This document shows positions 1 through 64,000 of a DNA stretch of 64,000 bases, one piece after another (position 1 is the first letter of the stretch; each line of letters opens with the position of its first letter). Under the pieces are notes generated by a model that saw only the letters and a list, made by a program, of their open reading frames with translations, made no database searches and was not told where the DNA came from. Made by a program: the position numbers and the translations under genes. Source of the DNA: Candidatus Saccharicenans sp. (GTDB lineage Bacteria; Acidobacteriota; Aminicenantia; Aminicenantales; Saccharicenantaceae); contig JASEIU010000001.1 of assembly GCA_030017715.1 (NCBI GenBank), forward strand, positions 520,677 to 584,676. The letters are read 5' to 3'.

Positions 1-313
1 CCAGCAGCAGGAACAGCATGAATTTCCGGCGATGAAATTTTTTCAGGATGGCCCTGACGGCGAAGGCCACTCCGCCGGCTTCTTTCAGCAGGTTCATGAA
101 CAGCGTGGCCGTCAGAAAGATCAGGCAGATGTCTAAGTAGGTGATGGCTCCCTCGGCCAGGTGACGGACCGGAACTCCATGGCCGCCGGCCAGGGCTCCG
201 GCCACCGCCGCCAGGAACAGCGACAGTTCGGTGGAGACCTTGAAAAACTTCGCGGCCGCATAGGCGGCTGCCATTACCGCCAGGATGAAAATAGCGTTCT
301 GGGTGGGTGACAC
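1..313 (-). CDS. Membrane transporter, N-terminal fragment (runs off the window)
   Basis: Only the first ~104 codons are in the window. Translation from a GTG at 311-313, preceded by an AAGGAG about ten bases upstream, gives alternating hydrophobic helices rich in Ala, Leu and Gly, with a short Lys/Arg/His-rich loop (ILKKFHRRK) near the cut end. The pattern (a helix, a GG-containing turn, a helix, a basic loop) resembles the ion-transporter superfamily of C4-dicarboxylate/TRAP large-subunit permeases. That assignment is inference from a fragment and other polytopic carriers are possible. It lies 25 nt downstream of the small membrane-protein gene at 339-950 on the same strand, so the two are probably cotranscribed. 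Confidence 0.6.
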   Translation of the reverse strand, partial: MSPTQNAIFILAVMAAAYAAAKFFKVSTELSLFLAAVAGALAGGHGVPVRHLAEGAITYLDICLIFLTATLFMNLLKEAGGVAFAVRAILKKFHRRKFMLFLLL

Positions 314-338
314 TCTTTAATTTCTCCTTCCGGCCTTC

Positions 339-950
339 TCAATATCTCCGGCTGTCGACGATGATTCTGGAAATAGCATTATAGCTCTGCATAGAATTCT
401 TCTGCTGGAAAAGAGCCCTTTCCACGATCAGGGTTCCGAGGGGATAGTCGTCCCAGCGATAGACGCCCACATCGGTTTGATTCCCGGTGATGGAAACCAG
501 TTCTTTGGCTCCGTGACTGACTCTGGGCAGCTTGAGCTGGTCCAGCACCAGGTTTAAGGATTCGGGATCTTCTATGGTGAAGGTCCGGCCGTTGGGGTCC
601 ATGACCAGTTTTAGCTCGGGCGGCGCCGGCAGGGTGGTACTCCGGTCCAGCTGATCTCCGGTAATAAAGTCGTAAATTGTCCGGTGGGAATAAAGGGTAT
701 CCGACTCGGTAACGGTGTAGTAATATTCGGGAATATCGGGCGGGAACAGGTCGTTCTTGACGGCCTTAAAGCTCAGAACGGTCAGTCTGGTGGACTGTAA
801 ATAACCAAGGATTATCCCCAGCAGGACGATGAAGACGATCGTCCGGACCAGACTTTCGGTATGGCCCCGGAACAGAATGTAAATCAGCCAGAAGACGTTG
901 ATGGCCAGAAGGGCGGTGACAATGTTGATGGCCAGTGAGGTTGAAATCAT
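339..950 (-). CDS. Small membrane-anchored protein of unknown function
   Basis: 203 residues. I do not recognise the family. The start MISTSLAIN is chosen because AGGTG sits just upstream; the frame stays open for ~150 further codons upstream, but that part has no ribosome site and overlaps the divergent peptidase gene. Residues about 5-25 and 33-50 form two transmembrane helices. The remaining ~150 residues are soluble and mixed alpha/beta, with many prolines (LFPPDIPEYYY, LPAPPELK). It is followed after 25 nt by a transporter gene in the same direction, so it could be an accessory subunit. It is divergent from the exported peptidase at 1092. Confidence 0.7.
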   Translation of the reverse strand: MISTSLAINIVTALLAINVFWLIYILFRGHTESLVRTIVFIVLLGIILGYLQSTRLTVLSFKAVKNDLFPPDIPEYYYTVTESDTLYSHRTIYDFITGDQLDRSTTLPAPPELKLVMDPNGRTFTIEDPESLNLVLDQLKLPRVSHGAKELVSITGNQTDVGVYRWDDYPLGTLIVERALFQQKNSMQSYNAISRIIVDSRRY

Positions 951-1091
951 ATTTTCACCTGCCTTTCCTCTCTGAATTTTAGCAAAATTGAGCTTAAATT
1001 GACATACCGGAGCAACCGGGGAAACTTTTCTTTTGCAAATTCGTTTCAGGGAATATAGAATCATTTTCTTATCTGAATTAAGGAGTGAGTC

Positions 1092-3179
1092 ATGAAAAAT
1101 CGTCTGGCCGCAATTTCGATGCTGATTCTGATGGTCTTCGTATCGCTGTCCGTGGCCCAGCCTCAGGAGAAACTGCCGCGGACGCTGCTGCCCATGAAAC
1201 TTCTTCAGGATATCATTAATGAAGCCAATGGAGAGCTGGCCCTGCAGAATGAGGTTTTTCTGACCGGCGTCAACCGGAATCGTAAAGCCGAAGAATATGC
1301 CGGGGGCTATTTTGAGACGGCTTTTATCCTCGAAAAGCTTAAAGAATACGGCTTTGACCAGGCGCAGATAGTCGACCTTCCCACCCGGGGGCAAACCACC
1401 TGGGACGCAGAAGAGGCCGAACTCTGGGTGGTGGAGCCGGTCAGGAAGAAAATCGCCGACCTCAAAGAACTGCCCGCGGTCCTTTGCTCCGGAAGTTCTT
1501 CAGTCGAAGTGACGGCTGAGCTGGTCGACGTCGGTCAGGGTTACAGCGAAGACTTCTATAAAGATAAGGAAGTTAAAGATAAAATTGTTCTGGTTTATGG
1601 CCCTCCGGATAGAGCCAGAAGACTGGCCGTAGAAAAATACGGGGCGGTCGGTTTGATAGGTTGCTCATCCAGTCATCCTGAATTTGATCGCGACCAGATC
1701 GGCTGGAATTCCATCCGGGTGGGGCCAAAGGAAAAGCCGACCTTTGCTTTCATGGTCTCGGAAAGAACCTATTTCGACCTGAAAATGGCCCTGGAAAGGA
1801 AAGATAAAATCGTCCTCAAAGCCGTGGTCAAAACCCGGCAGGTCCCTTACAAGGAGGAGATGGCCGTCGGTTTGATTAAGGGAGCCGAAAAACCGGAGGA
1901 AGAACTGGTTCTGACCGCGCATCTTTTTGAAGGCTTTGCCAAGCAGGGCGCCAATGATGACGCCTCCGGCTGCGTGGCCATTCTGGAGGCCGGCCGGGTG
2001 ATTAAAAAAATGATCGCCGACGGGACCATACCCCCCCTGAAGAGATCCATCCGTTTCCTGTTCGTGCCGGAGATATCTGGCACCCGGGCTTACATCCAGA
2101 AATACCCGGAAATCGCCAGAAGGTTTTTTGCCAATCTTAACGAAGACATGGTGGGTGAAGCTCTGGTCAAAAACCTGAGCGCCTTTCGGCTGGAAACCAC
2201 TCCCTATTCTCTGCCGACCTATCTTAACGATGTGGTGGCCTCTTTTGTTGACTGGATGGGAGCCAGCCAGCGAATTGCTCAGGACCTGGGCTGGAAAGAT
2301 TACGCTGTCCTGTCGCCGGCCGGCAGCCGCGACCCGTTCTACTATTCAATCGCTCCGTTTTCCGGGGGCAGCGATCATATAGTCTTTATAGACGGCTCGG
2401 TCAGGGTTCCGGCGGTGATGTTCATCTGCTGGCCTGACATGTGGTATCACACCAGCGGCGACCTGCCGGACAAATCCGATTCCACCCAGCTCAAGAGAGT
2501 GGTCACCCTGACCGTGGCCTCGGCTCTTTTCCTGGCCAACGCCGGGCCGGAGGAAAGTCGAGCCATTCTCAATGAAGTAAGTTCCCGGGGACTGGAACGT
2601 CTGGGTAAAGAAAAGGGTCGGGCGGTTGACCTGCTGCTGAAAGCCGATAAGAAGAATCTGGCCGCCTCCAGAAAAGAGGCGGTTAATATCCTGCGGCAGG
2701 CTGTGGCCCGGGAAAAAGAAGCGCTGGAGTCAGCCGGATTTTTTGGCGGCAACGCTCCCCAGTTTGTCTCCCTGCTGACGGCCAAGCTGAACACCCTGGC
2801 TCAATTCGAGACCGCCGCGGTCAATGAACTGGAGGTCCTGTATCGGCAAAGCTGTCAGAGCCAGGGCCTGAAACCGGAAAAACTGACCTTAACTCCCGAT
2901 GAGCTCAGGCTGAGCCGGGTGGTTCCGGTGAGAAAACCGGCCAGAGCGGATGATGACCCCTGGGCCGTTATGATGAGACTGCGGGAGATGAACCTCAAGG
3001 TCTCTCCCCTGATTTACCAGGCAGAATTTGAATTGCGGAATTTTATAGACGGGAAGAAGTCAATTCTTGATATCCGCAACGCAGCTTCAGCCGAGTATGA
3101 GCCGCTGCCCCTGCCGGACGTAGAAAAATATTTCCTGGCTCTGGAACAGGCCGGAGTGGTGGAACTTAAAAAGAAGTAA
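1092..3179 (+). CDS. Exported M28-like zinc aminopeptidase
   Basis: 695 residues with a clean signal peptide (about residues 1-22, cleaved near SVAQPQ), so it acts in the periplasm or outside the cell. A PA-type insertion domain lies around residues 125-230. The metallopeptidase core carries M28-type zinc motifs: AHLFEG, GANDDASG, an EISGTR segment, NEDMVG and GGSDHIVF. The first motif lacks the usual His-x-Asp, as in the DUF4910-like branch of the clan, so activity is probable but not certain. The last ~90 residues (SILDIRNAAS to the end) look like a winged-helix or PqqD-like tail. The ATG follows TAAGGAGTGAGTC, a strong ribosome site. It is transcribed alone and divergently from the gene ending at 339. 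Confidence 0.85.
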   Translation: MKNRLAAISMLILMVFVSLSVAQPQEKLPRTLLPMKLLQDIINEANGELALQNEVFLTGVNRNRKAEEYAGGYFETAFILEKLKEYGFDQAQIVDLPTRGQTTWDAEEAELWVVEPVRKKIADLKELPAVLCSGSSSVEVTAELVDVGQGYSEDFYKDKEVKDKIVLVYGPPDRARRLAVEKYGAVGLIGCSSSHPEFDRDQIGWNSIRVGPKEKPTFAFMVSERTYFDLKMALERKDKIVLKAVVKTRQVPYKEEMAVGLIKGAEKPEEELVLTAHLFEGFAKQGANDDASGCVAILEAGRVIKKMIADGTIPPLKRSIRFLFVPEISGTRAYIQKYPEIARRFFANLNEDMVGEALVKNLSAFRLETTPYSLPTYLNDVVASFVDWMGASQRIAQDLGWKDYAVLSPAGSRDPFYYSIAPFSGGSDHIVFIDGSVRVPAVMFICWPDMWYHTSGDLPDKSDSTQLKRVVTLTVASALFLANAGPEESRAILNEVSSRGLERLGKEKGRAVDLLLKADKKNLAASRKEAVNILRQAVAREKEALESAGFFGGNAPQFVSLLTAKLNTLAQFETAAVNELEVLYRQSCQSQGLKPEKLTLTPDELRLSRVVPVRKPARADDDPWAVMMRLREMNLKVSPLIYQAEFELRNFIDGKKSILDIRNAASAEYEPLPLPDVEKYFLALEQAGVVELKKK

Positions 3180-3241
3180 CCGGCTTTAGCCGACCGGAGG
3201 TCCGGCCCGATAGCCGGGACCTGAGGGCGGAGTGGCTGACC

Positions 3242-3841
3242 TTATTGGCCGTAAATTTTACGCAGTTCTTCCACCAGGTCCAGGTTCTTCTCAACTTCTA
3301 CCAGGGGGATATTTTTGCTCCGGGCGATGGCCGTAAATCGGCCGTCGGAATTTCCCTCTTTGTTGATCAACAGAAGGCTGGATTGGGGAGCCACGGCGTC
3401 GATACTCTGCTCGTCGGTGGTGTCGCCGGCGGCCGCTCCCTGGGCTCTTCTTTTCATTCCTTCCACATGAGCGCCGATGACTGTCAGTCCCTGTTTCTTG
3501 GCTTCCTGAATGAGCTGGCTAATTCTTTTAATTTCATCGTCGATGGAAATTCCGGCCGCTCCCATGCCTTTAAGGCTGGCTCCCATGACGATGATAACCG
3601 AACCAAACGGCTGGCCTGATTCTTTTTTCTTTTGCAGGCTGGCGGCGGTAGCCAGGGGCTCCAGTTCAAAGGGAAGGCCGAGCCGCTGCAGGACGACCTT
3701 GATTATGGCTGGCCCGGGGCTCTGACCGCAGGAGGTAAGAAGAATCGGGGGCCTGGCGGTAGCTTCCTGTCCGTAAAGAGCCCCGACCGCAGGAAGCAGA
3801 AATAAGAAACTCAGAATTGTCAGAGCTGCCAGTCTTTTCAT
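3242..3841 (-). CDS. Exported DUF6305-like protein
   Basis: 199 residues. The start MKRLAALTIL is chosen because GAGGAG lies seven bases upstream; an upstream in-frame ATG would add 13 polar residues ahead of the signal peptide. The signal peptide ends near LYGQEA. The mature part looks like a Rossmann-type alpha/beta domain: a strand (PPILLTSCGQSPG), helices, a GSVIIVMGASLKGMGAAGISIDDE segment, then GLTVIGAHVEGMKRR. It resembles the small exported DUF6305 family from memory; its biochemical role is unknown to me. It converges with the peptidase ending at 3179. Confidence 0.75.
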   Translation of the reverse strand: MKRLAALTILSFLFLLPAVGALYGQEATARPPILLTSCGQSPGPAIIKVVLQRLGLPFELEPLATAASLQKKKESGQPFGSVIIVMGASLKGMGAAGISIDDEIKRISQLIQEAKKQGLTVIGAHVEGMKRRAQGAAAGDTTDEQSIDAVAPQSSLLLINKEGNSDGRFTAIARSKNIPLVEVEKNLDLVEELRKIYGQ

Positions 3842-4103
3842 GCTTGAACTCCTCTCATCGTTTTCTTTGACCGGGCTCAATCCCGAAACTTAGTTTATGT
3901 TTTCCAGCCTGTGAAATCAACCCTCGGCTTGCGGGTTGAAACCGGAGGGCGCGCCGGGACAGTTAGCCGGACGACTGAGGTCTGAGCCGGATAGTTTCTT
4001 CCCGCCCCGGCGGCCGCCTGATTAAGATTTGAAAAAAAGTGACGCGAATATTGACGGAAGGCTGGGTACCAGGTTCGGAGAAGGCCAGGCTTCTTTCCGA
4101 CCA

Positions 4104-4850
4104 TCAATCGGAAAGAATTTCCTGTTTGGTTGAAGGCCCGGTCAGCAACTCTTTCAATTTGAGGGCGTTAGAGACCGCATGAGCCAGGTAATCGTTATTG
4201 AAATAAATAAACGCCTCTTCTGCTCCGCAGCGGTCGACGGCTTCAGCCCAGTTTTTCAATTCTTGTTCTGAATACCGGTAGCGGTAACCGCCGGTCAGGC
4301 CATGAAACCGGAAATAGGCAGTCTTAGCCGTTACCACCACTTCGGGCGGCACCCTGGCCGAAGAGACCACGCAGAAAATAACTCCGGAGCGGGACAAGAC
4401 TTCATAAACCTCCGGGGCAAACCAGCTCGGATGCCTGAATTCTATAACCTGCTTAAACCCGACGGGCAGAGTTTTCACAAATGACTCCAGCAACGGCATA
4501 TTTTTACTCAGCGAAGGCGGAAGCTGATAAAGCAGGCAGCCCGTTTTTCCCCTGAGTTGCCGGGCCAGAAAGGCAAAATGTTCCAGGTCGTGTTCTACCT
4601 TTTGCAATTTTTTCAGGTGGGTTATCTGGCGACTGGCCTTGAGGGTGAAGATAAAATTGACCGGGGTTCTGGCGGCCCAGTTATGAAGTGTCTCCGGCTT
4701 TGGAGACCTATAAAAGGTCATATTGATTTCCACGGTGTTGAAATGACGGGCGTAGAATTCCAGCCAGTCCGGGGGCTTAATTTCGGGCGGATAGAACCGC
4801 TTTCGCCAGCCGGGATAGCTCCAGCCGGAGGTTCCTATGTAAAGTTTCAT
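4104..4850 (-). CDS. DUF72 family protein
   Basis: 248 residues, full length for the family. The opening KLYIGTSGWSYPGWRKRFYP, the block FNTVEINMTFYRSPKPETLHNW, FTLKASRQITH and the late AFIYFNNDYLAHAVSNALKLKELL are diagnostic of DUF72 (YecE-like), a TIM-barrel protein. Its reaction is not established; relatives are sometimes found beside nucleic-acid metabolism genes. The upstream ribosome site is weak (GAGACGGACAAC). The gene appears monocistronic, and its 5' side faces a ~590-nt gene-free stretch that carries a repeat and the hppA promoter. Confidence 0.88.
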   Translation of the reverse strand: MKLYIGTSGWSYPGWRKRFYPPEIKPPDWLEFYARHFNTVEINMTFYRSPKPETLHNWAARTPVNFIFTLKASRQITHLKKLQKVEHDLEHFAFLARQLRGKTGCLLYQLPPSLSKNMPLLESFVKTLPVGFKQVIEFRHPSWFAPEVYEVLSRSGVIFCVVSSARVPPEVVVTAKTAYFRFHGLTGGYRYRYSEQELKNWAEAVDRCGAEEAFIYFNNDYLAHAVSNALKLKELLTGPSTKQEILSD

Positions 4851-5049
4851 GTTGTCCGTCTCTGAATTTCCACCCCTGCCATATCTAAGTTATCCGACTG
4901 ATTGTCAAAAATCAAATCAATTTACAGGATCTGAGGCGGGTCCGATTATTCAGATTTTTTCTGCCTCCCTCAAGAGGGGACCGAAGTTCGGCCGCCAGTC
5001 AGAGGAATTTCTGCTTCCATCACTGTGGGCCATGGCGTCCGGAAGGGTT

Positions 5050-5240
5050 GCGCAGCCTGTCTCCACCCGGCCGAAGCTTAAAGATTTTCTGCGGGGGATT
5101 GGTGGAAAGGGGACGGCAGGGGAATGACTGGCCAATCTTCCATTTCCGGCCAACAAAGAAAAGGGAGGATATGATGGCCGGCTGAGTGAAGCAGCCTGTC
5201 TCCTGCCGCCGGCGGCCTGCGGGATTTCCCGGGATGAGCG
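5050..5240 (+). repeat. Diverged copy of the window's GC-rich interspersed repeat
   Basis: This gene-free stretch shares ordered blocks with the cores at ~15020-15150 and ~48350-48490: GCCTGTCTCC, then GGGGGATTGGTGGA, GGACGG, TTTC-GGCCA and AAAGAAAAGGGAGG. The spacers between blocks differ, so it is an older, decayed copy in plus orientation. A second partial start (GCCTGTCTCCTGCCG) follows at 5194. I see no terminal inverted repeats here. The rest of 4851-5333 contains nothing else I can name. Confidence 0.45.
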
Positions 5241-5333
5241 GCTGATGATAACGGGGGAAAATGTCGTTAAAAGACACCCATCCCAAGCTGAGGCCATAGC
5301 GAAATTATGGGGTTCTCAGGCCCGTTCGCAGTT

Positions 5334-5362
5334 TTGACAGCCGGGGCTGTTTATGATAAATT
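5334..5362 (+). promoter_or_regulatory. Sigma-70 type promoter of hppA
   Basis: A perfect -35 TTGACA (5334-5339), a 17-nt spacer and a -10 TAAATT (5357-5362) lie about 80 nt upstream of the pyrophosphatase ATG. The predicted transcript start is near 5369, leaving a ~75-nt leader. Confidence 0.7.
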
Positions 5363-5442
5363 TAGCGCTTAATTTTCAAAAGGGTAAAGAACAACCGGAA
5401 TAAAAAAATATAATCACAGTCCGTCTGAGCAGGAGGAATGAA

Positions 5443-7629
5443 ATGTTGAACTCTATTTTCTGGCTGGCACCGGCCGCATCGGTTCTGGCTCTTTTTTTTG
5501 CCTGGTTGTTTTACAGCCAGATGAAGAAACTGAGCGAGGGCACGGAAAGAATGGCCAGGATTGCCTCCTATGTCAGGAAGGGGGCTATGGCCTATCTGAA
5601 GCAACAGTATAAAGTGGTTATAATCGTTTTTATCTGCCTGATTCTTCTTCTGGCGTTTATGGCCCTGGTGCTTAAAGTACAGAATAGATGGGTGCCGGTG
5701 GCCTTTCTGACCGGCGGCTTTTTCTCCGGTCTGGCCGGTTTTTTCGGGATGAAGACCGCCACCTACGCTTCCGCCCGCACCGCCAACGCGGCCCGCAGCT
5801 CCCTGAACAGTGCTTTGAAGGTGGCCTTCCGCAGCGGGGCGGTTATGGGGCTGACGGTGGTCGGACTGGCCCTGCTGGATATTTCTCTCTGGTTTTTAAT
5901 ACTGAAACACTTTTACCCGATTTCAGATGAGCATAATCTTATTTTGATTACCACCACCATGCTGACTTTTGGCATGGGAGCTTCGACCCAGGCCTTGTTT
6001 GCCCGCGTCGGCGGCGGCATCTTTACCAAGGCCGCCGATGTCGGAGCCGACCTGGTCGGGAAGGTTGAGTCCAACATTCCCGAAGACGACCCCCGAAACC
6101 CGGCGGTTATCGCCGACAACGTCGGCGATAACGTCGGCGACGTGGCCGGAATGGGGGCCGACCTTTACGAATCCTATGCCGGCTCCATCCTGGCCACCGC
6201 GGCTCTGGGAGCCTCAGCCTTTATGGGTGAGGGGATTCTTCAGCTCAATGCCGTTATTGCCCCCATGGCCATCGCTGCCGTGGGAACCCTGCTTTCCATC
6301 CTGGGCATTTTCTTCGTGAAAACAAAGGAAGGAGCAACTCAGAAAGACTTGATCAACGCCCTCGGCCGGGGCATAAATGCCAGTTCAGTGTTGATAATCG
6401 TTTTTTCTTATTTCATCATTCAGTTCCTGAAGCTGCCGCGCGGCGTCTGGCTGGCTCTGGTGGCTGGACTGCTGGCCGGAATAGCCATCGGTAAATCAAC
6501 CGAATATTTTACTTCCCACTCATTCAGGCCGACTAAAAGGATTGCTCACAGCGCCACCACCGGAGCGGCTACGGTTATCATCTCCGGCATCGGCACCGGA
6601 ATGCTGTCAACCTCCGTCCCGGTTCTGGCCGTGGCTGTGGGCACGATCCTGGCTTACCTTTTTGCTTCCGGCTATAACCTGACCAATGTCGGTCAGGGTC
6701 TTTACGGGATTGGCGTTGCCGCGGTCGGGATGCTGTCCACCCTCGGAATCACCTTAGCCACCGATGCTTACGGGCCGATCGCCGACAATGCCGGCGGCAA
6801 CGCCCAGATGTCCAACCTGGAACCGGGAGTCAGACAGCGCACCGACAGCCTTGATGCCCTGGGCAACACCACCGCCGCCACCGGCAAGGGTTTTGCCATC
6901 GGCTCGGCCGCCCTGACGGCTCTGGCTCTGCTGGCCTCATATGTCGAAGAGCTCAAGGTCGGTCTGCTGCGCATCGGGCAGAACACGATTCAGATGGTCG
7001 ACGGGCGGGTGATCGAGACGGCCAAAGCCGGCGTCCTGGATTTCATGGACTATTTTCGGGTGACCCTGATGAATCCGATCGTCCTGGTGGGAATGTTCAT
7101 CGGGGCGATGATGGCTTTCGTCTTCTGCGGTCTGACCATGCAGGCCGTGGGCAAGGCTGCCGGGAAGATGGTGGACGAAGTTCGCCGCCAGTTCAAGGAA
7201 ATTCCGGGTGTCTGGGAAGGGACGGCTGATCCTGATTACGCCCGCTGTGTGGCCATTTCCACCAAGGGGGCCCAGAAGGCAATGATGGTGCCGTCGCTGG
7301 CGGCGATTGTGGTGCCGATAGCTACCGGGCTTTTACTGGGAGTCGGTGGCGTGATGGGGCTGCTAATCGGAGCCACCACGGCCGGGTTTGTTCTGGCTGT
7401 TTTCATGGCCAACTCCGGCGGCGCCTGGGACAACGCCAAGAAGTTCATTGAAGAGGGCAACCTCGGCGGCAAAGGCTCAAATGCCCACAAAGCTGCAGTG
7501 GTCGGGGACACCGTGGGCGATCCCTTCAAGGATACTTCGGGTCCCAGCCTGAACATCCTGATCAAGTTGATGAGCATGGTTTCCATCGTCATGGCCGGTC
7601 TGACCGTGGCTTTTTCCATTATTAAATGA
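5443..7629 (+). CDS. hppA: Membrane-bound ion-pumping pyrophosphatase
   Basis: 728 residues with about 16 transmembrane helices, the normal size. The enzyme couples hydrolysis of pyrophosphate to pumping of H+ and/or Na+ across the inner membrane. The pyrophosphate/Mg site is intact: [11 protein letters not shown], then [19 protein letters not shown], with later DNAGGNAQM and [15 protein letters not shown] loops. The segment [14 protein letters not shown] carries Ala where K+-independent enzymes have Lys, which by family rule predicts a K+-dependent subtype; whether it pumps Na+, H+ or both cannot be read here. AGGAGG precedes the ATG by six bases. It has its own promoter upstream and terminator downstream, so it is monocistronic. 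Confidence 0.97.
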
Positions 7630-7701
7630 ACGAACTTTCATATGGATGGAGATAGCCAGAAGACAGCCGGGTAGATTTTTGGCGAGAAAATTAGTAAATT
7701 A

Positions 7702-7748
7702 GGCTCTGATTCTGTTGAGGACTTAAGAAGAATCAGAGCCTTTTTCTT
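7702..7748 (+). terminator. Rho-independent terminator after hppA
   Basis: A perfect 12-bp stem (GGCTCTGATTCT paired with AGAATCAGAGCC, 7702-7740) is followed directly by TTTTTCTTT. It separates hppA from the peptidase gene at 7776. Confidence 0.9.
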
Positions 7749-7775
7749 TATTGAGGCCGAAAACAGGAGGAAGAC

Positions 7776-9437
7776 ATGCCTGGCAGGAAACAACATAACC
7801 CGGTCGTCAGATTTTTTTCACTTCTGGTAATAATAATAATCTTGGTACTGTCATCAGTCTCCTGCCGTCCGAAAAATCAGCTGGCCGAGATCACGGCTGA
7901 AGAGCTGCTGGCTCATATTCGCATACTCTCGGACGATATTTATGAGGGCCGGGGGCTGGGCAGTCGAGGCATTGAGCTGGCGGCTCTCTATCATGAAGAT
8001 TTTTTCAAACAGTTCGGTCTGGAACCATTCCTGGGGCAGAGTTTCCGCCAGGTTTTCAGCCTGGTGGGAGTTGAGCCCGACCTCAAAGCGATGCTGGAAA
8101 TAATTCCAGTCCGCGGTCGTGAGTCGGCCGAGGTTCTGCGACCGAGGCTGCTGGAGGATTTTGTCGTCAAGTCGGAACGACAGGATTGCCCACCCGAAGT
8201 CACGGCCGAACTGGTCTACTGCGGCTATCTGATTCAGGCCCCGGAGCGCGAGTGGGATGACCTTAAAGGTTATGATGTCAGGGGAAAGGTTTTGCTGGTG
8301 GAAATCAACGAGCCCGGGAATTATCCCGGAGGAACTTTTGACGGCGAGGACATGAATTATTACGGGCGCTGGACTTATAAATTTGAGAAAGCCACCGAAC
8401 TGGGGGCAGCCGGAGTTCTGATCATTCATAACGATAAGGGCGCCACCTACGGCTGGAGTGTCGTCAAGAATTCCTGGGCTAAAGAATCTTTTTTCCTGCC
8501 AGAAAAGAAAAGAAGTCTCTATTTCCAGGGTTGGGTGACCGGTCCGACCGCCGAGAAAATATTGGCCGCGGCCGGGCTCGACCGCCGGAAGCTCCTGGCC
8601 GAAGCCGAGAGACCCGATTTTTTTCCCCGGCCGCTGGGATTGTCGGTCCGGGTCCGGCAGCAACCGGCCTTCAGGGAAGTGCCGGCTGAAAATGTCGTCG
8701 GCTGGCTCCGAAGCGACCGTCCGGAAGCCAGAAATAAGTACGTCATAATTTCTGCTCATTATGACCACCTGGGGAAAGACCCGCGTCTTCAGGGAGATCA
8801 GATTTACAACGGGGCGGTGGACAACTGTTCGGCTACCGCCTGCCTGCTGGCCCTGGCCGAGTATTATTCTCAGTTTAAGGGCGACCTGCCTCTGAACCTG
8901 GTTTTTGCCGCGGTGACGGCTGAGGAGCAGAACCTGCTCGGCTCCGACTACCTGGCCTCTCATCTGCCGGTGCCCAACTCCTCGGTCCTGGCCAACCTGA
9001 ATTTTGAGATGAGCAACGTCTGGGGAGAAACCGAAGACGTTTATGCCATTGGAGCCAGGTTCTCCGACCTGGATGATATCTGCCGCCAGGCGGCCGAAAA
9101 GCTCGGTTACCGCTATATTGCCGAGCGCGGAGGGAATTATGGCTTTTTCTTCCGTTCCGACCAGCTGAGTTTTGCCCGCCATGGCATTCCGGCGGTCTGG
9201 CTTCATGAAGGCATGGTAGCCAGGGGCCCGGACCCGGAACGGGTGTGGAGGCAGTCCGAAGAATACCAGAAATCACATTATCACCAGGTAACGGACGAAT
9301 TCCGGGAAGACTGGGACCTGAGCGGTTCTCTGCAGCTGCTGCGCTGGGCCAGGGCGATAATCGACCTTCTGGCTGGCCAGGAAAAGTTGCCTCAATTTAA
9401 GTCCGACTGCGCCTTCCAGCGTCCTGTTTCCGAATAA
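7776..9437 (+). CDS. Exported or lipoprotein M28 family zinc peptidase
   Basis: 553 residues. The N-terminus has a hydrophobic stretch ending SSVSC, a possible but imperfect lipobox. A PA-like inserted domain spans about residues 130-290. The zinc peptidase core shows IISAHYDHLGKD, NGAVDNCSATACLLALAEY, VTAEEQNLLGSDYLA, NFEMSNVWGE and FFFRSDQLSFARHGIPAVWLHEG. The last motif has Gln where many M28 enzymes have the final zinc-binding His (SDH); from memory this SDQ form recurs in one bacterial subfamily, so activity is likely. The ATG is preceded by ACAGGAGGAAGAC. The EIIA-like gene follows after 65 nt. Confidence 0.9.
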   Translation: MPGRKQHNPVVRFFSLLVIIIILVLSSVSCRPKNQLAEITAEELLAHIRILSDDIYEGRGLGSRGIELAALYHEDFFKQFGLEPFLGQSFRQVFSLVGVEPDLKAMLEIIPVRGRESAEVLRPRLLEDFVVKSERQDCPPEVTAELVYCGYLIQAPEREWDDLKGYDVRGKVLLVEINEPGNYPGGTFDGEDMNYYGRWTYKFEKATELGAAGVLIIHNDKGATYGWSVVKNSWAKESFFLPEKKRSLYFQGWVTGPTAEKILAAAGLDRRKLLAEAERPDFFPRPLGLSVRVRQQPAFREVPAENVVGWLRSDRPEARNKYVIISAHYDHLGKDPRLQGDQIYNGAVDNCSATACLLALAEYYSQFKGDLPLNLVFAAVTAEEQNLLGSDYLASHLPVPNSSVLANLNFEMSNVWGETEDVYAIGARFSDLDDICRQAAEKLGYRYIAERGGNYGFFFRSDQLSFARHGIPAVWLHEGMVARGPDPERVWRQSEEYQKSHYHQVTDEFREDWDLSGSLQLLRWARAIIDLLAGQEKLPQFKSDCAFQRPVSE

Positions 9438-9502
9438 GGCCAAGTTTATGAGGATTATTGCAAAACAGCCGCTTTGTGATAAAATAAATACCTGAATAAA
9501 AA

Positions 9503-10417
9503 ATGAACCTCAGAGAAACCGCATTTGGCGAATTCTTAAAACCCTCCCAGATAATCTACGACCTGAAAAGCAAGGATAAGCTGGAGGCCATCGAAGAACT
9601 GCTGGACAGCCTGGTCAGGCTGAAACTCATCACCAACAAGAACCTGACTCTGACCCGTATCGTCGACCGGGAAAACCTGGAGTCGACCGCCCTGGGACAC
9701 GGGATTGCCGTCCCCCACGCCCGGGTCGACACCGAAGGCCAGATTGCCGTGGCTGTCGGCCGGTCAGCCGAGGGAATCGATTTTGATGCTCCCGACGGCC
9801 AACCGGTCAGGCTGATAATTCTGGTGGTCTGGAACCCGACCATTCCCGGGCTGTTCAATCACCTTTTTGCCGGCCTGGCCGGCTTCTTGATCAAGCCGGA
9901 AAACAGGTTCAGGTTGTTCAATTCCAGAGATAAAGAGGAGTTGCATCTCGTCCTGTCCGAGATACGTTTTTCTTTTCCCCGGGAAGATAAAATCATCAAC
10001 CGGGCCAGCCTGCTGAAAAAACTGCAGGACATCGAAATCAGGATCAGGCGGGCGCCGAAGGATAAACTGGAAGAACTGCAGAAACACCGCAACCTGATCC
10101 GGGAAGAGCTGGACCAGTCGCTCCTGGCCCGCTTTGACCTGCTGATGGACCGCTATGGCTATGCTGTGGCCGAGGTGGTGGAGGGCGTCTGCCGCAGCTG
10201 CAATATGAGCGTCTCCACCCAGATGGCTTCAGCCATTGAAGAAAGCAACGACATCTATGTTTGTGAGAATTGCGGGAAGTATCTGGTAGCGGCCAGGAAA
10301 GAAAAGGCGGTCAGAGAAAAGGCTGAAAAAGCCGAGAAAGAAAAGCCTGAGGTCAAGAAGTCGAAGGTTAAAAAGCAGAAAGAAGAGGCGGGAAAGAAAA
10401 AACCGGCCAGGAAGTAA
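9503..10417 (+). CDS. EIIA(Ntr)-type PTS domain fused to a C4 zinc ribbon
   Basis: 304 residues in three parts. Residues ~10-155 are a PTS EIIA type-2 domain; the phosphorylatable histidine is H72 in HGIAVPHAR. Residues ~165-225 form a charged helical or coiled-coil stretch (DIEIRIRRAPKDKLEELQKHRN). Residues ~225-262 hold a four-cysteine zinc ribbon (C230, C233, C254, C257). The last ~43 residues are almost purely Lys/Glu/Ala, an unstructured basic tail. The helical hairpin plus C4 ribbon resembles the zf-RING_7 (CT398-like) architecture. No PTS permease, EI or HPr is nearby, so the EIIA part is probably regulatory, but the target is unknown. No convincing ribosome site precedes the ATG (AATAAAAA). 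Confidence 0.85.
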   Translation: MNLRETAFGEFLKPSQIIYDLKSKDKLEAIEELLDSLVRLKLITNKNLTLTRIVDRENLESTALGHGIAVPHARVDTEGQIAVAVGRSAEGIDFDAPDGQPVRLIILVVWNPTIPGLFNHLFAGLAGFLIKPENRFRLFNSRDKEELHLVLSEIRFSFPREDKIINRASLLKKLQDIEIRIRRAPKDKLEELQKHRNLIREELDQSLLARFDLLMDRYGYAVAEVVEGVCRSCNMSVSTQMASAIEESNDIYVCENCGKYLVAARKEKAVREKAEKAEKEKPEVKKSKVKKQKEEAGKKKPARK

Positions 10418-10694
10418 TCTTTCCGATTTATACCTCTGATTTAAATCCTGAATAAGGCCTGATTCAATCAACCGTTCAAAATGGCTATCTGATTTTTCCG
10501 TTTTCCTGTGTTGGATGGTGTGTTGTCAATTCGCCGGGGAGCCGGAAAGATGGTCAGGCCGGCGCCGGGTTGAGCCGGGAGAGGGCTTTCCGGAAGAAAA
10601 ATCTATCAGGCCCGGGTGAAGATTGTAGCAGAGAAACAACGGGGTCTATATTACGCCGTCTCTGCCCCTGGTTTAATTTGGCCGGTAACCTTCT

Positions 10695-12443
10695 CTACCG
10701 GTTTAGGCCGACGGCTGGCAGGCGAGCCGGCTGAAGCAGGCGGTAGACGGGCAGCTCGGACAGGCTCCTCTGCCACTGACCGGCCAGGTAACGGTCGAAG
10801 AAATTCCAGACCACCAGGCCGTCGTCGCTTTCCGGTTCCAGCAGGTAAGCAGCCAGGATGCCTGAAGGCTGGGCGGTTCTGATGAGCAGGGTTCCGGCCG
10901 GGAACTTCCTTGTTTCTTTTTTGTATTCGCCCTTGACCTGGTTCAGGCGGTGTCCTTGAAATGGCCTTTCCGCCCCTTTGAGCTCTTTGGGCATAAAAAT
11001 CTCAACTTCCAGGCTGACCTCTTCGGTCAGCGATTCAACCAGCAGTCCGTGAGTCAGCAGTTTCTCCTTGATTTCCGGGTCAGGCACAGGAATCAGGTAG
11101 GCAAAGGGGAAAGCCACCGTTCTTTTGGGTTCGTAACTGGCAAAATAGGGAACTGTAACCGGTTTTTTCCGGTCGGTTGGTTTCAGCTGCGGGAACCCCC
11201 CGCCCGGCCTTTCAATGACTTCCAGTTCATAGGCATTGATGGTCACCGGTTTGGGCAGCGGCTGGAGGTCGTATTCCACGGCCAGACTCCTGCCTTCGGG
11301 ATTAAGACCGAGCTGGATGGTCCGGCGGTCGGCCTCCTCAACCAGCCTCTGAATTTCGGTGGCTCTGTCTGAGGCATAATCCAGGATGGCTTTAAGGAAA
11401 TAAAAGCAGCTCATCACTCTGGTTTTGTAGTCAGCATGGACATAATTTTCATCCAGGATGGACAGCCGGTTGCGCAGCCCGGCGTAGTTGGTAAAGTAAC
11501 GCGGCTGGGGCTCAAAAGTTATCCAGCCCTTGGACGGGTCGCGCCAGTCCCGGAACATGCCGTAGGGGACGGCCAGGGTGTTGTATTTATCTTTCATGGT
11601 TTTTACAATGGCTGGCAGCATAACGTCCCGCTGGTAGGCCAGAAGTTCCGGGTCGGAGTTGGGATTGAGCGGCCAGGAATAGGTCACTGTTTCTTCATGG
11701 TAGGCGCCGTCGGTTGTGTGGCAGTCAACGACCAGGGCCGGGTCCCAGCGGTTGAGGATATTCTGGACAACCGCCCTCATTTCCGGGCTTTCCAGTTTGA
11801 CGGCATCGCGGTTGAGGTCCAGGTTCATGGCATTCTGACGAATACCAACACCCTGTTCGGGTCCGGGCTGCTGACGCCTGTTTTCCGGGCTGATTCGCTC
11901 ATTACCGTCGGCGTTCAGGTTGGGCACGATGAGCAGGACCAGATTCTTGAGGTAAGGATGGGCGGCCGCCATCAGAATTTCCCGGGCCAGCATCAAGGAA
12001 GCTTCCTTGCCTTCCACCTCTCCGGCGTGAATGTTGGCCTGGATGTAGATGACGGTTTTCTTCAGGTTTCTGGCGGCCTGTGGAGTATGAACCGGAGGGT
12101 GGCTGAGGATGAGCATGGGAATACGGCGCCCCTCGGCCGTCTGCCCGATGTCTTCAACTATCAGATTGGGGCTTATTTTCTGGAGCTCGGAAATAAAATT
12201 GAGCACCTCGTGATAACGTGAAGTGGCGGTGAAATTGCTCCTCTCGGCCACCGTCAGCAACTGCTCGGGAATAACCGCCGACCGGGCAGGAGTCTGGGGG
12301 GCCGGCTTCTGCTGACTGTCGGCCGGCCTGGTTTTCTTCTGGCCCGGAGAGCCGGCCTGCGCCGTCAGAGCAACCAACAGCAGCGTCAGAATAGCCAGGG
12401 TGACCAGTATTATTCTTTTGCGGATTAAAAATTTCTGCTTCAT
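10695..12443 (-). CDS. Exported M14 family zinc carboxypeptidase
   Basis: 582 residues with a signal peptide (about 1-30, ending near TAQAGS) and a low-complexity Pro/Gln linker before the catalytic domain. The M14 zinc site is visible as HAGEVEGKE (HxxE) and, ~105 residues later, VVDCHTTDG for the third ligand, with NLDLNRDAVKLESPEMRAV between them as in the family. Residues ~400-582 form a C-terminal extension of unknown role. It likely trims peptides outside the cytoplasm, matching the other exported peptidases here. Transcribed alone; its 3' end faces the EIIA gene across 277 nt in which I see nothing specific. Confidence 0.88.
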   Translation of the reverse strand: MKQKFLIRKRIILVTLAILTLLLVALTAQAGSPGQKKTRPADSQQKPAPQTPARSAVIPEQLLTVAERSNFTATSRYHEVLNFISELQKISPNLIVEDIGQTAEGRRIPMLILSHPPVHTPQAARNLKKTVIYIQANIHAGEVEGKEASLMLAREILMAAAHPYLKNLVLLIVPNLNADGNERISPENRRQQPGPEQGVGIRQNAMNLDLNRDAVKLESPEMRAVVQNILNRWDPALVVDCHTTDGAYHEETVTYSWPLNPNSDPELLAYQRDVMLPAIVKTMKDKYNTLAVPYGMFRDWRDPSKGWITFEPQPRYFTNYAGLRNRLSILDENYVHADYKTRVMSCFYFLKAILDYASDRATEIQRLVEEADRRTIQLGLNPEGRSLAVEYDLQPLPKPVTINAYELEVIERPGGGFPQLKPTDRKKPVTVPYFASYEPKRTVAFPFAYLIPVPDPEIKEKLLTHGLLVESLTEEVSLEVEIFMPKELKGAERPFQGHRLNQVKGEYKKETRKFPAGTLLIRTAQPSGILAAYLLEPESDDGLVVWNFFDRYLAGQWQRSLSELPVYRLLQPARLPAVGLNR

Positions 12444-12902
12444 GGCTTTTTCCTTTGGTTTATTTTAGGTGTGAATTGTTTTTATGCTCTCGATTAATTG
12501 CTCTTAAGGGCTTCGGGGCTTCGGTGACGTCCGGCACTGCCCGTCCCTGTTTTACAGAAATCAAAGTTTACCGCGCCTGCTGACCGGGGTCAACCGGAAT
12601 TTTCTTTCAGGTTAAGGCATGGCATCCAGTTTAAAAGGATTATTTTGGAGCAGTGTCCTGGCATCCTCTCGTACTGGAGGGGGGGCTGTTGCGGTGCGCC
12701 GCCTCCCGCCCCCGCTTCCAGAACCACTGAAACCGGGATGTTTGAGCAAGGTTGAGGCCGGGAGGAAAGACCAGACGCGATTGACTTCTCTCCATAAGCT
12801 TGACTCCAGGGCGGCCCCGTCGGAGAGGCTGACGCCGGTCGGTATTATTTTCACCCTGACTTATGGCGGGAGACTTCATGTGCTGAGAGCAGGGCCTGGT
12901 TA
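12444..12902 (+). other. Gene-free stretch
   Basis: About 460 nt between two divergent genes. A 102-codon open frame on the plus strand (12619-12927) has Arg/Pro/Gly-rich low-complexity sequence and no ribosome site, and I do not regard it as a gene. I see no structured RNA I can name. Confidence 0.4.
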
Positions 12903-12930
12903 TTTACATTATCAGCCCCAGCTGTAAAAT
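12903..12930 (+). promoter_or_regulatory. Probable sigma-70 promoter of the release-factor-like gene
   Basis: TTTACA (12903-12908), a 16-nt spacer and TAAAAT (12925-12930), ending 20 nt before the ATG at 12951. The match is reasonable but not perfect and the leader would be very short. Confidence 0.4.
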
Positions 12931-12950
12931 AAGCGGGGAGAGTAAAAAAT

Positions 12951-13376
12951 ATGGCACTATTTCCGGTCAGACCAGAAAAAGAAAAAGACCTGCTGGACCG
13001 CATGGCCAGGCTGGGTATTAAAGACACCGACCTGGAGGAGAAGTTCATTCGTTCTCAGGGAAAGGGCGGTCAGAAGGTTAACAAGGCTGCCACCTGCGTT
13101 TACCTGAAACATCTGCCCACGGGCATTGAGGTCAAATGCCAGAGAGAACGCTCTCAGGCCATCAACCGCTTCCTGGCCAGGCGAATCCTGGTAGAGAAAC
13201 TTGAAGCCCGGATTCTGGGAAAGGAAACCGAAGAAAAGCAGCGAATCGAAAAAATACGCCGGCAGAAGCGAAAAAGGTCAAAAAGGGCTAAGGAAAAGAT
13301 GCGGGCTGATAAAAAACGCCGCTCGCTTCTTAAGGAAATGAGAAAAGTTTTTCTGGGCTCTGACGATTCTGGTTGA
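12951..13376 (+). CDS. GGQ-domain release-factor-like ribosome rescue protein
   Basis: 141 residues. Only the peptidyl-tRNA hydrolysis domain of class I release factors is present: RSQGKGGQKVNKAATCVYLKH, with GGQ at residues 39-41, followed by GIEVKCQRERSQAINRFLARRIL. The codon-recognition domains are absent, and the C-terminal third is strongly basic (RRQKRKRSKRAKEKMRADKKRR), as in ArfB and the mitochondrial MTRFR (C12orf65) group. By analogy the tail enters an empty mRNA channel and the GGQ loop releases the stalled peptide. GGGGAGAG precedes the ATG. It ends three bases before the oppositely oriented amidohydrolase gene. Confidence 0.85.
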   Translation: MALFPVRPEKEKDLLDRMARLGIKDTDLEEKFIRSQGKGGQKVNKAATCVYLKHLPTGIEVKCQRERSQAINRFLARRILVEKLEARILGKETEEKQRIEKIRRQKRKRSKRAKEKMRADKKRRSLLKEMRKVFLGSDDSG

Positions 13377-13379
13377 GCT

Positions 13380-14615
13380 TTATTCCGAAGCCAGAGAGAT
13401 CAGACTGTGAAGCAGGAGGTTGGCTGCTTTCTCCAGGTCTTCCGGATTGATGGCTTCTTCCGGGACGTGACTCAGGCCGTCGATGGAGGGAATAAAAACC
13501 ATGGCCGCCGGGCAGACGGCCGAAATTATCTGGGCGTCATGTCCGGCCCCGCTGGGAAGCAATCGGTACTGGTAACCCAGCTTCCGGCAGAGTCCCTTTA
13601 ATCTGTCCAGCAGTTCTTCGTTGATTCTAACCGGCTCGGTGCTGTCGGCGATCCGGCTATAGAAGGTCAGGCCTCTGGTTGAAGCCACCTCTGAGGCCAG
13701 GGCCAGCACCTCTTCTTCCATGGACTTTAATGAATCCGGCTCCTGGCTTCTCAGGTCGAGGGTGAAGTCGGCCTCACCAGGGATAATTGAGAATGAACCC
13801 GGCTTCAGCAACACCCGGCCGATGGTGATGGTGTTGCCGTAATACTTTCTGGCCACCAGCTGGGTGGCTCGCAGGGCGAAATCGGACAGGGCGATGAAAG
13901 CATCCTGTCGAAGTTCAAGGGGAGTGGTGCCGGCGTGCCCCGGGCGTCCGACCAGGGTTGCCTGGTAATAACGTTTGCCGGCGATCGAAGTGACCAGACC
14001 GATGGGTACCCCTTCTTCTTCCAGCGCCGGTCCCTGCTCGATGTGAATTTCCAGATAGGCTGCGAGCTCAGGCCTGTCTGCGGCCGCCCCGCGCACCGAA
14101 TCCGTTGACAGCCCGGCCTTCTGCAGGATTTCTTCCAGAGAATGGCCAAACTGGGTGCGGGCGGTTCTGAGCTGCCCGGACAGAAGCTGTCCGGTGAAGG
14201 CCCGGCTCCCCAGGAAATCGCCCACCAGGTTGCCCTCTTCGTCGGTGAACGAAGCCACTTCCAGCGTTTTTTCCAGGCGGACGTTCTCTTCCTTTAACCT
14301 GCGGAGACATTCCAGGGCGGCCAGCACTCCGACCGAGCCGTCGTACAGGCCACCGTTCAAAACGGTATCCAGATGCGAGCCGGACATCACCACCCGGGTC
14401 TGATTTCCCGGAAGGCGACCGAAGATGTTGCCGGCCCCATCTTGCCGGCAAACGAGACCGGCCTCTTCAATCTTTCGTTTTAGCCATTGTCTGGCTTCCA
14501 GGTCGGGCAGACTGAAAGAAGGGCGTGAAACTCCGCCCTTCGGATCCCGGCCTATAGTCCCCAGTTCTTCCAGGTCTTTTAGCAGACGCTCGAAATTTAC
14601 TCTTAAATCATTCAT
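13380..14615 (-). CDS. M20-type amidohydrolase (N-carbamoyl-amino-acid hydrolase / allantoate amidohydrolase family)
   Basis: About 411 residues from MNDLRVNF, chosen for its AAAGGT ribosome site; in-frame ATGs at 14633 and 14645 would add 6-10 residues. The dinuclear metal site of the hydantoinase/carbamoylase family is intact: GSHLDTVLNGGLYDGSVGVLAALE, SFTDEEGNLVGDFLGSRAF, AYLEIHIEQGPALEEEGVPIG, then SGAGHDAQIIS and GLSHVPEEAI near the C-terminus. The dimerisation-domain signature GHAGTTPLELRQDA is present. The family hydrolyses N-carbamoyl amino acids, allantoate or ureidoglycolate; the substrate cannot be told from sequence and no purine-degradation genes are adjacent. Confidence 0.92.
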   Translation of the reverse strand: MNDLRVNFERLLKDLEELGTIGRDPKGGVSRPSFSLPDLEARQWLKRKIEEAGLVCRQDGAGNIFGRLPGNQTRVVMSGSHLDTVLNGGLYDGSVGVLAALECLRRLKEENVRLEKTLEVASFTDEEGNLVGDFLGSRAFTGQLLSGQLRTARTQFGHSLEEILQKAGLSTDSVRGAAADRPELAAYLEIHIEQGPALEEEGVPIGLVTSIAGKRYYQATLVGRPGHAGTTPLELRQDAFIALSDFALRATQLVARKYYGNTITIGRVLLKPGSFSIIPGEADFTLDLRSQEPDSLKSMEEEVLALASEVASTRGLTFYSRIADSTEPVRINEELLDRLKGLCRKLGYQYRLLPSGAGHDAQIISAVCPAAMVFIPSIDGLSHVPEEAINPEDLEKAANLLLHSLISLASE

Positions 14616-14809
14616 GGGTTTACCTTTAATCATCTCACCACCCATTTTATCAAAAACTTAGAGGTCAGTCCTGGGCTTTGAGAAATTTGAGTTTTTACCT
14701 GCGGGCAGACTTTCCCGTTTCATTGAGGCACTGAGTTTACCCGTCTGTCCCTGAAGGCTGGGGTTGCTCAGACAGGAACGGAGATGATGCAGCCAACCAT
14801 AACAATTAT

Positions 14810-15228
14810 GGATCATCTCCCGATTAGTTGATCAAAAGAAAAATATCTGGTCGAATTACCATAAGATTTCATTGGACTAAGAGAGAGGTTTAGAGGTACA
14901 GCCTCGAAGCGAGAATAATAAAAGAAATATCTTCTCAGCCCTTTGATCAGCCCCGACTCTAACCAAACGAGGAAACCTCTCTGTTTCCCTGACCGGCGGC
15001 AAAAAAGACAGCGGGATGGCACGGCCTGTCTCCGAAGCGCCCGCAGCGGAAGGGGTTCCCCACGGGGGGATGGGTGGAGCGAGGACGGGAGGAGGCGGGC
15101 CGTGACAGGCCCCTCTCCTTACAATTTCAGCCAAAAAAGAAACGGAGAGGCTATCACAAAAAGGAGAATTTATTAATTTCTCTCATTTAATAGATATAGT
15201 ATTTTGTCAACTAATTTGGAGAAGATCT
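14810..15228 (+). mobile_element. 419-bp MITE-like element with terminal inverted repeats and an 8-bp target duplication
   Basis: The left end (from 14811: GATCATCTCC, two mismatched bases, ATTAGTTGA) and the inverted right end (from 15227: GATCTTCTCC, two bases, ATTAGTTGA, CAAAA) match at about 23 of the first 26 positions. Identical octamers ACAATTAT flank both ends (14802-14809 and 15229-15236), a target-site duplication. The interior has no real gene. Its GC-rich core contains GGCCTGTC and, ~90 nt later, GACAGGCC, able to form a long hairpin. The core and right arm recur inverted at ~48274-48497. Eight-bp duplications and ~25-bp ends fit IS256-family mobilisation, and a decayed IS256-type transposase is present at 31861. 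Confidence 0.75.
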
Positions 15229-15316
15229 ACAATTATTAAGAGCCCGAACCCGGGTCTGACCATTTTAATGGCGATTCGCCCCCCAGACGGCCGGGCAGCC
15301 GGGAGAACCGGCCGGG

Positions 15317-16030
15317 TCATCTTTCCAGCAGGGCCAGCATGTCTTTGACCGCCTGAACCATTCCTACCATGGCCGCTCTGGCCACAATGGCAAATCCTAT
15401 GCTGAGCTCGCTTATTTCGGCGATCTCCACAATCGGTCGGACATTGTGATAATCAAGTCCGTGTCCGGCATGAACTTCCAGGCCCAGGCTGCGGGCCAGA
15501 GAAGCTGCCTGCTTGACTTCCTCCAGGTGTTTTAGCCGGTCTCTGTCTTTTCTGGCCTCGGCGTATTTTCCGGTGTTGATTTCGACCAGGTCAACGCCAA
15601 CCTGCTGGCAGGCTTCAATCTGCTGCCGGCGGGGATCGACAAAGATGCTGACTCTGATGCCGGCCGTCTTCAACTTAGAAATGTAGAGGGCCAGGTGCCG
15701 GTTGTGGCCGACCACATCCAGGCCGCCCTGGGTGGTGACCTCGTTGGGGCTTTCCGGAACCAGAGAGACCACCTCCGGTTTGATTTTCCTGGCGATGTTC
15801 AGCATTTCCGGCGTGGCTGCCATCTCCAGGTTTAATTTGGTCTTGATGGTTTCCCTGAGCAGTTTCAGGTCCCTTTCCTGAATGTGACGCCGGTCGCCTC
15901 TCAGATGGCAAACGATGCCCTGAGCGCCGGCCTGTTCGGCCAGCAAAGCGGCCAGCACCGGCTCCGGCTCGACGGCCTTTCTGGCCTGCCGGATGGTGGC
16001 AATGTGGTCAATATTTACTGACAGATTCAT
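15317..16030 (-). CDS. pdxJ: Pyridoxine 5'-phosphate synthase
   Basis: 237 residues from MNLSVNIDHIATIRQARK; GGGAGG sits five bases upstream, whereas an in-frame ATG 21 nt earlier lacks a site. PdxJ condenses 3-amino-1-phosphohydroxyacetone with deoxyxylulose phosphate to make pyridoxine phosphate (the DXP-dependent vitamin B6 route). Diagnostic blocks are NIDHIATIRQAR, GIVCHLRGDRRHI, VSLVPE, INTGKYAEA and VHAGHGLDYHN near the phosphate site. It is the last gene of the ftsH-folP-cdaA-cdaR-glmM-pdxJ series, 85 nt after glmM. Confidence 0.96.
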   Translation of the reverse strand: MNLSVNIDHIATIRQARKAVEPEPVLAALLAEQAGAQGIVCHLRGDRRHIQERDLKLLRETIKTKLNLEMAATPEMLNIARKIKPEVVSLVPESPNEVTTQGGLDVVGHNRHLALYISKLKTAGIRVSIFVDPRRQQIEACQQVGVDLVEINTGKYAEARKDRDRLKHLEEVKQAASLARSLGLEVHAGHGLDYHNVRPIVEIAEISELSIGFAIVARAAMVGMVQAVKDMLALLER

Positions 16031-16115
16031 AATAGCCTCCCTCGGGTTCATTTATCATCGAATCCGGCCCGTAACCGTAAACACCGGACCTTTTGCTTTT
16101 ATTCATTCGCTCAAT

Positions 16116-17459
16116 TCACCGGTCCCCGCAGTGACGGTCGATGATCCGGGCCAGCCTGGCGGCCAGCTCTTCCACCTGGCTCAGGTCAGGGCCCTCGATC
16201 ATCACCCGGGCCAGCATTTCGGTTCCGGAATAGCGAACTTCCAGGCGGCCGTTATTTCCCAGTTGTTGCCTGACCTCGGCCGCGGCCACCTCGAAGCCGG
16301 GTATTTCGGCCAGCGGGACCTTTTCCCTGACCCGGACGTTGAGCAGAACCTGCGGGAATTCCTTAAAATCCCTGACCAGCTCGGACAGGCTCTTTTCTTT
16401 TTCCAGCATGACTTCCAGCATTTTAAGCGAGGTCAGCAGGCCGTCTCCGGCTATCGACTGGTCCAGAAAAATGGTGTGCCCTGATTGCTCTCCTCCCAGG
16501 TTATATCCGCCCTTCAACATTTCATCCAGGACGTACTTGTCTCCGACCCGGGTTCTGAGCAATCTGATTCCGTTTTCTTTCAGAATCTTTTCCAGGCCCA
16601 TGTTGCTCATAATGGTGGCCACCACCGTGTTTTTTTTCAGGGTTTTTTTTTCTTTCAGGTGAAGCGCCTGGACGAACAGGGTGTGGTCGCCGTTTAGAAT
16701 CCGCCCGCGTTCATCAACCCAGATGGCCCGGTCGGCGTCACCGTCGAAGGCCACTCCCAGGTCGGCTCTTTCGGTCATAACTTTTTCTGCCAGCTTTTCG
16801 GGATGGAGGGAGCCGCAGCCGTTATTGATGTTTTTTCCGTCTGGACGGCTGTTGATGGTTATCAGATCAAAACCAAGGCTGCCGAAGAGAGCAGGTGCCA
16901 GTTCGGAACTGGCCCCGTTGGCGCAGTCGACCACCAGTTTCATCCTTTTCTGCGGTCTGGCAGGGCAGGCCTGCCTCAGGAAATCCAGGTAATTCTGTCT
17001 CAGGCCGGCATTGATTTCAAGTCGGCCCTGCCGGACTAACCCGAGGTGATGGGCTCCCGAAGTTATCTCGCTCTCCAGCTCGTCTTCCCAGTCTTCGGGA
17101 GTCTTTGTGCCCAGGTGGGAGAAAATCTTTATCCCGTTATCGAGGTAGGGATTATGGGAAGCTGAAATAACGACGCCGGCGCCAAAGTCGTGAGTCCTGA
17201 CCAGGTAAGAGATGGCTGGTGTGGTTATGATTCCGGCTGAGACGGCCTGTCCGCCTCCGGCCAGGAAGCCGGCAGTTAAGCTTTCTTCCAGCCAGAGTCC
17301 CGATTCCCGGGTATCGCGGCCGGTGATTATTCTGGGCGGGAGTTTCCTGCGCATCAGCAGCCGGGCCAGGGCCCGACCGAGAGTCAGGACGGTTTTTTCG
17401 TCCAGCGGAAATTCTCCGGCTCTGGCTCTTAATCCGTCTGTTCCAAACAACTGGGGCAT
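16116..17459 (-). CDS. glmM: Phosphoglucosamine mutase
   Basis: 447 residues from MPQLFGTDGLRARAGEFPL, with AGGAAGG upstream; an open extension to 17531 has no family similarity. The enzyme converts glucosamine-6-phosphate to glucosamine-1-phosphate for UDP-GlcNAc and cell-wall synthesis. The phosphoserine loop is ISASHNPYLDNGIKIF with the catalytic serine at residue 101; the Mg loop is FDGDADRAIWVDERG; the sugar-binding loop is GGEQSGHTIF; the phosphate loop is RYSGTEMLARVMIEG. The cdaA-cdaR-glmM order is conserved in many bacteria, and in Firmicutes GlmM binds and inhibits CdaA. Confidence 0.96.
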   Translation of the reverse strand: MPQLFGTDGLRARAGEFPLDEKTVLTLGRALARLLMRRKLPPRIITGRDTRESGLWLEESLTAGFLAGGGQAVSAGIITTPAISYLVRTHDFGAGVVISASHNPYLDNGIKIFSHLGTKTPEDWEDELESEITSGAHHLGLVRQGRLEINAGLRQNYLDFLRQACPARPQKRMKLVVDCANGASSELAPALFGSLGFDLITINSRPDGKNINNGCGSLHPEKLAEKVMTERADLGVAFDGDADRAIWVDERGRILNGDHTLFVQALHLKEKKTLKKNTVVATIMSNMGLEKILKENGIRLLRTRVGDKYVLDEMLKGGYNLGGEQSGHTIFLDQSIAGDGLLTSLKMLEVMLEKEKSLSELVRDFKEFPQVLLNVRVREKVPLAEIPGFEVAAAEVRQQLGNNGRLEVRYSGTEMLARVMIEGPDLSQVEELAARLARIIDRHCGDR

Positions 17460-17520
17460 GTCGTCCTTCCTGCTTTTGTTAAGTTTGAGGCTGCAGGGTT
17501 GCGATGACTCTGAGACTTTA

Positions 17521-18258
17521 TTATAAATCAAGCCGGCGAGAATTCGAACCTCTGTCCGGTTGTTTGCCTCCGGCGGCTCCAGAGGTTGTGGAGTCTATTT
17601 TCTCGATGGTCATGGTTACTCTGGCCCGGGGATAAGGAGTGAGCAGCCGGAGCTCGGGCCGGGGAAGAATCAAGTCCACTTCCAGCACAGTGCTGGTGGT
17701 CAGAGTTGAGGCATCTATGGGACTGGTAATGACTTTGTCCCGAACCCGGACTTTGCTTTCCGGCCCGGCTACCATGACTCTGGTCGGGTTGACTTCCACC
17801 CGGGCCAGGCGGTAGCCGTCCGGAGGCCGACCGATTATGGTCGGAACCACTTCCATTTCCAGTTTCTTGGTTCTTTCCAGTTTGATATGAACATAGGCCG
17901 GACTGAAGCTTACGATTTCCACCCCGGCCGGGGCTTTGATCATCCCCCCCTCTATCAGGTATTCCTGTTGATAGATGCTGGCCCGGCTCATATCAAGCTG
18001 GGCGGAGAAGCTGTCAGGTCGAAGCTCATTTATCAATCTCTTCCGTGCCCTGATTTTAAGGTTCAGGCTGGTGTCGGGGGGTTCGAGCACCTCCACTTCG
18101 GGCGGGATGTTGACCAGCTCCAGGGAGACCGTCAGGTTTTTCTCGGCAAAGGTCTTCTCTTCCGGGATCAGAATTATCCACAGCACCAGGGCCAGGAACA
18201 GGGCCAGAACCTTTAATTGCCAGTTTCGGAGGATGATTTCTTTTCTCATGATTTTCAT
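17521..18258 (-). CDS. cdaR: CdaR-like YbbR-domain membrane regulator of diadenylate cyclase
   Basis: 245 residues. One N-terminal transmembrane helix (about 13-30, LKVLALFLALVLWIILIP) anchors two or three extracytoplasmic YbbR repeats (FAEKNLTVSLELVNIPPEVEVL; RTKKLEMEVVPTIIGRPPDGYRLARVEVNPTRVMVAGPE). The C-terminal tail is a short, disordered Ser/Gly/Arg-rich segment. In characterised bacteria CdaR binds CdaA and modulates cyclic-di-AMP synthesis. Its ATG overlaps the cdaA stop codon as ATGA, implying translational coupling. glmM follows after 61 nt. Confidence 0.9.
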   Translation of the reverse strand: MKIMRKEIILRNWQLKVLALFLALVLWIILIPEEKTFAEKNLTVSLELVNIPPEVEVLEPPDTSLNLKIRARKRLINELRPDSFSAQLDMSRASIYQQEYLIEGGMIKAPAGVEIVSFSPAYVHIKLERTKKLEMEVVPTIIGRPPDGYRLARVEVNPTRVMVAGPESKVRVRDKVITSPIDASTLTTSTVLEVDLILPRPELRLLTPYPRARVTMTIEKIDSTTSGAAGGKQPDRGSNSRRLDL

Positions 18259-19028
18259 CTTACTTTAAGGTATTCGTTCAGCCTGGTTTTCAGAGCTTCT
18301 TTGCCCGACAGCTTTTCAATCTGGCCGCTGGCGGCCAGGGAAATCTCTCCGGTCTGCTCGCTGACCACGATGACCGCGGCATCAGTCTGCTGGGCCAATC
18401 CCAGGGCAGCCAGGTGCCTGGTCCTGGTGGCAAAATTTTCGCCCAGAGTATGGGTCTGGGGCAGTGGCAGCAGGCAGGCGGCGGCGATGATTTTATTGCC
18501 GCGGATGATGACCGCTCCGTCATGCAGGGGAGACCTGGGGAAGAAAATACTGACCAGCAGGTCCCTGGAGACCAGGGCTTCGACCGACGTCCCGCGCTCG
18601 GCATGGGAGGACAGGTCAATTTCCTTTTCGATGGCGATCAGAGCCCCTATTTTCTTTCGGGACATGTAATCCACGGCCTGCAGGATGTCGTCGAGTTTTT
18701 CCTTCAGGGAGTATATCTTTAGAGGTTTGCGAAAAGTCCGGGAACCGATGGCCGCAAAGAAGCGTTTCAGCTCCGACTGGAAAAGGACAATGATGGCGAT
18801 GATCAGATAATTGATGAAGGACTTGATTATCCGGTTGGAGACATACAGCCGAGCCCACTGGGTAAGCAGGAAGAAAAACAGCACCAGCAGGATGCCCCAG
18901 GTAACCTGGTAAGCTCTGGTGTCCTTGATGAGCACGAAAATGGAGTAGAGGATAAAGGCCAGCAGCAGAATGTCCAGGATATCCGTAAACTGCATGTGTT
19001 TCAGTATAATGAGCAGGTTTTCCAGCAT
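18255..19028 (-). CDS. cdaA: Membrane-associated diadenylate cyclase
   Basis: About 257 residues from the ATG at 19028; a TTG at 19037 three codons earlier is possible and would overlap folP by eight bases. Three hydrophobic helices (about 18-35, 45-60 and 70-88) precede a DisA_N cyclase domain with the catalytic motif SPLHDGAVII and the ATP-binding motif FATRTRHLAALGLAQQTDAAVIVVSEQTG. It condenses two ATP into cyclic-di-AMP, a second messenger for osmotic and cell-wall control. The usual RHRAA is written here as TRHLAA, a conservative variation. Position between folP and cdaR matches the common operon. Confidence 0.95.
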   Translation of the reverse strand: MLENLLIILKHMQFTDILDILLLAFILYSIFVLIKDTRAYQVTWGILLVLFFFLLTQWARLYVSNRIIKSFINYLIIAIIVLFQSELKRFFAAIGSRTFRKPLKIYSLKEKLDDILQAVDYMSRKKIGALIAIEKEIDLSSHAERGTSVEALVSRDLLVSIFFPRSPLHDGAVIIRGNKIIAAACLLPLPQTHTLGENFATRTRHLAALGLAQQTDAAVIVVSEQTGEISLAASGQIEKLSGKEALKTRLNEYLKVR

Positions 19029-19029
19029 C

Positions 19030-19923
19030 TTAACCAACCACCCTTTCTTCCTTTACTATAGATTCGGCCACGAGTAAAGCCTTTTTTGTTTCCAGGACGT
19101 CATGAACCCGAACGATGGCCGCTCCCCGGAGCCAGCCCAGGATGGCCGCGGCCAGGGTTCCTTCCAGTCTCCGCTCGGCCGGCTCTTCCAGGATCAGGCC
19201 GAGGAATGATTTTCTGGAAGGCCCGACCAGGATCGGCTTTTCCAGGTCCAGGAAATAATCCAGCCGGTTGAGCAAGGTCAGATTGTGCTGCAAATTCTTG
19301 CCGAAACCGATGCCGGGATCGATGATGATCCGGTCGCCGGCAATTCCGTTCTCTTCAGCCTTTTTTATTCTCTCCAGAAAAAAATTCTTTATCTCTGACA
19401 GAACATCGCCATACTGCGGGTTGAGCTGCATGGTTTCCGGCGTCCCCAGCATGTGCATCAGGATGACCGGAACTCCGGCCCTGGCCGCCACCTTGACCAT
19501 TTCCGGGTCATGTCGCAGAGCGCTGATGTCGTTTACCAGGTCGGCGCCCTCTTCCAGGGCGGCCCCGGCCACCAGGCTCTTTCTGGTGTCTATGGAAATC
19601 AGAGCCCCGGTTCTGGGCCTGAGCCTTTTTATCACCGGGATGACCCTGGCCAGTTCTTCTTCTTCCGGAACTTCTCTGGAGCCGGGCCGGCTGCTTTCTC
19701 CTCCGATGTCCACAATCGCCGCCCCCTGTTCAACCATTTGCAGCGCCCGGTCCACAGCCCGCTCGGGCTCAAGATACTTTCCGCCGTCAGAAAAGGAGTC
19801 AGGAGTGACATTCAGGATTCCGGCCAGCCAGGGTCGGGGCCCGAGAGTCAGTTTCTGCCCCCGGACATCAATGGTATAGAGCCGGTCTTTCGATTGGTGG
19901 TTATTTTTATTAATCTCCGCCAG
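19030..19923 (-). CDS. folP: Dihydropteroate synthase with an apparent CTG start
   Basis: 297 residues if read from CTG at 19921-19923. It joins p-aminobenzoate to the pterin pyrophosphate in folate synthesis. The motifs AGILNVTPDSFSDGGKYL, VDIGGESSRPGS, LISIDTRKS, DLVNDISAL, IIIDPGIGFGKNLQHN and LVGPSRKSFLG are all intact. No in-frame ATG, GTG or TTG exists between an upstream stop (inside the ftsH 3' end) and the invariant GILNVTPDSFSDGG block; the first GTG lies after it, at 19755, and would delete an essential strand and loop. GGGAGG lies seven bases before the CTG; an in-frame ATT at 19914 is the alternative. Confidence 0.88.
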   Translation of the reverse strand: MAEINKNNHQSKDRLYTIDVRGQKLTLGPRPWLAGILNVTPDSFSDGGKYLEPERAVDRALQMVEQGAAIVDIGGESSRPGSREVPEEEELARVIPVIKRLRPRTGALISIDTRKSLVAGAALEEGADLVNDISALRHDPEMVKVAARAGVPVILMHMLGTPETMQLNPQYGDVLSEIKNFFLERIKKAEENGIAGDRIIIDPGIGFGKNLQHNLTLLNRLDYFLDLEKPILVGPSRKSFLGLILEEPAERRLEGTLAAAILGWLRGAAIVRVHDVLETKKALLVAESIVKEERVVG

Positions 19924-19951
19924 GAGCCTTCCTCCCTTTCCCCGAAGGATG

Positions 19952-21811
19952 TTATTCTGATGTCTTATTGAGCGCCAGTTCGTCCGGAGTTATTTCCGGT
20001 CCGGCTTCTTTTCTGGTTTTTGACCGGCCGTCAATCAGCATATTTATTTCATCTGAAGACAGAATTTCCTTTTCCAGCAGAGCCTCGGCAATCTTCAGCA
20101 GTTTATCCCGGTTTTTTTCGATCAGGTCCCGGGCCCGCTGATAGCAGCGATTGATTATCTTTTTTACCTCGGTGTCTATCAGCTCGGCCGTATGTTCGCT
20201 GAAGTTCTTATGGGTGGCCAGTTCCCTGCCGAGAAAAATCAGGTCATCTCGCTCGCCGAAGGACAGGGGGCCGAGTTCCGACATGCCCCACTGGCAGACC
20301 ATCTTCCTGGCAATTTCGGTGGCTTTTTCCAGGTCATTGGCGGCGCCGGTGGTAATCTTGCCCAGTATCATTTCTTCTGTTACCCGGCCGGCCATCAGAA
20401 CAGCCAGCTGAGCCTCAAGATAGTCTTTGGTATAGGTGTAGCGGTCGGACAGAGGCAGTTGCTGGGTTACACCCAGGGCCAGCCCGCGGGGTATGATGGT
20501 GACTTTATGGATGGGGTCAGCCTCCGGGATCAGGGCAGCTACCAGGGCGTGCCCGGCCTCATGAAAGGCTGTGTTTCGTTTGTCCTCGTCGCTGATGATC
20601 ATGCTCCGGCGCTCAACGCCCATTAGCACTTTATCCTTGGCTTCTTCCATATCTTTCATGGTGACGCTGTCCTGGCCTTTCCGGGCGGCCAGCAGAGCCG
20701 CCTCGTTGATTAAATTGGCCAGGTCGGCTCCGGAAAGGCCCGGGGTGGAGCGGGCGATAACCTTCAGGTCGATGTCTTTGGCCAGCGGCACCCGGCGTAC
20801 GTGAACGTTCAATATCTCTTCCCGTCCCTTGACATCAGGCATCGGTACCACGATCCGGCGGTCAAATCTCCCGGGCCGCAGCAGGGCCATGTCCAGGATA
20901 TCTGGTCTGTTGGTGGCGGCGATGATGATGATGCCTTCGTTGGAATCGAACCCGTCCATTTCCACCAGTAGCTGGTTAAGGGTCTGTTCTCTCTCATCAT
21001 GCCCGCCGCCCAGGCCGGCTCCGCGCTGGCGGCCGACGGCGTCGATTTCATCAATGAAAATCAAACAGGGAGCGTGTTTTTTGGCCTGGTCAAACAGGTC
21101 GCGGACCCGGGAAGCACCCACGCCGACAAACATTTCCACAAAGTCTGAGCCGCTGATGGAAAAGAAGGGGACGTTGGCTTCTCCGGCCACGGCTCTGGCC
21201 AGAAGGGTCTTTCCGGTTCCCGGAGCGCCTACCAGCAGAACTCCTTTAGGGATCCTGCCCCCCAGCCTCTGGAACTTGCGGGGGTCTTTCAGGAATTCGA
21301 TAATTTCCTGGAGTTCGACCTTGGCTTCATCCACTCCGGCCACATCCTTGAAGGTAATTTTCTTCTGCAGGGGAGAGAAGAGCTTGGCCCGGCTCTTGCC
21401 GAAGGACATGGCCTTGTTGCCTCCGGCCTGCATCTGCCGCATGAACATGAACCAGAAGAAAATCAGCAGCAGGATGGGAAACCAGTTGAGCAGTAGGGCC
21501 AGCCAGTTGCTGCGAGAGGTGTCCTTGACCACAATGTTGACCTGGTTTTCCCGTAGAACCTTGATCAGGTCGGCATATTGAGGAGGCAGGGTGGTCTTGA
21601 AACCGGTCTGGTCCTTGAGTTTGCCCTGAGCCTGATTGTCCTGGATGGTTACCTCCTGGACGTTTTTCTTCTCCACCTGGTCCATAAACTCGGAAAAGGT
21701 AAATTCCTTAGCTTTGGGACCGGTGGGAAAAAGGCTCCAGAGCAGGATCAAGAGAACGAGTGAAGCCACCCAGAAGATTAGGTTTTTGGGAGATTTATTC
21801 TTTCTGGCCAT
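19952..21811 (-). CDS. ftsH: ATP-dependent membrane zinc protease FtsH
   Basis: 619 residues from [10 protein letters not shown], chosen for TAAGGA eight bases upstream; an open extension to 21868 is unlike the family. Two transmembrane helices (about 10-28 and 103-123) flank a periplasmic domain. The AAA module follows: Walker A GAPGTGKT at 195-202, Walker [11 protein letters not shown], pore-loop and SRH residues [11 protein letters not shown]. The protease zinc site HEAGH lies near residue 420 and the third ligand region around [11 protein letters not shown]. It degrades membrane and short-lived cytosolic proteins, including LpxC and sigma-32 in other bacteria. It is the first gene of the operon; folP begins 28 nt after its stop. 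Confidence 0.98.
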
Positions 21812-21836
21812 TATTTTTATCCTTAAATCACAATTC

Positions 21837-21865
21837 ATTTTAACATGTTTTGTCTGTCTTGTTAA
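21837..21865 (-). promoter_or_regulatory. Probable sigma-70 promoter of the ftsH-pdxJ operon
   Basis: On the minus strand, TTAACA (21860-21865), a 17-nt spacer and TAAAAT (21837-21842) lie just upstream of the ftsH ribosome site. The predicted leader is about 20 nt. Confidence 0.5.
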
Positions 21866-22023
21866 CATTAGAGGAGGAAAGCCGGGCGGATTTGGCCATA
21901 TTTCGCGGCAGAGCCCAGGCCGTGACCCCGACAGTCAGGAGAAGATTCGGGGCAGTCAGGCTGTTGCGGCAGGAGGAGATAGCTCCGAAAATCTCAGTGA
22001 GCCGAGCGGGAGGCCGGGGCCGG

Positions 22024-23739
22024 TCAGAGCCGGTATTTTAAGCCGAGGTAATATCTTTTCTCGAGAGTCTTTTCTTCCAGTTCGTGGACCCGACCCCATC
22101 TTTTGACGCCCTCCATCGAGCCGACGACCGAGAACAGAGTCCGGGGAATCCTGATTTCAAGGCTCAGGCCATAGTGTTTTCTTGAATCTTCAAGGGACGA
22201 ATCGTCGCTCAGCCAGCTCTGGAACCGGTCCCGCCCCTGGAAGGACCAGTAATGAACATAAGCCAGAAAGCCGCTCAACTTCAGATGGCGATAGGTAACT
22301 TCAGCCAGGGCTTCCAGGTCCGGCCCGAAAGCGTAATGGTAACCATAAAACTTCAGTGTGGTTTTCATGCCCTGGATATCATTATCGACTGAAAAAGTAT
22401 TAAGGGGAAGAGAGTTGATCATTCCAAAGCTGGGGTAAGCTTCAGCTTTCAGGCGGAATTTCCACGGGCTTGAGTGCCAGGTGACATCAAGCACCGGCCC
22501 CAGAAAATGAACAGCGGCCAGCTTGTCCCGAAAATCTCGCGGGATTTCAAAATGAAAATCTTCAGGGTGATTGACCGGAATCCGCCCGGCGTCATAGTCG
22601 GTTACCGGTCTTTTGATATTAAGAAAGAAGGCCGACCCGAGCCCGTAATAAAGGCTGAATCCTTTTCTGTCCCAGGATATATTCTGCCTGAAACGCCCGA
22701 CGGGGACAATCCTGGCGGTAATCCCCAGTTCCTCCCTGACAATCCCGTGAAACATGAAGTCGAAGTCCAGCTGGCTGTAGAAGGGGCTGGAAAATTTTTC
22801 GTCCACCCGGCCGGGGAGGCCATAGCTGCTGTCGGTGATTATTCTCGAGTGGAGACTGAGGGCCAGGTTGCCGGTGTTTTCGTTCGGGCTGGCCGAAACC
22901 GGAGAATTCCGGTAACCCAGGAAAAAATATACATCCTGGGCAGCCTGATTGTAATTATGATGGTAGACCGACAGAGGTTTTTTTCGGTCGAGCCAGCCGT
23001 TGACTTTCATTAAGGGATTGAGCCAGGACAGCAGCCGAGCTACCGGGTTCGACGAGTTGCGAAAGTAGCGGCCCATCTGAAACCAGGCTTCTCCCAGCGA
23101 AAGAGCGCCCAGTCCGGTCATTATATTGTCGTTGATGGAAATAACCTCCCGCCATTCGACCAGATATTCCCAGTAAAGAGACCCTCCGACCGAAAATATC
23201 GCCGACTGCCAGAAGCTCAGATTGTTGGTGCGGGCAAACTCATAATAGAGCATCCCGGCTAAGGCGTGGGTCCAGTTCAGGTAGAAGGCGTTGGAATCAA
23301 ACCGCAGGGCTTCGGTGGTAAAAAAACGTCGTTTCTGGTCGGCCCAGGTCAACTCATACTGCCAGTCTTCAATGAAGCGGGAATACTTGATCCAGTAACG
23401 GGCCTGGGAATAGGACATCAGCATGGCCAGTTCCAGACCGGCCCGGCCCCAGCGCGGCCGAAGGTTTCTGGCCCGCTCAAATTCGGGGACTGACAGCAGA
23501 AACGCGCTGGGCTGATTTCCGTTGTTTTCGGAAAGCGAAAAGAGGACAGGATAAGGTTGCGGGTCGCTGCCGGCGCAGGTCAGATTGTTCCTGGCGGAAG
23601 AAGCGAGCGAAAACCCGGCCACGAAATTTTCCACAGTTTTCCGGTTATCTTTTCCGGTTCTGGCGGGGAAAGCCTGGACTGAAAGGAACAGGATAGCGGA
23701 CAACAGCCAGGCGGTCCTTCTGTTATATCCTTGAAACAT
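22024..23739 (-). CDS. DUF3943-like outer-membrane beta-barrel protein
   Basis: 571 residues from MFQGYNRRTAWLL (GGAAAG upstream). A signal peptide ends near QAFPAR. The middle block YLNWTHALAGMLYYEFARTNNLSFWQSAIFSVGGSLYWEYLVEWREVISINDNIMTGLGALSLGEA resembles DUF3943. The C-terminal half consists of alternating amphipathic strands rich in Tyr, Trp and Phe, each ~10 residues (for example RHLKLSGFLAYVHYWSFQ), ending YYLGLKYRL, typical of a beta-barrel. Function unknown. Its stop lies ~210 nt from the divergent ftsH start region. Confidence 0.72.
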   Translation of the reverse strand: MFQGYNRRTAWLLSAILFLSVQAFPARTGKDNRKTVENFVAGFSLASSARNNLTCAGSDPQPYPVLFSLSENNGNQPSAFLLSVPEFERARNLRPRWGRAGLELAMLMSYSQARYWIKYSRFIEDWQYELTWADQKRRFFTTEALRFDSNAFYLNWTHALAGMLYYEFARTNNLSFWQSAIFSVGGSLYWEYLVEWREVISINDNIMTGLGALSLGEAWFQMGRYFRNSSNPVARLLSWLNPLMKVNGWLDRKKPLSVYHHNYNQAAQDVYFFLGYRNSPVSASPNENTGNLALSLHSRIITDSSYGLPGRVDEKFSSPFYSQLDFDFMFHGIVREELGITARIVPVGRFRQNISWDRKGFSLYYGLGSAFFLNIKRPVTDYDAGRIPVNHPEDFHFEIPRDFRDKLAAVHFLGPVLDVTWHSSPWKFRLKAEAYPSFGMINSLPLNTFSVDNDIQGMKTTLKFYGYHYAFGPDLEALAEVTYRHLKLSGFLAYVHYWSFQGRDRFQSWLSDDSSLEDSRKHYGLSLEIRIPRTLFSVVGSMEGVKRWGRVHELEEKTLEKRYYLGLKYRL

Positions 23740-23872
23740 GCTGTTTCTTTCCGACCTGAATTTTTCTCTGGACAAACCGGAGGCCGGTTTTTCAGTCTTT
23801 AAGAATACTCTGACCCTTATAGCCTGTCAACCTGTCTCCGGCCATGGCCGGACCGGTTCTGCCGTCCGCTGC

Positions 23873-24223
23873 TTAACGGCCGGGTTGATCTTTCAGTTCT
23901 TCCAGAAAGGCCACCGCTCTCCTCAGATGCGGGATGACGATGGAACCGCCTACCACCAGGGCGATGGAGAAGGTCTCGAACAGCTCCTCCCGGCTGGCGC
24001 CTTTCTCCAGGGCCTGGATAATATGATATGAAATGCAGTCGTCGCAGCGCAGAACCATAGAGGCTGCCAGCCCCATCAGCTCCTTGGTTTTTTCGTCCAG
24101 GGCTCCGGCCCGGTAAGTCTGTTCGTCCAGGCCGAAAAATCTTTTGATTTCCAGGGTTCCCTGTTCCAGGATCTTCCGGTTCATGTCCTGGCGGAAACGG
24201 ACAAATTCTTCGTATCTGCCCAA
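23873..24223 (-). CDS. AhpD-like carboxymuconolactone decarboxylase family protein
   Basis: 116 residues, starting at TTG (24221-24223) behind a strong AAGGAGG; no in-frame ATG with a site is nearby. The redox motif RCDDCISYHIIQALEKGASREELFETFSIALVVGGS is the AhpD/CMD signature: the CxxC with a nearby His serves as a thiol peroxidase or adaptor in relatives. The segment GALDEKTKELMGLAASMVLRCDDC is the conserved helix leading into the site. The redox partner is unknown. It is transcribed toward the DUF3943 gene with 133 nt between. Confidence 0.9.
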   Translation of the reverse strand: MGRYEEFVRFRQDMNRKILEQGTLEIKRFFGLDEQTYRAGALDEKTKELMGLAASMVLRCDDCISYHIIQALEKGASREELFETFSIALVVGGSIVIPHLRRAVAFLEELKDQPGR

Positions 24224-24420
24224 GCAGTCCTCCTTCAGCCCGGCGGCCGCAAGAGGCTCCCGGGCGGATTAAGTCGTAGTTCGACCAGATTATAACTCAG
24301 GTCGGCCGGAGAGAGGAGTTGGCCCGGGGAAATATTTTTAAGAGCGGACCGCGGGCTGTCCGGCCCGGGTTGCCATTTTGAAAAAATTTTATTCTTCTTA
24401 TATGATACCGAAAGACAAAA

Positions 24421-26568
24421 ATGAGAATTCGGTTAAACTTCGCTCAGGCCAGAAGAGCCGTGGTTATGCCGGTTATGCTGGCCTGCCTGGCCGCCTTTCT
24501 TTCCTGCGGCCAGTCTGCAGACGGTTCCAGTCAGAAAATCAGCTGTCTGATCATAACCATAGATACCCTGAGGGCCGACCGTCTGTCTTCCTTCGGTTCG
24601 GTCAGCGTCAGCACGCCCGGTATCGACCGGATAGCGGCTGAAGGCTTCAAGTTCACCAGGTGTTTTGCTCATACGGTGACCACCCTGCCTTCCCATACCA
24701 ACATCTTCCTGGGGGTGTTGCCGCCCAATCACGGGGTTCATGACAACGCCAATTTCGCAGTCCCGCCCGGGCTGCCCACGCTGGCCGAAATTTTCCGGCA
24801 GGCTGGTTATGAGACAGCCGCTTTTATCGGGGCTTATCCGCTTGACCGGCGGTTCGGTCTGGACCGGGGTTTTTCCCTTTATGATGACGATTACGGAACG
24901 CAGGATTTCAGCCGGCCGGTATTTGTGGAGAGGCCGGCCTCGGAGGTGGTTGACCGGGCGCTCGGCTGGCTGAAGACGGTTTCCAGTCCCTGGTTTCTAT
25001 GGGTTCACGTCTTTGACCCCCATTATCCATATTCGCCGCCTGAACCTTTCCGTTCCGCTTATGCCGACAATCCTTATGATGGAGAAGTGGCCTATGTCGA
25101 CCGGGAGCTGGACCGGCTTTTTTCTTTTCTCAGGCAAACCGGTCTTATCGACCGGACAGTGATCATCCTGACCGGCGACCATGGTGAATCGCTGGGAGAG
25201 CACGGGGAGAAGACACATGGCTACCTGGCCTATAATTCCACCCTGCACGTTCCCTTAATTATCCGGGCTCCGGGTTTTAAGGGAGGCCAGAGCCAGGCGG
25301 CTCCGGTTTCCCATGTCGACCTTTTTCCCACAATTTGTGATTTGCTGGGCCTGAAGAAACCGCCCGGTCTCCAGGGGAGGTCTTTGCTGCCGGCCCTGAA
25401 AGGAAAAAAGCTGTCCGGCGAGAAGATTTATTTTGAATCTCTGTATCCGTATTACAGCCGGGGCTGGGCTCCCATCATCGGTTATATTGATTATCCTTTT
25501 AAGTTCATAGATTCTCCGCTCCCCGAACTCTATAACCTGGAAAAGGATTTTAAGGAGCTCAACAACCTGGCTCCCGGTCGCGACTTGAAGAAAGAGCGTC
25601 AGCTGCTGGCTGCCCTCTGCCAGGCGGCCTCCGGGCCGGAAGCGGAAGCGGCCAGAGTTTCTCCGTCGAGAGAGAGCCTGGAGAGATTGAGGAGCCTGGG
25701 TTATCTGGGAGGCGGATCGGCCGCCAGGCAGGATTTCAAACCTTCGGATGATGTCAAGAGCTTTTTGCCTTATGAAAACCGGGCCGAAGAAGCCATGACT
25801 CTATTTCATCAGAATGGTCGGGTTCAGGAAGCCATTGATCTGCTCCAGGCTAACCTCCGGGAAAAGGGAGACCATGACCTGTCCTACAGTTACCTTTCTT
25901 CGCTCTACCTGGAAACTGGCCGACCGGGGGACGCCCTGGGTGTCCTGAGACGGGGACTGGAAAGGCTGCCCGATAACTATACGATCTTTCTGACCTACAT
26001 TAGCACCCTGCTACAACTCGGGCAGTATGAGGAAGTGGCCGGGTCAGCTGACCGGGCCCGGTCTATTCCCCAGGCTCAGAACGACCCTGAGATCTGGAAT
26101 TCTCTGGGGTCGGCCTTAATCGGGTTGGGAAGGCACGAGGAAGCGCTGGAGTTTCTGGAAAAAGCGCTGGCTGTCGACCCCGATTTTCCGGCCGCCTTAA
26201 GCAATCGGGGATTGGCCCTGTTGATGAAAGCTCGTTCGGGAAAAAACCGTCAGACTCTGGAAAAGGCGATTGACAGTTTCAAGGAAGCTATTTCTAAAAA
26301 CCAGGCCTATGCTCCTGCCTATAACGGCCTGGGAGCTGCTTACAAGACGGCCGGGAATACCGGGGCGGCCATAACCGCCTGGCTGCAGGCGCTGCAGCTT
26401 GATCCCGGGCTGAACCAGGTCCTCTATAACCTTGGTTTTGCCTTTCTGGAAAGGGGCGAAAAAGTCAGGGCCCGGGAATACCTGCTGAAGTATAAAGACA
26501 GAGTCTATCGGTTCCTGTCTCCGGCAGAACAGCGGGAGCTGGATGAACTGATAAAAAGAACACGGTAG
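24421..26568 (+). CDS. Sulfatase-fold phosphatase/transferase with C-terminal TPR repeats
   Basis: 715 residues. A signal sequence ends with a possible lipobox (AAFLSC). Residues ~40-420 have the alkaline-phosphatase/sulfatase fold: IITIDTLRADRLSSFG (metal Asp), THTVTTLPSHTNIFLG-type nucleophile loop, FDPHYPYSPP, TGDHGESLGEHGEKTHG, and GRSLLPALKGK. The nucleophile loop reads T-L-P-S-H rather than C/S-x-P-S-R, so formylglycine modification is not expected and sulfatase activity is unlikely; Thr would be the nucleophile. Residues ~440-715 contain at least six TPR-like helical pairs (PEIWNSLGSALIGLGRHEEALEFLEKAL; YAPAYNGLGAAYKTAGNTGAAI). Probably a periplasm-facing enzyme with a protein-binding arm. 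Confidence 0.85.
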   Translation: MRIRLNFAQARRAVVMPVMLACLAAFLSCGQSADGSSQKISCLIITIDTLRADRLSSFGSVSVSTPGIDRIAAEGFKFTRCFAHTVTTLPSHTNIFLGVLPPNHGVHDNANFAVPPGLPTLAEIFRQAGYETAAFIGAYPLDRRFGLDRGFSLYDDDYGTQDFSRPVFVERPASEVVDRALGWLKTVSSPWFLWVHVFDPHYPYSPPEPFRSAYADNPYDGEVAYVDRELDRLFSFLRQTGLIDRTVIILTGDHGESLGEHGEKTHGYLAYNSTLHVPLIIRAPGFKGGQSQAAPVSHVDLFPTICDLLGLKKPPGLQGRSLLPALKGKKLSGEKIYFESLYPYYSRGWAPIIGYIDYPFKFIDSPLPELYNLEKDFKELNNLAPGRDLKKERQLLAALCQAASGPEAEAARVSPSRESLERLRSLGYLGGGSAARQDFKPSDDVKSFLPYENRAEEAMTLFHQNGRVQEAIDLLQANLREKGDHDLSYSYLSSLYLETGRPGDALGVLRRGLERLPDNYTIFLTYISTLLQLGQYEEVAGSADRARSIPQAQNDPEIWNSLGSALIGLGRHEEALEFLEKALAVDPDFPAALSNRGLALLMKARSGKNRQTLEKAIDSFKEAISKNQAYAPAYNGLGAAYKTAGNTGAAITAWLQALQLDPGLNQVLYNLGFAFLERGEKVRAREYLLKYKDRVYRFLSPAEQRELDELIKRTR

Positions 26569-26617
26569 GAAGCCTCCGGCTTCAATTTGAAAGTTGTAAG
26601 AGAAGGAGCAGAGAAAA

Positions 26618-28009
26618 ATGTCCTTTGACCTTTCCGGGATGACCGCTCGCCTCGATAAACTTTATGAATTCGACCGCCAGCCGGTAACTCCCGATAAGTT
26701 CAAAAAGGGCGCGCTCTTTGCCGGCGTCTTTGCCGGTGAGCATGTGGCGGCCACGGAATTTGTGATCGGGGCCTTTTTCGTCCTTCACGGAATAAAGGCC
26801 TCTGACCTGATTTTCGGCCTGCTGATCGGAAATATGCTGGCGGTGCTGAGCTGGGCTTTTATCTGCGCCCCGATCGCCGTCGATACCAGGCTGACGCTCT
26901 ACTGGTATCTGCGGAAAATTGCCGGGCCCGGGGTGATGGTCATCTACAACCTGGCTAACGCCTTTCTTTATTGCATCCTGGCCGGAGCGATGATTTCGGT
27001 TTCAGCCACCGCGGTCGGACTCGCTTTCGGGATGAAGGTGCCGGGCCTCAATGACATCTGGCCGGCGAACGCGCTCTGGGTGGTCGTCTGTCTGGCGCTG
27101 GGGCTGCTTTTTACCCTGCTGGCGATTCTCGGCTTTGAAAAGCTCAGCCGGTTTGCCGAAGTGGCTTCACCCTGGATTTTTATGGTTTTTATCGCCGGCG
27201 CTCTGGTCACTCTGCCGAAACTGGGAGTGAGGGCTGATTTTTCCAATTTCTGGGAAGTGGCCACGGCGAAAATCTGGAACGGAGTGGCTGAAGCCGGTCA
27301 GGAGAAATTCGGTTTTCTTCACGTGATGTTTTTTGCCTGGTTCTGCAACCTGGCGATGCACATCGGCCTGTCCGATATGGCTCTTTTCCGCTATGCCAGG
27401 AAATGGACCTATGGTTTTTATTCCGCTTTCGGCATGTATTCCGGTCATTTTCTGGCCTGGATATGCTCGGGCATCATGGTAGCGGCCATCGGCCGGGAGA
27501 TGCATCCGGGGAAAATGGCCTTTGAAGCCCTGGGTCTGGCCGGAGCGGCGGCGGTAATGTTAGCCGGCTGGACCACGGCCAATCCGACATTATACCGGGC
27601 CGGACTGGCTCTCCAGACGGTTACCGGCTGGCCGCGCTGGAAGATAACGCTGATCGCCGGCCTGGTGACATCGATTCTTTCCTGCTTTCCGCTTTTTTTT
27701 ATGAAACTTCTCGATTATGTGGCGATTTACGGGCTGGTGTTGATGCCGGTGGGGGCGGTGGTTTTTGCCGAACACTGGCTCTTTCCCCGGCTGGGAATTC
27801 CCCGCTATCTGGCGGAGAGGCGAAAAAAGGTTTTTAACTGGAAGGTTCTGCTGGTCTGGGCCGGCAGCCTGATTTTTGCTTTTCTCCTTCCTATCCATCT
27901 TTATTTTCGCTGGTTGCCGGGTTATTTGTTTGCGCTGGCTTTTTATGTCCTGTTGAACCTTTCAGAGAAAAGGTCAATCGAAGCAGAGGAAAGAACAGAT
28001 GTTAATTAA
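26618..28009 (+). CDS. NCS1-family nucleobase:cation symporter
   Basis: 463 residues and about 12 transmembrane helices. The opening DKFKKGALFAGVFAGEHVAATEFVIGAFFVLHGI and the helix GLLIGNMLAVLSWAFICAPIAVDTRLTLYWYLRKI resemble cytosine/purine permeases (CodB-like). A large periplasmic loop with a Trp/Gly pattern and the later block AAAVMLAGWTTANPTLYRAGLALQTV support the NCS1 assignment; the residue pattern is consistent with a cytosolic N-terminus. The substrate (cytosine, purine, allantoin, hydantoin or thiamine-like) cannot be read. An amidohydrolase of the hydantoinase family is present but ~12 kb away. AGAAGGAGCAG precedes the ATG; a small gene overlaps its 3' end. Confidence 0.85.
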   Translation: MSFDLSGMTARLDKLYEFDRQPVTPDKFKKGALFAGVFAGEHVAATEFVIGAFFVLHGIKASDLIFGLLIGNMLAVLSWAFICAPIAVDTRLTLYWYLRKIAGPGVMVIYNLANAFLYCILAGAMISVSATAVGLAFGMKVPGLNDIWPANALWVVVCLALGLLFTLLAILGFEKLSRFAEVASPWIFMVFIAGALVTLPKLGVRADFSNFWEVATAKIWNGVAEAGQEKFGFLHVMFFAWFCNLAMHIGLSDMALFRYARKWTYGFYSAFGMYSGHFLAWICSGIMVAAIGREMHPGKMAFEALGLAGAAAVMLAGWTTANPTLYRAGLALQTVTGWPRWKITLIAGLVTSILSCFPLFFMKLLDYVAIYGLVLMPVGAVVFAEHWLFPRLGIPRYLAERRKKVFNWKVLLVWAGSLIFAFLLPIHLYFRWLPGYLFALAFYVLLNLSEKRSIEAEERTDVN

Positions 28010-28193
28010 ATTTTCGAGAATGTTTTCTGTGGCTGCTTTAATAGCCTGCCTGGCCCTGTCCTGGTGGCATTTTAAGGGCGGAATCGAGACGACTTCTTTT
28101 AAGCAATGGTTTCTGGTGCTGAGCATCGTGTATTTTGCGGCCGCTGTTTTCTCGGTCAGGAAAAGGTCGAAGAATAAGACTCTACTCTCTTAA
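27999..28193 (+). CDS. Small two-helix membrane protein
   Basis: 64 residues, MLIKFSRMFSVAALIACLALSW to the basic tail RKRSKNK. Two hydrophobic helices (about 7-24 and 36-53) are joined by a short loop. It overlaps the permease gene by 11 bases and has GAGGAAAG upstream, so it is likely translationally coupled. I do not recognise the family; it may be an accessory subunit of the permease. After it, 28194-28487 holds no gene that I can see. Confidence 0.65.
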   Translation: MLIKFSRMFSVAALIACLALSWWHFKGGIETTSFKQWFLVLSIVYFAAAVFSVRKRSKNKTLLS

Positions 28194-28487
28194 TTTCATG
28201 AAACCCTGAAGCGGGGGAGAGGCAAGGCATGGCTCGAGAATCCCGGGCCAGTTGCTCACCTGCCGCATACGGCAATTTTTGTCGGAAATGAATATGAAGG
28301 CATTCAGGCGGAAAGGCTCCGGCGCCTGGAATTTAGCCGGCCTTAGAATCCGGCCGGCAGCTGAAAAAAAGATTCAGCTTCAACCTGCCGGCGCGGTATC
28401 AATTTCTTTTTTTAAGCTCCCGGAAACCGGACCTTTTCCCTCGGGGTGCTGAGGCGCGCTACAGCGGCAGGTTTCCGGCTGGAAAAT

Positions 28488-31244
28488 TTATTCTCCCTCC
28501 AGTGCGAACACATACCGACCGGAGCCGGCTTTTATGATGAAGTTACCGCCCTTCTGCTGGACATCTTCTATTCCCGGTACTTTTTTCTGCAATCGGTTTT
28601 CCGCCCAGATAAGCTCTCCGCTTTCGCTCAGTTTCAGATTTCTCAGCTTGAACACAGGGATGTATATTTCAGCCTGGCTGCCCATCGGGATGGCCACTTC
28701 GACGATGATTTTACGGTCGGTTCTCTGCCAGGAACAGCTGACGGGACCGTTAATGGTATAGGTTGAACCGGAAGCGTGAGTGAGATCCCGCACCATCTGG
28801 GGCCTGATGATTAATTTGCGGAAAGCCTGAGAGTCCGGAGCCAGGTTGATTCCAGCCAGCGCCCGGTAAAACCAGGCTCCTGCCGACCCGAACATCGGAT
28901 GGTTGTGGGAGTTCATTGAAGGTCCCTCTCGTTTCTGCCAGAGTTCCCAGAGAGTGGTGGCGCCGTTTTTGATCATGTAGCCGTAGCTCGGGAAGTCGGT
29001 TCTGGTGAGGATGTCATAAGCCAGGTCGGAATTTCCGAAGGCGGTGATCACGTCAAAAATGTACTTCGTTCCGATAATTCCGGTCGTAAGGTGGGAATCA
29101 TGTATGTAAACCAGGTCGTTGAAAAGATTTCCCCAGACGCTTCTCCGGAGATTGTCAGGCACGAGTCCGATAAAAAGAGGAAGAGCATTGGCTGTCTGGC
29201 TGCCTCCGGCATAGTTTCTGGTGACCGGGTCAAAGTAAGTCCGGTTGAAAGCATCCTTTATTTCCGCCAGCAGTTTCTCGTACTGGTCGGCTTTGGTTTG
29301 ACGTCCGAGCACTCTGGCCGCTTCAGACAGAATCTTTACATCGTAATAATAATAGAATGAGGAAACCAGGCCTCCGGGACATTTATCTATGGCCACCCAG
29401 TCCCCGTAGTGGCTGAATTTCACCAGTCCGCCTTCAGCTTTGCCCCTTAAAAATTCCACGTATTTTACAAGTCCGTCATAATGCTCCTCCAGAATTCTCC
29501 GGTCGCCGTAATATTGATACATGTACCAGGCAATTAGCGGATAGGCGGTTCCCCAGGCCGGGTCGGCCGGACGGGAACCCCAGACATGGGGGACGGTGTC
29601 GGTAATCGAGCCGTCCTCTCCCTGAACATCCCTGATGTTGCGGAGAAAATTCGCATAGAAAGCTGCCATGTCGTAATTCAGTATGGCTTCTTCCGCGGTG
29701 ACCTGAGCGTCGCCCATCCAGCCCATGCGCTCGTCGCGCTGGTCGCAATCGGTCGGAATGCTGTGCAGGTTGGTCTTCTGGCCCCAGAGGATCAATCTCT
29801 GAATGTCGTTGATTATTTGTTTGGAACAGGAAAAGTTCCCGACTGGAGAGACGGCCGTGTGCACCACCCGTGCCCGGATCGAGTCTATTTTCGGAGTTCC
29901 TGGATAGCCGGTAACTTCTATATAGCGGAAACCGTGGTATGTGAACCGCGGCTCCCAGACTTCTTCCCCCTCGCCCTTAAGAATGTAGCGGTCTTCAGCC
30001 CGGGCGGAGCGGAGGTTTTCCTGGTTGATCAGGCCGTTATCATAGAGAAGTTCAGCAAAACGCAGGCGAACTTCAGCGCCGCGCGGTCCTCTCACCCGGA
30101 GCTCCGCCCAGCCGCTGATGTTCTGCCCCAGGTCGAACACATAAACCCCTGGCGCAGGGTTGGTCATCACCAGCGGGACGATGGTGTCGACCACTTTGAT
30201 CGGGGGGATCAGCTGAGCCGAAAGAACCCCGCCGGGAGCTTTGACTTTGACCGCCGGTTTCCAGCCCTTCTCGTTAAAATCCGGGAGATCCCAGCCCGGT
30301 TGTTCCAGCCGGGCATCGTAAGTTTCTCCGTGATAGATGCTGTCCTCAACGATCGGTCCAGGGGCAGTTCTCCAGGCAGTGTCGGAATGAACTTCCATCA
30401 ACAAACCTTCCTCGCCTTCGATGTAAAGCTGAAACCTCAGAGCCCGGGACTTATACCAGCCTTCGCCCAGGATCACCCCGATGGCGTTCCGCCCTTTTTT
30501 AATAAGGGAAGTAACATCGTAGGCGACATACAGCACTCTTCTGGAATAGGTGGTCCAGCCGGGGTCGAGCACATGATCTCCGACCTTCTGTCCGTTAATC
30601 CTCAGCTCATAATATCCGAGCCCGGCGATGAAGGCTCGAGCTCGTTTTGGAGTTTCGGGCAGGTTGAATTCTTTCCGGAAGAGGTTTTCTCCGCCTATCC
30701 ATTCGCCCTTCCAGTCGGAAGGGGAGAAAAGTCCGGTGTCAAAGCGGGCCACCTCACTCCAGGGGCTTTCCTCACCGCTGGCGTCCCAGATGCGCACCTT
30801 CCAGTAGTAGGTACGGTTGCTCTGGAGAGGCTTGCCCCCGTACACAATTTGAATCGAAGATTCCGTGTTAATCTTGCCGGAATCCCAGAGATCGCCCCGT
30901 TCGGCTGCCGGGGAAGTGGAAACGATCAACTGAAAGGCCGTCTGCTTCTGGCCCCTTTGAGGATGGTCGTTTTTCCAGAAAAACCGCGGTTTCTGGGTAT
31001 CCACCCCGAGGGGATTCAGCAGATACTCCACCCGAAGGTCAAAGGGAGCGGAGGGTCTGGTCTGGGTTTCATTGTTCGGGGCAGAACCTGCCGTCCCGGC
31101 GGTTAAAATTGCCGGGAGAAAAAGGAAAAGAAAAAATAGGCCGGTTATCAAAGGCAGGAAGAGAGCCGGGTGTCGAGAAATCCTATTTTTTCTGACAAAA
31201 ACATTTTTCTGTTTTCTGGGGCGATTTTCCGGGCTTGATGTCAT
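28488..31244 (-). CDS. Exported alpha-L-rhamnosidase, GH78
   Basis: 918 residues with an N-terminal basic segment and a long hydrophobic signal or anchor (about 27-50). Domain order matches bacterial rhamnosidases: a fibronectin-like N domain (PFDLRVEYLLNPLGVDTQKPRFFWKN), a beta-sandwich (GEWIGGENLFRKEF; ARAFIAGLGYYELRINGQKVGDHVLDPGWTTYSRRVLYVAYDVT), an inverting (alpha/alpha)6 barrel with the acidic active site TDCDQRDERMGWMGDAQVTAEEA, and a C-terminal beta domain. It removes terminal alpha-L-rhamnose from glycans. AGGAGG lies seven bases before the ATG. It appears to be monocistronic; no transporter or other glycan genes adjoin. Confidence 0.95.
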   Translation of the reverse strand: MTSSPENRPRKQKNVFVRKNRISRHPALFLPLITGLFFLFLFLPAILTAGTAGSAPNNETQTRPSAPFDLRVEYLLNPLGVDTQKPRFFWKNDHPQRGQKQTAFQLIVSTSPAAERGDLWDSGKINTESSIQIVYGGKPLQSNRTYYWKVRIWDASGEESPWSEVARFDTGLFSPSDWKGEWIGGENLFRKEFNLPETPKRARAFIAGLGYYELRINGQKVGDHVLDPGWTTYSRRVLYVAYDVTSLIKKGRNAIGVILGEGWYKSRALRFQLYIEGEEGLLMEVHSDTAWRTAPGPIVEDSIYHGETYDARLEQPGWDLPDFNEKGWKPAVKVKAPGGVLSAQLIPPIKVVDTIVPLVMTNPAPGVYVFDLGQNISGWAELRVRGPRGAEVRLRFAELLYDNGLINQENLRSARAEDRYILKGEGEEVWEPRFTYHGFRYIEVTGYPGTPKIDSIRARVVHTAVSPVGNFSCSKQIINDIQRLILWGQKTNLHSIPTDCDQRDERMGWMGDAQVTAEEAILNYDMAAFYANFLRNIRDVQGEDGSITDTVPHVWGSRPADPAWGTAYPLIAWYMYQYYGDRRILEEHYDGLVKYVEFLRGKAEGGLVKFSHYGDWVAIDKCPGGLVSSFYYYYDVKILSEAARVLGRQTKADQYEKLLAEIKDAFNRTYFDPVTRNYAGGSQTANALPLFIGLVPDNLRRSVWGNLFNDLVYIHDSHLTTGIIGTKYIFDVITAFGNSDLAYDILTRTDFPSYGYMIKNGATTLWELWQKREGPSMNSHNHPMFGSAGAWFYRALAGINLAPDSQAFRKLIIRPQMVRDLTHASGSTYTINGPVSCSWQRTDRKIIVEVAIPMGSQAEIYIPVFKLRNLKLSESGELIWAENRLQKKVPGIEDVQQKGGNFIIKAGSGRYVFALEGE

Positions 31245-31320
31245 GTTTGACCTCCTGGCTATTTTATTTCCAGTTCGTCAGCAAACCTTTCAATAAATAT
31301 TTGAAATAAAAATTAAAATT

Positions 31321-31695
31321 TCAAAAGATTTTTACCTGCCACAACCTTCTCAACTTTTCATTTTTTGACATCAGAATTACTTCAAGGTTTTTTTCTCCCG
31401 ATTTTCCGGCATAGACATAAAAGCTTCGGTCGTAATATCCACCGCCAGAGCCGCCGCCTCCTTCATGGTAGATGGCTTCTTTTTCATTCACCACGAACTT
31501 TAACTCCGGATGCTCGAAGACCGGGGAATAGCTGACTTCGAGGCCGGGAGACACAGATTCTGTTTGGCCATTTTGAGGCCAGCTGCGGAATTCTTCTATT
31601 GTTAATTTTTCAGAGGCGAAGGAAAATACTGTGACGGCAGGGAGGAAGGTACATATCAGCGCAAACAAGAATCTTAAAAATCTCTTTTTATTCAC
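31321..31695 (-). CDS. Small exported protein of unknown function
   Basis: 124 residues, from a GTG at 31693-31695 with AAGGGAA upstream; an open ATG extension to 31815 has no site. A clear signal peptide (NKKRFLRFLFALICTFLPAVTVFSFAS) precedes a mature part of about 100 residues. The mature part has a glycine-rich turn (EGGGGSGGGYYDRSFYVYAG) between beta-strand-like segments. I do not recognise it. Codon use is more AT-rich than in the rhamnosidase beside it, and it lies at the edge of the AT-rich accessory segment. Confidence 0.55.
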   Translation of the reverse strand: MNKKRFLRFLFALICTFLPAVTVFSFASEKLTIEEFRSWPQNGQTESVSPGLEVSYSPVFEHPELKFVVNEKEAIYHEGGGGSGGGYYDRSFYVYAGKSGEKNLEVILMSKNEKLRRLWQVKIF

Positions 31696-31860
31696 AAAAT
31701 TTATTCCCTTTCTGTGATTCTCATATTTAACATCATCGCTGGTGTAAAGTATTGTTTTCAATCGGCCATAGGAGAGGAACCATCTCAAACTCTCTTTGAA
31801 ATAATCTAAACGCAAGGAGAGTTTTAATCTACGCTAGCCCGAAACCATTATAAGGGAGTT

Positions 31861-33073
31861 TTGAAGAAAGTGCTATTGGGATTTATCACGGAAAAGGACC
31901 CGGTACTGGCTATGCAGGAATGGGTTGCCAGGCAAATGATGCCGACCGAAGCCGGGGCCAGGGTGGGAGCGGAGAAGGGCAAACACAGCCAGGACCGGAA
32001 AAAGATACTTTTCTGGCGTCCGAGTAAGATGGATGGATATCAGGCCGGTCACGATCTATCTTTATATCCCGAAGCTGAGGAAGGGCGTACAGGTGCCGTT
32101 TTTTGTGACATGGGGAAAGCGCTAGGGGCTGGCCCTGGCGTAAGAGTCGTTGATCAATGGAGTCTCGACACAGCGGGTCGAACGGTTGGTCAGGGCTCCT
32201 GGGATTGAGAATATCTCTGCTTCCCAGGTATCCGAGATCAATAAAGGGCTTCAGGGGCAAATGGACGGTTTTCGAAGCCGGCCGCTGGAGACAGAATATC
32301 CTTTTCTCTGAATTGAGGCTATTTACGACCAGGTCCGGGTGGAGGATCAAGTTGTCGCTCTGGCCCTGATGATCGCCCAGGTGTAAATAGCGCCGGAAAC
32401 AGGGAGATTTTAGCCATAGAGCCGATGTTTGACGAGTCGGAAGACTCCCGGTGTGAGTTTTTCCGCAAACTGAAGAGCCGCGGCCTGAAAAAGGTTTGTC
32501 TCTGTATCTCCGACGCCCACGCTGGCATTCAGGCTGCAGTAAAAAAAGAGCTTGTAGGCACGAGCTGGCAGAGGTGTAAGGTCCACTTTATGCTGAACAT
32601 ACTGGCCAAGGTTCCTCATAAGGAGAAGGGCCGCTTGGCGGCCCATCTAAAAAAGACCTGGCTGCAGCCGGATAGAAAAAGCGCCCGGCGACCAGCCGAT
32701 CAACTGGCCCAGAAAGACGGGAACCGCTTTTCAGAGGCCATCCGCTGTCTGGAGGATGGGCCCGAGGACTCGCTTCAGTTCTTCGGTTTCCCGTAGACGA
32801 CTCAAAGAAGATCTCCTCCACCGATATGCCCGATCGGACCTGCCGGAAGACAAGGAGCCAAAGTCGGGCGATCGGAGTGTTCCCGACAGTCGACTCCTGG
32901 GTGAGATTGTTGACTTGTTATCTTATCGACTACCCTGAAGATTGGGGGTGGTCGAAGTTATATCAAGAAGGAGAAAATCCAGCAGGCCCTGGAGCAAAAT
33001 CAAGCTTTGCTGACGTCCCGGGCAGCCAACTGAGGAGCGTTACGATGGCCCGGAGATTACGAATAAATTCTGA
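31861..33073 (+). pseudogene. Decayed IS256-type (mutator) transposase
   Basis: Transposase fragments are spread over all three plus frames. The clearest is KKVCLCISDAHAGIQAAVKKELVGTSWQRCKVHFMLNILAKVPHKEK (about 32495-32635), the central DDE region of IS256-family enzymes (ISDAHxGLxAAI...GASWQRCRVHFMRN). Upstream frames give QEWVARQMMPTEAGARVGAEKGKHS and DGYQAGHDLSLYPEAEEGRTGAVF, fitting the family N-terminus. Downstream frames give a tail ending ERYDGPEITNKF. At least five frameshifts or stops make it non-functional. I could not find terminal inverted repeats at the ends. It borders the AT-rich ABC transporter segment. Confidence 0.85.
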
Positions 33074-33167
33074 CCCGATCTTTTTTCCCTTATATTTCAT
33101 GCCCTTTTCAACAGAATTGATTGATAGACACGGCTAAAAAATAACTGGCATTTTCACGGATTTTCTA

Positions 33168-33914
33168 TCAAAGGACTAGAGTACGATCCTGATACTCTAT
33201 TATCTCAAAGCCAACCTCAAAGATTTCTTGAAGGATTTGGGATGAAATCACTTCTTTCTCCCCCTGGCCAAAAATCTTTCCGTTCTTCATCAGCACAAAA
33301 CGCCGGGCAAAGCGCAAAGCCAGGTTTAAATCATGAGCTACCAGGATACAAATCAAATTCTGGTCTTCGGTGAGCTTCTGCAGGAGGGTTAGTAATTCCA
33401 ACTGATTTTTCGGGTCAAGATGGTTTGTCGGTTCGTCAAGCAATAAGACTCGAGGTTCCTGGGCCAGGGCTCTGGCCAGCATAACCTTTTGTCTTTCTCC
33501 GCCACTCAGCTCAGTGACCTGCCTGAAGGCTAATTTTTGAAGGTTTAATAGGGACAAAACTCTTTCCACCACTTCTAAATCTTTTTCCGAAACACTGAAG
33601 ACTATATAGGGTTTCCGGCCGAGCAAGACAGCCTCAAAGACCTGGCTGGCAGCTGAGATTTCTGGCATTTGTGGAAGATAAGCAATTTCTCTGGCCCTCT
33701 GGCTCGGACTTAGTTCTTTAAGGTTGCGGCCGTCAAGTGAAATTGTACCCCTGCTCGGCCTGATCAACCCAGCAAGAGTTTTTATCAGGGTTGTTTTCCC
33801 GCTGCCGTTGGGACCAATGATAGCCGTAATTTCTTTTTGCCTGAAATCAGCATTAACTTCCCTTAAAATCTCTGCCCGGCCGTAGCCAGCGCAAAGTTCT
33901 CTCAGGCTAAGCAT
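33168..33914 (-). CDS. ABC transporter ATPase, iron/corrinoid (FecE/BtuD-like) type
   Basis: 248 residues. Walker A GPNGSGKTTLIKTLAGL, Q-loop LPQMPEISAASQVFEAVLLGRKPY, signature LSGGERQKVMLARALAQ and Walker B RVLLLDEPTNHLD plus the His switch VAHDLNLALRFA are intact. The spacing matches the cobalamin/ferric-siderophore/heme importer class. It energises uptake by the permease whose gene lies one base upstream. It is the last gene of trmO - binding protein - permease - ATPase on the minus strand. Codon usage is AT-richer than in the flanking core genes. Confidence 0.95.
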   Translation of the reverse strand: MLSLRELCAGYGRAEILREVNADFRQKEITAIIGPNGSGKTTLIKTLAGLIRPSRGTISLDGRNLKELSPSQRAREIAYLPQMPEISAASQVFEAVLLGRKPYIVFSVSEKDLEVVERVLSLLNLQKLAFRQVTELSGGERQKVMLARALAQEPRVLLLDEPTNHLDPKNQLELLTLLQKLTEDQNLICILVAHDLNLALRFARRFVLMKNGKIFGQGEKEVISSQILQEIFEVGFEIIEYQDRTLVL

Positions 33915-33915
33915 T

Positions 33916-35037
33916 TCAGATTCTTTTCCTCTTCAAAAGCAGGATGAAAAAAACTGGAATTCCGGCCAGCGAGGTGACAATACCCACCGGCAGTACCTGT
34001 GGTGCCAGAAGATTTCGAGCAATCAGGTCAGCTAATGTTAACAACAAGGCTCCAACCAGGGCAGAATAGGGCAAGACAAAACGATTATCGCTGCCAGTTA
34101 AAAGCTTTACCAGATGAGGTGAAATAAGACCTACGAAGCCAATAATCCCGAAAAAGCCAGTCGCCACCGCCACCACCAAAGATGATAAAAACATTCCGGT
34201 TATTCTGATTCTATTTACCTTAACCCCTAAGCTTCTGGCTAAATCTTCTCCCCAGGTAAGGGCATTCAAATTCCATCGCTGCCAGAAAAAAAATATAAAA
34301 ACCGGAACTAAACATAAAAATATCAACCTGTTTTCAGACCAGCCGGCTTTCCCCAGGTCACCAAACATCCAGAAAACAGTGGCTGCCACCTGGACGTCCG
34401 AAGCAAAATATTGCAAAAACATGGTGGCCGACCCGAAAAGACTGCCCAGGGCCACTCCGGCTAAAATAATACTTTCAGCCGCAGCTCTTTTAATAAAAGA
34501 GATAAGTAGAATTAGAGAGAGCGAGGTCAGAGCTCCCAGAAAAGCCCAACCGGCGACGGTAAAAGCGTTAAATACAGTCACCGCTTCCGAACCGTAAGAA
34601 TGACTCTGACCGGCGTCAAAAACAATTATAGCCAGAGCCGCACCAAAGCTGGCTCCGTGAGATACTCCCAGAGTAAACGGAGAAGCTAAAGGATTCTTGA
34701 GAAGAGTCTGCATAACTGCTCCTGCCATCCCCAGAGCTGCTCCAACCAGAACCGAACTTACCGCTCGCGGCAATCTGATATTCCAGATTATGAAAGCCAG
34801 GTCAGATTGCTTAAAGAGGGCATCTATTAATTGTTCTAAGGAAATGTTAACTGCCCCCTGACGCAGAGACAAATAGAATGAAAAAGCCAGCAAAACAATC
34901 AGGGCTGCGCCCAGGTAGAGTCTGACTCTGATTTTTTGACGATAGATTTTAGTTAGCGAAGACTCAGTCCCGGCCGCACTCATTCCGTTTTCTCTGTCCT
35001 TGCTCCACAGCTTAAATTTCACCTGGCCAATCATCAA
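33916..35037 (-). CDS. ABC transporter permease, FecCD family
   Basis: 373 residues with about ten transmembrane helices. AGGAAG precedes the ATG. Family markers include RLPRAVSSVLVGAALGMAGAVMQTLLKNPLASPFTLGVSHGASFGAA near the N-terminus (the LxNPLAxPxxLG motif) and the coupling region GVKVNRIRI, then FFGIIGFVGLISPHLVKLLTGSDNRFVLPYSALVGALLLTLADLIAR and PVGIVTSLAGIPVFFILLLKRK at the end. It forms a homodimeric channel for vitamin B12, siderophore, heme or a metal chelate. It has a slightly long cytosolic N-terminus (~40 residues). Confidence 0.95.
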   Translation of the reverse strand: MMIGQVKFKLWSKDRENGMSAAGTESSLTKIYRQKIRVRLYLGAALIVLLAFSFYLSLRQGAVNISLEQLIDALFKQSDLAFIIWNIRLPRAVSSVLVGAALGMAGAVMQTLLKNPLASPFTLGVSHGASFGAALAIIVFDAGQSHSYGSEAVTVFNAFTVAGWAFLGALTSLSLILLISFIKRAAAESIILAGVALGSLFGSATMFLQYFASDVQVAATVFWMFGDLGKAGWSENRLIFLCLVPVFIFFFWQRWNLNALTWGEDLARSLGVKVNRIRITGMFLSSLVVAVATGFFGIIGFVGLISPHLVKLLTGSDNRFVLPYSALVGALLLTLADLIARNLLAPQVLPVGIVTSLAGIPVFFILLLKRKRI

Positions 35038-35152
35038 AAGCTTCCTATCAATTATGAACTCCGATCAAGACTTGTCTTCTCCGTTATTCGGAAACCCGAT
35101 CTGGGCACCGGGAGTTCTAAAAAGCTTAAAAAACCGTTACTCAACTTTTTCC

Positions 35153-36484
35153 TCAATATTCCTTGCCTTTGTTTACCCTTAAACCGTTTTCTAAAAACCC
35201 AACCTGGCAAAAACCACTATAGCCTTCTTTTAGCCAATAAAAAACATCAGCCCCCACAAAGGTCTTAATTATTTCTGCCGTTTTCTGCTCCGGAACCAGA
35301 TCAGCAAATCGGTCAGGATATAGGATTTTGCCAATAAAATAAGAATTAGCCAGCAGCACCTCAATATTAGTTCGATAAAAATTAAAGGGGAAAACTGTAA
35401 AGACTTTATCGTTCCTGACCGCAGACAGACGCTGGTAATAAACCTGATTTTTCTGATAATCTTCCGCCACCAGTGGAAGTCCAGCCGCGTCGATAAAAAT
35501 ATATTCCGGGTCCCAGATTAACAGCTGTTCCCTGTCTATGAACAGGTGTCCTTTCTTCTTTAGTTCATCGACCACATTTCTGGTTTTCAGCCAAAGAAGC
35601 GGAGGGTACTCGGCTTCGGTGCTGGTTAGCCCGTGAGATCCCCTGGCGTTGAGGGCCCCAACAAAAACGGAAATGGGCCTTACTTCTGCTGTGCGTGATT
35701 TAAGATCCAATAGACAGGAATTGATAAAAGCACTAAGTTCTGTAGCTCTTTTTCTCCTGTCTAATAACTCGCCCAGAAATGAAAAGCTTTTTTTAATCTC
35801 AGAAAAATCAACTGCCTGCGTTTTGGGGTGGTTAATTACCACCGCCGGAAGGCCAGTCCTTTCCTGAATTATGTTTGCCATTTTACTTTCAAAGACCAAG
35901 ACCAGATCGGGTGTAACGGAAAGAAGAGATTCAAAGTCTGGTGGACGCTCTGGCCCGCCCTGGCCGATAACTGGCAGGCGATCAATCAAAGAAGCAATAG
36001 CAGCCTGATAGGGACGGCCAGTGACACGTTTTTTCCCGGAAGCATTAGTGATATTATTGTCATCTTTTTCTATTCCCTCCACGCCTACTAATAAGTCGGC
36101 TGCCTGAAGATAGACAACAAATCTTAGAGAACCGTTCAGAGCCACAATCCTTCTGACTGCTGTTGGAACCTTAACCCGGCGTCCGGCCATATCAATTATA
36201 ATTTTGTTAGTCTCATCACCACCACGATTGGAAACAGAGGTTGAACCTGAGGGCATAGAAAAAACAAATAAGCTGAATTTTAGAAGGCTGGCGATTAAAA
36301 AAGTAAGTATTAAAGATCGAGGTTTTGGATATGAGAGGATAAAATTTCTAAACCCTTTCCTCCCCGTCCCTGGATCGAGGGTAGTCCTCACAACCGAAGA
36401 AATGCCCGCGGTTTTTGCCTGTAAACGGGTTGACAGTTTTTTTATCGATTGGGATCTCTTCTCGAACATTCCGGTTTTACTCAA
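35153..36484 (-). CDS. ABC transporter periplasmic substrate-binding protein (iron-complex family)
   Basis: About 443 residues, if started at TTG (36482-36484) eight bases after AAGGAG; a GTG three codons earlier is too close to that site. The binding domain (about residues 105-430) has the PF01497 fold: IIIDMAGRRVKVPTAVRRIVAL, LPVIGQGGPERPPDFESLLSVTPDLVLVFES, and the late block FTVFPFNFYRTNIEVLLANSYFIGKILYPDRF found in iron, tungstate and corrinoid-like importers of anaerobes. The membrane segment (PRSLILTFLIASLLKFSLFVFSM) starts only near residue 55, so an odd basic N-terminal extension of ~50 residues precedes it. The ligand is unknown. Confidence 0.85.
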   Translation of the reverse strand: MSKTGMFEKRSQSIKKLSTRLQAKTAGISSVVRTTLDPGTGRKGFRNFILSYPKPRSLILTFLIASLLKFSLFVFSMPSGSTSVSNRGGDETNKIIIDMAGRRVKVPTAVRRIVALNGSLRFVVYLQAADLLVGVEGIEKDDNNITNASGKKRVTGRPYQAAIASLIDRLPVIGQGGPERPPDFESLLSVTPDLVLVFESKMANIIQERTGLPAVVINHPKTQAVDFSEIKKSFSFLGELLDRRKRATELSAFINSCLLDLKSRTAEVRPISVFVGALNARGSHGLTSTEAEYPPLLWLKTRNVVDELKKKGHLFIDREQLLIWDPEYIFIDAAGLPLVAEDYQKNQVYYQRLSAVRNDKVFTVFPFNFYRTNIEVLLANSYFIGKILYPDRFADLVPEQKTAEIIKTFVGADVFYWLKEGYSGFCQVGFLENGLRVNKGKEY

Positions 36485-36519
36485 TTGAAGCACTCCTTCC
36501 TGACAGCAGCGGGCTGGTC

Positions 36520-36945
36520 TTAGCCGGAGTTTGGGATCCTGTAAGCAATGTAGGGTTTAATGTCCAGGATGGGACTGCCATCAAAAATGTCTACTCCCTC
36601 AACCCTGATCAGGTTTCTGTTTATGGATAACACCTTCAGAACCGATAAACCGATGGGATTTGGGCGCAGTGGCGAACAGAGGTTGAAAACGCCAAAAAAA
36701 TTCTCACTGTGAGGCGGCTTTTGCAAAATCTTTTCTTTCTTGAATGGTGGCGATTGGTGAAAAACAAAAATGACGTTGATAAAGTCGCCAGTTTTCAAGC
36801 CCACCAGGCCAGCCTGATATTCTGGTTTGATTACCAGTTCACCCTCCAGATTGGAGGCCGACCAGTGGCGTGGCACTTCTCGATGGTTGTGTCTGACATA
36901 GCCGATAGGCTTAAATTCCCAGGTTTGGTCAATTGTTTTTTCCAT
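36520..36945 (-). CDS. trmO: tRNA (N6-threonylcarbamoyladenosine37-N6)-methyltransferase TrmO
   Basis: About 141 residues from MEKTIDQTWEF; alternative starts at 36957 and 36990 add up to 15 residues and none has a strong ribosome site. TrmO (TsaA/UPF0066) methylates t6A37 in tRNAs using SAM. The beta-barrel motifs are FKPIGYVRHNHREVPRHW, LEGELVIKPEYQAGLVGLKTGDFINVIFVFHQSPP and FNLCSPLRPNPIGLSVLKVLSINRN, followed by VEGVDIFDGSPILDIKPYIAYRIP. From memory this small enzyme is often found beside metal ABC importers in anaerobes; why is unclear. It is the first gene of the operon. Confidence 0.92.
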   Translation of the reverse strand: MEKTIDQTWEFKPIGYVRHNHREVPRHWSASNLEGELVIKPEYQAGLVGLKTGDFINVIFVFHQSPPFKKEKILQKPPHSENFFGVFNLCSPLRPNPIGLSVLKVLSINRNLIRVEGVDIFDGSPILDIKPYIAYRIPNSG

Positions 36946-37545
36946 AGATATATCCATCACTCTTATTTGAAAAACTTTATTAGCTATCAATAAGTATTAC
37001 GAATTTAAATTTTGTATTACTAAGGTTAAGTTGTCAAGGATTCTTTTCTTTCAGGCACAGACCTGGTATCCAGGGTAAGGGTAGTATATGGACAAGGCGT
37101 GGTGGTGAACCGGAAGTTGGGAAGGACGTTGAGGAAGCCCGGGGCAGCTTAGATGGCAGTCCAGGTTCAAGCCGGAAGCTTTTTAAGGCGGCCTGTTAAT
37201 TGAGAGAGAATATAGCCGGCAAGAAGCTGACCGGAGCTTTCGTAGGTCTCCCGGGTAAGTAAAAAATTTTTTCTTATCGGCGAGAGGGTTTCTTCTGTTG
37301 AAAATTTTCTACCGGCAATACTCTCCGTTAGAGAGAACTGTTTTCCCGGAACTTTCAGGTTCGACGGTTGAAAAAAGCATTTCACCAGAGCTTAAGGGTA
37401 TATCGCAAATTCAGGGCTTCGGTTTTGGGGGCGGTTAAAAGTTAAGGGCTTATGGAGTGTTAAGAACAGGAAAAATCGGGGTGCTTTTTAGGTTTTCAGG
37501 GGAAAAAGCCGGAAGGCCGACCGCCGGGCCTGGCCCCGGGTCATC
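36946..37545. other. Gene-free stretch upstream of trmO
   Basis: About 600 nt. Close to trmO, two GTATTAC heptamers (36994-37000 and 37014-37020) repeat with a 20-bp period in very AT-rich DNA. A TTGACA on the minus strand (37032-37037) could be a -35 element, but no good -10 stands at 17 nt. A 72-codon open frame (37167-37385, minus) has no ribosome site or recognisable domain. The rest shows nothing I can name. Confidence 0.4.
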
Positions 37546-37574
37546 TTGACTGAAAAGGGGCTTTTCTGTATATT
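37546..37574 (+). promoter_or_regulatory. Sigma-70 promoter of the tRNA-Ala gene
   Basis: TTGACT (37546-37551), a 17-nt spacer and TATATT (37569-37574), placed 13 nt before the first tRNA base. Near consensus. Confidence 0.8.
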
Positions 37575-37586
37575 ATTTAGGCACGT

Positions 37587-37662
37587 GGGGCTGTAGCTCA
37601 GTTGGGAGAGTACGTGACTGGCAGTCACGGGGTCGCCGGTTCGAGCCCGGTCAGCTCCACCA
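37587..37662 (+). tRNA. tRNA-Ala (anticodon GGC)
   Basis: 76 nt with encoded CCA. The acceptor stem GGGGCTG pairs with CAGCTCC and contains the G3-U70 wobble that marks alanine tRNAs. The D arm reads GCTCAGTTGGGAGAGT. The anticodon stem CGTGA/TCACG encloses the loop CTGGCAG, giving anticodon GGC. The T arm reads CGCCGGTTCGAGCCCGG. Seven T residues follow the CCA directly. Its promoter lies just upstream. Confidence 0.97.
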
Positions 37663-37837
37663 TTTTTTTATAACCGGATTTCCCATCCCGAACTTAAACC
37701 CCCGACCATGGTCAGGCCGACCGGGTCGCCATTCATTTCAGGCAGTGCTCCGGGCGAGTTGCCGGGCTGACCTCTGGCCTGCCGGGCAGCTCTTTAGTGT
37801 CAGGCCTTGCCTTGACTGCCCCTGTTTTTGCGAAAAA

Positions 37838-38848
37838 TCAGGTGTCCGGTCTGGTTTCTGACAGCTTCATTTTTTGCTTGCCGGCCAGCATCATGATGAC
37901 GGTAATCAGGGCAAAAACCACTTTGCGGGCGCGTCTGACCAGACCCAGGCTCAACCCGACAGCTGCCGGATAGCCAACGGTGGTAGCGGCCAGCAGACTG
38001 GCTCCCTCAGCTGCGCCCCACTGGCCTGGAACCAGGAAGAAGGCGGTGTTGATGATCACCACGAACACGGACATAAACAACACCTTTACCAGGGGGGCGG
38101 GCCAGTTCAGGGCCCGGACAATCACGTAGACCTCCAGCACTCCCAGCCAGCGCGAGGCAAAGTGCAGGAAAAAAGCCGCGGCCAATTTTAGCCTGGAATG
38201 TCTGAAAAGGGTGCGCATGTTGCGGTCGAACTGCCTCAGGATTTCTTCCTTTTCCAGAAACCATTGCCGGCCCCGGGGGAAGATCCGGGCCAGGCGGTGC
38301 AGAATTCCATGCACTCCCTTTAGCTGCAGGATGATCATGACTGTAATGACGATGGTAATGCTGACCAGAACTATCAAGCCGGAGATTTTATATTTTTCCG
38401 GAATTTTCAGGTAGATGAAGGAAATGAAAAGCCCGGAGGTGAGAAAGACCAGAGAGGCAAATGATTCTATCGTCTTGTCGAAAATGATCCCGGGAATTCC
38501 TTCCCGGAAGGGACAGTACCGCCTGATGATAACAGCCCGGGCGGCTTCACCCCCGACGTTGGCCGACATGGGCACCAGGGTGGTGATGCCGTCAGCCATT
38601 ATTCTGGCTCTCAGCAGGGTTCCGAATGGAATGGGCTGGAAAGCGCTCTGGACTATGGCCCAGGCCGCCGACTGCAGGAAAATCCAGCCCAGGGCTATCA
38701 GGCAGGTTAGAATAAAATAATAACCTACCTGGCGGAGGTTGACCCAGACCTCTTCCGGACCGACCCGGTGAATAAGAACAGCCAGCAGCAGAAAACCCAG
38801 GGCGGTCAGAATAATTCTGGTCAGCCGCTTTTTATTTTTATTGTTCAT
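37838..38848 (-). CDS. Flippase-like / LPG synthase transmembrane-domain protein (UPF0104)
   Basis: 336 residues with about eight transmembrane helices. The signature FGTLLRARIMADGITTLVPMSANVGGEAARAVIIRRYCPFREGIPGIIFDKTIESFASLVFLTSGL matches the lysylphosphatidylglycerol synthetase TM region / UPF0104 family (the block with conserved Gly-Glu and the D-x-x-x-E motif). The late FFLVPGQWGAAEGASLLAATTVGYPAAVGLSLGLVRRARKVVFALITV is also typical. Members move or build membrane lipids; the exact substrate is unknown. No catalytic aminoacyl-transferase domain is attached. It appears to be monocistronic, with a weak ribosome site. Confidence 0.85.
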   Translation of the reverse strand: MNNKNKKRLTRIILTALGFLLLAVLIHRVGPEEVWVNLRQVGYYFILTCLIALGWIFLQSAAWAIVQSAFQPIPFGTLLRARIMADGITTLVPMSANVGGEAARAVIIRRYCPFREGIPGIIFDKTIESFASLVFLTSGLFISFIYLKIPEKYKISGLIVLVSITIVITVMIILQLKGVHGILHRLARIFPRGRQWFLEKEEILRQFDRNMRTLFRHSRLKLAAAFFLHFASRWLGVLEVYVIVRALNWPAPLVKVLFMSVFVVIINTAFFLVPGQWGAAEGASLLAATTVGYPAAVGLSLGLVRRARKVVFALITVIMMLAGKQKMKLSETRPDT

Positions 38849-39163
38849 TTATTCATTATCGCAGCTAAGCTTGATTCTCCCGGTCTTCTGACTCCGGAGC
38901 CCGGGGCAGGTTATCTTCTTTAATCTTGCTCATCTCTTAAGTTTCAATCCTGGCCCGCGACCCGGAGCTGAAATCCCGGTCAAAATATAATTTCAATAAG
39001 TATAAGACAAGGCTGGAGGGCTGTCAAAATCAGGCCGGATTTCCGGCCGGGGGCCGTTTCTCGGTTTCCGGGGCGGGGCAGAAACGAAATTAAAGACAAT
39101 TCGGTTTCTGCCGGGCTTTTGGTCTCAAAGACCCGTCTGGCCGGATTATCCTGTTTTCTTTTT
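38849..39163. other. Gene-free stretch
   Basis: About 315 nt between the flippase-like gene and the 3' end of the M6 protease gene. It contains no open frame with a ribosome site and no structured element I can support. Confidence 0.4.
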
Positions 39164-41254
39164 TTATAAACTAATGGTAAGACGGCTTTCGGCTTTAATC
39201 TCGGGCTGGCTCTCGGATGAGACCCGGAGCACCAGGATCGCCTGTTTCGAGCAGTTTTCTCCGGGCAGGACGTAAACAGAGATTTCTTTTTCCCGGCCGA
39301 AGGGCACCGCTACCAGGCTGTTGGCCAGTTTTGCCTGCCAGCCTTCTCCTTCCACCGAGAGGCTCAAACGATACAGGTCCTGATTCACCAGTCCGGTCAC
39401 GACGGATGGATGGACTGCCGGGTCGATCGGAGCCGGAGTGCCTGTATTCTTTATCAAAAATGGAATGCGGAGCAAGTCCTGTTTCCTGGCCTGTTTTGAT
39501 TTAAGGGCGGGGCGCGGAGCTTTGACCTGGAGCCCCCTTTTCTGGGGGCCGGGACCATCGAGGGAGCGGACGGCCAGAGTGTAGGACAGGATGCCGTCTT
39601 TATTGCTTTTCAGGTCAACCACATAAAACTGGAGGCGGTTGGGCTCATCGCGGTATTCATACCGACTCCCCGAATCCGGTCCGGCATGGAAAAGAGCGTC
39701 GTTAAGCTGCCGGTAATCGGCGATAGTCCGCATGACCTTCTCGCCGGCGGGGCTTATGTAGTCAACCTGATTTATGTCTTCCGGATGAGCGTCAATCACC
39801 CAGATGTAGCTGTTGAAGGCATTCGGGCCGCCGTTGTTTCCACGCAGGTTGTCCTTGTTCCTGGCGATCAGAACGCCGCTGTCGGAACAGAAGGAATCAA
39901 AGCCTATCCGCTGGACCACTTCCATTGAGTAAAAATTATAATTAGGGATTCCCGGAGAAAGTGGGTTGGCGGCCGGGTCGTCGGGGGGAGTCCGGTCGCC
40001 GGGGTCAGAGCCGTCAAGTCTGACCACCAGGCCGGTGTAAGTGCCGGGGAGAGGGTCCACCGCCCGGGCGGTAACTTCTGCCACCACCAGCCCTGAACTG
40101 GCCAGCCCTTCCCGGCTGAGCGTCAGAAGCTGGCCCTCGCCGATGAAGCCACAGGCCATTCGGTTTCTGATCATCAGTCCTGGGGGCCCGGCGGCGCCGG
40201 CCACGGGAGGCACGACCCAGCGCTGGTGGGGACCGCCGGGTCCGTTGAAGCAACCCCTGTCCATCAGGTCCCAGGTTCCGACGGCTGCCCGTCGGTAGGG
40301 CTGAACATAAGGATTATTGTTGAGGTCTGGCAGACGGAAGGCGAAATGTCCCAGCTCATGGGCAATCGTGCCCGAATTTTCTCCCTGGCGCATGGAAGAA
40401 AGACCCCACTGCTGGGAGCCGGCTAACCAGCTGGTCCATTCGACATAGCGGGTGGGCACCCAGCGCGGCATTTCTGGATTCGGATTGCCCCACTCAGGCG
40501 GGATCTCATCCTTACTCTTGAATTTCATCAGGCCGAATTCCATCCAGACGCCGGTTTCATCGTATCCGGCATAAATCCGGAGAATAGCGTCATATTCCTT
40601 TCTCAGGTCCCGGCCGATATCATTAACCCAGAGCTGGTCGCAGTCTCTTTCCAGGCGGCCGGCGGCTTCGCTTCCGTCGGGGGTGTATTTATTCTGTCCG
40701 TATTCGTTGAGGCCATACCACCAGTAAGGTTTCGGCAGGCGGTATGGGCCGTAGGCATCAACCTGAGTAATTCCGAATTTTCCTCTGGAGATTTCCATCC
40801 AGTAGTGATGGATATTCAGACCGCGGTTGTGCGGAGTCGGTCTGGTGAAAAAGTCGGCGTAAAACTGCGGGACCTGCTCGCGTGGAATAGGGTCTATCCG
40901 GGGATTGCCAAACGGGTCAGAACCCTTCGGCCTGGTGATCACAAACGGCTGGTCGGGAAAATCGACGGCCACCACCGCCAGCTTGAACCCGCGCTCTGGT
41001 TTGAGCGTGGGGTCGCCCCAGTTTTTTCCAGGAAGCGGCCGGTAATCAGCCCAGGTCATCTCGTCCTGATCCTGGACTCTCTGGGGGTCGATCGGCGGTG
41101 GCAGCTGGGAGCGGGGGCTGTCGGAGAAAAGCAGAGGAGAGACCAGGATAACCGCTGTCAGCAGAAAAATTGAAAAGAAAATATGCGGGAAAAGTTTTCC
41201 CGCCCGGGACGGGCGTTTTTTTCCTTTATGTGAAATTTTCGCCTGAAAGGACAT
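39164..41254 (-). CDS. Exported M6 family metalloprotease
   Basis: 696 residues from MSFQAKISHKG, with AGGAGG just upstream; an in-frame start 33 nt earlier lacks a site. A signal anchor lies at about residues 21-40. The protease domain carries GTIAHELGHFAFRLPDLNNNPY, an HExxH zinc motif followed at the expected distance by an Asp ligand, characteristic of immune inhibitor A (M6) enzymes. Preceding markers are FKLAVVAVDFPDQPF and HHYWMEISRGKFGITQVDAYGPYRLP. The C-terminal ~200 residues look like beta-sandwich (CARDB-like) repeats. It probably degrades extracellular protein. Confidence 0.9.
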   Translation of the reverse strand: MSFQAKISHKGKKRPSRAGKLFPHIFFSIFLLTAVILVSPLLFSDSPRSQLPPPIDPQRVQDQDEMTWADYRPLPGKNWGDPTLKPERGFKLAVVAVDFPDQPFVITRPKGSDPFGNPRIDPIPREQVPQFYADFFTRPTPHNRGLNIHHYWMEISRGKFGITQVDAYGPYRLPKPYWWYGLNEYGQNKYTPDGSEAAGRLERDCDQLWVNDIGRDLRKEYDAILRIYAGYDETGVWMEFGLMKFKSKDEIPPEWGNPNPEMPRWVPTRYVEWTSWLAGSQQWGLSSMRQGENSGTIAHELGHFAFRLPDLNNNPYVQPYRRAAVGTWDLMDRGCFNGPGGPHQRWVVPPVAGAAGPPGLMIRNRMACGFIGEGQLLTLSREGLASSGLVVAEVTARAVDPLPGTYTGLVVRLDGSDPGDRTPPDDPAANPLSPGIPNYNFYSMEVVQRIGFDSFCSDSGVLIARNKDNLRGNNGGPNAFNSYIWVIDAHPEDINQVDYISPAGEKVMRTIADYRQLNDALFHAGPDSGSRYEYRDEPNRLQFYVVDLKSNKDGILSYTLAVRSLDGPGPQKRGLQVKAPRPALKSKQARKQDLLRIPFLIKNTGTPAPIDPAVHPSVVTGLVNQDLYRLSLSVEGEGWQAKLANSLVAVPFGREKEISVYVLPGENCSKQAILVLRVSSESQPEIKAESRLTISL

Positions 41255-41300
41255 GATTACCTCCTGAAATGAAAATTCTATCAGCACTATTCTCAGCTAA

Positions 41301-41328
41301 GATATATTAGATATCAGCTTGAGGTCAA
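41301..41328 (-). promoter_or_regulatory. Probable promoter of the M6 protease gene
   Basis: On the minus strand, TTGACC (41323-41328), a 16-nt spacer and TATATC (41301-41306), about 47 nt upstream of the ATG. Confidence 0.45.
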
Positions 41329-41636
41329 GGAAGATTTTTCGGGGAAGATGACCAGGGGCTGGCCATGTTCGTTAATTTTATGAAGAAGCGATTCCAGGGC
41401 CTGAAGGCAATTATCGGTGCCCGGGCAAGCTGTCGCCCGGAATCCCGCGCTTCAACTCAACGAATCCGGAGCGATAAAGAATATGGATTGCTGTTCAATT
41501 CTGGCGCGGGTTCTGCAAAGCGAGCTCTGAAGGTATCAAATCCAGATTTATTTGCCAAAAACGACGGACGTTAAACACGCTTTTTTCGCGGGGAGTCTGT
41601 GTTCTGGCTGGCGTCAGGAAACTCGTCCGGCTGGTC
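41329..41636. other. Gene-free stretch
   Basis: About 300 nt between the M6 protease promoter and the frameshifted membrane gene. A 69-codon open frame at 41365 has Arg/Ser-rich sequence with no domain or ribosome site. I see no RNA structure I can name. Confidence 0.35.
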
Positions 41637-41973
41637 ATGATAAGCCTGCCGGGGCCGACCGGCCAGAATGGATCATTTTTGGCGGGTATGGTTTTAGTGC
41701 TGGCGGGTTCTGTTCTTTATCTGATTTTTATTCAGAGCCTGAATATCTGGATGGCGCGGGAAAAAAAGTCACAGGCATCCGTTAATTTCCTTTGGAATTC
41801 ATGCGGCCGGGCTGCCGGTCGCTTTTCTGCTAATGCCGGAAGAGGCGCTGGAGTTTTTTACCCTGGGACCTTTAATTTTAATGTTAATTTTATTTCTGGC
41901 CGGGGCTATTCCTGCTGCTCATTATATGTTGCTGGACTGGCGTCTGGCCGCCAGGGAGACTGCCAGTTCTTAA
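41637..41973 (+). pseudogene. Small membrane-protein gene interrupted by a frameshift at a run of seven A
   Basis: The first frame gives MISLPGPTGQNGSFLAG... with one strong helix (GMVLVLAGSVLYLIFI) up to WMAREKK. After the A7 run at 41761-41767, the hydrophobic coding pattern continues in the +1 frame: GLPVAFLLMPEEALEFFTLGPL, then LILMLILFLAGAIPA and HYMLLDWRLAARE, stopping at 41971-41973. Joined, the product would be ~112 residues with three helices. The ribosome site is weak and I do not recognise the family. A sequencing error, a true null mutation or programmed slippage would all look like this. Confidence 0.5.
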
Positions 41974-41983
41974 AGGTCAAGCG

Positions 41984-42016
41984 AAAAAAAAGGGGGGCTG
42001 GCAGGAGCCAGCCCCC
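41984..42016 (-). terminator. Rho-independent terminator of the perR-dfx-prx operon
   Basis: A perfect 10-bp stem (GGGGGCTGGC paired with GCCAGCCCCC around loop AGGA, 41993-42016). Read on the minus strand it is followed by eight U residues (A run at 41984-41991). It lies 25 nt after the peroxiredoxin stop. Confidence 0.9.
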
Positions 42017-42041
42017 GGCTTTCTCAGGTTTTTGCCCTTAA

Positions 42042-42695
42042 TCACACCTTTTTATGGCAGAACCACCAATCAAAGCATTCGTACTGTTTATGACGTTCCT
42101 TAGCAGTCTTGATGTCGGACGGCGGGGGAACGATCACCCGGTCCTTGATCAATTCGTTATTGGGCCAGTTAGCGGGCATGGCCACATCATGTTTGTCGGA
42201 CACCTGGAAGGCTTCCAGCACCCTGAGGATTTCTGAAATGTTGCGGCCGACTTCAGCCGGATAGTAGAGAATCAGGCGGATTATGCCTTCAGGATCGATG
42301 ATGTAGACCGCCCGGATAGTTTTGGCGCCGCCTCCGGGATGGAGCATACCCATTTTCAGGGCCACCTTGCCCATGTCGTCGGCAATAACCGGGAAGGGAA
42401 TTTCCACTTTCAGCTCTTTTTCGATCCATTCCACCCACTTGATGTGACTGAAAATCTGGTCCACCGACAGACCCAGAAGTTCGGCGTTGAGCTTCTGGAA
42501 CTGGCTGTAATTCTTAGCGAAGGAGACGAATTCCGTGGTGCAGACGGGGGTGAAATCAGCCGGATGGCTGAACAGAACCAGCCATTTTCCGGCATAGTCT
42601 TTCGGCAGGACTTTCTTGCCGTGAGTGGTCTGAACTTCCATCTCCGGAAGTTTTTCCCCGATTAATAGCATGCCTTTGGTTTCGTTGTGTTCCAT
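42042..42695 (-). CDS. Peroxiredoxin, Prx6-type with C-terminal cysteines
   Basis: 217 residues. The peroxidatic Cys is C52 in [14 protein letters not shown]. Two further cysteines, C207 and C213 ([12 protein letters not shown]), sit at the same positions as in the archaeal Aeropyrum-type thiol peroxidase, where they take part in the disulfide relay. It reduces H2O2 and organic peroxides to water or alcohol, drawing electrons from an unidentified thiol donor. AGGAGG precedes the ATG. It is the last gene of the perR-dfx-prx operon, 35 nt after dfx, and handles the peroxide made by superoxide reductase. Confidence 0.96.
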
Positions 42696-42730
42696 GGTTT
42701 ACCTCCTATATTTTTTTATTTTTAATTAAC

Positions 42731-43114
42731 TTAGTTTTTATTTTCCCAGAGCAGGTGAATATTGCAGTATTCGCGAGCCAGGACATGTTCGGCTTCGACC
42801 GGGAAGAAAGCTTCCGGTCGGTCGCCGGGCTTGAGTTCCTGTCGGTAGACCCTGCCGTCAGCGATGAGCTCAATCCATTCGATGTAGTGTTTCTCTTCCA
42901 TCGGGTGGGCCATATTCTGGCCGACTTTGACCAGATAACCGCCGCTGACCTTTTCAATGTAGGGGACATGTTTTTCCTGGCTGGTATCGGCGGTTCTGGC
43001 TTCCATGTAAACCATATCCTGACCGCAGCAAACCAGGGTGCCCGGTCCTTCGTGGAGAACTTCCACGATGTTGCCGCATTTCAGGCACTTGTAAATTCCG
43101 TATTTTTTAGCCAT
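42731..43114 (-). CDS. dfx: Desulfoferrodoxin (2Fe superoxide reductase)
   Basis: 127 residues from [10 protein letters not shown], with GGGAGG upstream. Both iron centres are complete: the rubredoxin-like centre I uses C10, C13, C29 and C30, and the catalytic centre II uses H49, H70, H76, H120 and C117, with the conserved E47-K48 pair before H49. It reduces superoxide to hydrogen peroxide without making O2, the typical defence of anaerobes. The start overlaps the perR stop by eight bases, and the peroxiredoxin that removes its product follows directly. Confidence 0.97.
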
Positions 43115-43571
43115 ATTTAACCTCCCGGTCATATTTTTTGATTTTAAGACATTCAGGGCAAAGGCCCTTGAGGTTTAAATGCTTTTCAAAAATTTCAAAT
43201 CCGTCCAGGCTGCCGAGTTTAAGAGATTCGATGTGAATATCAAACACCCGGCCGCAGGCCAGGCATTTAAGATGTCCGTGCCAGGACAGGGTGGCGTCGT
43301 AGCGGGCTTCGTTTTTGTCCATGTTAACCAGCTGGATAATTTTTTTCTCTAAAAAAAGCCGCAGGGTGTTATAGACGGTAGCCGGAGAAATGGCCGGGAT
43401 TTCTTTTTTGATGACTTCATAAATTTCTTCGGCGGTCGGATGGGTGCGCTCGTTGATCAGGTATTCGAATATCTTCAGACGGTAGACCGACATCCTGATG
43501 TCATGCTGGACCAGATACTCGCGCACTTCTTCCAGGCTCCAGCGTTTGGCTCTTATTGTTATGTTTTCCAT
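43107..43571 (-). CDS. perR: Fur-family repressor, probably PerR
   Basis: 154 residues from [11 protein letters not shown], with GAGAG six bases upstream; an ATG two codons earlier is also possible. A winged helix ([30 protein letters not shown]) precedes the dimer domain. Regulatory-metal residues by alignment to B. subtilis PerR are H44, D92, H98, H100 and D111; D111 corresponds to PerR D104, where Fur proteins have Glu, which supports peroxide sensing. Structural zinc cysteines are C103, C106, C138 and C141. It presumably represses its own operon through the palindrome over its promoter. Assignment to PerR rather than Fur is an inference from D111 and the neighbours. Confidence 0.9.
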
Positions 43572-43605
43572 GTTCATCTCTCGACTTAACAATAAAATCA
43601 ATATA

Positions 43606-43650
43606 ATATTATAACATTTATAATATAATAACAATTATAAATATTGTCAA
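43606..43650 (-). promoter_or_regulatory. Promoter of perR-dfx-prx with an overlapping PerR/Fur-type operator
   Basis: On the minus strand a consensus -35 TTGACA (43645-43650), a 17-nt spacer and a -10 TATATT (43622-43627). A perfect inverted repeat, ATATTATAA-CAT-TTATAATAT (43606-43626), covers the -10 element and the expected start point. It closely resembles the PerR box core TTATAAT-N-ATTATAA. The ATG lies about 35 nt downstream. Confidence 0.8.
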
Positions 43651-43888
43651 GTCCTGAAATAGGATTTATTAAAGTTGTTTAATTCCAGAGACAGAGGGCT
43701 GTAAATCGTTTGTCGGCCGGATGAGCCGGCCTGAAATCGGCGGGCTTTTGATTGTCGGGGAGCCGATCGATATGGATTTCTGGATTAATGTCTGGAAAAA
43801 AGCCTGCCGATTGACTGGCCAGACGCCTGGCCTCCAATTTCTATTTTCTGCCGATCGTATTCTCTTACGGTGCCCGGAGGGCGGCGTA

Positions 43889-45391
43889 TTAGCGGCTGTA
43901 ATAATCAATCATCTGTTGAATCGCCCGCTGGCAGACCCGGCAGAATTCCATCTTTGGACTTGAAATCATCAGGCAGTACATCATCGGTCGATAAAGACCC
44001 TTCGAGGCATAGCCGGCACCCTCAAAGGCTCCCACCTTGTCTTCAAGGTTTCTATATTTTTCACGAACCTGCTTGATTTTGGCCTGGATGGCTTTATCCT
44101 TTTGCTGGAACCTGGCCTGGATTTTTTTGATTTCTGATTCTTTGAGACTCTTTTTCCTGGCCTCCTCCAGCGCTCTGTTCATTTCCTGGAAGTCGGCCCG
44201 CCGCTCGGCTTGAAGCTTCTCGATTTCTTCTTGCCCGTATTCCGTCGGGAGGCTGATTCCGGGCGACAGCAGGTCCCGCCACTTCAGATTTTGCGGGTCC
44301 AGCAGAGCGGTGATGTTCGGCTCCAGCGGTTCCACTCCGGCCGGATAAAATTCGTTATAAGCCACGTCGGAAGTGTAATATTCGTCGGCCAGCCCGGCAA
44401 AAGAGTGCCCGAATTCATGCAGGAAGACACTCCGGCTGGCCTGATGGTCGACAGTGGTCAGGCAATAATCGTTGTAAATGCCACCCCCGCCGTATCTTTT
44501 GCTGTTGACCAGGATGACGATGGCGTCATAGGGCACCTGGGCGGCCATTTCTCTCATTAAGAAGCCCTCTTCTGTGAGAAGGTATCGGTCGAGGTCGAAG
44601 GCATTAAAAGAAGCTTTCAGGACGGTGTTCCTGTAAACTTTCTGCCTCGGTTCATCAGGACCGCTTTCCGCCGACGGCCGGAAAACTCCATAAATGTTAA
44701 ACTTATCCTGGTTGCTTTTATATGGTTCTGTTTCCAATAAATATCCGGCAAACTTTTTGACATCGCTTTCGAACTTCTCTCTATCCACGGCCCGGTAGCC
44801 TTCGGCCAGAAAAACCAGGTCCACTCTTTCTGAGGGCGGCCCGTTTTTTCTGACTTCAAAGGTATAATCGCCGGCCGAGATCTCTTCTCGTACATGGTGA
44901 TAATCTTCCGGGTCTATGGTCTCGACGGTCAGAGGACGCAGCAGGTTTTTGCGGTCTCTGACTTCGATAACCAGATTTATTTTATGTTTCGGCCAGGGAA
45001 TGCGCACCGCCCGCTGGAAGACTTTTTTCAGGCCCTTCAGAGCCGGAGTGGTGGTCTTGTATTCTCCGAACTGGCAATCAAAACCGCTGGCATAAATCAG
45101 CCGGTTGCTGGCCACTTCGTAAACTTTCACAAAATAATGGCCGTAGTTGAACGGGTTGGTGAGATTACTGCGGTTTTCCGGCCAGACCGGCTCCTGATAG
45201 ATGCTGTGGACGACCGCCTGCTCGTCCCGGGAGTCGCCGATCAGGTAGAGATTGATCCGCATGGCCCGGTCGAGAAAATGGTCTTCAAACCGCACCGACT
45301 CTTCGGCCGGCAGGGGATGAAAGGCAAAAGTGATCAGAAATAGGGCCGCCAGGAAGGCTCTGGTTGCCCGTCTTTCAAGTCCATTGTGCAT
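43889..45391 (-). CDS. Exported M64 (IgA peptidase) family metallopeptidase
   Basis: 500 residues with a signal peptide (about 8-28, ending near LPAEES). A beta-sandwich N-terminal domain precedes the peptidase: VDLVFLAEGYRAVDREKFESDVKKFAGYLLETEPYKSNQDKFNIYGVF, then VDHQASRSVFLHEFGHSFAGLADEYYTSD with the HExxHxxxGxxDE zinc motif. After it comes a Lys/Glu-rich coiled coil of about 60 residues (EEIEKLQAERRADFQEMNRALEEARKK), an insertion I do not know as typical, then the conserved FEGAGYASKGLYRPMMYCLM and FCRVCQRAIQ. GGAGG precedes the ATG. Monocistronic. Confidence 0.92.
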   Translation of the reverse strand: MHNGLERRATRAFLAALFLITFAFHPLPAEESVRFEDHFLDRAMRINLYLIGDSRDEQAVVHSIYQEPVWPENRSNLTNPFNYGHYFVKVYEVASNRLIYASGFDCQFGEYKTTTPALKGLKKVFQRAVRIPWPKHKINLVIEVRDRKNLLRPLTVETIDPEDYHHVREEISAGDYTFEVRKNGPPSERVDLVFLAEGYRAVDREKFESDVKKFAGYLLETEPYKSNQDKFNIYGVFRPSAESGPDEPRQKVYRNTVLKASFNAFDLDRYLLTEEGFLMREMAAQVPYDAIVILVNSKRYGGGGIYNDYCLTTVDHQASRSVFLHEFGHSFAGLADEYYTSDVAYNEFYPAGVEPLEPNITALLDPQNLKWRDLLSPGISLPTEYGQEEIEKLQAERRADFQEMNRALEEARKKSLKESEIKKIQARFQQKDKAIQAKIKQVREKYRNLEDKVGAFEGAGYASKGLYRPMMYCLMISSPKMEFCRVCQRAIQQMIDYYSR

Positions 45392-45642
45392 GACAAACCT
45401 CCAGTCGATATAACTTTATGATAGCTTTCCTGCCGGGCCGAAAACAAACTGAAAGATAAACAGCCAGGTCGGCTTCGGCCCGAACTTGATTTATAAAACC
45501 GGATTCATTTTTAAGACGAATCGGACATATTAAATCCTGGACTCGAAAAGACCCTTGCTGCCGGCAAAATCAAGGTCACCGCAAGGCGGCCCGGCCTGCT
45601 GGCTCACCCGGCCTTACCGCCGGGCTCCGAGGAACAAGAGCC

Positions 45643-45685
45643 GGCGGTCAACCGGAACGCGGTTTTTCGGCTCCGGTTGACCGCC
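45643..45685 (-). terminator. Long perfect stem-loop after the propeller gene
   Basis: GGCGGTCAACCGGA (45643-45656) pairs perfectly with TCCGGTTGACCGCC (45672-45685) around a 15-nt loop. It starts six bases past the stop codon of the gene ending at 45692. It lacks a U run, so it may be a 3'-end stabilising hairpin rather than an intrinsic terminator. Confidence 0.5.
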
Positions 45686-45691
45686 TGAATT

Positions 45692-48067
45692 CTATTTTTG
45701 CAGCGGAGAGACGTCGTCAATCACCCACATGCCGCGGCCGTTGGTGGCGATGACCAGCATATTGTCCCGTGGATGGATTTTCAGGTCCCAGACCGGAGCG
45801 TTGGGCAGCCCGCTGCCCAGGCAATTCCAGCTCCGACCGTCATCGGTGCTGACGTAAACCCCGTAATCGGTGCCCACGTAAAGCAGGCCTTTCCTCTTCG
45901 GGTCTTCCCGGATGACGTTGGTGGGTCCGCCCGGAAGGTTGGCGCTGATGTTAATCCAGGTCTTTCCAAAATCGGTCGACTTGAAAATGTAGGGGGCAAA
46001 GTCGTCATCGTGCCGGCCGATGAGGGCGATATAGACCGTCCCGGGGTCAAACTTTGAAGTCTCAATACACCAGACATGCTTGTTGTAGGGGAGGCCGGCG
46101 GTGATTTCAGTCCAGCTAACCCCGCCGTCTCTGGTCAGGTGAACCCGGCCGTCGTCAGTCCCGGCGTAAATTACTCCGAATTTCAGCGGGGATTCCGAGA
46201 TGGCCGTCAAGGTGGCAAATGGAATGGCATAGGGGAGGCGACCCTGTTTTTTGGGGTCGTAGGCGGTCAGGTCGGGACTGATTTTCTCCCAGCTTTCGCC
46301 ACGGTTGAGAGACCGGAAAACATACTGAAAACCGTGGTAGACGATATTCGGGTTGTGCGGGGAGAGGACGGTCGGCGCCAGCCACTGTCCCCGGTGTTCT
46401 GGTTCGCCCTCGGCCGGTTTCGGGTAAATCTCCTTGCTGACCCAGCTTCCGTTCTTGTATTCCGAGCGCATTAACCGTCCGTAGAAAGAAGATGAATACA
46501 CGGTATTGGGGTCAGTGGGGTCAATAGCAATTATTGTGCCTTCGCCGCCCGGGGCCCGTTCCCAGTGGACTCGGGCCTGGCGAAAACGCCTCTGTCCCGA
46601 CGGCGGGGCGCTCTGCGGAGCCACGCCCAGCCCCCGGTGAGTGCCGGAGTCCTGAACCGAGCCGTAAACCGTAAACGGTTTGTTCATGTCAAATTCGACG
46701 TTATAGAACTGGATGGCCTGAATGCCGCTGTAAAAATCACGCCAGGTTTTGCCGCCGTCAAAAGATTCATTGCAGCCGCCGTCGTTGACGTTCAGCAGAT
46801 GGTCGGAATCATCGGGGTCTATCCAGAGTCCGTGGTGGTCGCCGTGAAGGTTTTCCCAGTAGAGCTGGGTCCAGGTTTTGCCGCCGTCGGTGGATTTATA
46901 GAGCCCCAGCCCCATTATGTAAACGGTGTTTTCGTTGTTGGGGTCAACCCTGATCTGCCCGAATACCCAGCCGTAAGTGCCGCCGAAACGTTCGAACAGC
47001 CGGTCGGAAGGGTTGACTTTAACCCAGCTTTCCCCCTGGTCGTCCGACCGGTAAACTTCGGCTCCGACGATATCAGGGTAGGTCCTCTGGCGGCCGTAGG
47101 AATCGCGTTCTCCGGGAGAAGGCTGACGGGTGGGAGTGTGATTGTCGACGTAGGCGTAGACCACGTTGGGTTTGCCGGCGCAGAGGTCGAGGCCGATTCT
47201 TCCGGTGTATTTGGTGTCCGGCAGGCCGTCTGTCAGCCGCTTCCAGGTTTTTCCGCCGTCGGTGGTTTTGTAAAGATAATCGCCGTCTTCGGGCACCGGG
47301 TCGCTCCAGCGTTGCCTGATTCTATTCCACATCGAGGCGATCAGGACCTCGGGATTTTTGGGATCCATCACCAGGTCGATGCAGCCGGTTTTTTCGTCCA
47401 CATAGAGAACCTTCTGCCAGGTGCGGCCGCCGTCGGTGGTCTTGAAAACCCCGCGCTCGGGGTTGTAGCTCCATTCATGGCCGCTGGCGGCTACATAAAC
47501 TATATCCGGATTGGTGGGATGAATTCTTATTCTGGCGATGGTGTTGGTGTCGGTGAGACCGCAGTGTTGCCAGGTTTTCCCGCCGTCGGTTGATTTGTAA
47601 ACTCCTGTTCCGGCTATGGAGGCCCGAAAGATGTTGGCCTCTCCGGTTCCCACATAGATAACGTTCGGGTTGGAGCCGGAGACAGCGATATCGCCGACGG
47701 AGAGTGTCGGAAAGTCATCGGTAATCGGTTGCCAGGTAACCCCGGCATTTTCAGATTTCCATAAGCCGCCGGTGGCCGTGGCCACGTAGATTACTTTTTT
47801 GTTGTTCAAGGGGACATCGACGTCGGTGCATCTGCCGCCCTGACTTTCTATCCCTCCTCCTATGTGCCGCCATTGCAGGCTCCGGTAAGGGGTGGAGGCT
47901 TCCATGGCCAGATGCTGCTCATGCCACTTAAGTCGCAGGGCCGGGTCGGTGTTCTCAACCTTTTTCTGACCCCTGGCCGGACTGGCCGATTTCTGAGCGC
48001 TCAGAAAGCCAACCAGACAGACAGTCAGAAGCAAAAACGCCAGATACTTGAAATGCTTTTTAATCAA
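45692..48067 (-). CDS. Exported BNR/sortilin-type beta-propeller protein
   Basis: 791 residues, started at TTG (48065-48067) five bases after AGGAGG. A signal peptide (about 1-24, LLTVCLVGFLSAQKS) is followed by repeated BNR or Asp-box motifs of the form S-x-D-x-G-x-x-W (STDGGKTWQ, TTDGGRTWQ, SDDQGESWV, STDGGKTWT, SFDGGKTWR, TRDGGVSWT, STDFGKTWI, STDDGRSWN). These build one or two large propellers, like the Vps10/sortilin domain. Such proteins are often labelled glycosyl hydrolase or exo-sialidase, but no catalytic residues can be assigned. It is a paralogue of 53018-56281 without that protein's C-terminal extension. Confidence 0.88.
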   Translation of the reverse strand: MIKKHFKYLAFLLLTVCLVGFLSAQKSASPARGQKKVENTDPALRLKWHEQHLAMEASTPYRSLQWRHIGGGIESQGGRCTDVDVPLNNKKVIYVATATGGLWKSENAGVTWQPITDDFPTLSVGDIAVSGSNPNVIYVGTGEANIFRASIAGTGVYKSTDGGKTWQHCGLTDTNTIARIRIHPTNPDIVYVAASGHEWSYNPERGVFKTTDGGRTWQKVLYVDEKTGCIDLVMDPKNPEVLIASMWNRIRQRWSDPVPEDGDYLYKTTDGGKTWKRLTDGLPDTKYTGRIGLDLCAGKPNVVYAYVDNHTPTRQPSPGERDSYGRQRTYPDIVGAEVYRSDDQGESWVKVNPSDRLFERFGGTYGWVFGQIRVDPNNENTVYIMGLGLYKSTDGGKTWTQLYWENLHGDHHGLWIDPDDSDHLLNVNDGGCNESFDGGKTWRDFYSGIQAIQFYNVEFDMNKPFTVYGSVQDSGTHRGLGVAPQSAPPSGQRRFRQARVHWERAPGGEGTIIAIDPTDPNTVYSSSFYGRLMRSEYKNGSWVSKEIYPKPAEGEPEHRGQWLAPTVLSPHNPNIVYHGFQYVFRSLNRGESWEKISPDLTAYDPKKQGRLPYAIPFATLTAISESPLKFGVIYAGTDDGRVHLTRDGGVSWTEITAGLPYNKHVWCIETSKFDPGTVYIALIGRHDDDFAPYIFKSTDFGKTWINISANLPGGPTNVIREDPKRKGLLYVGTDYGVYVSTDDGRSWNCLGSGLPNAPVWDLKIHPRDNMLVIATNGRGMWVIDDVSPLQK

Positions 48068-48273
48068 AAGACCCTCCTGATATTTAATATTTCAGACATC
48101 TTAATTAGGCTAAATTTTTTTTGGGCTTTATGTCAAGCAAAAATAAATTTTCTCGGTCTTTATCACCTAAACAGCGGGAATGGCCGTCAGCCTTGCCCGG
48201 CAACGGGGATAGTTTTATCGTTCCTGGTTTCCTTTTCAGGCGGAATTCAGGTTTTCAGGCTATAAAGTTGTTT

Positions 48274-48500
48274 GGAATCTTCTCCAAATTAGTTGATAAG
48301 ATACTATATTTATTAAATGAGAGAAAATTAATAAATTCTTCTTTTTGTGATAACCTCGCCGTTTCTTTTTTGGCTGAAATTGTAATTGTGGGGAGGGGCC
48401 TGTCACGGCCCGCCTCCTCCCGTCCTCGCTCCACCCATCCCCCCGCGGGGAACCCCTTCCGCTGCGGGCGGTTCGGAGACAGGCCGTGCCACCCTCTGAA
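48274..48500 (-). repeat. Second copy of the MITE core and one arm, inverted
   Basis: Its reverse complement matches 15000-15227 at roughly 90% over ~215 bp by eye: GGCACGGCCTGTCTCCGAA, the GGGGTTCCCC block, GGATGGGTGGAGCGAGGACG, GGCCGTGACAGGCC, TTTCAGCCAAAAAAGAAACG and the AT-rich arm ending GGAGAAGATT. The arm contains the same terminal-repeat sequence (ATCTTCTCCAAATTAGTTGA at 48278-48297). The opposite end is missing; degraded core fragments follow instead. Confidence 0.8.
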
Positions 48501-48587
48501 AACCCTGGCTCTACGGTTCTTTATTGGCCCGTATTAGTAAGAATGCCCTGCCAGACAGTGGTGCGCTCCGGACATCTCATCCTTGCC

Positions 48588-48710
48588 GTTTCAATGGTGG
48601 CTGAAATTGTAAGGAGGGGCCTGTTAGGTGGGCCACCCTCCTGAAATCCATTTCCTGCTGTTTATTTATTGGTTCTTGTAATAGGGAGGGGCCTGTCAGG
48701 CCGGTCTTAT
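48588..48710 (-). repeat. Two further degraded fragments of the same repeat core
   Basis: GCCGTTTC-AATGG-TGGCTGAAATTGTAA-GGAGGGGCCTGT at ~48588-48625 and TTGTAAT-AGGGAGGGGCCTGTCAGGCC at ~48676-48702 repeat the segment found at 48359-48410. They lie in the same orientation as the larger copy, so the locus is a small tandem cluster. The remainder of 48068-48782 contains nothing else that I can name. Confidence 0.55.
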
Positions 48711-48782
48711 TTTAGCGGAAGCTGGAACAATTCTCGAGAGTTCTGCTTTAATGATGTTAATGCTGCGACAGAGAATTAATTT

Positions 48783-51700
48783 CTATTCCGCTTTGATCAG
48801 CAGCAACCAGCCTTTGCCAGGCTCCACCGGAACGGGCTCTGAAGGCTTGAATCGTCTGGCCGGTTGAAAATTGTCTATGGCCGGGGCTTCTATGACCGCT
48901 TTTTCAGGTTTGAGACCCAGTTTTTTCCAGTCGATTTTTAACAGACAATTTTCGGGCTTTTCTGACCAGCTGGCCAGGGCCACCATGGCCTGTCCTTTCT
49001 GCAGGTAGACGGTGGCCAGAATATCTTCCCGGCCGGTTTTAACCGGGCAGGCCGGCGACCAGTAACCGAACATCTCGGCCCGGGTTATCCCGAACTCATC
49101 CCACGCTTTCCAGAGCGGTCTCGGGTCTCCGGCCCAGGGAAGCCGGGCGGTCAGGCCATAAACCATCCCCCGCCAGGGATGGCCGCCTTTCTCCAGCATT
49201 TCGCCCATCAGGCCGAAGGGGATACCGGATATTTCAACCAGCCAGTAATCTGGCGGGCTGTTGTAATCAAAATATTCACCGAACCACAGGCGGTCGATGT
49301 AAGGAAAATGCTCCATATAAAGGTTGGCGCTGGAAGCGAAGCCGTCGCGCGGATTGTACTGGTTGGCTGAATGCAGGTCGATGAGCGAACCCGGACGGTA
49401 TTTTTCCAGAACCTTTCGGGCCCTTTTCATAGTTACCCGGTCAAAAGCCACATCGTCGATGTAAAGGCCGTCGATTTCGGCCTGACGGCAGAGCCAGGCC
49501 AGTCCCTCAATATAATAATTATGCCAGCGGGACATTCCGCTGTTGATGACGGCCGCATCCTTCAGCTCCGGGACAAACCAGCCGGCAATGTAGCCCGACC
49601 GCAGGTGTTCCTGCAGCCAGGAATAGCCGCCCCCCGGCCCGTCGGTAAAAATCTCGTCACCCAGGCTTTTCAGGACAAACAGCTCGGCTGCCCGGTTGCT
49701 AAGTTCGCGGATGGTGTAATAGATCTTGACCTTCAACCCGCGGGCCTGGGCCTGGTCGACGTAGGCTTTCATTTTTTCCGTCCGCAGGAAAGGGTAGTTG
49801 ATATAGGGATTGATTTCATTGGCATGGTGAACGTTTATGACGCTGGCCCCGGCGGCGGCAATTTCTTCCACCGGCCGAAAAGCGTGATAATATCTCTCCG
49901 AAAAATGCTTCGCCGGCCGGATGGGCTTAAACGGAGTGAGGAGCAGGTTGAAATCAAAATGCAATTCCTGTCCGGCTTCGATTTTCCTGGGCCCGCTGGC
50001 GGCGGTGAAGATCACCCTTTTCTGCTTGCTGTTCTTTTTTAATTCCTCCCTGACCGAAACCCAGCCCTGACCCTGATTCCACCAGGAGGGCGGCAGATTA
50101 AGCGGTTTCAGTGTGTAAAAGTTGGTGTTGAGCGGCCGGACATAATTTTCGGCCCTGAGCTGGATCTGAAGACCGCCGTTGACCGTGCCCAGCCAGAGGG
50201 CATCCTGATTCTTCTGGCGGTCCCAGCTCCAGGAAAAGCTCTGCGGCCTCCTTCCGCCCTTAAAACCCAGACCCATCATGTACCGGGCAACTTCTTCTTT
50301 CAAAGAGAAAGTCAGCCTGATATCGTCGACTTCTGTCGCCTCGGGGGCTGTGATTTTTATCCTGAATTCCGCAAAGCCATCGAATTCCATCCGCCCGTTG
50401 ACTTCCATTATTAAATTCAGGGCGGGAATTTCGTTCTCGGCCCGCCAGCAGACTGACCCGGGAGTTAATTTCGTAAAGGCGAACGACCTGTTCTTGACCC
50501 CCTGGTAAAGCCCGGCGTAATTGCGGACCTGGAGCTCGAACGGGGCCTCCAGCAGGCTTAAGGAGCCGGAACCGACGGCCGTTACTTCGGGATTGAAGAA
50601 GCTGTGCAGTTCTTCGGGCAACCCGAACCGGGACAGCTTTATTTTTCGACCGAGGCAGCTAATCGTTCTGCCCCTGACTTCAAGGTGAGAAAAAGGCGGG
50701 ATGATTTGGTCATCCGCCGCCAGCTGAGAATTTAACCAGCGGAGGCGCGTCAGACGCCAGAGTTCTGAATCTCCGGCTTCCGGAATTATTCTGTCCGAAA
50801 CCGTTAACCGCAGCCTTACCGTCTGCGAGGGCAGATTGGCGGTTTCAATTTCGACCAGGCCCTCATACATACCGGGCTGAGCTTCTTCCGGAATCTGCCA
50901 GCCGCACCACAGCGGCTGGACTTTTCCTGTTTCTAAATTTAAGTCTTTTTCAAATTCCCGGCCGTCCCAGCCGATGCCGCCGGTGTTGAAACAGGTGGCC
51001 AGGCTGCCGTTTATTTTCTGATCAGAATCGGTTTTTTTCAGGTCGGAGAATTTAAGCCTTATTTTTTCCAGCTTCTGGCTGTGAGCATAGATTCCCAGCT
51101 GGAAGACAAAGTATTCGCCCCGGTCGGCCTGGCCCTCAAAGAAATCAGCCGGGCCTTTTTTTACCCAGAGCTGGGGCAGGAAATCGCTCATTCTGGCCGG
51201 GAAGCGACGGTCTTCCGGGAAAATCAGGAAGGGAAGATTCCAGTGCCGTCCGGTCAGCAGCTTCAGTTCCTCGGCGGTGGCGATGATTTCCATCGGGTAA
51301 AAGCTGCTGAACTCGTCCAGGCATTCAAAAGCCAGAACCTGGGCCCGGGGAAAATCGTCCGGATTGAAGCCGGCCAGAAGGTCTGTTCTCAATCCGTTAC
51401 GCAGCAGCCAGCCGGTCTCAGCTTCATACTCTGCCGGAAGATAGGTGACCCTGGGATAATTCCGGCCCTCCAGTTTGTAAGGCAGGTAGTAAAAGTAGTA
51501 ATCGGCCGGGGCCTCTGAAGCCTGAAAAACAAAATCTCCGTATTCATTGTTGACCGCGATCGGAAAAACATTTTTGATTTCTCTGTGTGAGGTTGCGGTC
51601 ATAACCAGGACTCGTTTTTTTTCTGGAGCCGGGTCCGGCCGTCGCCAGGGCAGACGCACAAAGACCGCGTCCGACTCCTGGTTCACCCTGACCACGGCCC

Positions 51701-51941
51701 GGTGATTTCCAGGACCTGAATCCGGGTCCCAGGAAGCCGTCCGGTAGGGGAGGTCGCCGAGCAGCCTGACAGTCTCTTCAGGCTCCGGGGCGGCCTGAAG
51801 GGCCGGGACCAGAGCGGCGAACAGTGAGAAGCAGAGGATAAGGGAAAGACATTTTTTGCCTGTCCGGAGAGGATTCCCATGCTTCGGGCAACTCTGGTTG
51901 AAAGAGTCCCGGCTCTTTGTCCTGGCCTGTGATTTTTGCAT
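48783..51941 (-). CDS. Large exported glycoside-hydrolase-like protein (DUF6067/GH123-like)
   Basis: 1052 residues with a signal peptide around residues 28-50 (SLILCFSLFAALVPALQAAPEPEE). The N-terminal ~650 residues are beta-sandwich-rich. The C-terminal part looks like a TIM barrel: VINVHHANEINPYINYPFLRTEKMKAYVDQAQARGLKVKIYYTIRELSNRA, then INSGMSRWHNYYIEGLAWLCRQAEIDGLYIDDVAFDRVTMKRARKVL with acidic residues at strand ends, LIDLHSANQYN and the final LLLIKAE. From memory this resembles DUF6067 proteins and GH123-type hydrolases. The substrate is unknown, presumably a glycan. The ribosome site is weak. Confidence 0.7.
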   Translation of the reverse strand: MQKSQARTKSRDSFNQSCPKHGNPLRTGKKCLSLILCFSLFAALVPALQAAPEPEETVRLLGDLPYRTASWDPDSGPGNHRAVVRVNQESDAVFVRLPWRRPDPAPEKKRVLVMTATSHREIKNVFPIAVNNEYGDFVFQASEAPADYYFYYLPYKLEGRNYPRVTYLPAEYEAETGWLLRNGLRTDLLAGFNPDDFPRAQVLAFECLDEFSSFYPMEIIATAEELKLLTGRHWNLPFLIFPEDRRFPARMSDFLPQLWVKKGPADFFEGQADRGEYFVFQLGIYAHSQKLEKIRLKFSDLKKTDSDQKINGSLATCFNTGGIGWDGREFEKDLNLETGKVQPLWCGWQIPEEAQPGMYEGLVEIETANLPSQTVRLRLTVSDRIIPEAGDSELWRLTRLRWLNSQLAADDQIIPPFSHLEVRGRTISCLGRKIKLSRFGLPEELHSFFNPEVTAVGSGSLSLLEAPFELQVRNYAGLYQGVKNRSFAFTKLTPGSVCWRAENEIPALNLIMEVNGRMEFDGFAEFRIKITAPEATEVDDIRLTFSLKEEVARYMMGLGFKGGRRPQSFSWSWDRQKNQDALWLGTVNGGLQIQLRAENYVRPLNTNFYTLKPLNLPPSWWNQGQGWVSVREELKKNSKQKRVIFTAASGPRKIEAGQELHFDFNLLLTPFKPIRPAKHFSERYYHAFRPVEEIAAAGASVINVHHANEINPYINYPFLRTEKMKAYVDQAQARGLKVKIYYTIRELSNRAAELFVLKSLGDEIFTDGPGGGYSWLQEHLRSGYIAGWFVPELKDAAVINSGMSRWHNYYIEGLAWLCRQAEIDGLYIDDVAFDRVTMKRARKVLEKYRPGSLIDLHSANQYNPRDGFASSANLYMEHFPYIDRLWFGEYFDYNSPPDYWLVEISGIPFGLMGEMLEKGGHPWRGMVYGLTARLPWAGDPRPLWKAWDEFGITRAEMFGYWSPACPVKTGREDILATVYLQKGQAMVALASWSEKPENCLLKIDWKKLGLKPEKAVIEAPAIDNFQPARRFKPSEPVPVEPGKGWLLLIKAE

Positions 51942-52150
51942 TTTAACCGGTCTTCCTTTTTAATTGATTTTTCGGGTCGGCTACAGGGCCTCCCGGTCTT
52001 AACATCCCAGGCCGCTCGACTGTTTATAATTCCAGCCGGCAGCGGATATTAAGATAACTCAACTCTGATTTCCGGTCGAGCCTGAATTTTTTGGGCCTTG
52101 CCCGGGGTTTCGGGATCAGGACATTTTAAGGATGGGCCGGCATTAATTTA

Positions 52151-52627
52151 TCAATCTCGCAGTTTACTTGCGAACTCGGCCATTTCTTCCGGCCTGAAAC
52201 GGGAAACGGATTCTTTGACTCCGATGAATTTCCTGATTACAAATTTCTCCAGAAAATTCATTTTATCGAAGGACAATTCTCCGCCGAAAATGGCCCGGGC
52301 CCGGGCTGTCAGCCGAAGTTCTTCCGGGAAGGCTTCCCGGAACTGCTGTTCGGCTTTCTGCCCATCATACATGCAGCAGATGAAAAGCCCGACTTTTTTT
52401 TGCCTCAGCAGGTCAGAGTTTTTCTGACAGAATTTCTTGACCTCTTTCTGAATTCTGCCGGCATAGATGGAGCCGCCGATGATTATCCAGTCGAAATTCT
52501 CCAGGTTGGGACAGGGTCCTTTTTTCAGGTTGCAGGCTACGGCCTCACCCAGGCTTTCCCTGATGATGGTCGCGGCCCTCTCTGTGGTCCCGTATCTGGT
52601 GGCGTAGGCAATAAGATATCTTGACAT
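52151..52627 (-). CDS. Flavodoxin-domain protein, HemG-like
   Basis: 158 residues. The FMN phosphate loop YATRYGTTERAATII at the N-terminus, the strand FDWIIIGGSIYAGRIQKEVKKFC and the later LFICCMYDGQKAEQQFREAFPEEL are typical of the flavodoxin_5 group, which includes the menaquinone-linked protoporphyrinogen oxidase HemG. The last ~40 residues (DKMNFLEKFVIRKFIGVKESVSRF) also resemble HemG tails. No haem genes are nearby, so a general flavodoxin-like reductase is the alternative. GAGAGGGAAG precedes the ATG. Confidence 0.85.
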   Translation of the reverse strand: MSRYLIAYATRYGTTERAATIIRESLGEAVACNLKKGPCPNLENFDWIIIGGSIYAGRIQKEVKKFCQKNSDLLRQKKVGLFICCMYDGQKAEQQFREAFPEELRLTARARAIFGGELSFDKMNFLEKFVIRKFIGVKESVSRFRPEEMAEFASKLRD

Positions 52628-53017
52628 CTTCCCTCTCTTTCTGATCCGGTCATATTATACTTTACCGGCGCTCGGCTGGCAAAGGTTTAAAATTTATCAG
52701 GGACATTAGGTTGAGTCTTTCAGGCTGAAGATTGGTAGCTTTAAGAAAGCCGGTTTTAGCTTCCAACCTGAAAAGGCCGACGCGGTTACCGCGGCCGCAG
52801 AAAAAATTAACCGTTGGCGAGAGAGGCCGGCCGCGAGTCTATTTTTATTGCAGCCGATGAAAATTGCGGCTGGAGTTGGGCTGAGCTTTGTGGTATTCAG
52901 AGTATCTGAACGGCCGGCCCTGTTAATTGTAGAACCGGCAGGCCTTCAGCCAGGAAGAAAACTGTCGGTCCGGTCGTCAAAAACTGCATATTATTATAAT
53001 CATGAAAAGGAGGTCCG
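52628..53017. other. Gene-free stretch with the leader of the second propeller gene
   Basis: About 390 nt between divergent genes. A TATAAT (52995-53000) lies close to the propeller start, but I see no good -35 element. AAAAGGAGG ends five bases before the ATG at 53018. Nothing else is recognisable. Confidence 0.4.
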
Positions 53018-56000
53018 ATGAAGTTCAAAACAGTCGCCCGGTTGGCGGTGATTCTGCTGGTGGTCGGGCTGGTTCCTCTTCAAGCCCAGAGTGTTTCCGA
53101 CTTGCTCTCTGGCCTGAAGCCCAGGAACATAGGTCCGGCCAACATGAGCGGAAGGATCGGGGCCATAGAAGCGGTTGCTTCCGACCCCAGGATTATTTAC
53201 GTCGGCGCGGCAGCCGGAGGCGTCTGGAAATCGACGGATGGCGGGTTGACCTGGAAGGCCGTCTTTGACGACCAGCCGGTGGCTTCAATCGGAGCCATTG
53301 CCGTCTACCAGAAGAATCCTAATATAGTCTGGGTCGGCACGGGTGAAGCCGCACCCAGAAATTCGGTCAGTGTCGGACGCGGCGTTTACCGGTCCCTGGA
53401 CGGCGGTCAGACCTGGCAGCTGATGGGCCTGGAAAAGACTGAAAAAATAGCCGATATCATCATCAACCCCGATAATCCCGACCTGGTTCTGGTCGGCGCT
53501 CTGGGGGCTACCTGGGGCGACAGTCAGGATAGGGGGGTTTATAAGACCGCAGACGGCGGCCGCACCTGGAAAAAGGTCCTTTACATCAACGAAAAAACCG
53601 GCGTCTCCGACATGGCCGTTGACCCGGCCGACCCCAATCATATCATAGTGGCCATGTGGGAACACCGGCGTTATCCCTGGTATTTTGTTTCGGGCGGACC
53701 GGGAAGCGGTCTTTACGTCAGCCGGGATGGCGGAGAAACCTGGACCCGGTTGACCGAGAAGAATGGACTGCCTTCCGGAGACCTCGGACGATGCGGAGTG
53801 GCCTTCGCTCCCGGCCGGCCTAACATTGTCTATGCTCTGATTGAAGCCAGCAAAAACGGTTTTTATCGCTCGGTTGATGGCGGAGAAAACTGGACTCTGG
53901 TTAACGGCGAAGCTGATGTCCACAACCGTCCATTCTATTACAGCCGGGTTCAGGTGAATCCCGCCAACGAGAACCTTGTCTATCTGCTGCAGACCCAGCT
54001 CCGGGTGAGCGAAGACGGCGGGAAAACTTTTCGGGCCCTGACCGTTTTCAACCAGGCCCATTCTGATTTTCATGCCATGTGGATCAGTCCGGACGGCGAA
54101 AGGCTGTATGTAGGTAACGACGGCGGCGTGGTCCTCAGCCATAACCGCGGGCAAACCTGGCGTTTTGTGGAGAATCTCCCCCTGGCCCAGTTTTATCATA
54201 TTAATTACGATATGCAGATTCCCTATAACGTTTACGGCGGACTTCAGGATAACGGGACCTGGGTGGGGCCAGCCTACGTGCTGAATGAAAGAAACGTGGC
54301 CTTCTATCACTGGAAGACCGTAGGCGGCGGCGACGGTTTTGATGCCGCTCCCGACCCGGAAAAACCGGGTTGCGGCTACGGCATGTCCCAAGGCGGCAGC
54401 CTTTATTATTTTGATATCAATACCGGCACTACCAGGAATATTGTGCCCACGGAATCCGAGGTCAAGCACCGCTTCAACTGGAATGCCGGATTTGCGGTCG
54501 ACCCGTTCAATCCTTCTACCATCTATCTGGGCAGCCAGTTTGTCCACCGCAGCCGGGATAAAGGCCGGAGCTGGGAGATAATTTCCCCGGACCTGACCAC
54601 CAACGACCCCGAGAAGCAGAAACAGAGCGATAGCGGCGGACTGACTCTCGATGTGACCAGTGCTGAAAATTACTGCACCATTCTCAGCATCTCACCAAGT
54701 CCGCTAAGAGAAGGACTAATCTGGGTAGGCACTGATGATGGTAATGTTCAATTGACCAGGGACGGCGGTAAGAGCTGGGAGCTGGTATCAAAAACCCTGA
54801 CCGGCGGAAAAAAACCTCTGGTGCCAGCCGGAGCCGCGGTGCCCCACATCAAGCCAGGCCGGTTTGAGGAGGGCACAGCTTATGTGGTTTTTGATGACCA
54901 TCGTCGTTCCAATTTCACTCCGTATATTTTTGTAACCAGAGATTACGGGAAGACCTGGAAGAGTCTGGCCAGTCCCGAAATAGACGGCTATTGCATGGCC
55001 ATAGAGGAAGACCCGGTCAACAGGAACCTGCTGTTTCTGGGAACCGAATTCGGTCTATTTGTCAGCCTGAACGGCGGGCAAAACTGGTTCAAGTGGACCA
55101 GCGGTTTTCCGACCTGCCCGGTCTATGACCTGGCCGTCCATCCCCGGGAGCACGACCTGATTGTGGCCACTCACGGCCGGGCCGTTTACGTGTTTGATGA
55201 CATTTCGCCGCTGAGAGAGCTGACGGCCGAGGTAATGAAAAAGAAACTGCACCTCTTTAAGGTCAATGATGCCTTTCAATTCCTGACCGGCCGGATGTCT
55301 TCCTACATGAGCCCTGGCGACGGCGAGTATCTGGCCCAGAATAAGCTGACTGGAGCAGTCATAACCTATTTTCTCCTGCCGTCAGAGAAAAAGGCCGAAG
55401 AAACTGAAACTCCATCTCCGGAAATGGCTCAGATGCAGGAAAGAATAGCCCAGTTTACCCAGCGAAGCGGGCTGGATATGGCCGCTATGAGACAGATGAT
55501 GGGGCGGGGCAGGGTGCAGATAACCATAACCGATTCTCAGGGGCGAGTAATCCGGCAGATGAACGGTCCGGAGGAAAAGGGCCTGAACCGGGTTTACTGG
55601 GATTTTCGGGAGATGGAACCGGTTTCTCCTGGAGAGATGATGTCGACTCAGGCCGCCGGCCGGGCGGCAGCCGGTTTTTTTGGCGGCCGCGGAGGCCTGA
55701 CCGTGTTGCCGGGAACCTATACGGTTAAGGTCAGGTATGAAGACCAGGAAGTCTCCCAGAGCTTTGAAGTCAAAGCCGACCCCAGGTTGCAGATTGACCC
55801 TGCAGTGCTCAAAGCTAATTACGAACAGGCCAGGGAAGCCCAGAGGTTGTCCAGGGCCTTGCAGACGGTAAGCCAGAGGTTGCAACAGACTCAGCGGGCG
55901 CTGCAAACGGTCAGAGAATTTTCGCAGGGCCAGCGTAATCAGAAGATGGCGGAAGTGATGAAAAAACTGGACGGCGTCGAGAAAAGGCTCAAGGACTTAA

Positions 56001-56281
56001 CCGAAACTCTTAATCCCACTCCTCCCCGGCAGGGCCTGGCCGACAGGTCGTCCGGGTTGATGTCGCAGGTGAACGGCGCCGTTGGCGGGATTACCGCTGC
56101 CGGTTATGAGCCGGTCAGCCAGCCGGCCCGGGTCAGGTATGAAAAAGCCAGGGCCAGATTCGGCGACTTCCTGAAGCAGGTCAACGATTTTTATGAAAAA
56201 GATGTGGCCGAGCTTAACAAAGCCCTGCAGGAGATGGGCTTTACCCTGCTCCAGAATTATCCTCCACTGAAGATTGACTGA
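53018..56281 (+). CDS. Exported BNR/sortilin-type beta-propeller protein with C-terminal extension
   Basis: 1087 residues. A signal peptide ends near PLQAQS. At least ten Asp-box motifs (STDGGLTWK, SLDGGQTWQ, TADGGRTWK, SRDGGETWT, SVDGGENWT, SHNRGQTWR, SRDKGRSWE, TRDGGKSWE, TRDYGKTWK, SLNGGQNWF) occur in the first ~720 residues and end VYVFDDISPLREL, where the paralogue at 45692 stops. The extra ~340 residues hold a beta-sandwich-like segment (VQITITDSQGRVIRQMNGPEEKGLNRVYWDF; LPGTYTVKVRYEDQEVSQSF) and a helical, Gln-rich coiled coil (REAQRLSRALQTVSQRLQQTQRALQTV). Probably surface-exposed; substrate unknown. Confidence 0.9.
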   Translation: MKFKTVARLAVILLVVGLVPLQAQSVSDLLSGLKPRNIGPANMSGRIGAIEAVASDPRIIYVGAAAGGVWKSTDGGLTWKAVFDDQPVASIGAIAVYQKNPNIVWVGTGEAAPRNSVSVGRGVYRSLDGGQTWQLMGLEKTEKIADIIINPDNPDLVLVGALGATWGDSQDRGVYKTADGGRTWKKVLYINEKTGVSDMAVDPADPNHIIVAMWEHRRYPWYFVSGGPGSGLYVSRDGGETWTRLTEKNGLPSGDLGRCGVAFAPGRPNIVYALIEASKNGFYRSVDGGENWTLVNGEADVHNRPFYYSRVQVNPANENLVYLLQTQLRVSEDGGKTFRALTVFNQAHSDFHAMWISPDGERLYVGNDGGVVLSHNRGQTWRFVENLPLAQFYHINYDMQIPYNVYGGLQDNGTWVGPAYVLNERNVAFYHWKTVGGGDGFDAAPDPEKPGCGYGMSQGGSLYYFDINTGTTRNIVPTESEVKHRFNWNAGFAVDPFNPSTIYLGSQFVHRSRDKGRSWEIISPDLTTNDPEKQKQSDSGGLTLDVTSAENYCTILSISPSPLREGLIWVGTDDGNVQLTRDGGKSWELVSKTLTGGKKPLVPAGAAVPHIKPGRFEEGTAYVVFDDHRRSNFTPYIFVTRDYGKTWKSLASPEIDGYCMAIEEDPVNRNLLFLGTEFGLFVSLNGGQNWFKWTSGFPTCPVYDLAVHPREHDLIVATHGRAVYVFDDISPLRELTAEVMKKKLHLFKVNDAFQFLTGRMSSYMSPGDGEYLAQNKLTGAVITYFLLPSEKKAEETETPSPEMAQMQERIAQFTQRSGLDMAAMRQMMGRGRVQITITDSQGRVIRQMNGPEEKGLNRVYWDFREMEPVSPGEMMSTQAAGRAAAGFFGGRGGLTVLPGTYTVKVRYEDQEVSQSFEVKADPRLQIDPAVLKANYEQAREAQRLSRALQTVSQRLQQTQRALQTVREFSQGQRNQKMAEVMKKLDGVEKRLKDLTETLNPTPPRQGLADRSSGLMSQVNGAVGGITAAGYEPVSQPARVRYEKARARFGDFLKQVNDFYEKDVAELNKALQEMGFTLLQNYPPLKID

Positions 56282-56345
56282 GTGCCCGGATTCAGGCTGA
56301 CAGTCCCCAAAAAGAGGACCTTAATACCTTCAGCCGGAAAGAGAT

Positions 56346-56375
56346 GGGGCGGCTGCGGGGCCGCCCCCTTTCTTT
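56346..56375 (+). terminator. Rho-independent terminator after the second propeller gene
   Basis: A perfect 8-bp GC stem (GGGGCGGC with GCCGCCCC, 56346-56367), loop TGCGGG, then CTTTCTTT. Confidence 0.8.
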
Positions 56376-56698
56376 ATCTCCCGTTTAACGCCGAAGGGCA
56401 ATTTCTTGTGATAAACCAGAAGGCCTCCTGGTCTGTCGTCGGCTGAGGTTCGAACCGAGGCAGGATTAAGCGCTTCTTCCGGGTCTTACGGGCCGAAGTG
56501 GCCTGATATATTTTATCCTGTTGCCGGGTTGAATAGGCTTCGGAGCGGAAATCGGCTCTGGAAACCAATCGCCCGCTGCTTTTGAAATCCTGGCCTGAGG
56601 CAACTTTTTTTGGCGGCGAGCGTTTAAGAATTAAATCTACGACGCCCGGCCGGCAGTAATTTTTTTCTGGCCGTTCGGAGTCTATAATAAGAGATAAG
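56376..56698. other. Gene-free stretch
   Basis: About 320 nt. A 139-codon frame on the minus strand (56374-56793) is rich in Arg, Lys and Ser, overlaps the phosphoesterase start and has no domain; I do not accept it. A TATAAT at 56683-56688 may serve the downstream gene, but its -35 region is only a T run. Confidence 0.4.
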
Positions 56699-57574
56699 AT
56701 GAAAAGGCCAACAGCAGTTTTGATTTTGCTTCTCTGGCTGGCCGGGGCTCTCTTTCCGGCCGACCTGAAGTTTGTGGTAATCTCTGACACCAATCCCGAG
56801 TTTCTTAACCAGAAGGATTTTTCTCATTTTGAAAAGGCTATCGAGAAGATTAATGCCCTGAGACCTGACCTGGTGATAAATCTGGGCGACCTGATTTATG
56901 GTTACGGGCTGCGCAGCACCAGGCCCCAGTGGGAAAGATACCTGGAGATTGTCGGCCGGATTGAGTCTCCCTATTACCAGGTTCCCGGTAACCACGATGT
57001 CTTCAATCACCGGGCCAGGCAGGTCTACCTCGAATTTTTCAGGAAGAGCTACCTGTCCTTCGACCTGGGGAACTGCCACTTTGTGCTTCTGGACAACCTG
57101 GAAGACGGCCTCTGGGGAAAAATCGGGCCGGAGCAGCTGTCCTGGCTGGAAGAAGACCTGAAGCGACCCCGCTGGGACCAGGCTTTTGTTTTCCTTCATA
57201 TTCCGGTCTGGGATATGAAGGCCCGCAATGTCAGGCCGGAATGGAGAGAATTCTGGTTTGAAAAAATTCATCCGCTGCTGCTGGCCGGCAGGGTGAAGGC
57301 GGTCTTTGCCGGTCACACCCACCGTTTCGGGCCGACCAGGATTTATGATGGCCTGATTTATTATATTGCTGGAGGAGGCAGCCCCAGGCTGCACAAAGAA
57401 TATGTCAGGGCCGGGGGCGGCAACTTTTTTCTGCTGGTGGAAGTCACGGAAAACGGGTTCCGGGTGAACGTAGTCTTTGAAAACCGGATTATCTCCGACT
57501 ACGAAGCCGATATCCTGCAGGAGATTATGGCTCCCCATTTTTACCGGCCCGGTGAGTTAAGTAAGCAGAACTAA
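56699..57574 (+). CDS. Exported calcineurin-like metallophosphoesterase
   Basis: 291 residues with a signal peptide (about 1-22, ending near LFPADL). The dinuclear metal motifs are FVVISDTNPEF (D30), INLGDLIYG, VPGNHDVF, FLHIPVWD and AGHTHRFGP. The first motif, normally D-x-H, has Asn32 in place of the His; the other ligands are intact, so metal binding may be altered. The family hydrolyses phosphomonoesters or phosphodiesters; the substrate is unknown. The TM2 gene follows 63 nt later. Confidence 0.88.
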   Translation: MKRPTAVLILLLWLAGALFPADLKFVVISDTNPEFLNQKDFSHFEKAIEKINALRPDLVINLGDLIYGYGLRSTRPQWERYLEIVGRIESPYYQVPGNHDVFNHRARQVYLEFFRKSYLSFDLGNCHFVLLDNLEDGLWGKIGPEQLSWLEEDLKRPRWDQAFVFLHIPVWDMKARNVRPEWREFWFEKIHPLLLAGRVKAVFAGHTHRFGPTRIYDGLIYYIAGGGSPRLHKEYVRAGGGNFFLLVEVTENGFRVNVVFENRIISDYEADILQEIMAPHFYRPGELSKQN

Positions 57575-57637
57575 TCTTTGACTTTTACGGGGATTAGGCT
57601 TACTGTATTTAAAAAATTACCTTTTCATGGAGGGCTG

Positions 57638-57892
57638 ATGTCCGAAAAATCTCGTCTGGTGGCTTTTCTGCTGTGCTGGCTGTTCGGCATTTTTGGCGGT
57701 CACCGCTTTTATGTGGGCAAGACCGGAACCGGCCTGGTCTGGCTGTTTACCCTGGGCTGCCTGGGAATCGGAGTGCTGGTCGACCTGATCATGATTCTCC
57801 TGGGCAAATTCTATGACGTTCAGAACAAGCCAGTCCTGGTCTGGTTCAGGAACTGCGATGCCGAGGGCAAGGTTCTGAGCTATTCAGTTTGA
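57638..57892 (+). CDS. TM2-domain membrane protein
   Basis: 84 residues from MSEKSRLVAFLLC; GGAGG sits four bases upstream. The TM2 signature is plain: two helices with the motif FGIFGGHRFYVGKTGTGLVWLFTLGCLGIGVLVDLIMIL, joined by a short loop containing the conserved Gly-x-His-Arg-Phe-Tyr and Asp. A short charged tail follows. Function is not established for bacterial members. It is probably cotranscribed with the phosphoesterase. Confidence 0.88.
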   Translation: MSEKSRLVAFLLCWLFGIFGGHRFYVGKTGTGLVWLFTLGCLGIGVLVDLIMILLGKFYDVQNKPVLVWFRNCDAEGKVLSYSV

Positions 57893-57899
57893 CCGGGAG

Positions 57900-57930
57900 A
57901 AAAAAAGATGGGAGGGCTGGCGCCCTCCCA
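57900..57930 (-). terminator. Intrinsic terminator between gdhA and the TM2 gene
   Basis: A perfect 9-bp stem (TGGGAGGGC with GCCCTCCCA, 57909-57930) around loop TGGC. On the minus strand it is followed closely by six U residues, so it best serves gdhA; it may also stop plus-strand transcripts. Confidence 0.75.
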
Positions 57931-57971
57931 GGAGGGAATTAGGTTAAGAAGGAAAACGGTTATATGGGTGC

Positions 57972-59264
57972 TCAGGCCGCCCGGCCGAGAGCTTTTAAGG
58001 CTTCAGCTACTCTGCCCACCGCCAGAACGTAGGCTGCCTCCCGCATCGGCAGCTTGTGTTTTTCCATCAGCTCCACGATTTCCCGGAAAGCTTTTTTCAT
58101 TTTCCTTTCCAGCTTGTCGGTGATTTCTTCTTCGGTTAGAAAGAAACGCTGCAGGTCCTGAACCCATTCCAGATAGGAAACGGTCACCCCGCCGGCATTG
58201 GCCAGGATGTCCGGGCAAACCAGGACGCCATTGTCCACCAGGATGCTGTCGGCTTCGGTGGTGGTTGGACCGTTGGCCCCTTCCAGGATTATCCTGGCCT
58301 TGACCTGGCCGGCATTGCCCCGGTGAATCTGGCCCTCGGTGGCGGCCGGGATGAGAATATCGCACTCCAGGGAAATCAGGCTGTCGTTGTCGAGCGGTTC
58401 AGTGCCAGGAAAATTAACCACCGAGCCGGTTTTCTTAACCTGCTTTTCCAGCTCAAAGGGGTCGATTCCCTTATGGCTGTAGACTCCCCCGAAGATATCG
58501 GTGATGGCGATAATCCTGCAGCCGGCTTTATGCACCAGCTTGGCAATCGAGGACCCGACGTTGCCGAAGCCGAGGATGGCCACGGTTCGGCACTCAAAAT
58601 TCAGGCCCAGGTACTTAAGAGCTTCTTCCAGAACAAAAAACAGACCGGTTCCGGTGGCCATGGCCCGACCGAGAGAGCCTCCCAGGTGAACCGGCTTTCC
58701 GGTAACCACCGCCGGCTCCAGATAGCCGCAGGCCTGGCTGTAGGCGTCGGCTATCCAGGCCATGGTCTGGGCGTTGGTGAACATGTCGGGAGCCGGAACA
58801 TCCTTATAAGGCCCGATGATATCTCTTATGGCCAGAGTGTATTCTTTGGTGAGTTTTTTCAACTCGTTTTCCGACATCTTGAGCGGGTCGCAGATAACCG
58901 CTCCCTTGCCTCCGCCGAAGGGCAGGTCGACCACCGCGCATTTCCAGGTCATCCAGGTAGCCAGGGCCTTGCATTCGCTGATTGAGGCGTTGGGAGAGAA
59001 CCTGATGCCGCCCTTGGCCGGCCCCCTGACCGTTGAATGCTGCACCCGGAAACCGGTGAAGACCTCAGCCCGACCGTCATCCATGGTAATCGGGATGTGG
59101 ACTGTCAGTTCTCTCTCCGGGTATTTCAGACGTTGATAAATCCAGGGATCAAGGTCCAGGAAGTTGGCCGCCTTTTCAAATTGAAGTGTGGCCTCAAAAA
59201 AGGGGTCATATTCCTTGGTCTCGGGAATCGGATGAATATAATGCACTCTGGCTCTTTCTGGCAT
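57972..59264 (-). CDS. gdhA: Glutamate dehydrogenase family enzyme (Glu/Leu/Phe/Val)
   Basis: 430 residues, typical of the hexameric ~48 kDa class. AAGGAG precedes the ATG. It interconverts glutamate and 2-oxoglutarate plus ammonia. Active-site blocks are VQHSTVRGPAKGGIRFSPNAS, MTWKCAVVDLPFGGGKGAVICDP, and VTGKPVHLGGSLGRAMATGTG; the nucleotide fold is AILGFGNVGSSIAKLVHKAGCRIIAITD, with an Asp after the second strand that favours NAD. Residues DILIPAATEGQIHRGNAGQVKARIILEGANGPTT complete the family pattern. It lies 13 nt after a small gene and behind a sigma-54 promoter, next to a sensor kinase/NtrC-type regulator pair. Confidence 0.95.
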   Translation of the reverse strand: MPERARVHYIHPIPETKEYDPFFEATLQFEKAANFLDLDPWIYQRLKYPERELTVHIPITMDDGRAEVFTGFRVQHSTVRGPAKGGIRFSPNASISECKALATWMTWKCAVVDLPFGGGKGAVICDPLKMSENELKKLTKEYTLAIRDIIGPYKDVPAPDMFTNAQTMAWIADAYSQACGYLEPAVVTGKPVHLGGSLGRAMATGTGLFFVLEEALKYLGLNFECRTVAILGFGNVGSSIAKLVHKAGCRIIAITDIFGGVYSHKGIDPFELEKQVKKTGSVVNFPGTEPLDNDSLISLECDILIPAATEGQIHRGNAGQVKARIILEGANGPTTTEADSILVDNGVLVCPDILANAGGVTVSYLEWVQDLQRFFLTEEEITDKLERKMKKAFREIVELMEKHKLPMREAAYVLAVGRVAEALKALGRAA

Positions 59265-59277
59265 TGGCTCTCCTTTT

Positions 59278-59529
59278 TTAAGAAATTTCTTTCACCAGCA
59301 GACGGAGCAACTTTCCGTATCCGGCTTTCTCAAAGCGGCTAATCGGTATTTTCTTATCACGATAATAGAGGTAATGGGTGGTTATTTTGATCCGCTGCGA
59401 TTTGCGGGGGGCCGGTTCGGCTGTTTCCGTATCCCTGATTTCAGGAAATTTTATAATCTTGGCCTTTGGTTGGGTTTGTTTTTCTTCTTCTTTCAGTTCT
59501 TTCTGGGTCAGAGGCAGTATATTTTTCAT
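59278..59529 (-). CDS. Small protein of unknown function cotranscribed with gdhA
   Basis: 83 residues from MKNILPLTQKELKEEEKQ, with GGAGGTCACG directly before the ATG. The first ~45 residues are charged and probably disordered (EEEKQTQPKAKIIKFPE; PAPRKSQRIK). The last ~35 (ITTHYLYYRDKKIPISRFEKAGYGKLLRLLVKEIS) look like a small folded beta-beta-alpha unit. I do not recognise the family. It is the first gene after the sigma-54 promoter, and its stop lies 13 nt before the gdhA start, so it may regulate or modify that enzyme. Confidence 0.7.
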   Translation of the reverse strand: MKNILPLTQKELKEEEKQTQPKAKIIKFPEIRDTETAEPAPRKSQRIKITTHYLYYRDKKIPISRFEKAGYGKLLRLLVKEIS

Positions 59530-59550
59530 CGTGACCTCCACAGTTATAGG

Positions 59551-59566
59551 TGCAATTGTTGTGCCA
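59551..59566 (-). promoter_or_regulatory. Sigma-54 (-24/-12) promoter upstream of the small gene and gdhA
   Basis: On the minus strand, TGGCAC-AACAA-TTGCA: the GG and GC dinucleotides are exactly 12 bp apart, as sigma-54 requires. The expected transcript start is near 59540, giving a ~11-nt leader that contains the GGAGG ribosome site before the ATG at 59529. Confidence 0.85.
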
Positions 59567-59617
59567 GAAATATCTTATTGAAAATAAATTAGATGGCATG
59601 GGTTATTGGGCAGGATG

Positions 59618-59645
59618 TTGCAATTTGCAATATTGCAAATTGCAA
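59618..59645. promoter_or_regulatory. Perfect 28-bp palindrome, likely activator binding site
   Basis: TTGCAATTTGCAAT followed by its exact reverse complement, so each half holds two TTGCAA-type half-sites. Its centre lies about 90 bp upstream of the predicted sigma-54 start, the normal place for an upstream activating sequence. It lies four bases beyond the end of the NtrC-type activator gene. Confidence 0.8.
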
Positions 59646-59648
59646 AAA

Positions 59649-61013
59649 TCAATTCTTCCAGGCCTTAAGCTTACGGTACAGGGTGGCCGGATTAAGTCCG
59701 AGAATTCTGGCTGCCTGAATTTTATTATGGCCAGTATGCACGAGGACTCTGGCTATGTAGGCCTTTTCCAGGTTGTCAAGAGTCGGCCAGTTCCTTGAGA
59801 TGTCCGACAGGACTTTATCTTCTGGAAGATTGAGTTCCTGCCTTATTTCCTGAGGCAGGAACGACAGATGGATATTCTCCGCCTGGTAGAGGGACATTAC
59901 CCTTTCCACGGTGTTCCTTAATTCACGGACATTGCCGGGCCAGGAATAATTGATCAAGGCCTGAGCCGCTTCCGGTTCCAGGCCTCTGTAATTTCTCTTT
60001 ATTTCCCGGTTGAATTCTTCCATGAAAGATAGGACCAGGGGAATGATATCCTCTTTCCTCTCCCGCAGGGGTGGAATGGTTATGGGGACGACGTTCAGCC
60101 GGTAAAAAAGGTCCGGGCGGAAATTTCCCTTTTCAGTTTCTTTAGCCAGGTCGCGATTGGTGGCGGCGATAATGCGGACGTTAATTTTTATCGGCCGGGA
60201 TCCTCCCAGCCTGACAAAAGTTCCGTCTTCCAGCACTCTCAGGATCTTGGCCTGGAGAGCAAGAGACATATCGCCGATTTCATCAAAGAAAGCTGTGCCC
60301 TCATCCGCCTTTTCCAGCAGGCCGATTTTCCTTTTCCGAGCGTCGGTGAAGGCTCCGGCTTCGTAGCCGAAAAGCTCGCTCTCAAGCAAATTTTCCGGGA
60401 TGGCCGCGCAGTTGATGGCCACAATGGGCTTCTCCGCCCGTGGGCTGTGGTAATGAATGGCCCGGGCCAGCAGTTCTTTGCCGGTGCCGCTCTCTCCCTG
60501 CAGGAGCACCGTCGTCCGTTCAGACCGGGCCACCCTGGCCGCCATATCCAGCACCTCCTTCATTTTTCTACTCTGAGCCACTATCTTTCCGAAATAATAT
60601 CGCTGTTTTTGCTTTTCGAACTCTTCCAGGAAGCGGAGCCGGAGCGACAGTGTTTCCAGGGCCCTCTGAACGGCGACTTTGAGTTCGTTGAGTTTGAAGG
60701 GCTTGAGGAGATAATCATAGGCGCCCAGCTTCATGGCTTCCACCGCTTTTTCCAGTATTTCGTAAGCCGACATCATAATGACGATGATTTCGCGGTCAAC
60801 TTCTTTGACTTTTTTTAGAACCTCCAGACCGGAAATTCCGGGCAGCACCAGGTCTAAAAGAATCAGATGCGGCCGGCGGCTTTCCAGAATCTCCAGGGCC
60901 CTTTCTCCTGATTCGGCCAGAATGATTTCGTAGCCTTCCTTTTCCAGGGCCTTCTTCAGGTTGTTGAGAGTCAGAATCTCGTCGTCAACCAGCATGATCG
61001 AGAAGGTTTTCAA
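59649..61013 (-). CDS. NtrC-family sigma-54-dependent response regulator
   Basis: 454 residues in three domains. The receiver domain (about 1-120) has phospho-acceptor D54 in LLDLVLPG and the conserved K104. The AAA+ activator domain (about 145-380) has Walker A GESGTGKE at 173-180, Walker B GTAFFDEIGD, and the sigma-54 contact loop GAFTDA at 220-225, a variant of GAFTGA. A Fis-type helix-turn-helix closes the protein (NKIQAARILGLNPATLYRKLKAW). It overlaps the kinase gene as ATGA, so both are coupled. The nearest likely target is the palindrome and sigma-54 promoter just downstream. Confidence 0.96.
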   Translation of the reverse strand: MKTFSIMLVDDEILTLNNLKKALEKEGYEIILAESGERALEILESRRPHLILLDLVLPGISGLEVLKKVKEVDREIIVIMMSAYEILEKAVEAMKLGAYDYLLKPFKLNELKVAVQRALETLSLRLRFLEEFEKQKQRYYFGKIVAQSRKMKEVLDMAARVARSERTTVLLQGESGTGKELLARAIHYHSPRAEKPIVAINCAAIPENLLESELFGYEAGAFTDARKRKIGLLEKADEGTAFFDEIGDMSLALQAKILRVLEDGTFVRLGGSRPIKINVRIIAATNRDLAKETEKGNFRPDLFYRLNVVPITIPPLRERKEDIIPLVLSFMEEFNREIKRNYRGLEPEAAQALINYSWPGNVRELRNTVERVMSLYQAENIHLSFLPQEIRQELNLPEDKVLSDISRNWPTLDNLEKAYIARVLVHTGHNKIQAARILGLNPATLYRKLKAWKN

Positions 61014-63139
61014 CTTATGACCTCCTCTTCTTTTTCGGTCGGTCGCCCTTTTTGTCTGATGGGCAGAATGATGGTAACGGTGGTTCCGGCTCCGGGCTGG
61101 CTCTGGACCCGGATGTCTCCGTTATGGCTTTTGATATAGGACAGGCTGATGCTCAATCCCAGTCCGGTGCCCTGGCTTTTCTTGGTGGTGTAAAAGGGGT
61201 CAAAGATTTTCTTCTGGTCTTCAGGACTTATTCCGTCGCCTGTATCTGAAATCTCCACCTGGACAAAGTCTTCGAACTTGACTTTGGATGTGGTCACCGT
61301 CAGCCGGCCGCCTCCAGGCATGGCCTGGGCGGCATTGATGAAAATATTGGTCAGAACCTGACGAATCTGGTTGAGGTCGGCGGTAACTGGCGGTAACTGG
61401 GGATAGAGCTTCTGTTCGGTCTGGATTTTTTTGAAAATGGGCTGATGGCTTAAGAAGGTCAGAGTGTCCATGACTACCTGATTCAGGTTGACCCTGGTAA
61501 ATCGCGGCGGTGCCGGGCGGGCGAAGTCCAGCAAGCCCCTGATCGTCTGGGAAATCCGGTAGACGTTTTCCAGAACCACTTCCATCTGCTGTTTCTTCTG
61601 GGTGTCGGTAGTTTCTTCCATCTGGATTTCGAGAAAAGAAGAAATTCCCAGCAGGGGGTTGTTTATCTCGTGGGCCGCACCCAGAGCCAGCTGGCTTAGA
61701 GCCGAAAGCTTTTCGTATTCAGCCAGCTTGTTGCGGAGTTTTTCTTTTTCGGTGACATTTTCAACCAGAATGGTTATTCCCAGCAGGCGTCTGCCGCCAT
61801 TGATGATGGGGAAAAAGGCCAGGTTGAAATACTCCTCTCCATGGCCGCGGTCGATTTTTCTGGCTGTCATCTGTCGGGCACTGGCTTCATTAACCGTGGC
61901 CCGGAAGGACTCCATGATTTCAGGATCTTTGAGAGCTGGCACCGCCTCAAACAGGATTTCACCCTTCCTGATTTCTCGGGTTTCGAACAGGGTCAGGAAA
62001 TGCCTGTTGAACTGGGCCAGTCTCCCTTCCAGGTCGGTGCCGGCCAGTCCCAGTGAAATGCTGTCAATGAGATGCAGGATGTATTGCTCCGACAGCTGGA
62101 GTTCTGCCGCCAGGTGCTGGCTTTCAAGGATCCGGTTTTCCAGTTCCCGATTTATCTTATCCAGTTGCTGCCGTCGTTCCCGGCATTCGTCCAGAGCCCG
62201 GGCCAGGTTGGCGGTAAGCTTCTGCACCAGTCCGGTGACCCTTCTGGAATACAGGTTGGAGATAATGATCAGGAAAAGAAAAGAGGGCAAAAAGAAATAG
62301 AGAATGATGCGGTTAAATCGCCTGACCGGAAGCAGGGCTTCCTGGAGGTCCATTTCCGAGGCCAGATAGATACTGGTGCCGGGCAGAAGCTGATAGGCGC
62401 AGAGGACTCTTTCCCCCCGGTAATCCTGGTGAACGATTACGCCGCTTTCCCCGCGGTGGGGATTGAAGTCGCCGGAGAAAGCCTTTTCAGCAAAGGGAAA
62501 AGCCCCCAGCTTGGTAGGAGACAGGATCAAGCCTTCCCGGCTCAATAGAAACAACTCGCTTGTCCTGCCCAGCCGCAGGTCCGAAATCAGGCCGTAAAGA
62601 TAATTCAGATTGAGAGAGGCTCCGATAACCCCGATTACCCGGCCCTCCAGGTTCAGCACCGGGTGAGAAATTACCATGACATTGGTTTCGGTTATATCCG
62701 AATAGAATATATCAGAAATAAAAGGTTGTCCCCCGGCGCAGGCTTGAAAATAATCACGGTCGGAAATATTGCCCTGGAGTTCGCGGTTGTAGGACCTGAC
62801 CAGGTCGCCCCGGAGATCGGCGATGAAGATAAAATCGTACCATTGCTTCCCCCGGATCAGGTTCAGGAAGATTTTTTCCTGTTCTCCCAGGCAGCCGAGG
62901 TCCTGGCAACTCAGGCGGGCCACCGAGCCCAGGTCGGTCATGCGGTCGTCCAGAAAAAGCTTGATGGTTTTCAGATTATTCTGAACCGCCCCCGCCAGTT
63001 GAGTATTAACCTGGTTTTTTATCACCCCGGAAATCTGCAGGTCGACCACCACCAGCAGCAGCAGGAATGGCAGGGCGAAAAAAGCCAGGGTCAGAAAAGT
63101 GTTCCTGGCGGTGAGTTTCCTGAAATATTTAGATGCCAA
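61010..63139 (-). CDS. Sensor histidine kinase with Cache-like and PAS domains
   Basis: 709 residues, started at TTG (63137-63139) with GGAG nine bases upstream. A first helix (about 14-32) and a second (about 278-296) enclose a periplasmic Cache-like sensor (DRDYFQACAGGQPFISDIFYSDITETNVMVISHPVLNLEGRVIGVIGASLN). A PAS domain (about 345-460; SISLGLAGTDLEGRLAQFN) follows a coiled coil. The kinase core has the H-box LALGAAHEINNPLLGISSFLE, N-box QVLTNIFINAAQAMPGGG, and DTGDGISPEDQKKIFDPFYTTKKSQGTGLGLSI. It phosphorylates the adjacent NtrC-type regulator. Cache domains often bind amino acids or organic acids. Confidence 0.95.
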   Translation of the reverse strand: MASKYFRKLTARNTFLTLAFFALPFLLLLVVVDLQISGVIKNQVNTQLAGAVQNNLKTIKLFLDDRMTDLGSVARLSCQDLGCLGEQEKIFLNLIRGKQWYDFIFIADLRGDLVRSYNRELQGNISDRDYFQACAGGQPFISDIFYSDITETNVMVISHPVLNLEGRVIGVIGASLNLNYLYGLISDLRLGRTSELFLLSREGLILSPTKLGAFPFAEKAFSGDFNPHRGESGVIVHQDYRGERVLCAYQLLPGTSIYLASEMDLQEALLPVRRFNRIILYFFLPSFLFLIIISNLYSRRVTGLVQKLTANLARALDECRERRQQLDKINRELENRILESQHLAAELQLSEQYILHLIDSISLGLAGTDLEGRLAQFNRHFLTLFETREIRKGEILFEAVPALKDPEIMESFRATVNEASARQMTARKIDRGHGEEYFNLAFFPIINGGRRLLGITILVENVTEKEKLRNKLAEYEKLSALSQLALGAAHEINNPLLGISSFLEIQMEETTDTQKKQQMEVVLENVYRISQTIRGLLDFARPAPPRFTRVNLNQVVMDTLTFLSHQPIFKKIQTEQKLYPQLPPVTADLNQIRQVLTNIFINAAQAMPGGGRLTVTTSKVKFEDFVQVEISDTGDGISPEDQKKIFDPFYTTKKSQGTGLGLSISLSYIKSHNGDIRVQSQPGAGTTVTIILPIRQKGRPTEKEEEVIS

Positions 63140-63202
63140 AATGGCCAGCTCCGTTCATCATGATTTTATCATATAAAATTTTCTTCTCATCTGCTCTGGC
63201 CG

Positions 63203-63937
63203 TCAGAAGTCCAGCAGGTCGAGGGTCCGCGGCCTTTCCTCCAGATGGAAGATGATAATCGATTGAAAAACCCGGCCCAATTTTTTCCAATCTTCGGCTT
63301 CAATCTCCGGGCCGGGGGGAGTTTGCGGGGGATTCTTCTTTATCCAGTCCACAGCCCTGGCCAGCCGGGGATTAAGTTCGATTTTCTTTTCGCCGGCGCA
63401 CCGGTCGCACAGGACTCCATCCTTTCTGGGCTCCAGCCAGGCTGTGCTGCTTATTCTCCGCTGGCACTTCTGGCAGGTCTGAAAATCCGGCAGGATACCG
63501 TTGACCTTCAGAAACCAGTACTCGAAATAGCGGACGAGGTACTCGACTTTCTGACCGACCCGGGCGGCCCGGATTAAGCTGACCAGCAGCCGGTAGAGTT
63601 TTTCTTCTCCGGCCCGGTAAGGCGAAAATTTTTCGGTCAGCTCAGCCAGGTAGGAAAGAAAGCAGGCGGTCCTGCGGTCGCTGAACATTTCGAAGGCCGA
63701 CTCCAGCAGGTCGCAGTTGCTGACCGTCACCAGGTCGTGCCTTTCTTTTTCATAATAAAAAATCCTGACGATTGATAACGGCTCCAGGCTGCTGCCGAAG
63801 CGGTTGTTGAATTTCCTGGCTCCCTTGGCGATGCCCCGCACCAGCCCTTTCTCCCGGCTGAAGAAGATTACCAGTTTGTCCTGTTCGGCAAAATTCTGAG
63901 TGCGGAGGATTACGGCTTCGGATTGATCTATCGGCAT
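63203..63937 (-). CDS. recO: DNA repair protein RecO
   Basis: 244 residues. The N-terminal OB domain starts PIDQSEAVILRTQNFAEQDKLVIFFSREKGLVRGIAKGARKFNNRFGSSLEPLSIVRIFYYEK, typical of RecO. The helical C-terminal part contains a four-cysteine zinc site (CQKCQRRISSTAWLEPRKDGVLCDRC). With RecR it loads RecA onto SSB-coated gaps in the RecFOR pathway and anneals DNA. The ribosome site is poor (GGTCGAGCAATAACC). The kinase gene begins 63 nt downstream. The last 63 nt of the window hold no recognisable gene. Confidence 0.93.
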   Translation of the reverse strand: MPIDQSEAVILRTQNFAEQDKLVIFFSREKGLVRGIAKGARKFNNRFGSSLEPLSIVRIFYYEKERHDLVTVSNCDLLESAFEMFSDRRTACFLSYLAELTEKFSPYRAGEEKLYRLLVSLIRAARVGQKVEYLVRYFEYWFLKVNGILPDFQTCQKCQRRISSTAWLEPRKDGVLCDRCAGEKKIELNPRLARAVDWIKKNPPQTPPGPEIEAEDWKKLGRVFQSIIIFHLEERPRTLDLLDF

Positions 63938-64000
63938 GGTTATTGCTCGACCTTTGGAGTCAGAAAAAGGTCTGATTGATTTTCTTTTATGTTATTCCTG

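Follow-up and report, generated by a model that had tools for sequence, protein, structure and literature searches.

The locus raises the question whether an uncultured member of the Aminicenantia controls its glutamate dehydrogenase (GDH) through a sigma-54 circuit of its own, with sensor, activator, binding site and target lying side by side. The window, a stretch of 64,000 nucleotides from a contig of Candidatus Saccharicenans sp. (JASEIU010000001.1, positions 520,677 to 584,676), carries on its minus strand, in this order, the genes of a dCache histidine kinase and an NtrC-type regulator, then a palindrome and a -24/-12 element, and finally a small open reading frame and gdhA. The best reading of this arrangement, which we hold to be probable, is a dedicated two-component sigma-54 switch with a single target.

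The sensor histidine kinase (61010..63139, minus strand) combines an extracytoplasmic dCache_1 sensor with HisKA and HATPase_c, all three above the Pfam cut-offs. An AlphaFold model of the sensor reaches a pLDDT of 90.6 and its neighbours in the PDB are dCache domains. Of the Cache/PAS histidine kinase named in a preliminary description of the locus, the Cache and kinase domains are thus secure while the PAS match is weak (PAS_9, 20.5 versus a cut-off of 27). The regulator gene (59649..61013, minus strand), which shares 4 bp with the kinase gene, encodes a receiver (Response_reg, PF00072, 102.6 bits), an AAA+ sigma-54 activator domain (Sigma54_activat, PF00158, 233.1 bits) and a Fis-type helix-turn-helix (HTH_8, PF02954, 47.8 bits), all above cut-off, and Pfam finds no PAS domain in it. 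Together with the adjacent histidine kinase and the rpoN gene, whose presence in the genome had been put forward as a check and which is found there at 210 bits, these domains place the pair among the two-component sigma-54 systems of the NtrC type. The loop that would contact sigma-54 reads GAFTDA in place of the textbook GAFTGA in all 15 module regulators examined, a departure that tells against the reading, and GAFTDA or GAYTDA also occurs in two other activators of the same genome. Sigma54_activat has 11 matches in this genome, about ten strong and one weak; the weak one means little, since the family finds matches in all 14 control genomes.

Downstream of the regulator gene lies a predicted -24/-12 sigma-54 promoter element (TGGCACAACAATTGCA, 59551..59566, minus strand). 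The pattern TGGCAYN5TTGCW is matched exactly at 15 sites of the genome, this one included, and at a single site in the reversed control. The element is present in all 19 orthologous spacers, which come from 10 genera, and its score is equalled by at most 2 of 300 shuffles, which bears out the earlier description of a textbook promoter with GG and GC 12 bp apart, here in a conserved TGGCAC-N5-TTGC context. Just upstream of the -24 region follows an A+T-rich block (TTTATTTTCAATAAGATATTTC, 59567..59588, minus strand) that stands out by column conservation and to which only a putative role can be given. In a test for IHF-like sites it matches the full nine-position consensus in five of the 19 loci and seven of the nine positions in the window; beyond the five full matches most loci do no better than shuffles, and an IHF site between enhancer and promoter was set aside, though it remains a lead.

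The putative enhancer is a perfect 28-bp palindrome (59618..59645), conserved as the double dyad GCAwwwTGC-N6-GCAwwwTGC with its core at 59620-59643. All 19 spacers match 18 to 20 of the 20 positions of this pattern, which was derived from the same loci on which it is scored, and the 24-bp core is perfect in only three of them (G000, G005 and G043). Retention of the -24/-12 element and of the palindrome, in the form of the double dyad, in close relatives had been named beforehand as a check on the proposal, and both hold throughout. A palindrome at this place could also end transcription of the kinase-regulator operon as a terminator, or form some other RNA hairpin there, with the -24/-12 element alone being regulatory. 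The perfect inverted repeat would suit this, as would the position of its core, which in the window starts 8 bp past the final matched codon of the regulator gene. However, the distance from the dyad centre to the TGG of the promoter is fixed at 65 or 66 bp in all 19 spacers, whereas that from the end of the regulator gene to the enhancer ranges from 8 to 603 bp. Moreover, the A/T positions of the dyad are still paired in 32 of 57 cells, which is near chance, while most GCA/TGC letters barely vary, and for this reason the double dyad appears to be a protein site rather than a stem. No terminator-like site came up in a simple scan of 59500-59720, and with spacing, pairing and scan all against it the terminator reading can be discarded as very improbable.

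The site is also rare outside the module. The 28-bp palindrome occurs once in the genome with up to three mismatches allowed, and the enhancer motif has one second site there, at three mismatches. Among 20 module-bearing genomes the motif is found with up to two mismatches in 19, once in 15 of them and with one extra site in four; among 20 module-less genomes it is found in one, which is noise level, the reversed control giving 2 of 20. A wider regulon was considered on the strength of these additional sites and rejected, given that the window's own genome offers only the three-mismatch site and that the extra two-mismatch sites in four relatives are close to noise. As the regulator is left without another recognisable site in the genome, the whole device would serve the output of GDH.

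Presence and absence among relatives follow the same pattern. Out of 119 relatives, 19 carry the small open reading frame, 19 a gdhA orthologue of at least 70% identity and 18 the full-type kinase, and the union of these carriers is only 20 genomes. The sets differ where a contig ends and in one genome (G051) whose small open reading frame is truncated. The order of kinase, regulator, promoter and gdhA is conserved in related genomes. In each of the 13 members of the genus that lack the module, recO and the TM2 gene are neighbours, from which it follows that the four genes are gained or lost together. Relative to G014, beside which it stands on the recO tree, G011 is missing a segment of about 5.27 kb that begins just past recO and ends just past gdhA; at least three changes of the module have to be placed on this tree, with six as the best count. 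The whole gene set is also present in a genome from another family of the phylum (G177). Its enhancer is perfect, but the distance to the TGG is 77 bp and the -12 half is degenerate, with TCTC for TTGC. In G050 the kinase fragment next to the regulator shares only 36% identity with the kinase of the window, and the orthologous sensor is encoded on a different contig. Two further candidate carriers, L118 from the same class and a contig of Cloacimonadota (L034), were considered and rejected, their arrangement being gdh-gdh-kinase with no convincing -24/-12 element in the stretches examined upstream of gdh. Conserved order, spacing and joint presence and absence thus uphold the earlier proposal of a self-contained module of regulator, enhancer, promoter and target, and point to a compact unit, kept or lost as a block in Aminicenantia, that would act as a dedicated switch for one target.

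The same data bear on two further explanations. The promoter might be genuine and yet be served by another sigma-54 activator, with the adjacent kinase-regulator pair acting elsewhere and its position being historical; the roughly ten strong activator matches and the 15 exact promoter sites speak for this. Against this, kinase, small open reading frame, gdhA and enhancer are present or absent together. A regulator with other targets should sometimes outlive this gdhA, but the 13 genus genomes without it have neither kinase nor regulator between recO and TM2, the kinase being absent from these genomes at an E-value of 1e-60 and the regulator having been checked between these two genes only. We therefore regard this explanation as unlikely. 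Even less probable is a circuit that represses GDH, or one in which a sigma-70 promoter does most of the work and the dyad serves as operator. Some NtrC-type proteins do repress as well, but a near-consensus -24/-12 element is present in all 19 loci and the dyad, at about -92, occupies a usual activating place. In addition, a simple scan of 59500-59720, which covers one promoter type, found no sigma-70-like site, and sigma-54 holoenzyme remains closed unless an activator is present.

In the dedicated sigma-54 switch that we infer from this layout, the membrane kinase would sense a small extracytoplasmic ligand and phosphorylate the NtrC-type regulator, two dimers of which would bind side by side, in fixed helical register, on the double dyad, whose centre lies about 66 bp upstream of the TGG and about -92 from the predicted start. 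The ATPase of the regulator would then open the sigma-54 holoenzyme at the -24/-12 element and thereby activate, rather than repress, a short operon encoding the 83-aa protein and GdhA. The suggestion that the periplasmic sensor responds to amino acids finds no backing in the dCache motifs. An Asp at the position of PctA D173 and PctD D235 is part of the dCache_1AA (amino-acid) and dCache_1AM (amine) motifs, according to the accessible part of PMC10104139, and in 16 aligned sensors this position (Asp173 in a PctA numbering derived within this analysis) is Ser in 14, Gly in one and Tyr in one; the alignment is weak and the result not final. As aligned, the pocket fits neither motif, and it may be of carboxylate type. 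An organic acid as ligand is only a guess, and the ligand class of the sensor and a catabolic, glutamate-oxidising role of the circuit are likewise guessed.

The second product of the predicted operon, GdhA (57972..59264, minus strand, 430 aa), is a GDH of the GdhA/RocG/Thermotoga type, with the domains ELFV_dehydrog_N and ELFV_dehydrog and with GDHs as neighbours. The solved sequences nearest to it are GDHs of the Thermotoga type and of archaea, 1b3b and 1euz included, and the NADP-specific model PRK09414 scores 242.3 versus a cut-off of 536, a shortfall from which no preference for NAD or NADP follows. The small open reading frame between promoter and gdhA (59278..59529, minus strand) encodes 83 amino acids plus stop and belongs to no known family. 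Its start, previously listed as GTG at 59541, is corrected to the ATG at 59529, which a GGAGG precedes; extended further upstream, the reading frame is interrupted by an in-frame TGA in G004, a close relative. Coding constraint is seen in four of five within-genus comparisons (dN/dS 0.09-0.14). The N-terminus is variable and contains an (I/V)I(P/K)(F/W)P motif, and the conserved C-terminus is modelled as a beta-hairpin followed by a helix. No convincing relatives were found in Pfam, NCBIfam, PHROG or the PDB, the one or two PHROG and Pfam matches at E-values of 0.004-0.2 being judged chance, and a fold search was uninformative because the model (mean pLDDT 64) is poor beyond the C-terminus. 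G051 retains the promoter in front of its truncated frame; the protein is therefore dispensable in some cases. Tentatively, and with less than even confidence, the 83-aa protein could be a new partner of GDH, acting as a subunit with a regulatory or scaffolding function or else as an anti-activator that feeds back on the regulator. The four genes would then form a stand-alone sensing-to-enzyme cassette that lineages acquire or lose entire and in which enhancer and promoter keep a rigid register as a single DNA element.

The regulator shares its architecture with those of NtrB-NtrC and AtoS-AtoC, and the AtoS, AtoC and NtrC models rank near the top of the NCBIfam matches, but all scores fall well under the curated cut-offs (TIGR01818 428.3 versus 558.6 bits and NF008293 94.9 versus 240 for NtrB/NtrC; 292.6 versus 646 and 444.4 versus 714 bits for AtoS/AtoC), and the kinase here has a dCache sensor. 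The preliminary description had contrasted the circuit with classical NtrB/NtrC; as to domains and scores this stands, whereas control of a GDH by sigma-54 is already known, from RocR/SigL-rocG and from Geobacter. RocR is not known to have a receiver domain and has a PAS sensor of its own, and the regulator of the window, with a receiver and no PAS match, falls outside this type. In the accessible text of PMC4348106, a SigL (sigma-54) promoter and RocR drive the catabolic GDH gene rocG of Bacillus subtilis, RocR responds to arginine metabolites and has rocABC and rocDEF as further targets, and a reference title places an enhancer element downstream of the GDH gene. The likeness lies in a sigma-54 promoter and activator driving a catabolic GDH; here, in contrast, there is a kinase-regulator pair with its double dyad upstream, and judged by the motif it has one target. 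In Pseudomonas, AauS-AauR is a kinase and NtrC-type regulator acting with sigma-54 in glutamate use, but its target is an acidic-amino-acid transporter with the site TTCGG-N4-CCGAA; in PAO1 the consensus occurs at no gene except aatJ, and the main text of this paper, as accessible, does not mention glutamate dehydrogenase (PMC7962211). MifS-MifR of Pseudomonas aeruginosa, a two-component sigma-54-type system, concerns the transport and use of alpha-ketoglutarate, an organic acid linked to GDH, and no GDH target is described in the accessible portion of PMC4482717. In Geobacter sulfurreducens the GDH GSU1305 is RpoN-dependent by microarray, but the available sections of PMC2725144 describe no dedicated neighbouring kinase-regulator pair. 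The accessible literature on Saccharicenans and on sigma-54 or glutamate dehydrogenase in Aminicenantes (including PMC4897734) gave no account of this circuit, and PMC3543383 proved irrelevant to it. Sigma-54 control of GDH is known, and the variant lies in a two-component form with a single target and a new small protein.

Taken together, the locus offers a clean natural sigma-54 circuit with one sensor, one site and one operon in uncultured bacteria, and several cases in which it was kept or lost make its function testable by comparison. Sigma-54 activators are often regarded as distance-tolerant, and the fixed enhancer spacing of 65-66 bp is unusual for this class. The circuit adds an undescribed small protein tied to glutamate dehydrogenase. 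Its operator, which is unique and delimited to the exact base, also gives direct access to the signal on which these organisms decide to run this enzyme.

The window (G000:C10:520677-584676) belongs to an assembly of 2.89 Mb with a completeness of 92.6%; in the named collection it stands closest to Candidatus Aminicenantes and Candidatus Saccharicenans MAGs, in which gdhA is 94-95% identical. After recO, the minus strand carries a histidine kinase gene (63139-61010; dCache_1, HisKA and HATPase_c above the Pfam cut-offs, PAS_9 under its cut-off), an NtrC-type response regulator gene (61013-59649), a 119-bp spacer, a small ORF (59529-59278) and gdhA (59264-57972), together referred to as the module. 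The spacer holds a perfect 28-bp palindrome (59618-59645) and a near-consensus -24/-12 element, TGGCACAACAATTGCA (59551-59566), and a simple scan of it detected neither a sigma-70-like promoter nor a terminator-like site. The preliminary description had proposed that the local activator drives gdhA from this sigma-54 promoter, and rpoN is indeed encoded in the genome. The sigma-54 contact loop reads GAFTDA, as opposed to GAFTGA, in all 15 module regulators examined; in the own genome, GAFTDA or GAYTDA rather than GAFTGA is found in the window regulator and in two other activators (L159, L160).

Among the relatives surveyed (119 genomes, the own one counted), the small ORF and a gdhA orthologue of at least 70% identity each occur in 19, 18 have the kinase (E-value no higher than 1e-60), and 110 contain some GDH match at E 0.001. 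The carriers combine to 20 genomes, and contig ends account for the missing gdhA in G063 and the missing kinase in G074 and G083, leaving as the only other gap the small ORF of G051, truncated to 30 codons. The preliminary description had proposed to check the gene order in related genomes, and kinase, regulator and next gene are collinear in 16 of the 20; in G043 and G050 the kinase is on a different contig, and the kinase piece that adjoins the G050 regulator shares only 36% identity with the window kinase.

The control DNA was compared in 19 spacers from 10 genera and four families (G083 was excluded because of a contig end), and the -24/-12 element and the GCA/TGC double dyad are kept in all of them. 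The promoter score is reached by at most 2 of 300 dinucleotide shuffles and the double dyad GCAwwwTGC-N6-GCAwwwTGC (18-20 of 20 fixed positions matched) by none of 300, figures that are descriptive, since the promoter weights are our own rendering of the consensus and the dyad pattern was derived from the loci it scores. Unlike these scores, the geometry is non-circular evidence: from the dyad centre, the T of TGG is 65 bp away in 7 loci and 66 bp away in 12, while the gap between the regulator gene end and the dyad varies between 8 and 603 bp. The longest belongs to G051 (its genus-mate G044 has 94 bp), where the dyad-promoter block is still intact. At L117 1943-2175, the long spacer that separates gdhA from the regulator gene in G051 contains two nested inverted repeats, with arms of 28 nt (1977-2004/2045-2072) and 26 nt (1943-1968/2150-2175), that resemble a small mobile or REP-type element. 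Genus-weighted mean column information reaches 1.48 bits for the dyad and 1.31 for the promoter; it is lower elsewhere, at 0.28 upstream of the dyad, 0.67 in the stretch between the two, 0.84 in a third, A+T-rich block upstream of the promoter and 0.49 downstream. The full IHF consensus is present in the A+T block in 5 of 19 loci, the others being equivocal. The A/T positions of the dyad pair in no more than 32 of 57 cells and most of its GCA/TGC letters are almost invariant, as expected of a protein site and not of an RNA hairpin.

With up to three mismatches allowed, the dyad pattern occurs in the own genome at the module and at one further, three-mismatch site. With up to two, it is found in 19 of the 20 module genomes, once in 15 and twice in four, the second site always having two mismatches (control hits: 0), and in one of 20 module-less genomes (13 from the genus and 7 from the family; reversed control hits in 2 of 20). 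Hence, judged by motif, the regulator would have one target, or at most two in four genomes. Two further exact -24/-12 sites, G000:C10:513157 and G000:C11:30289 (L182, L183), lie less than 3 kb from other sigma-54 activators, so that pairing an activator with a nearby promoter may be habitual in this genome (3 of 15 exact sites, the module included). The parts and their order are conserved, the register is fixed, the site is single, and presence and absence are joint; from family knowledge, the kinase would pass phosphate to the regulator, pairs of regulator dimers would occupy the two dyads, and opening by sigma-54 at the promoter would be driven by ATP.

The small ORF was originally listed with a GTG start, but ATG 59529 is very likely the true start, because GGAGG precedes it and the upstream extension in G004 has an in-frame TGA. 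Its dN/dS of 0.09-0.14 in four of five within-genus comparisons (dS was near saturation, at 3.1, in one of these and saturated in the fifth) indicates purifying selection. As for the sensor, its AlphaFold model is good (pLDDT 90.6) and has among its nearest folds the dCache sensors 3LIF, PctA with amino acids, KinD with pyruvate and DctB with malonate. In a weak phmmer alignment, an invariant Arg of the module sensors (R96) aligns with a KinD Arg, which we provisionally take to be R131, a residue mutated in some KinD structures. The position of PctA D173 is common to amino-acid and amine dCache motifs (PMC10104139). In the same alignment, from which the PctA numbering was worked out and in which Y129 and Y144 fall in place, this position is Ser in 14, Gly in one and Tyr in one of 16 sensors. 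The preliminary description had suggested external amino acids or organic acids; since the Asp is replaced in all 16 sensors and R96 aligns with the KinD Arg, amino acids are doubtful and we lean weakly towards an organic acid.

Sigma-54-controlled GDH is already known: RocR and SigL drive rocG in B. subtilis (PMC4348106), the principal sigma-54-regulated groups in Bacillota include GDH (PMC12316311), and Geobacter GDH is RpoN-dependent (PMC2725144). So are two-component sigma-54 units that have a single clear site, such as AauRS (PMC7962211). Distinct here are a kinase-regulator pair probably dedicated to one GDH operon, a double-dyad/promoter block of rigid spacing and a small protein without known relatives. 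Of 19 places examined around the other GDHs of the relatives, which are 40-54% identical (20 stretches minus G051), only two had a related regulator in the stretch (L118, L130). GDH next to such a kinase also occurs in other lineages: L118 (2433-8380), of the class-mate G098, has two tandem gdh genes, a dCache_1 kinase and an NtrC-type regulator, and the Cloacimonadota contig L034 (1867-6775) a tandem gdh pair and a histidine kinase reaching the contig end; no clear -24/-12 element was seen in the parts of either that were examined.

In the genus, recO was detected in 19 of 19 genomes, and in all 13 without the module it adjoins the gene for a TM2-domain protein, the convergent neighbour of gdhA in the window (57578-57892), at a match distance of 31-222 bp in 12 genomes; in G012 the distance is 606 bp. 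Next after the TM2 gene is a metallophosphoesterase (56699-57574); this gene and that of a 1087-aa protein (53018-56281), judged by eye a repeat (propeller-like) protein, are retained beside TM2/recO in some of the 13. G011 and G014, neighbours on the recO tree (support 92/74, branch not starred), differ by a block that begins shortly past recO and ends shortly past gdhA: their DNA matches at 96% to L024 position 2071 and resumes at 7340 (89%), and between these points G011 has 28 bp where about 5.27 kb stands in G014. The tree requires six state changes (5-6 in bootstrap trees, at least three by well-supported branches), and the module label is not clearly clustered on it (64-83 of 500 shuffles as low). 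Furthermore, recO lies about 3 kb or less from the kinase in G042, G036, G037 and G061, four genomes that represent three other families; it was not found near the kinase in the stretches examined of G063, G048 and G081. Repeated loss of the whole block is thus the simpler reading, with gain a less simple alternative. On the opposite side of recO, L107, L109 and L113, from other families, have another kinase paired with an NtrC-type regulator (the latter 40-42% identical), and L108 also has a regulator there.

Of 396 genomes sampled across the phylum, 10 have the small protein: nine belong to the order, the own genome among them, and the tenth, G177, to another family. G177 carries the whole set (L181 6883-11929). 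Its putative enhancer is perfect, TGG lies 77 bp away (66 + 11, about one helical turn more), the -12 part is degenerate and the kinase match is split in two pieces; this module may have been acquired by transfer. Outside the module, G004 encodes a 962-aa NAD-type GDH (L197 1629-4514: GDH2_N, GDH_2nd, Bac_GDH_CD), and reading frames about as long in several relatives give weak GDH matches. If such a large enzyme, checked in G004 only, is general in the genus, the module GDH is accessory, which would explain its dispensability.
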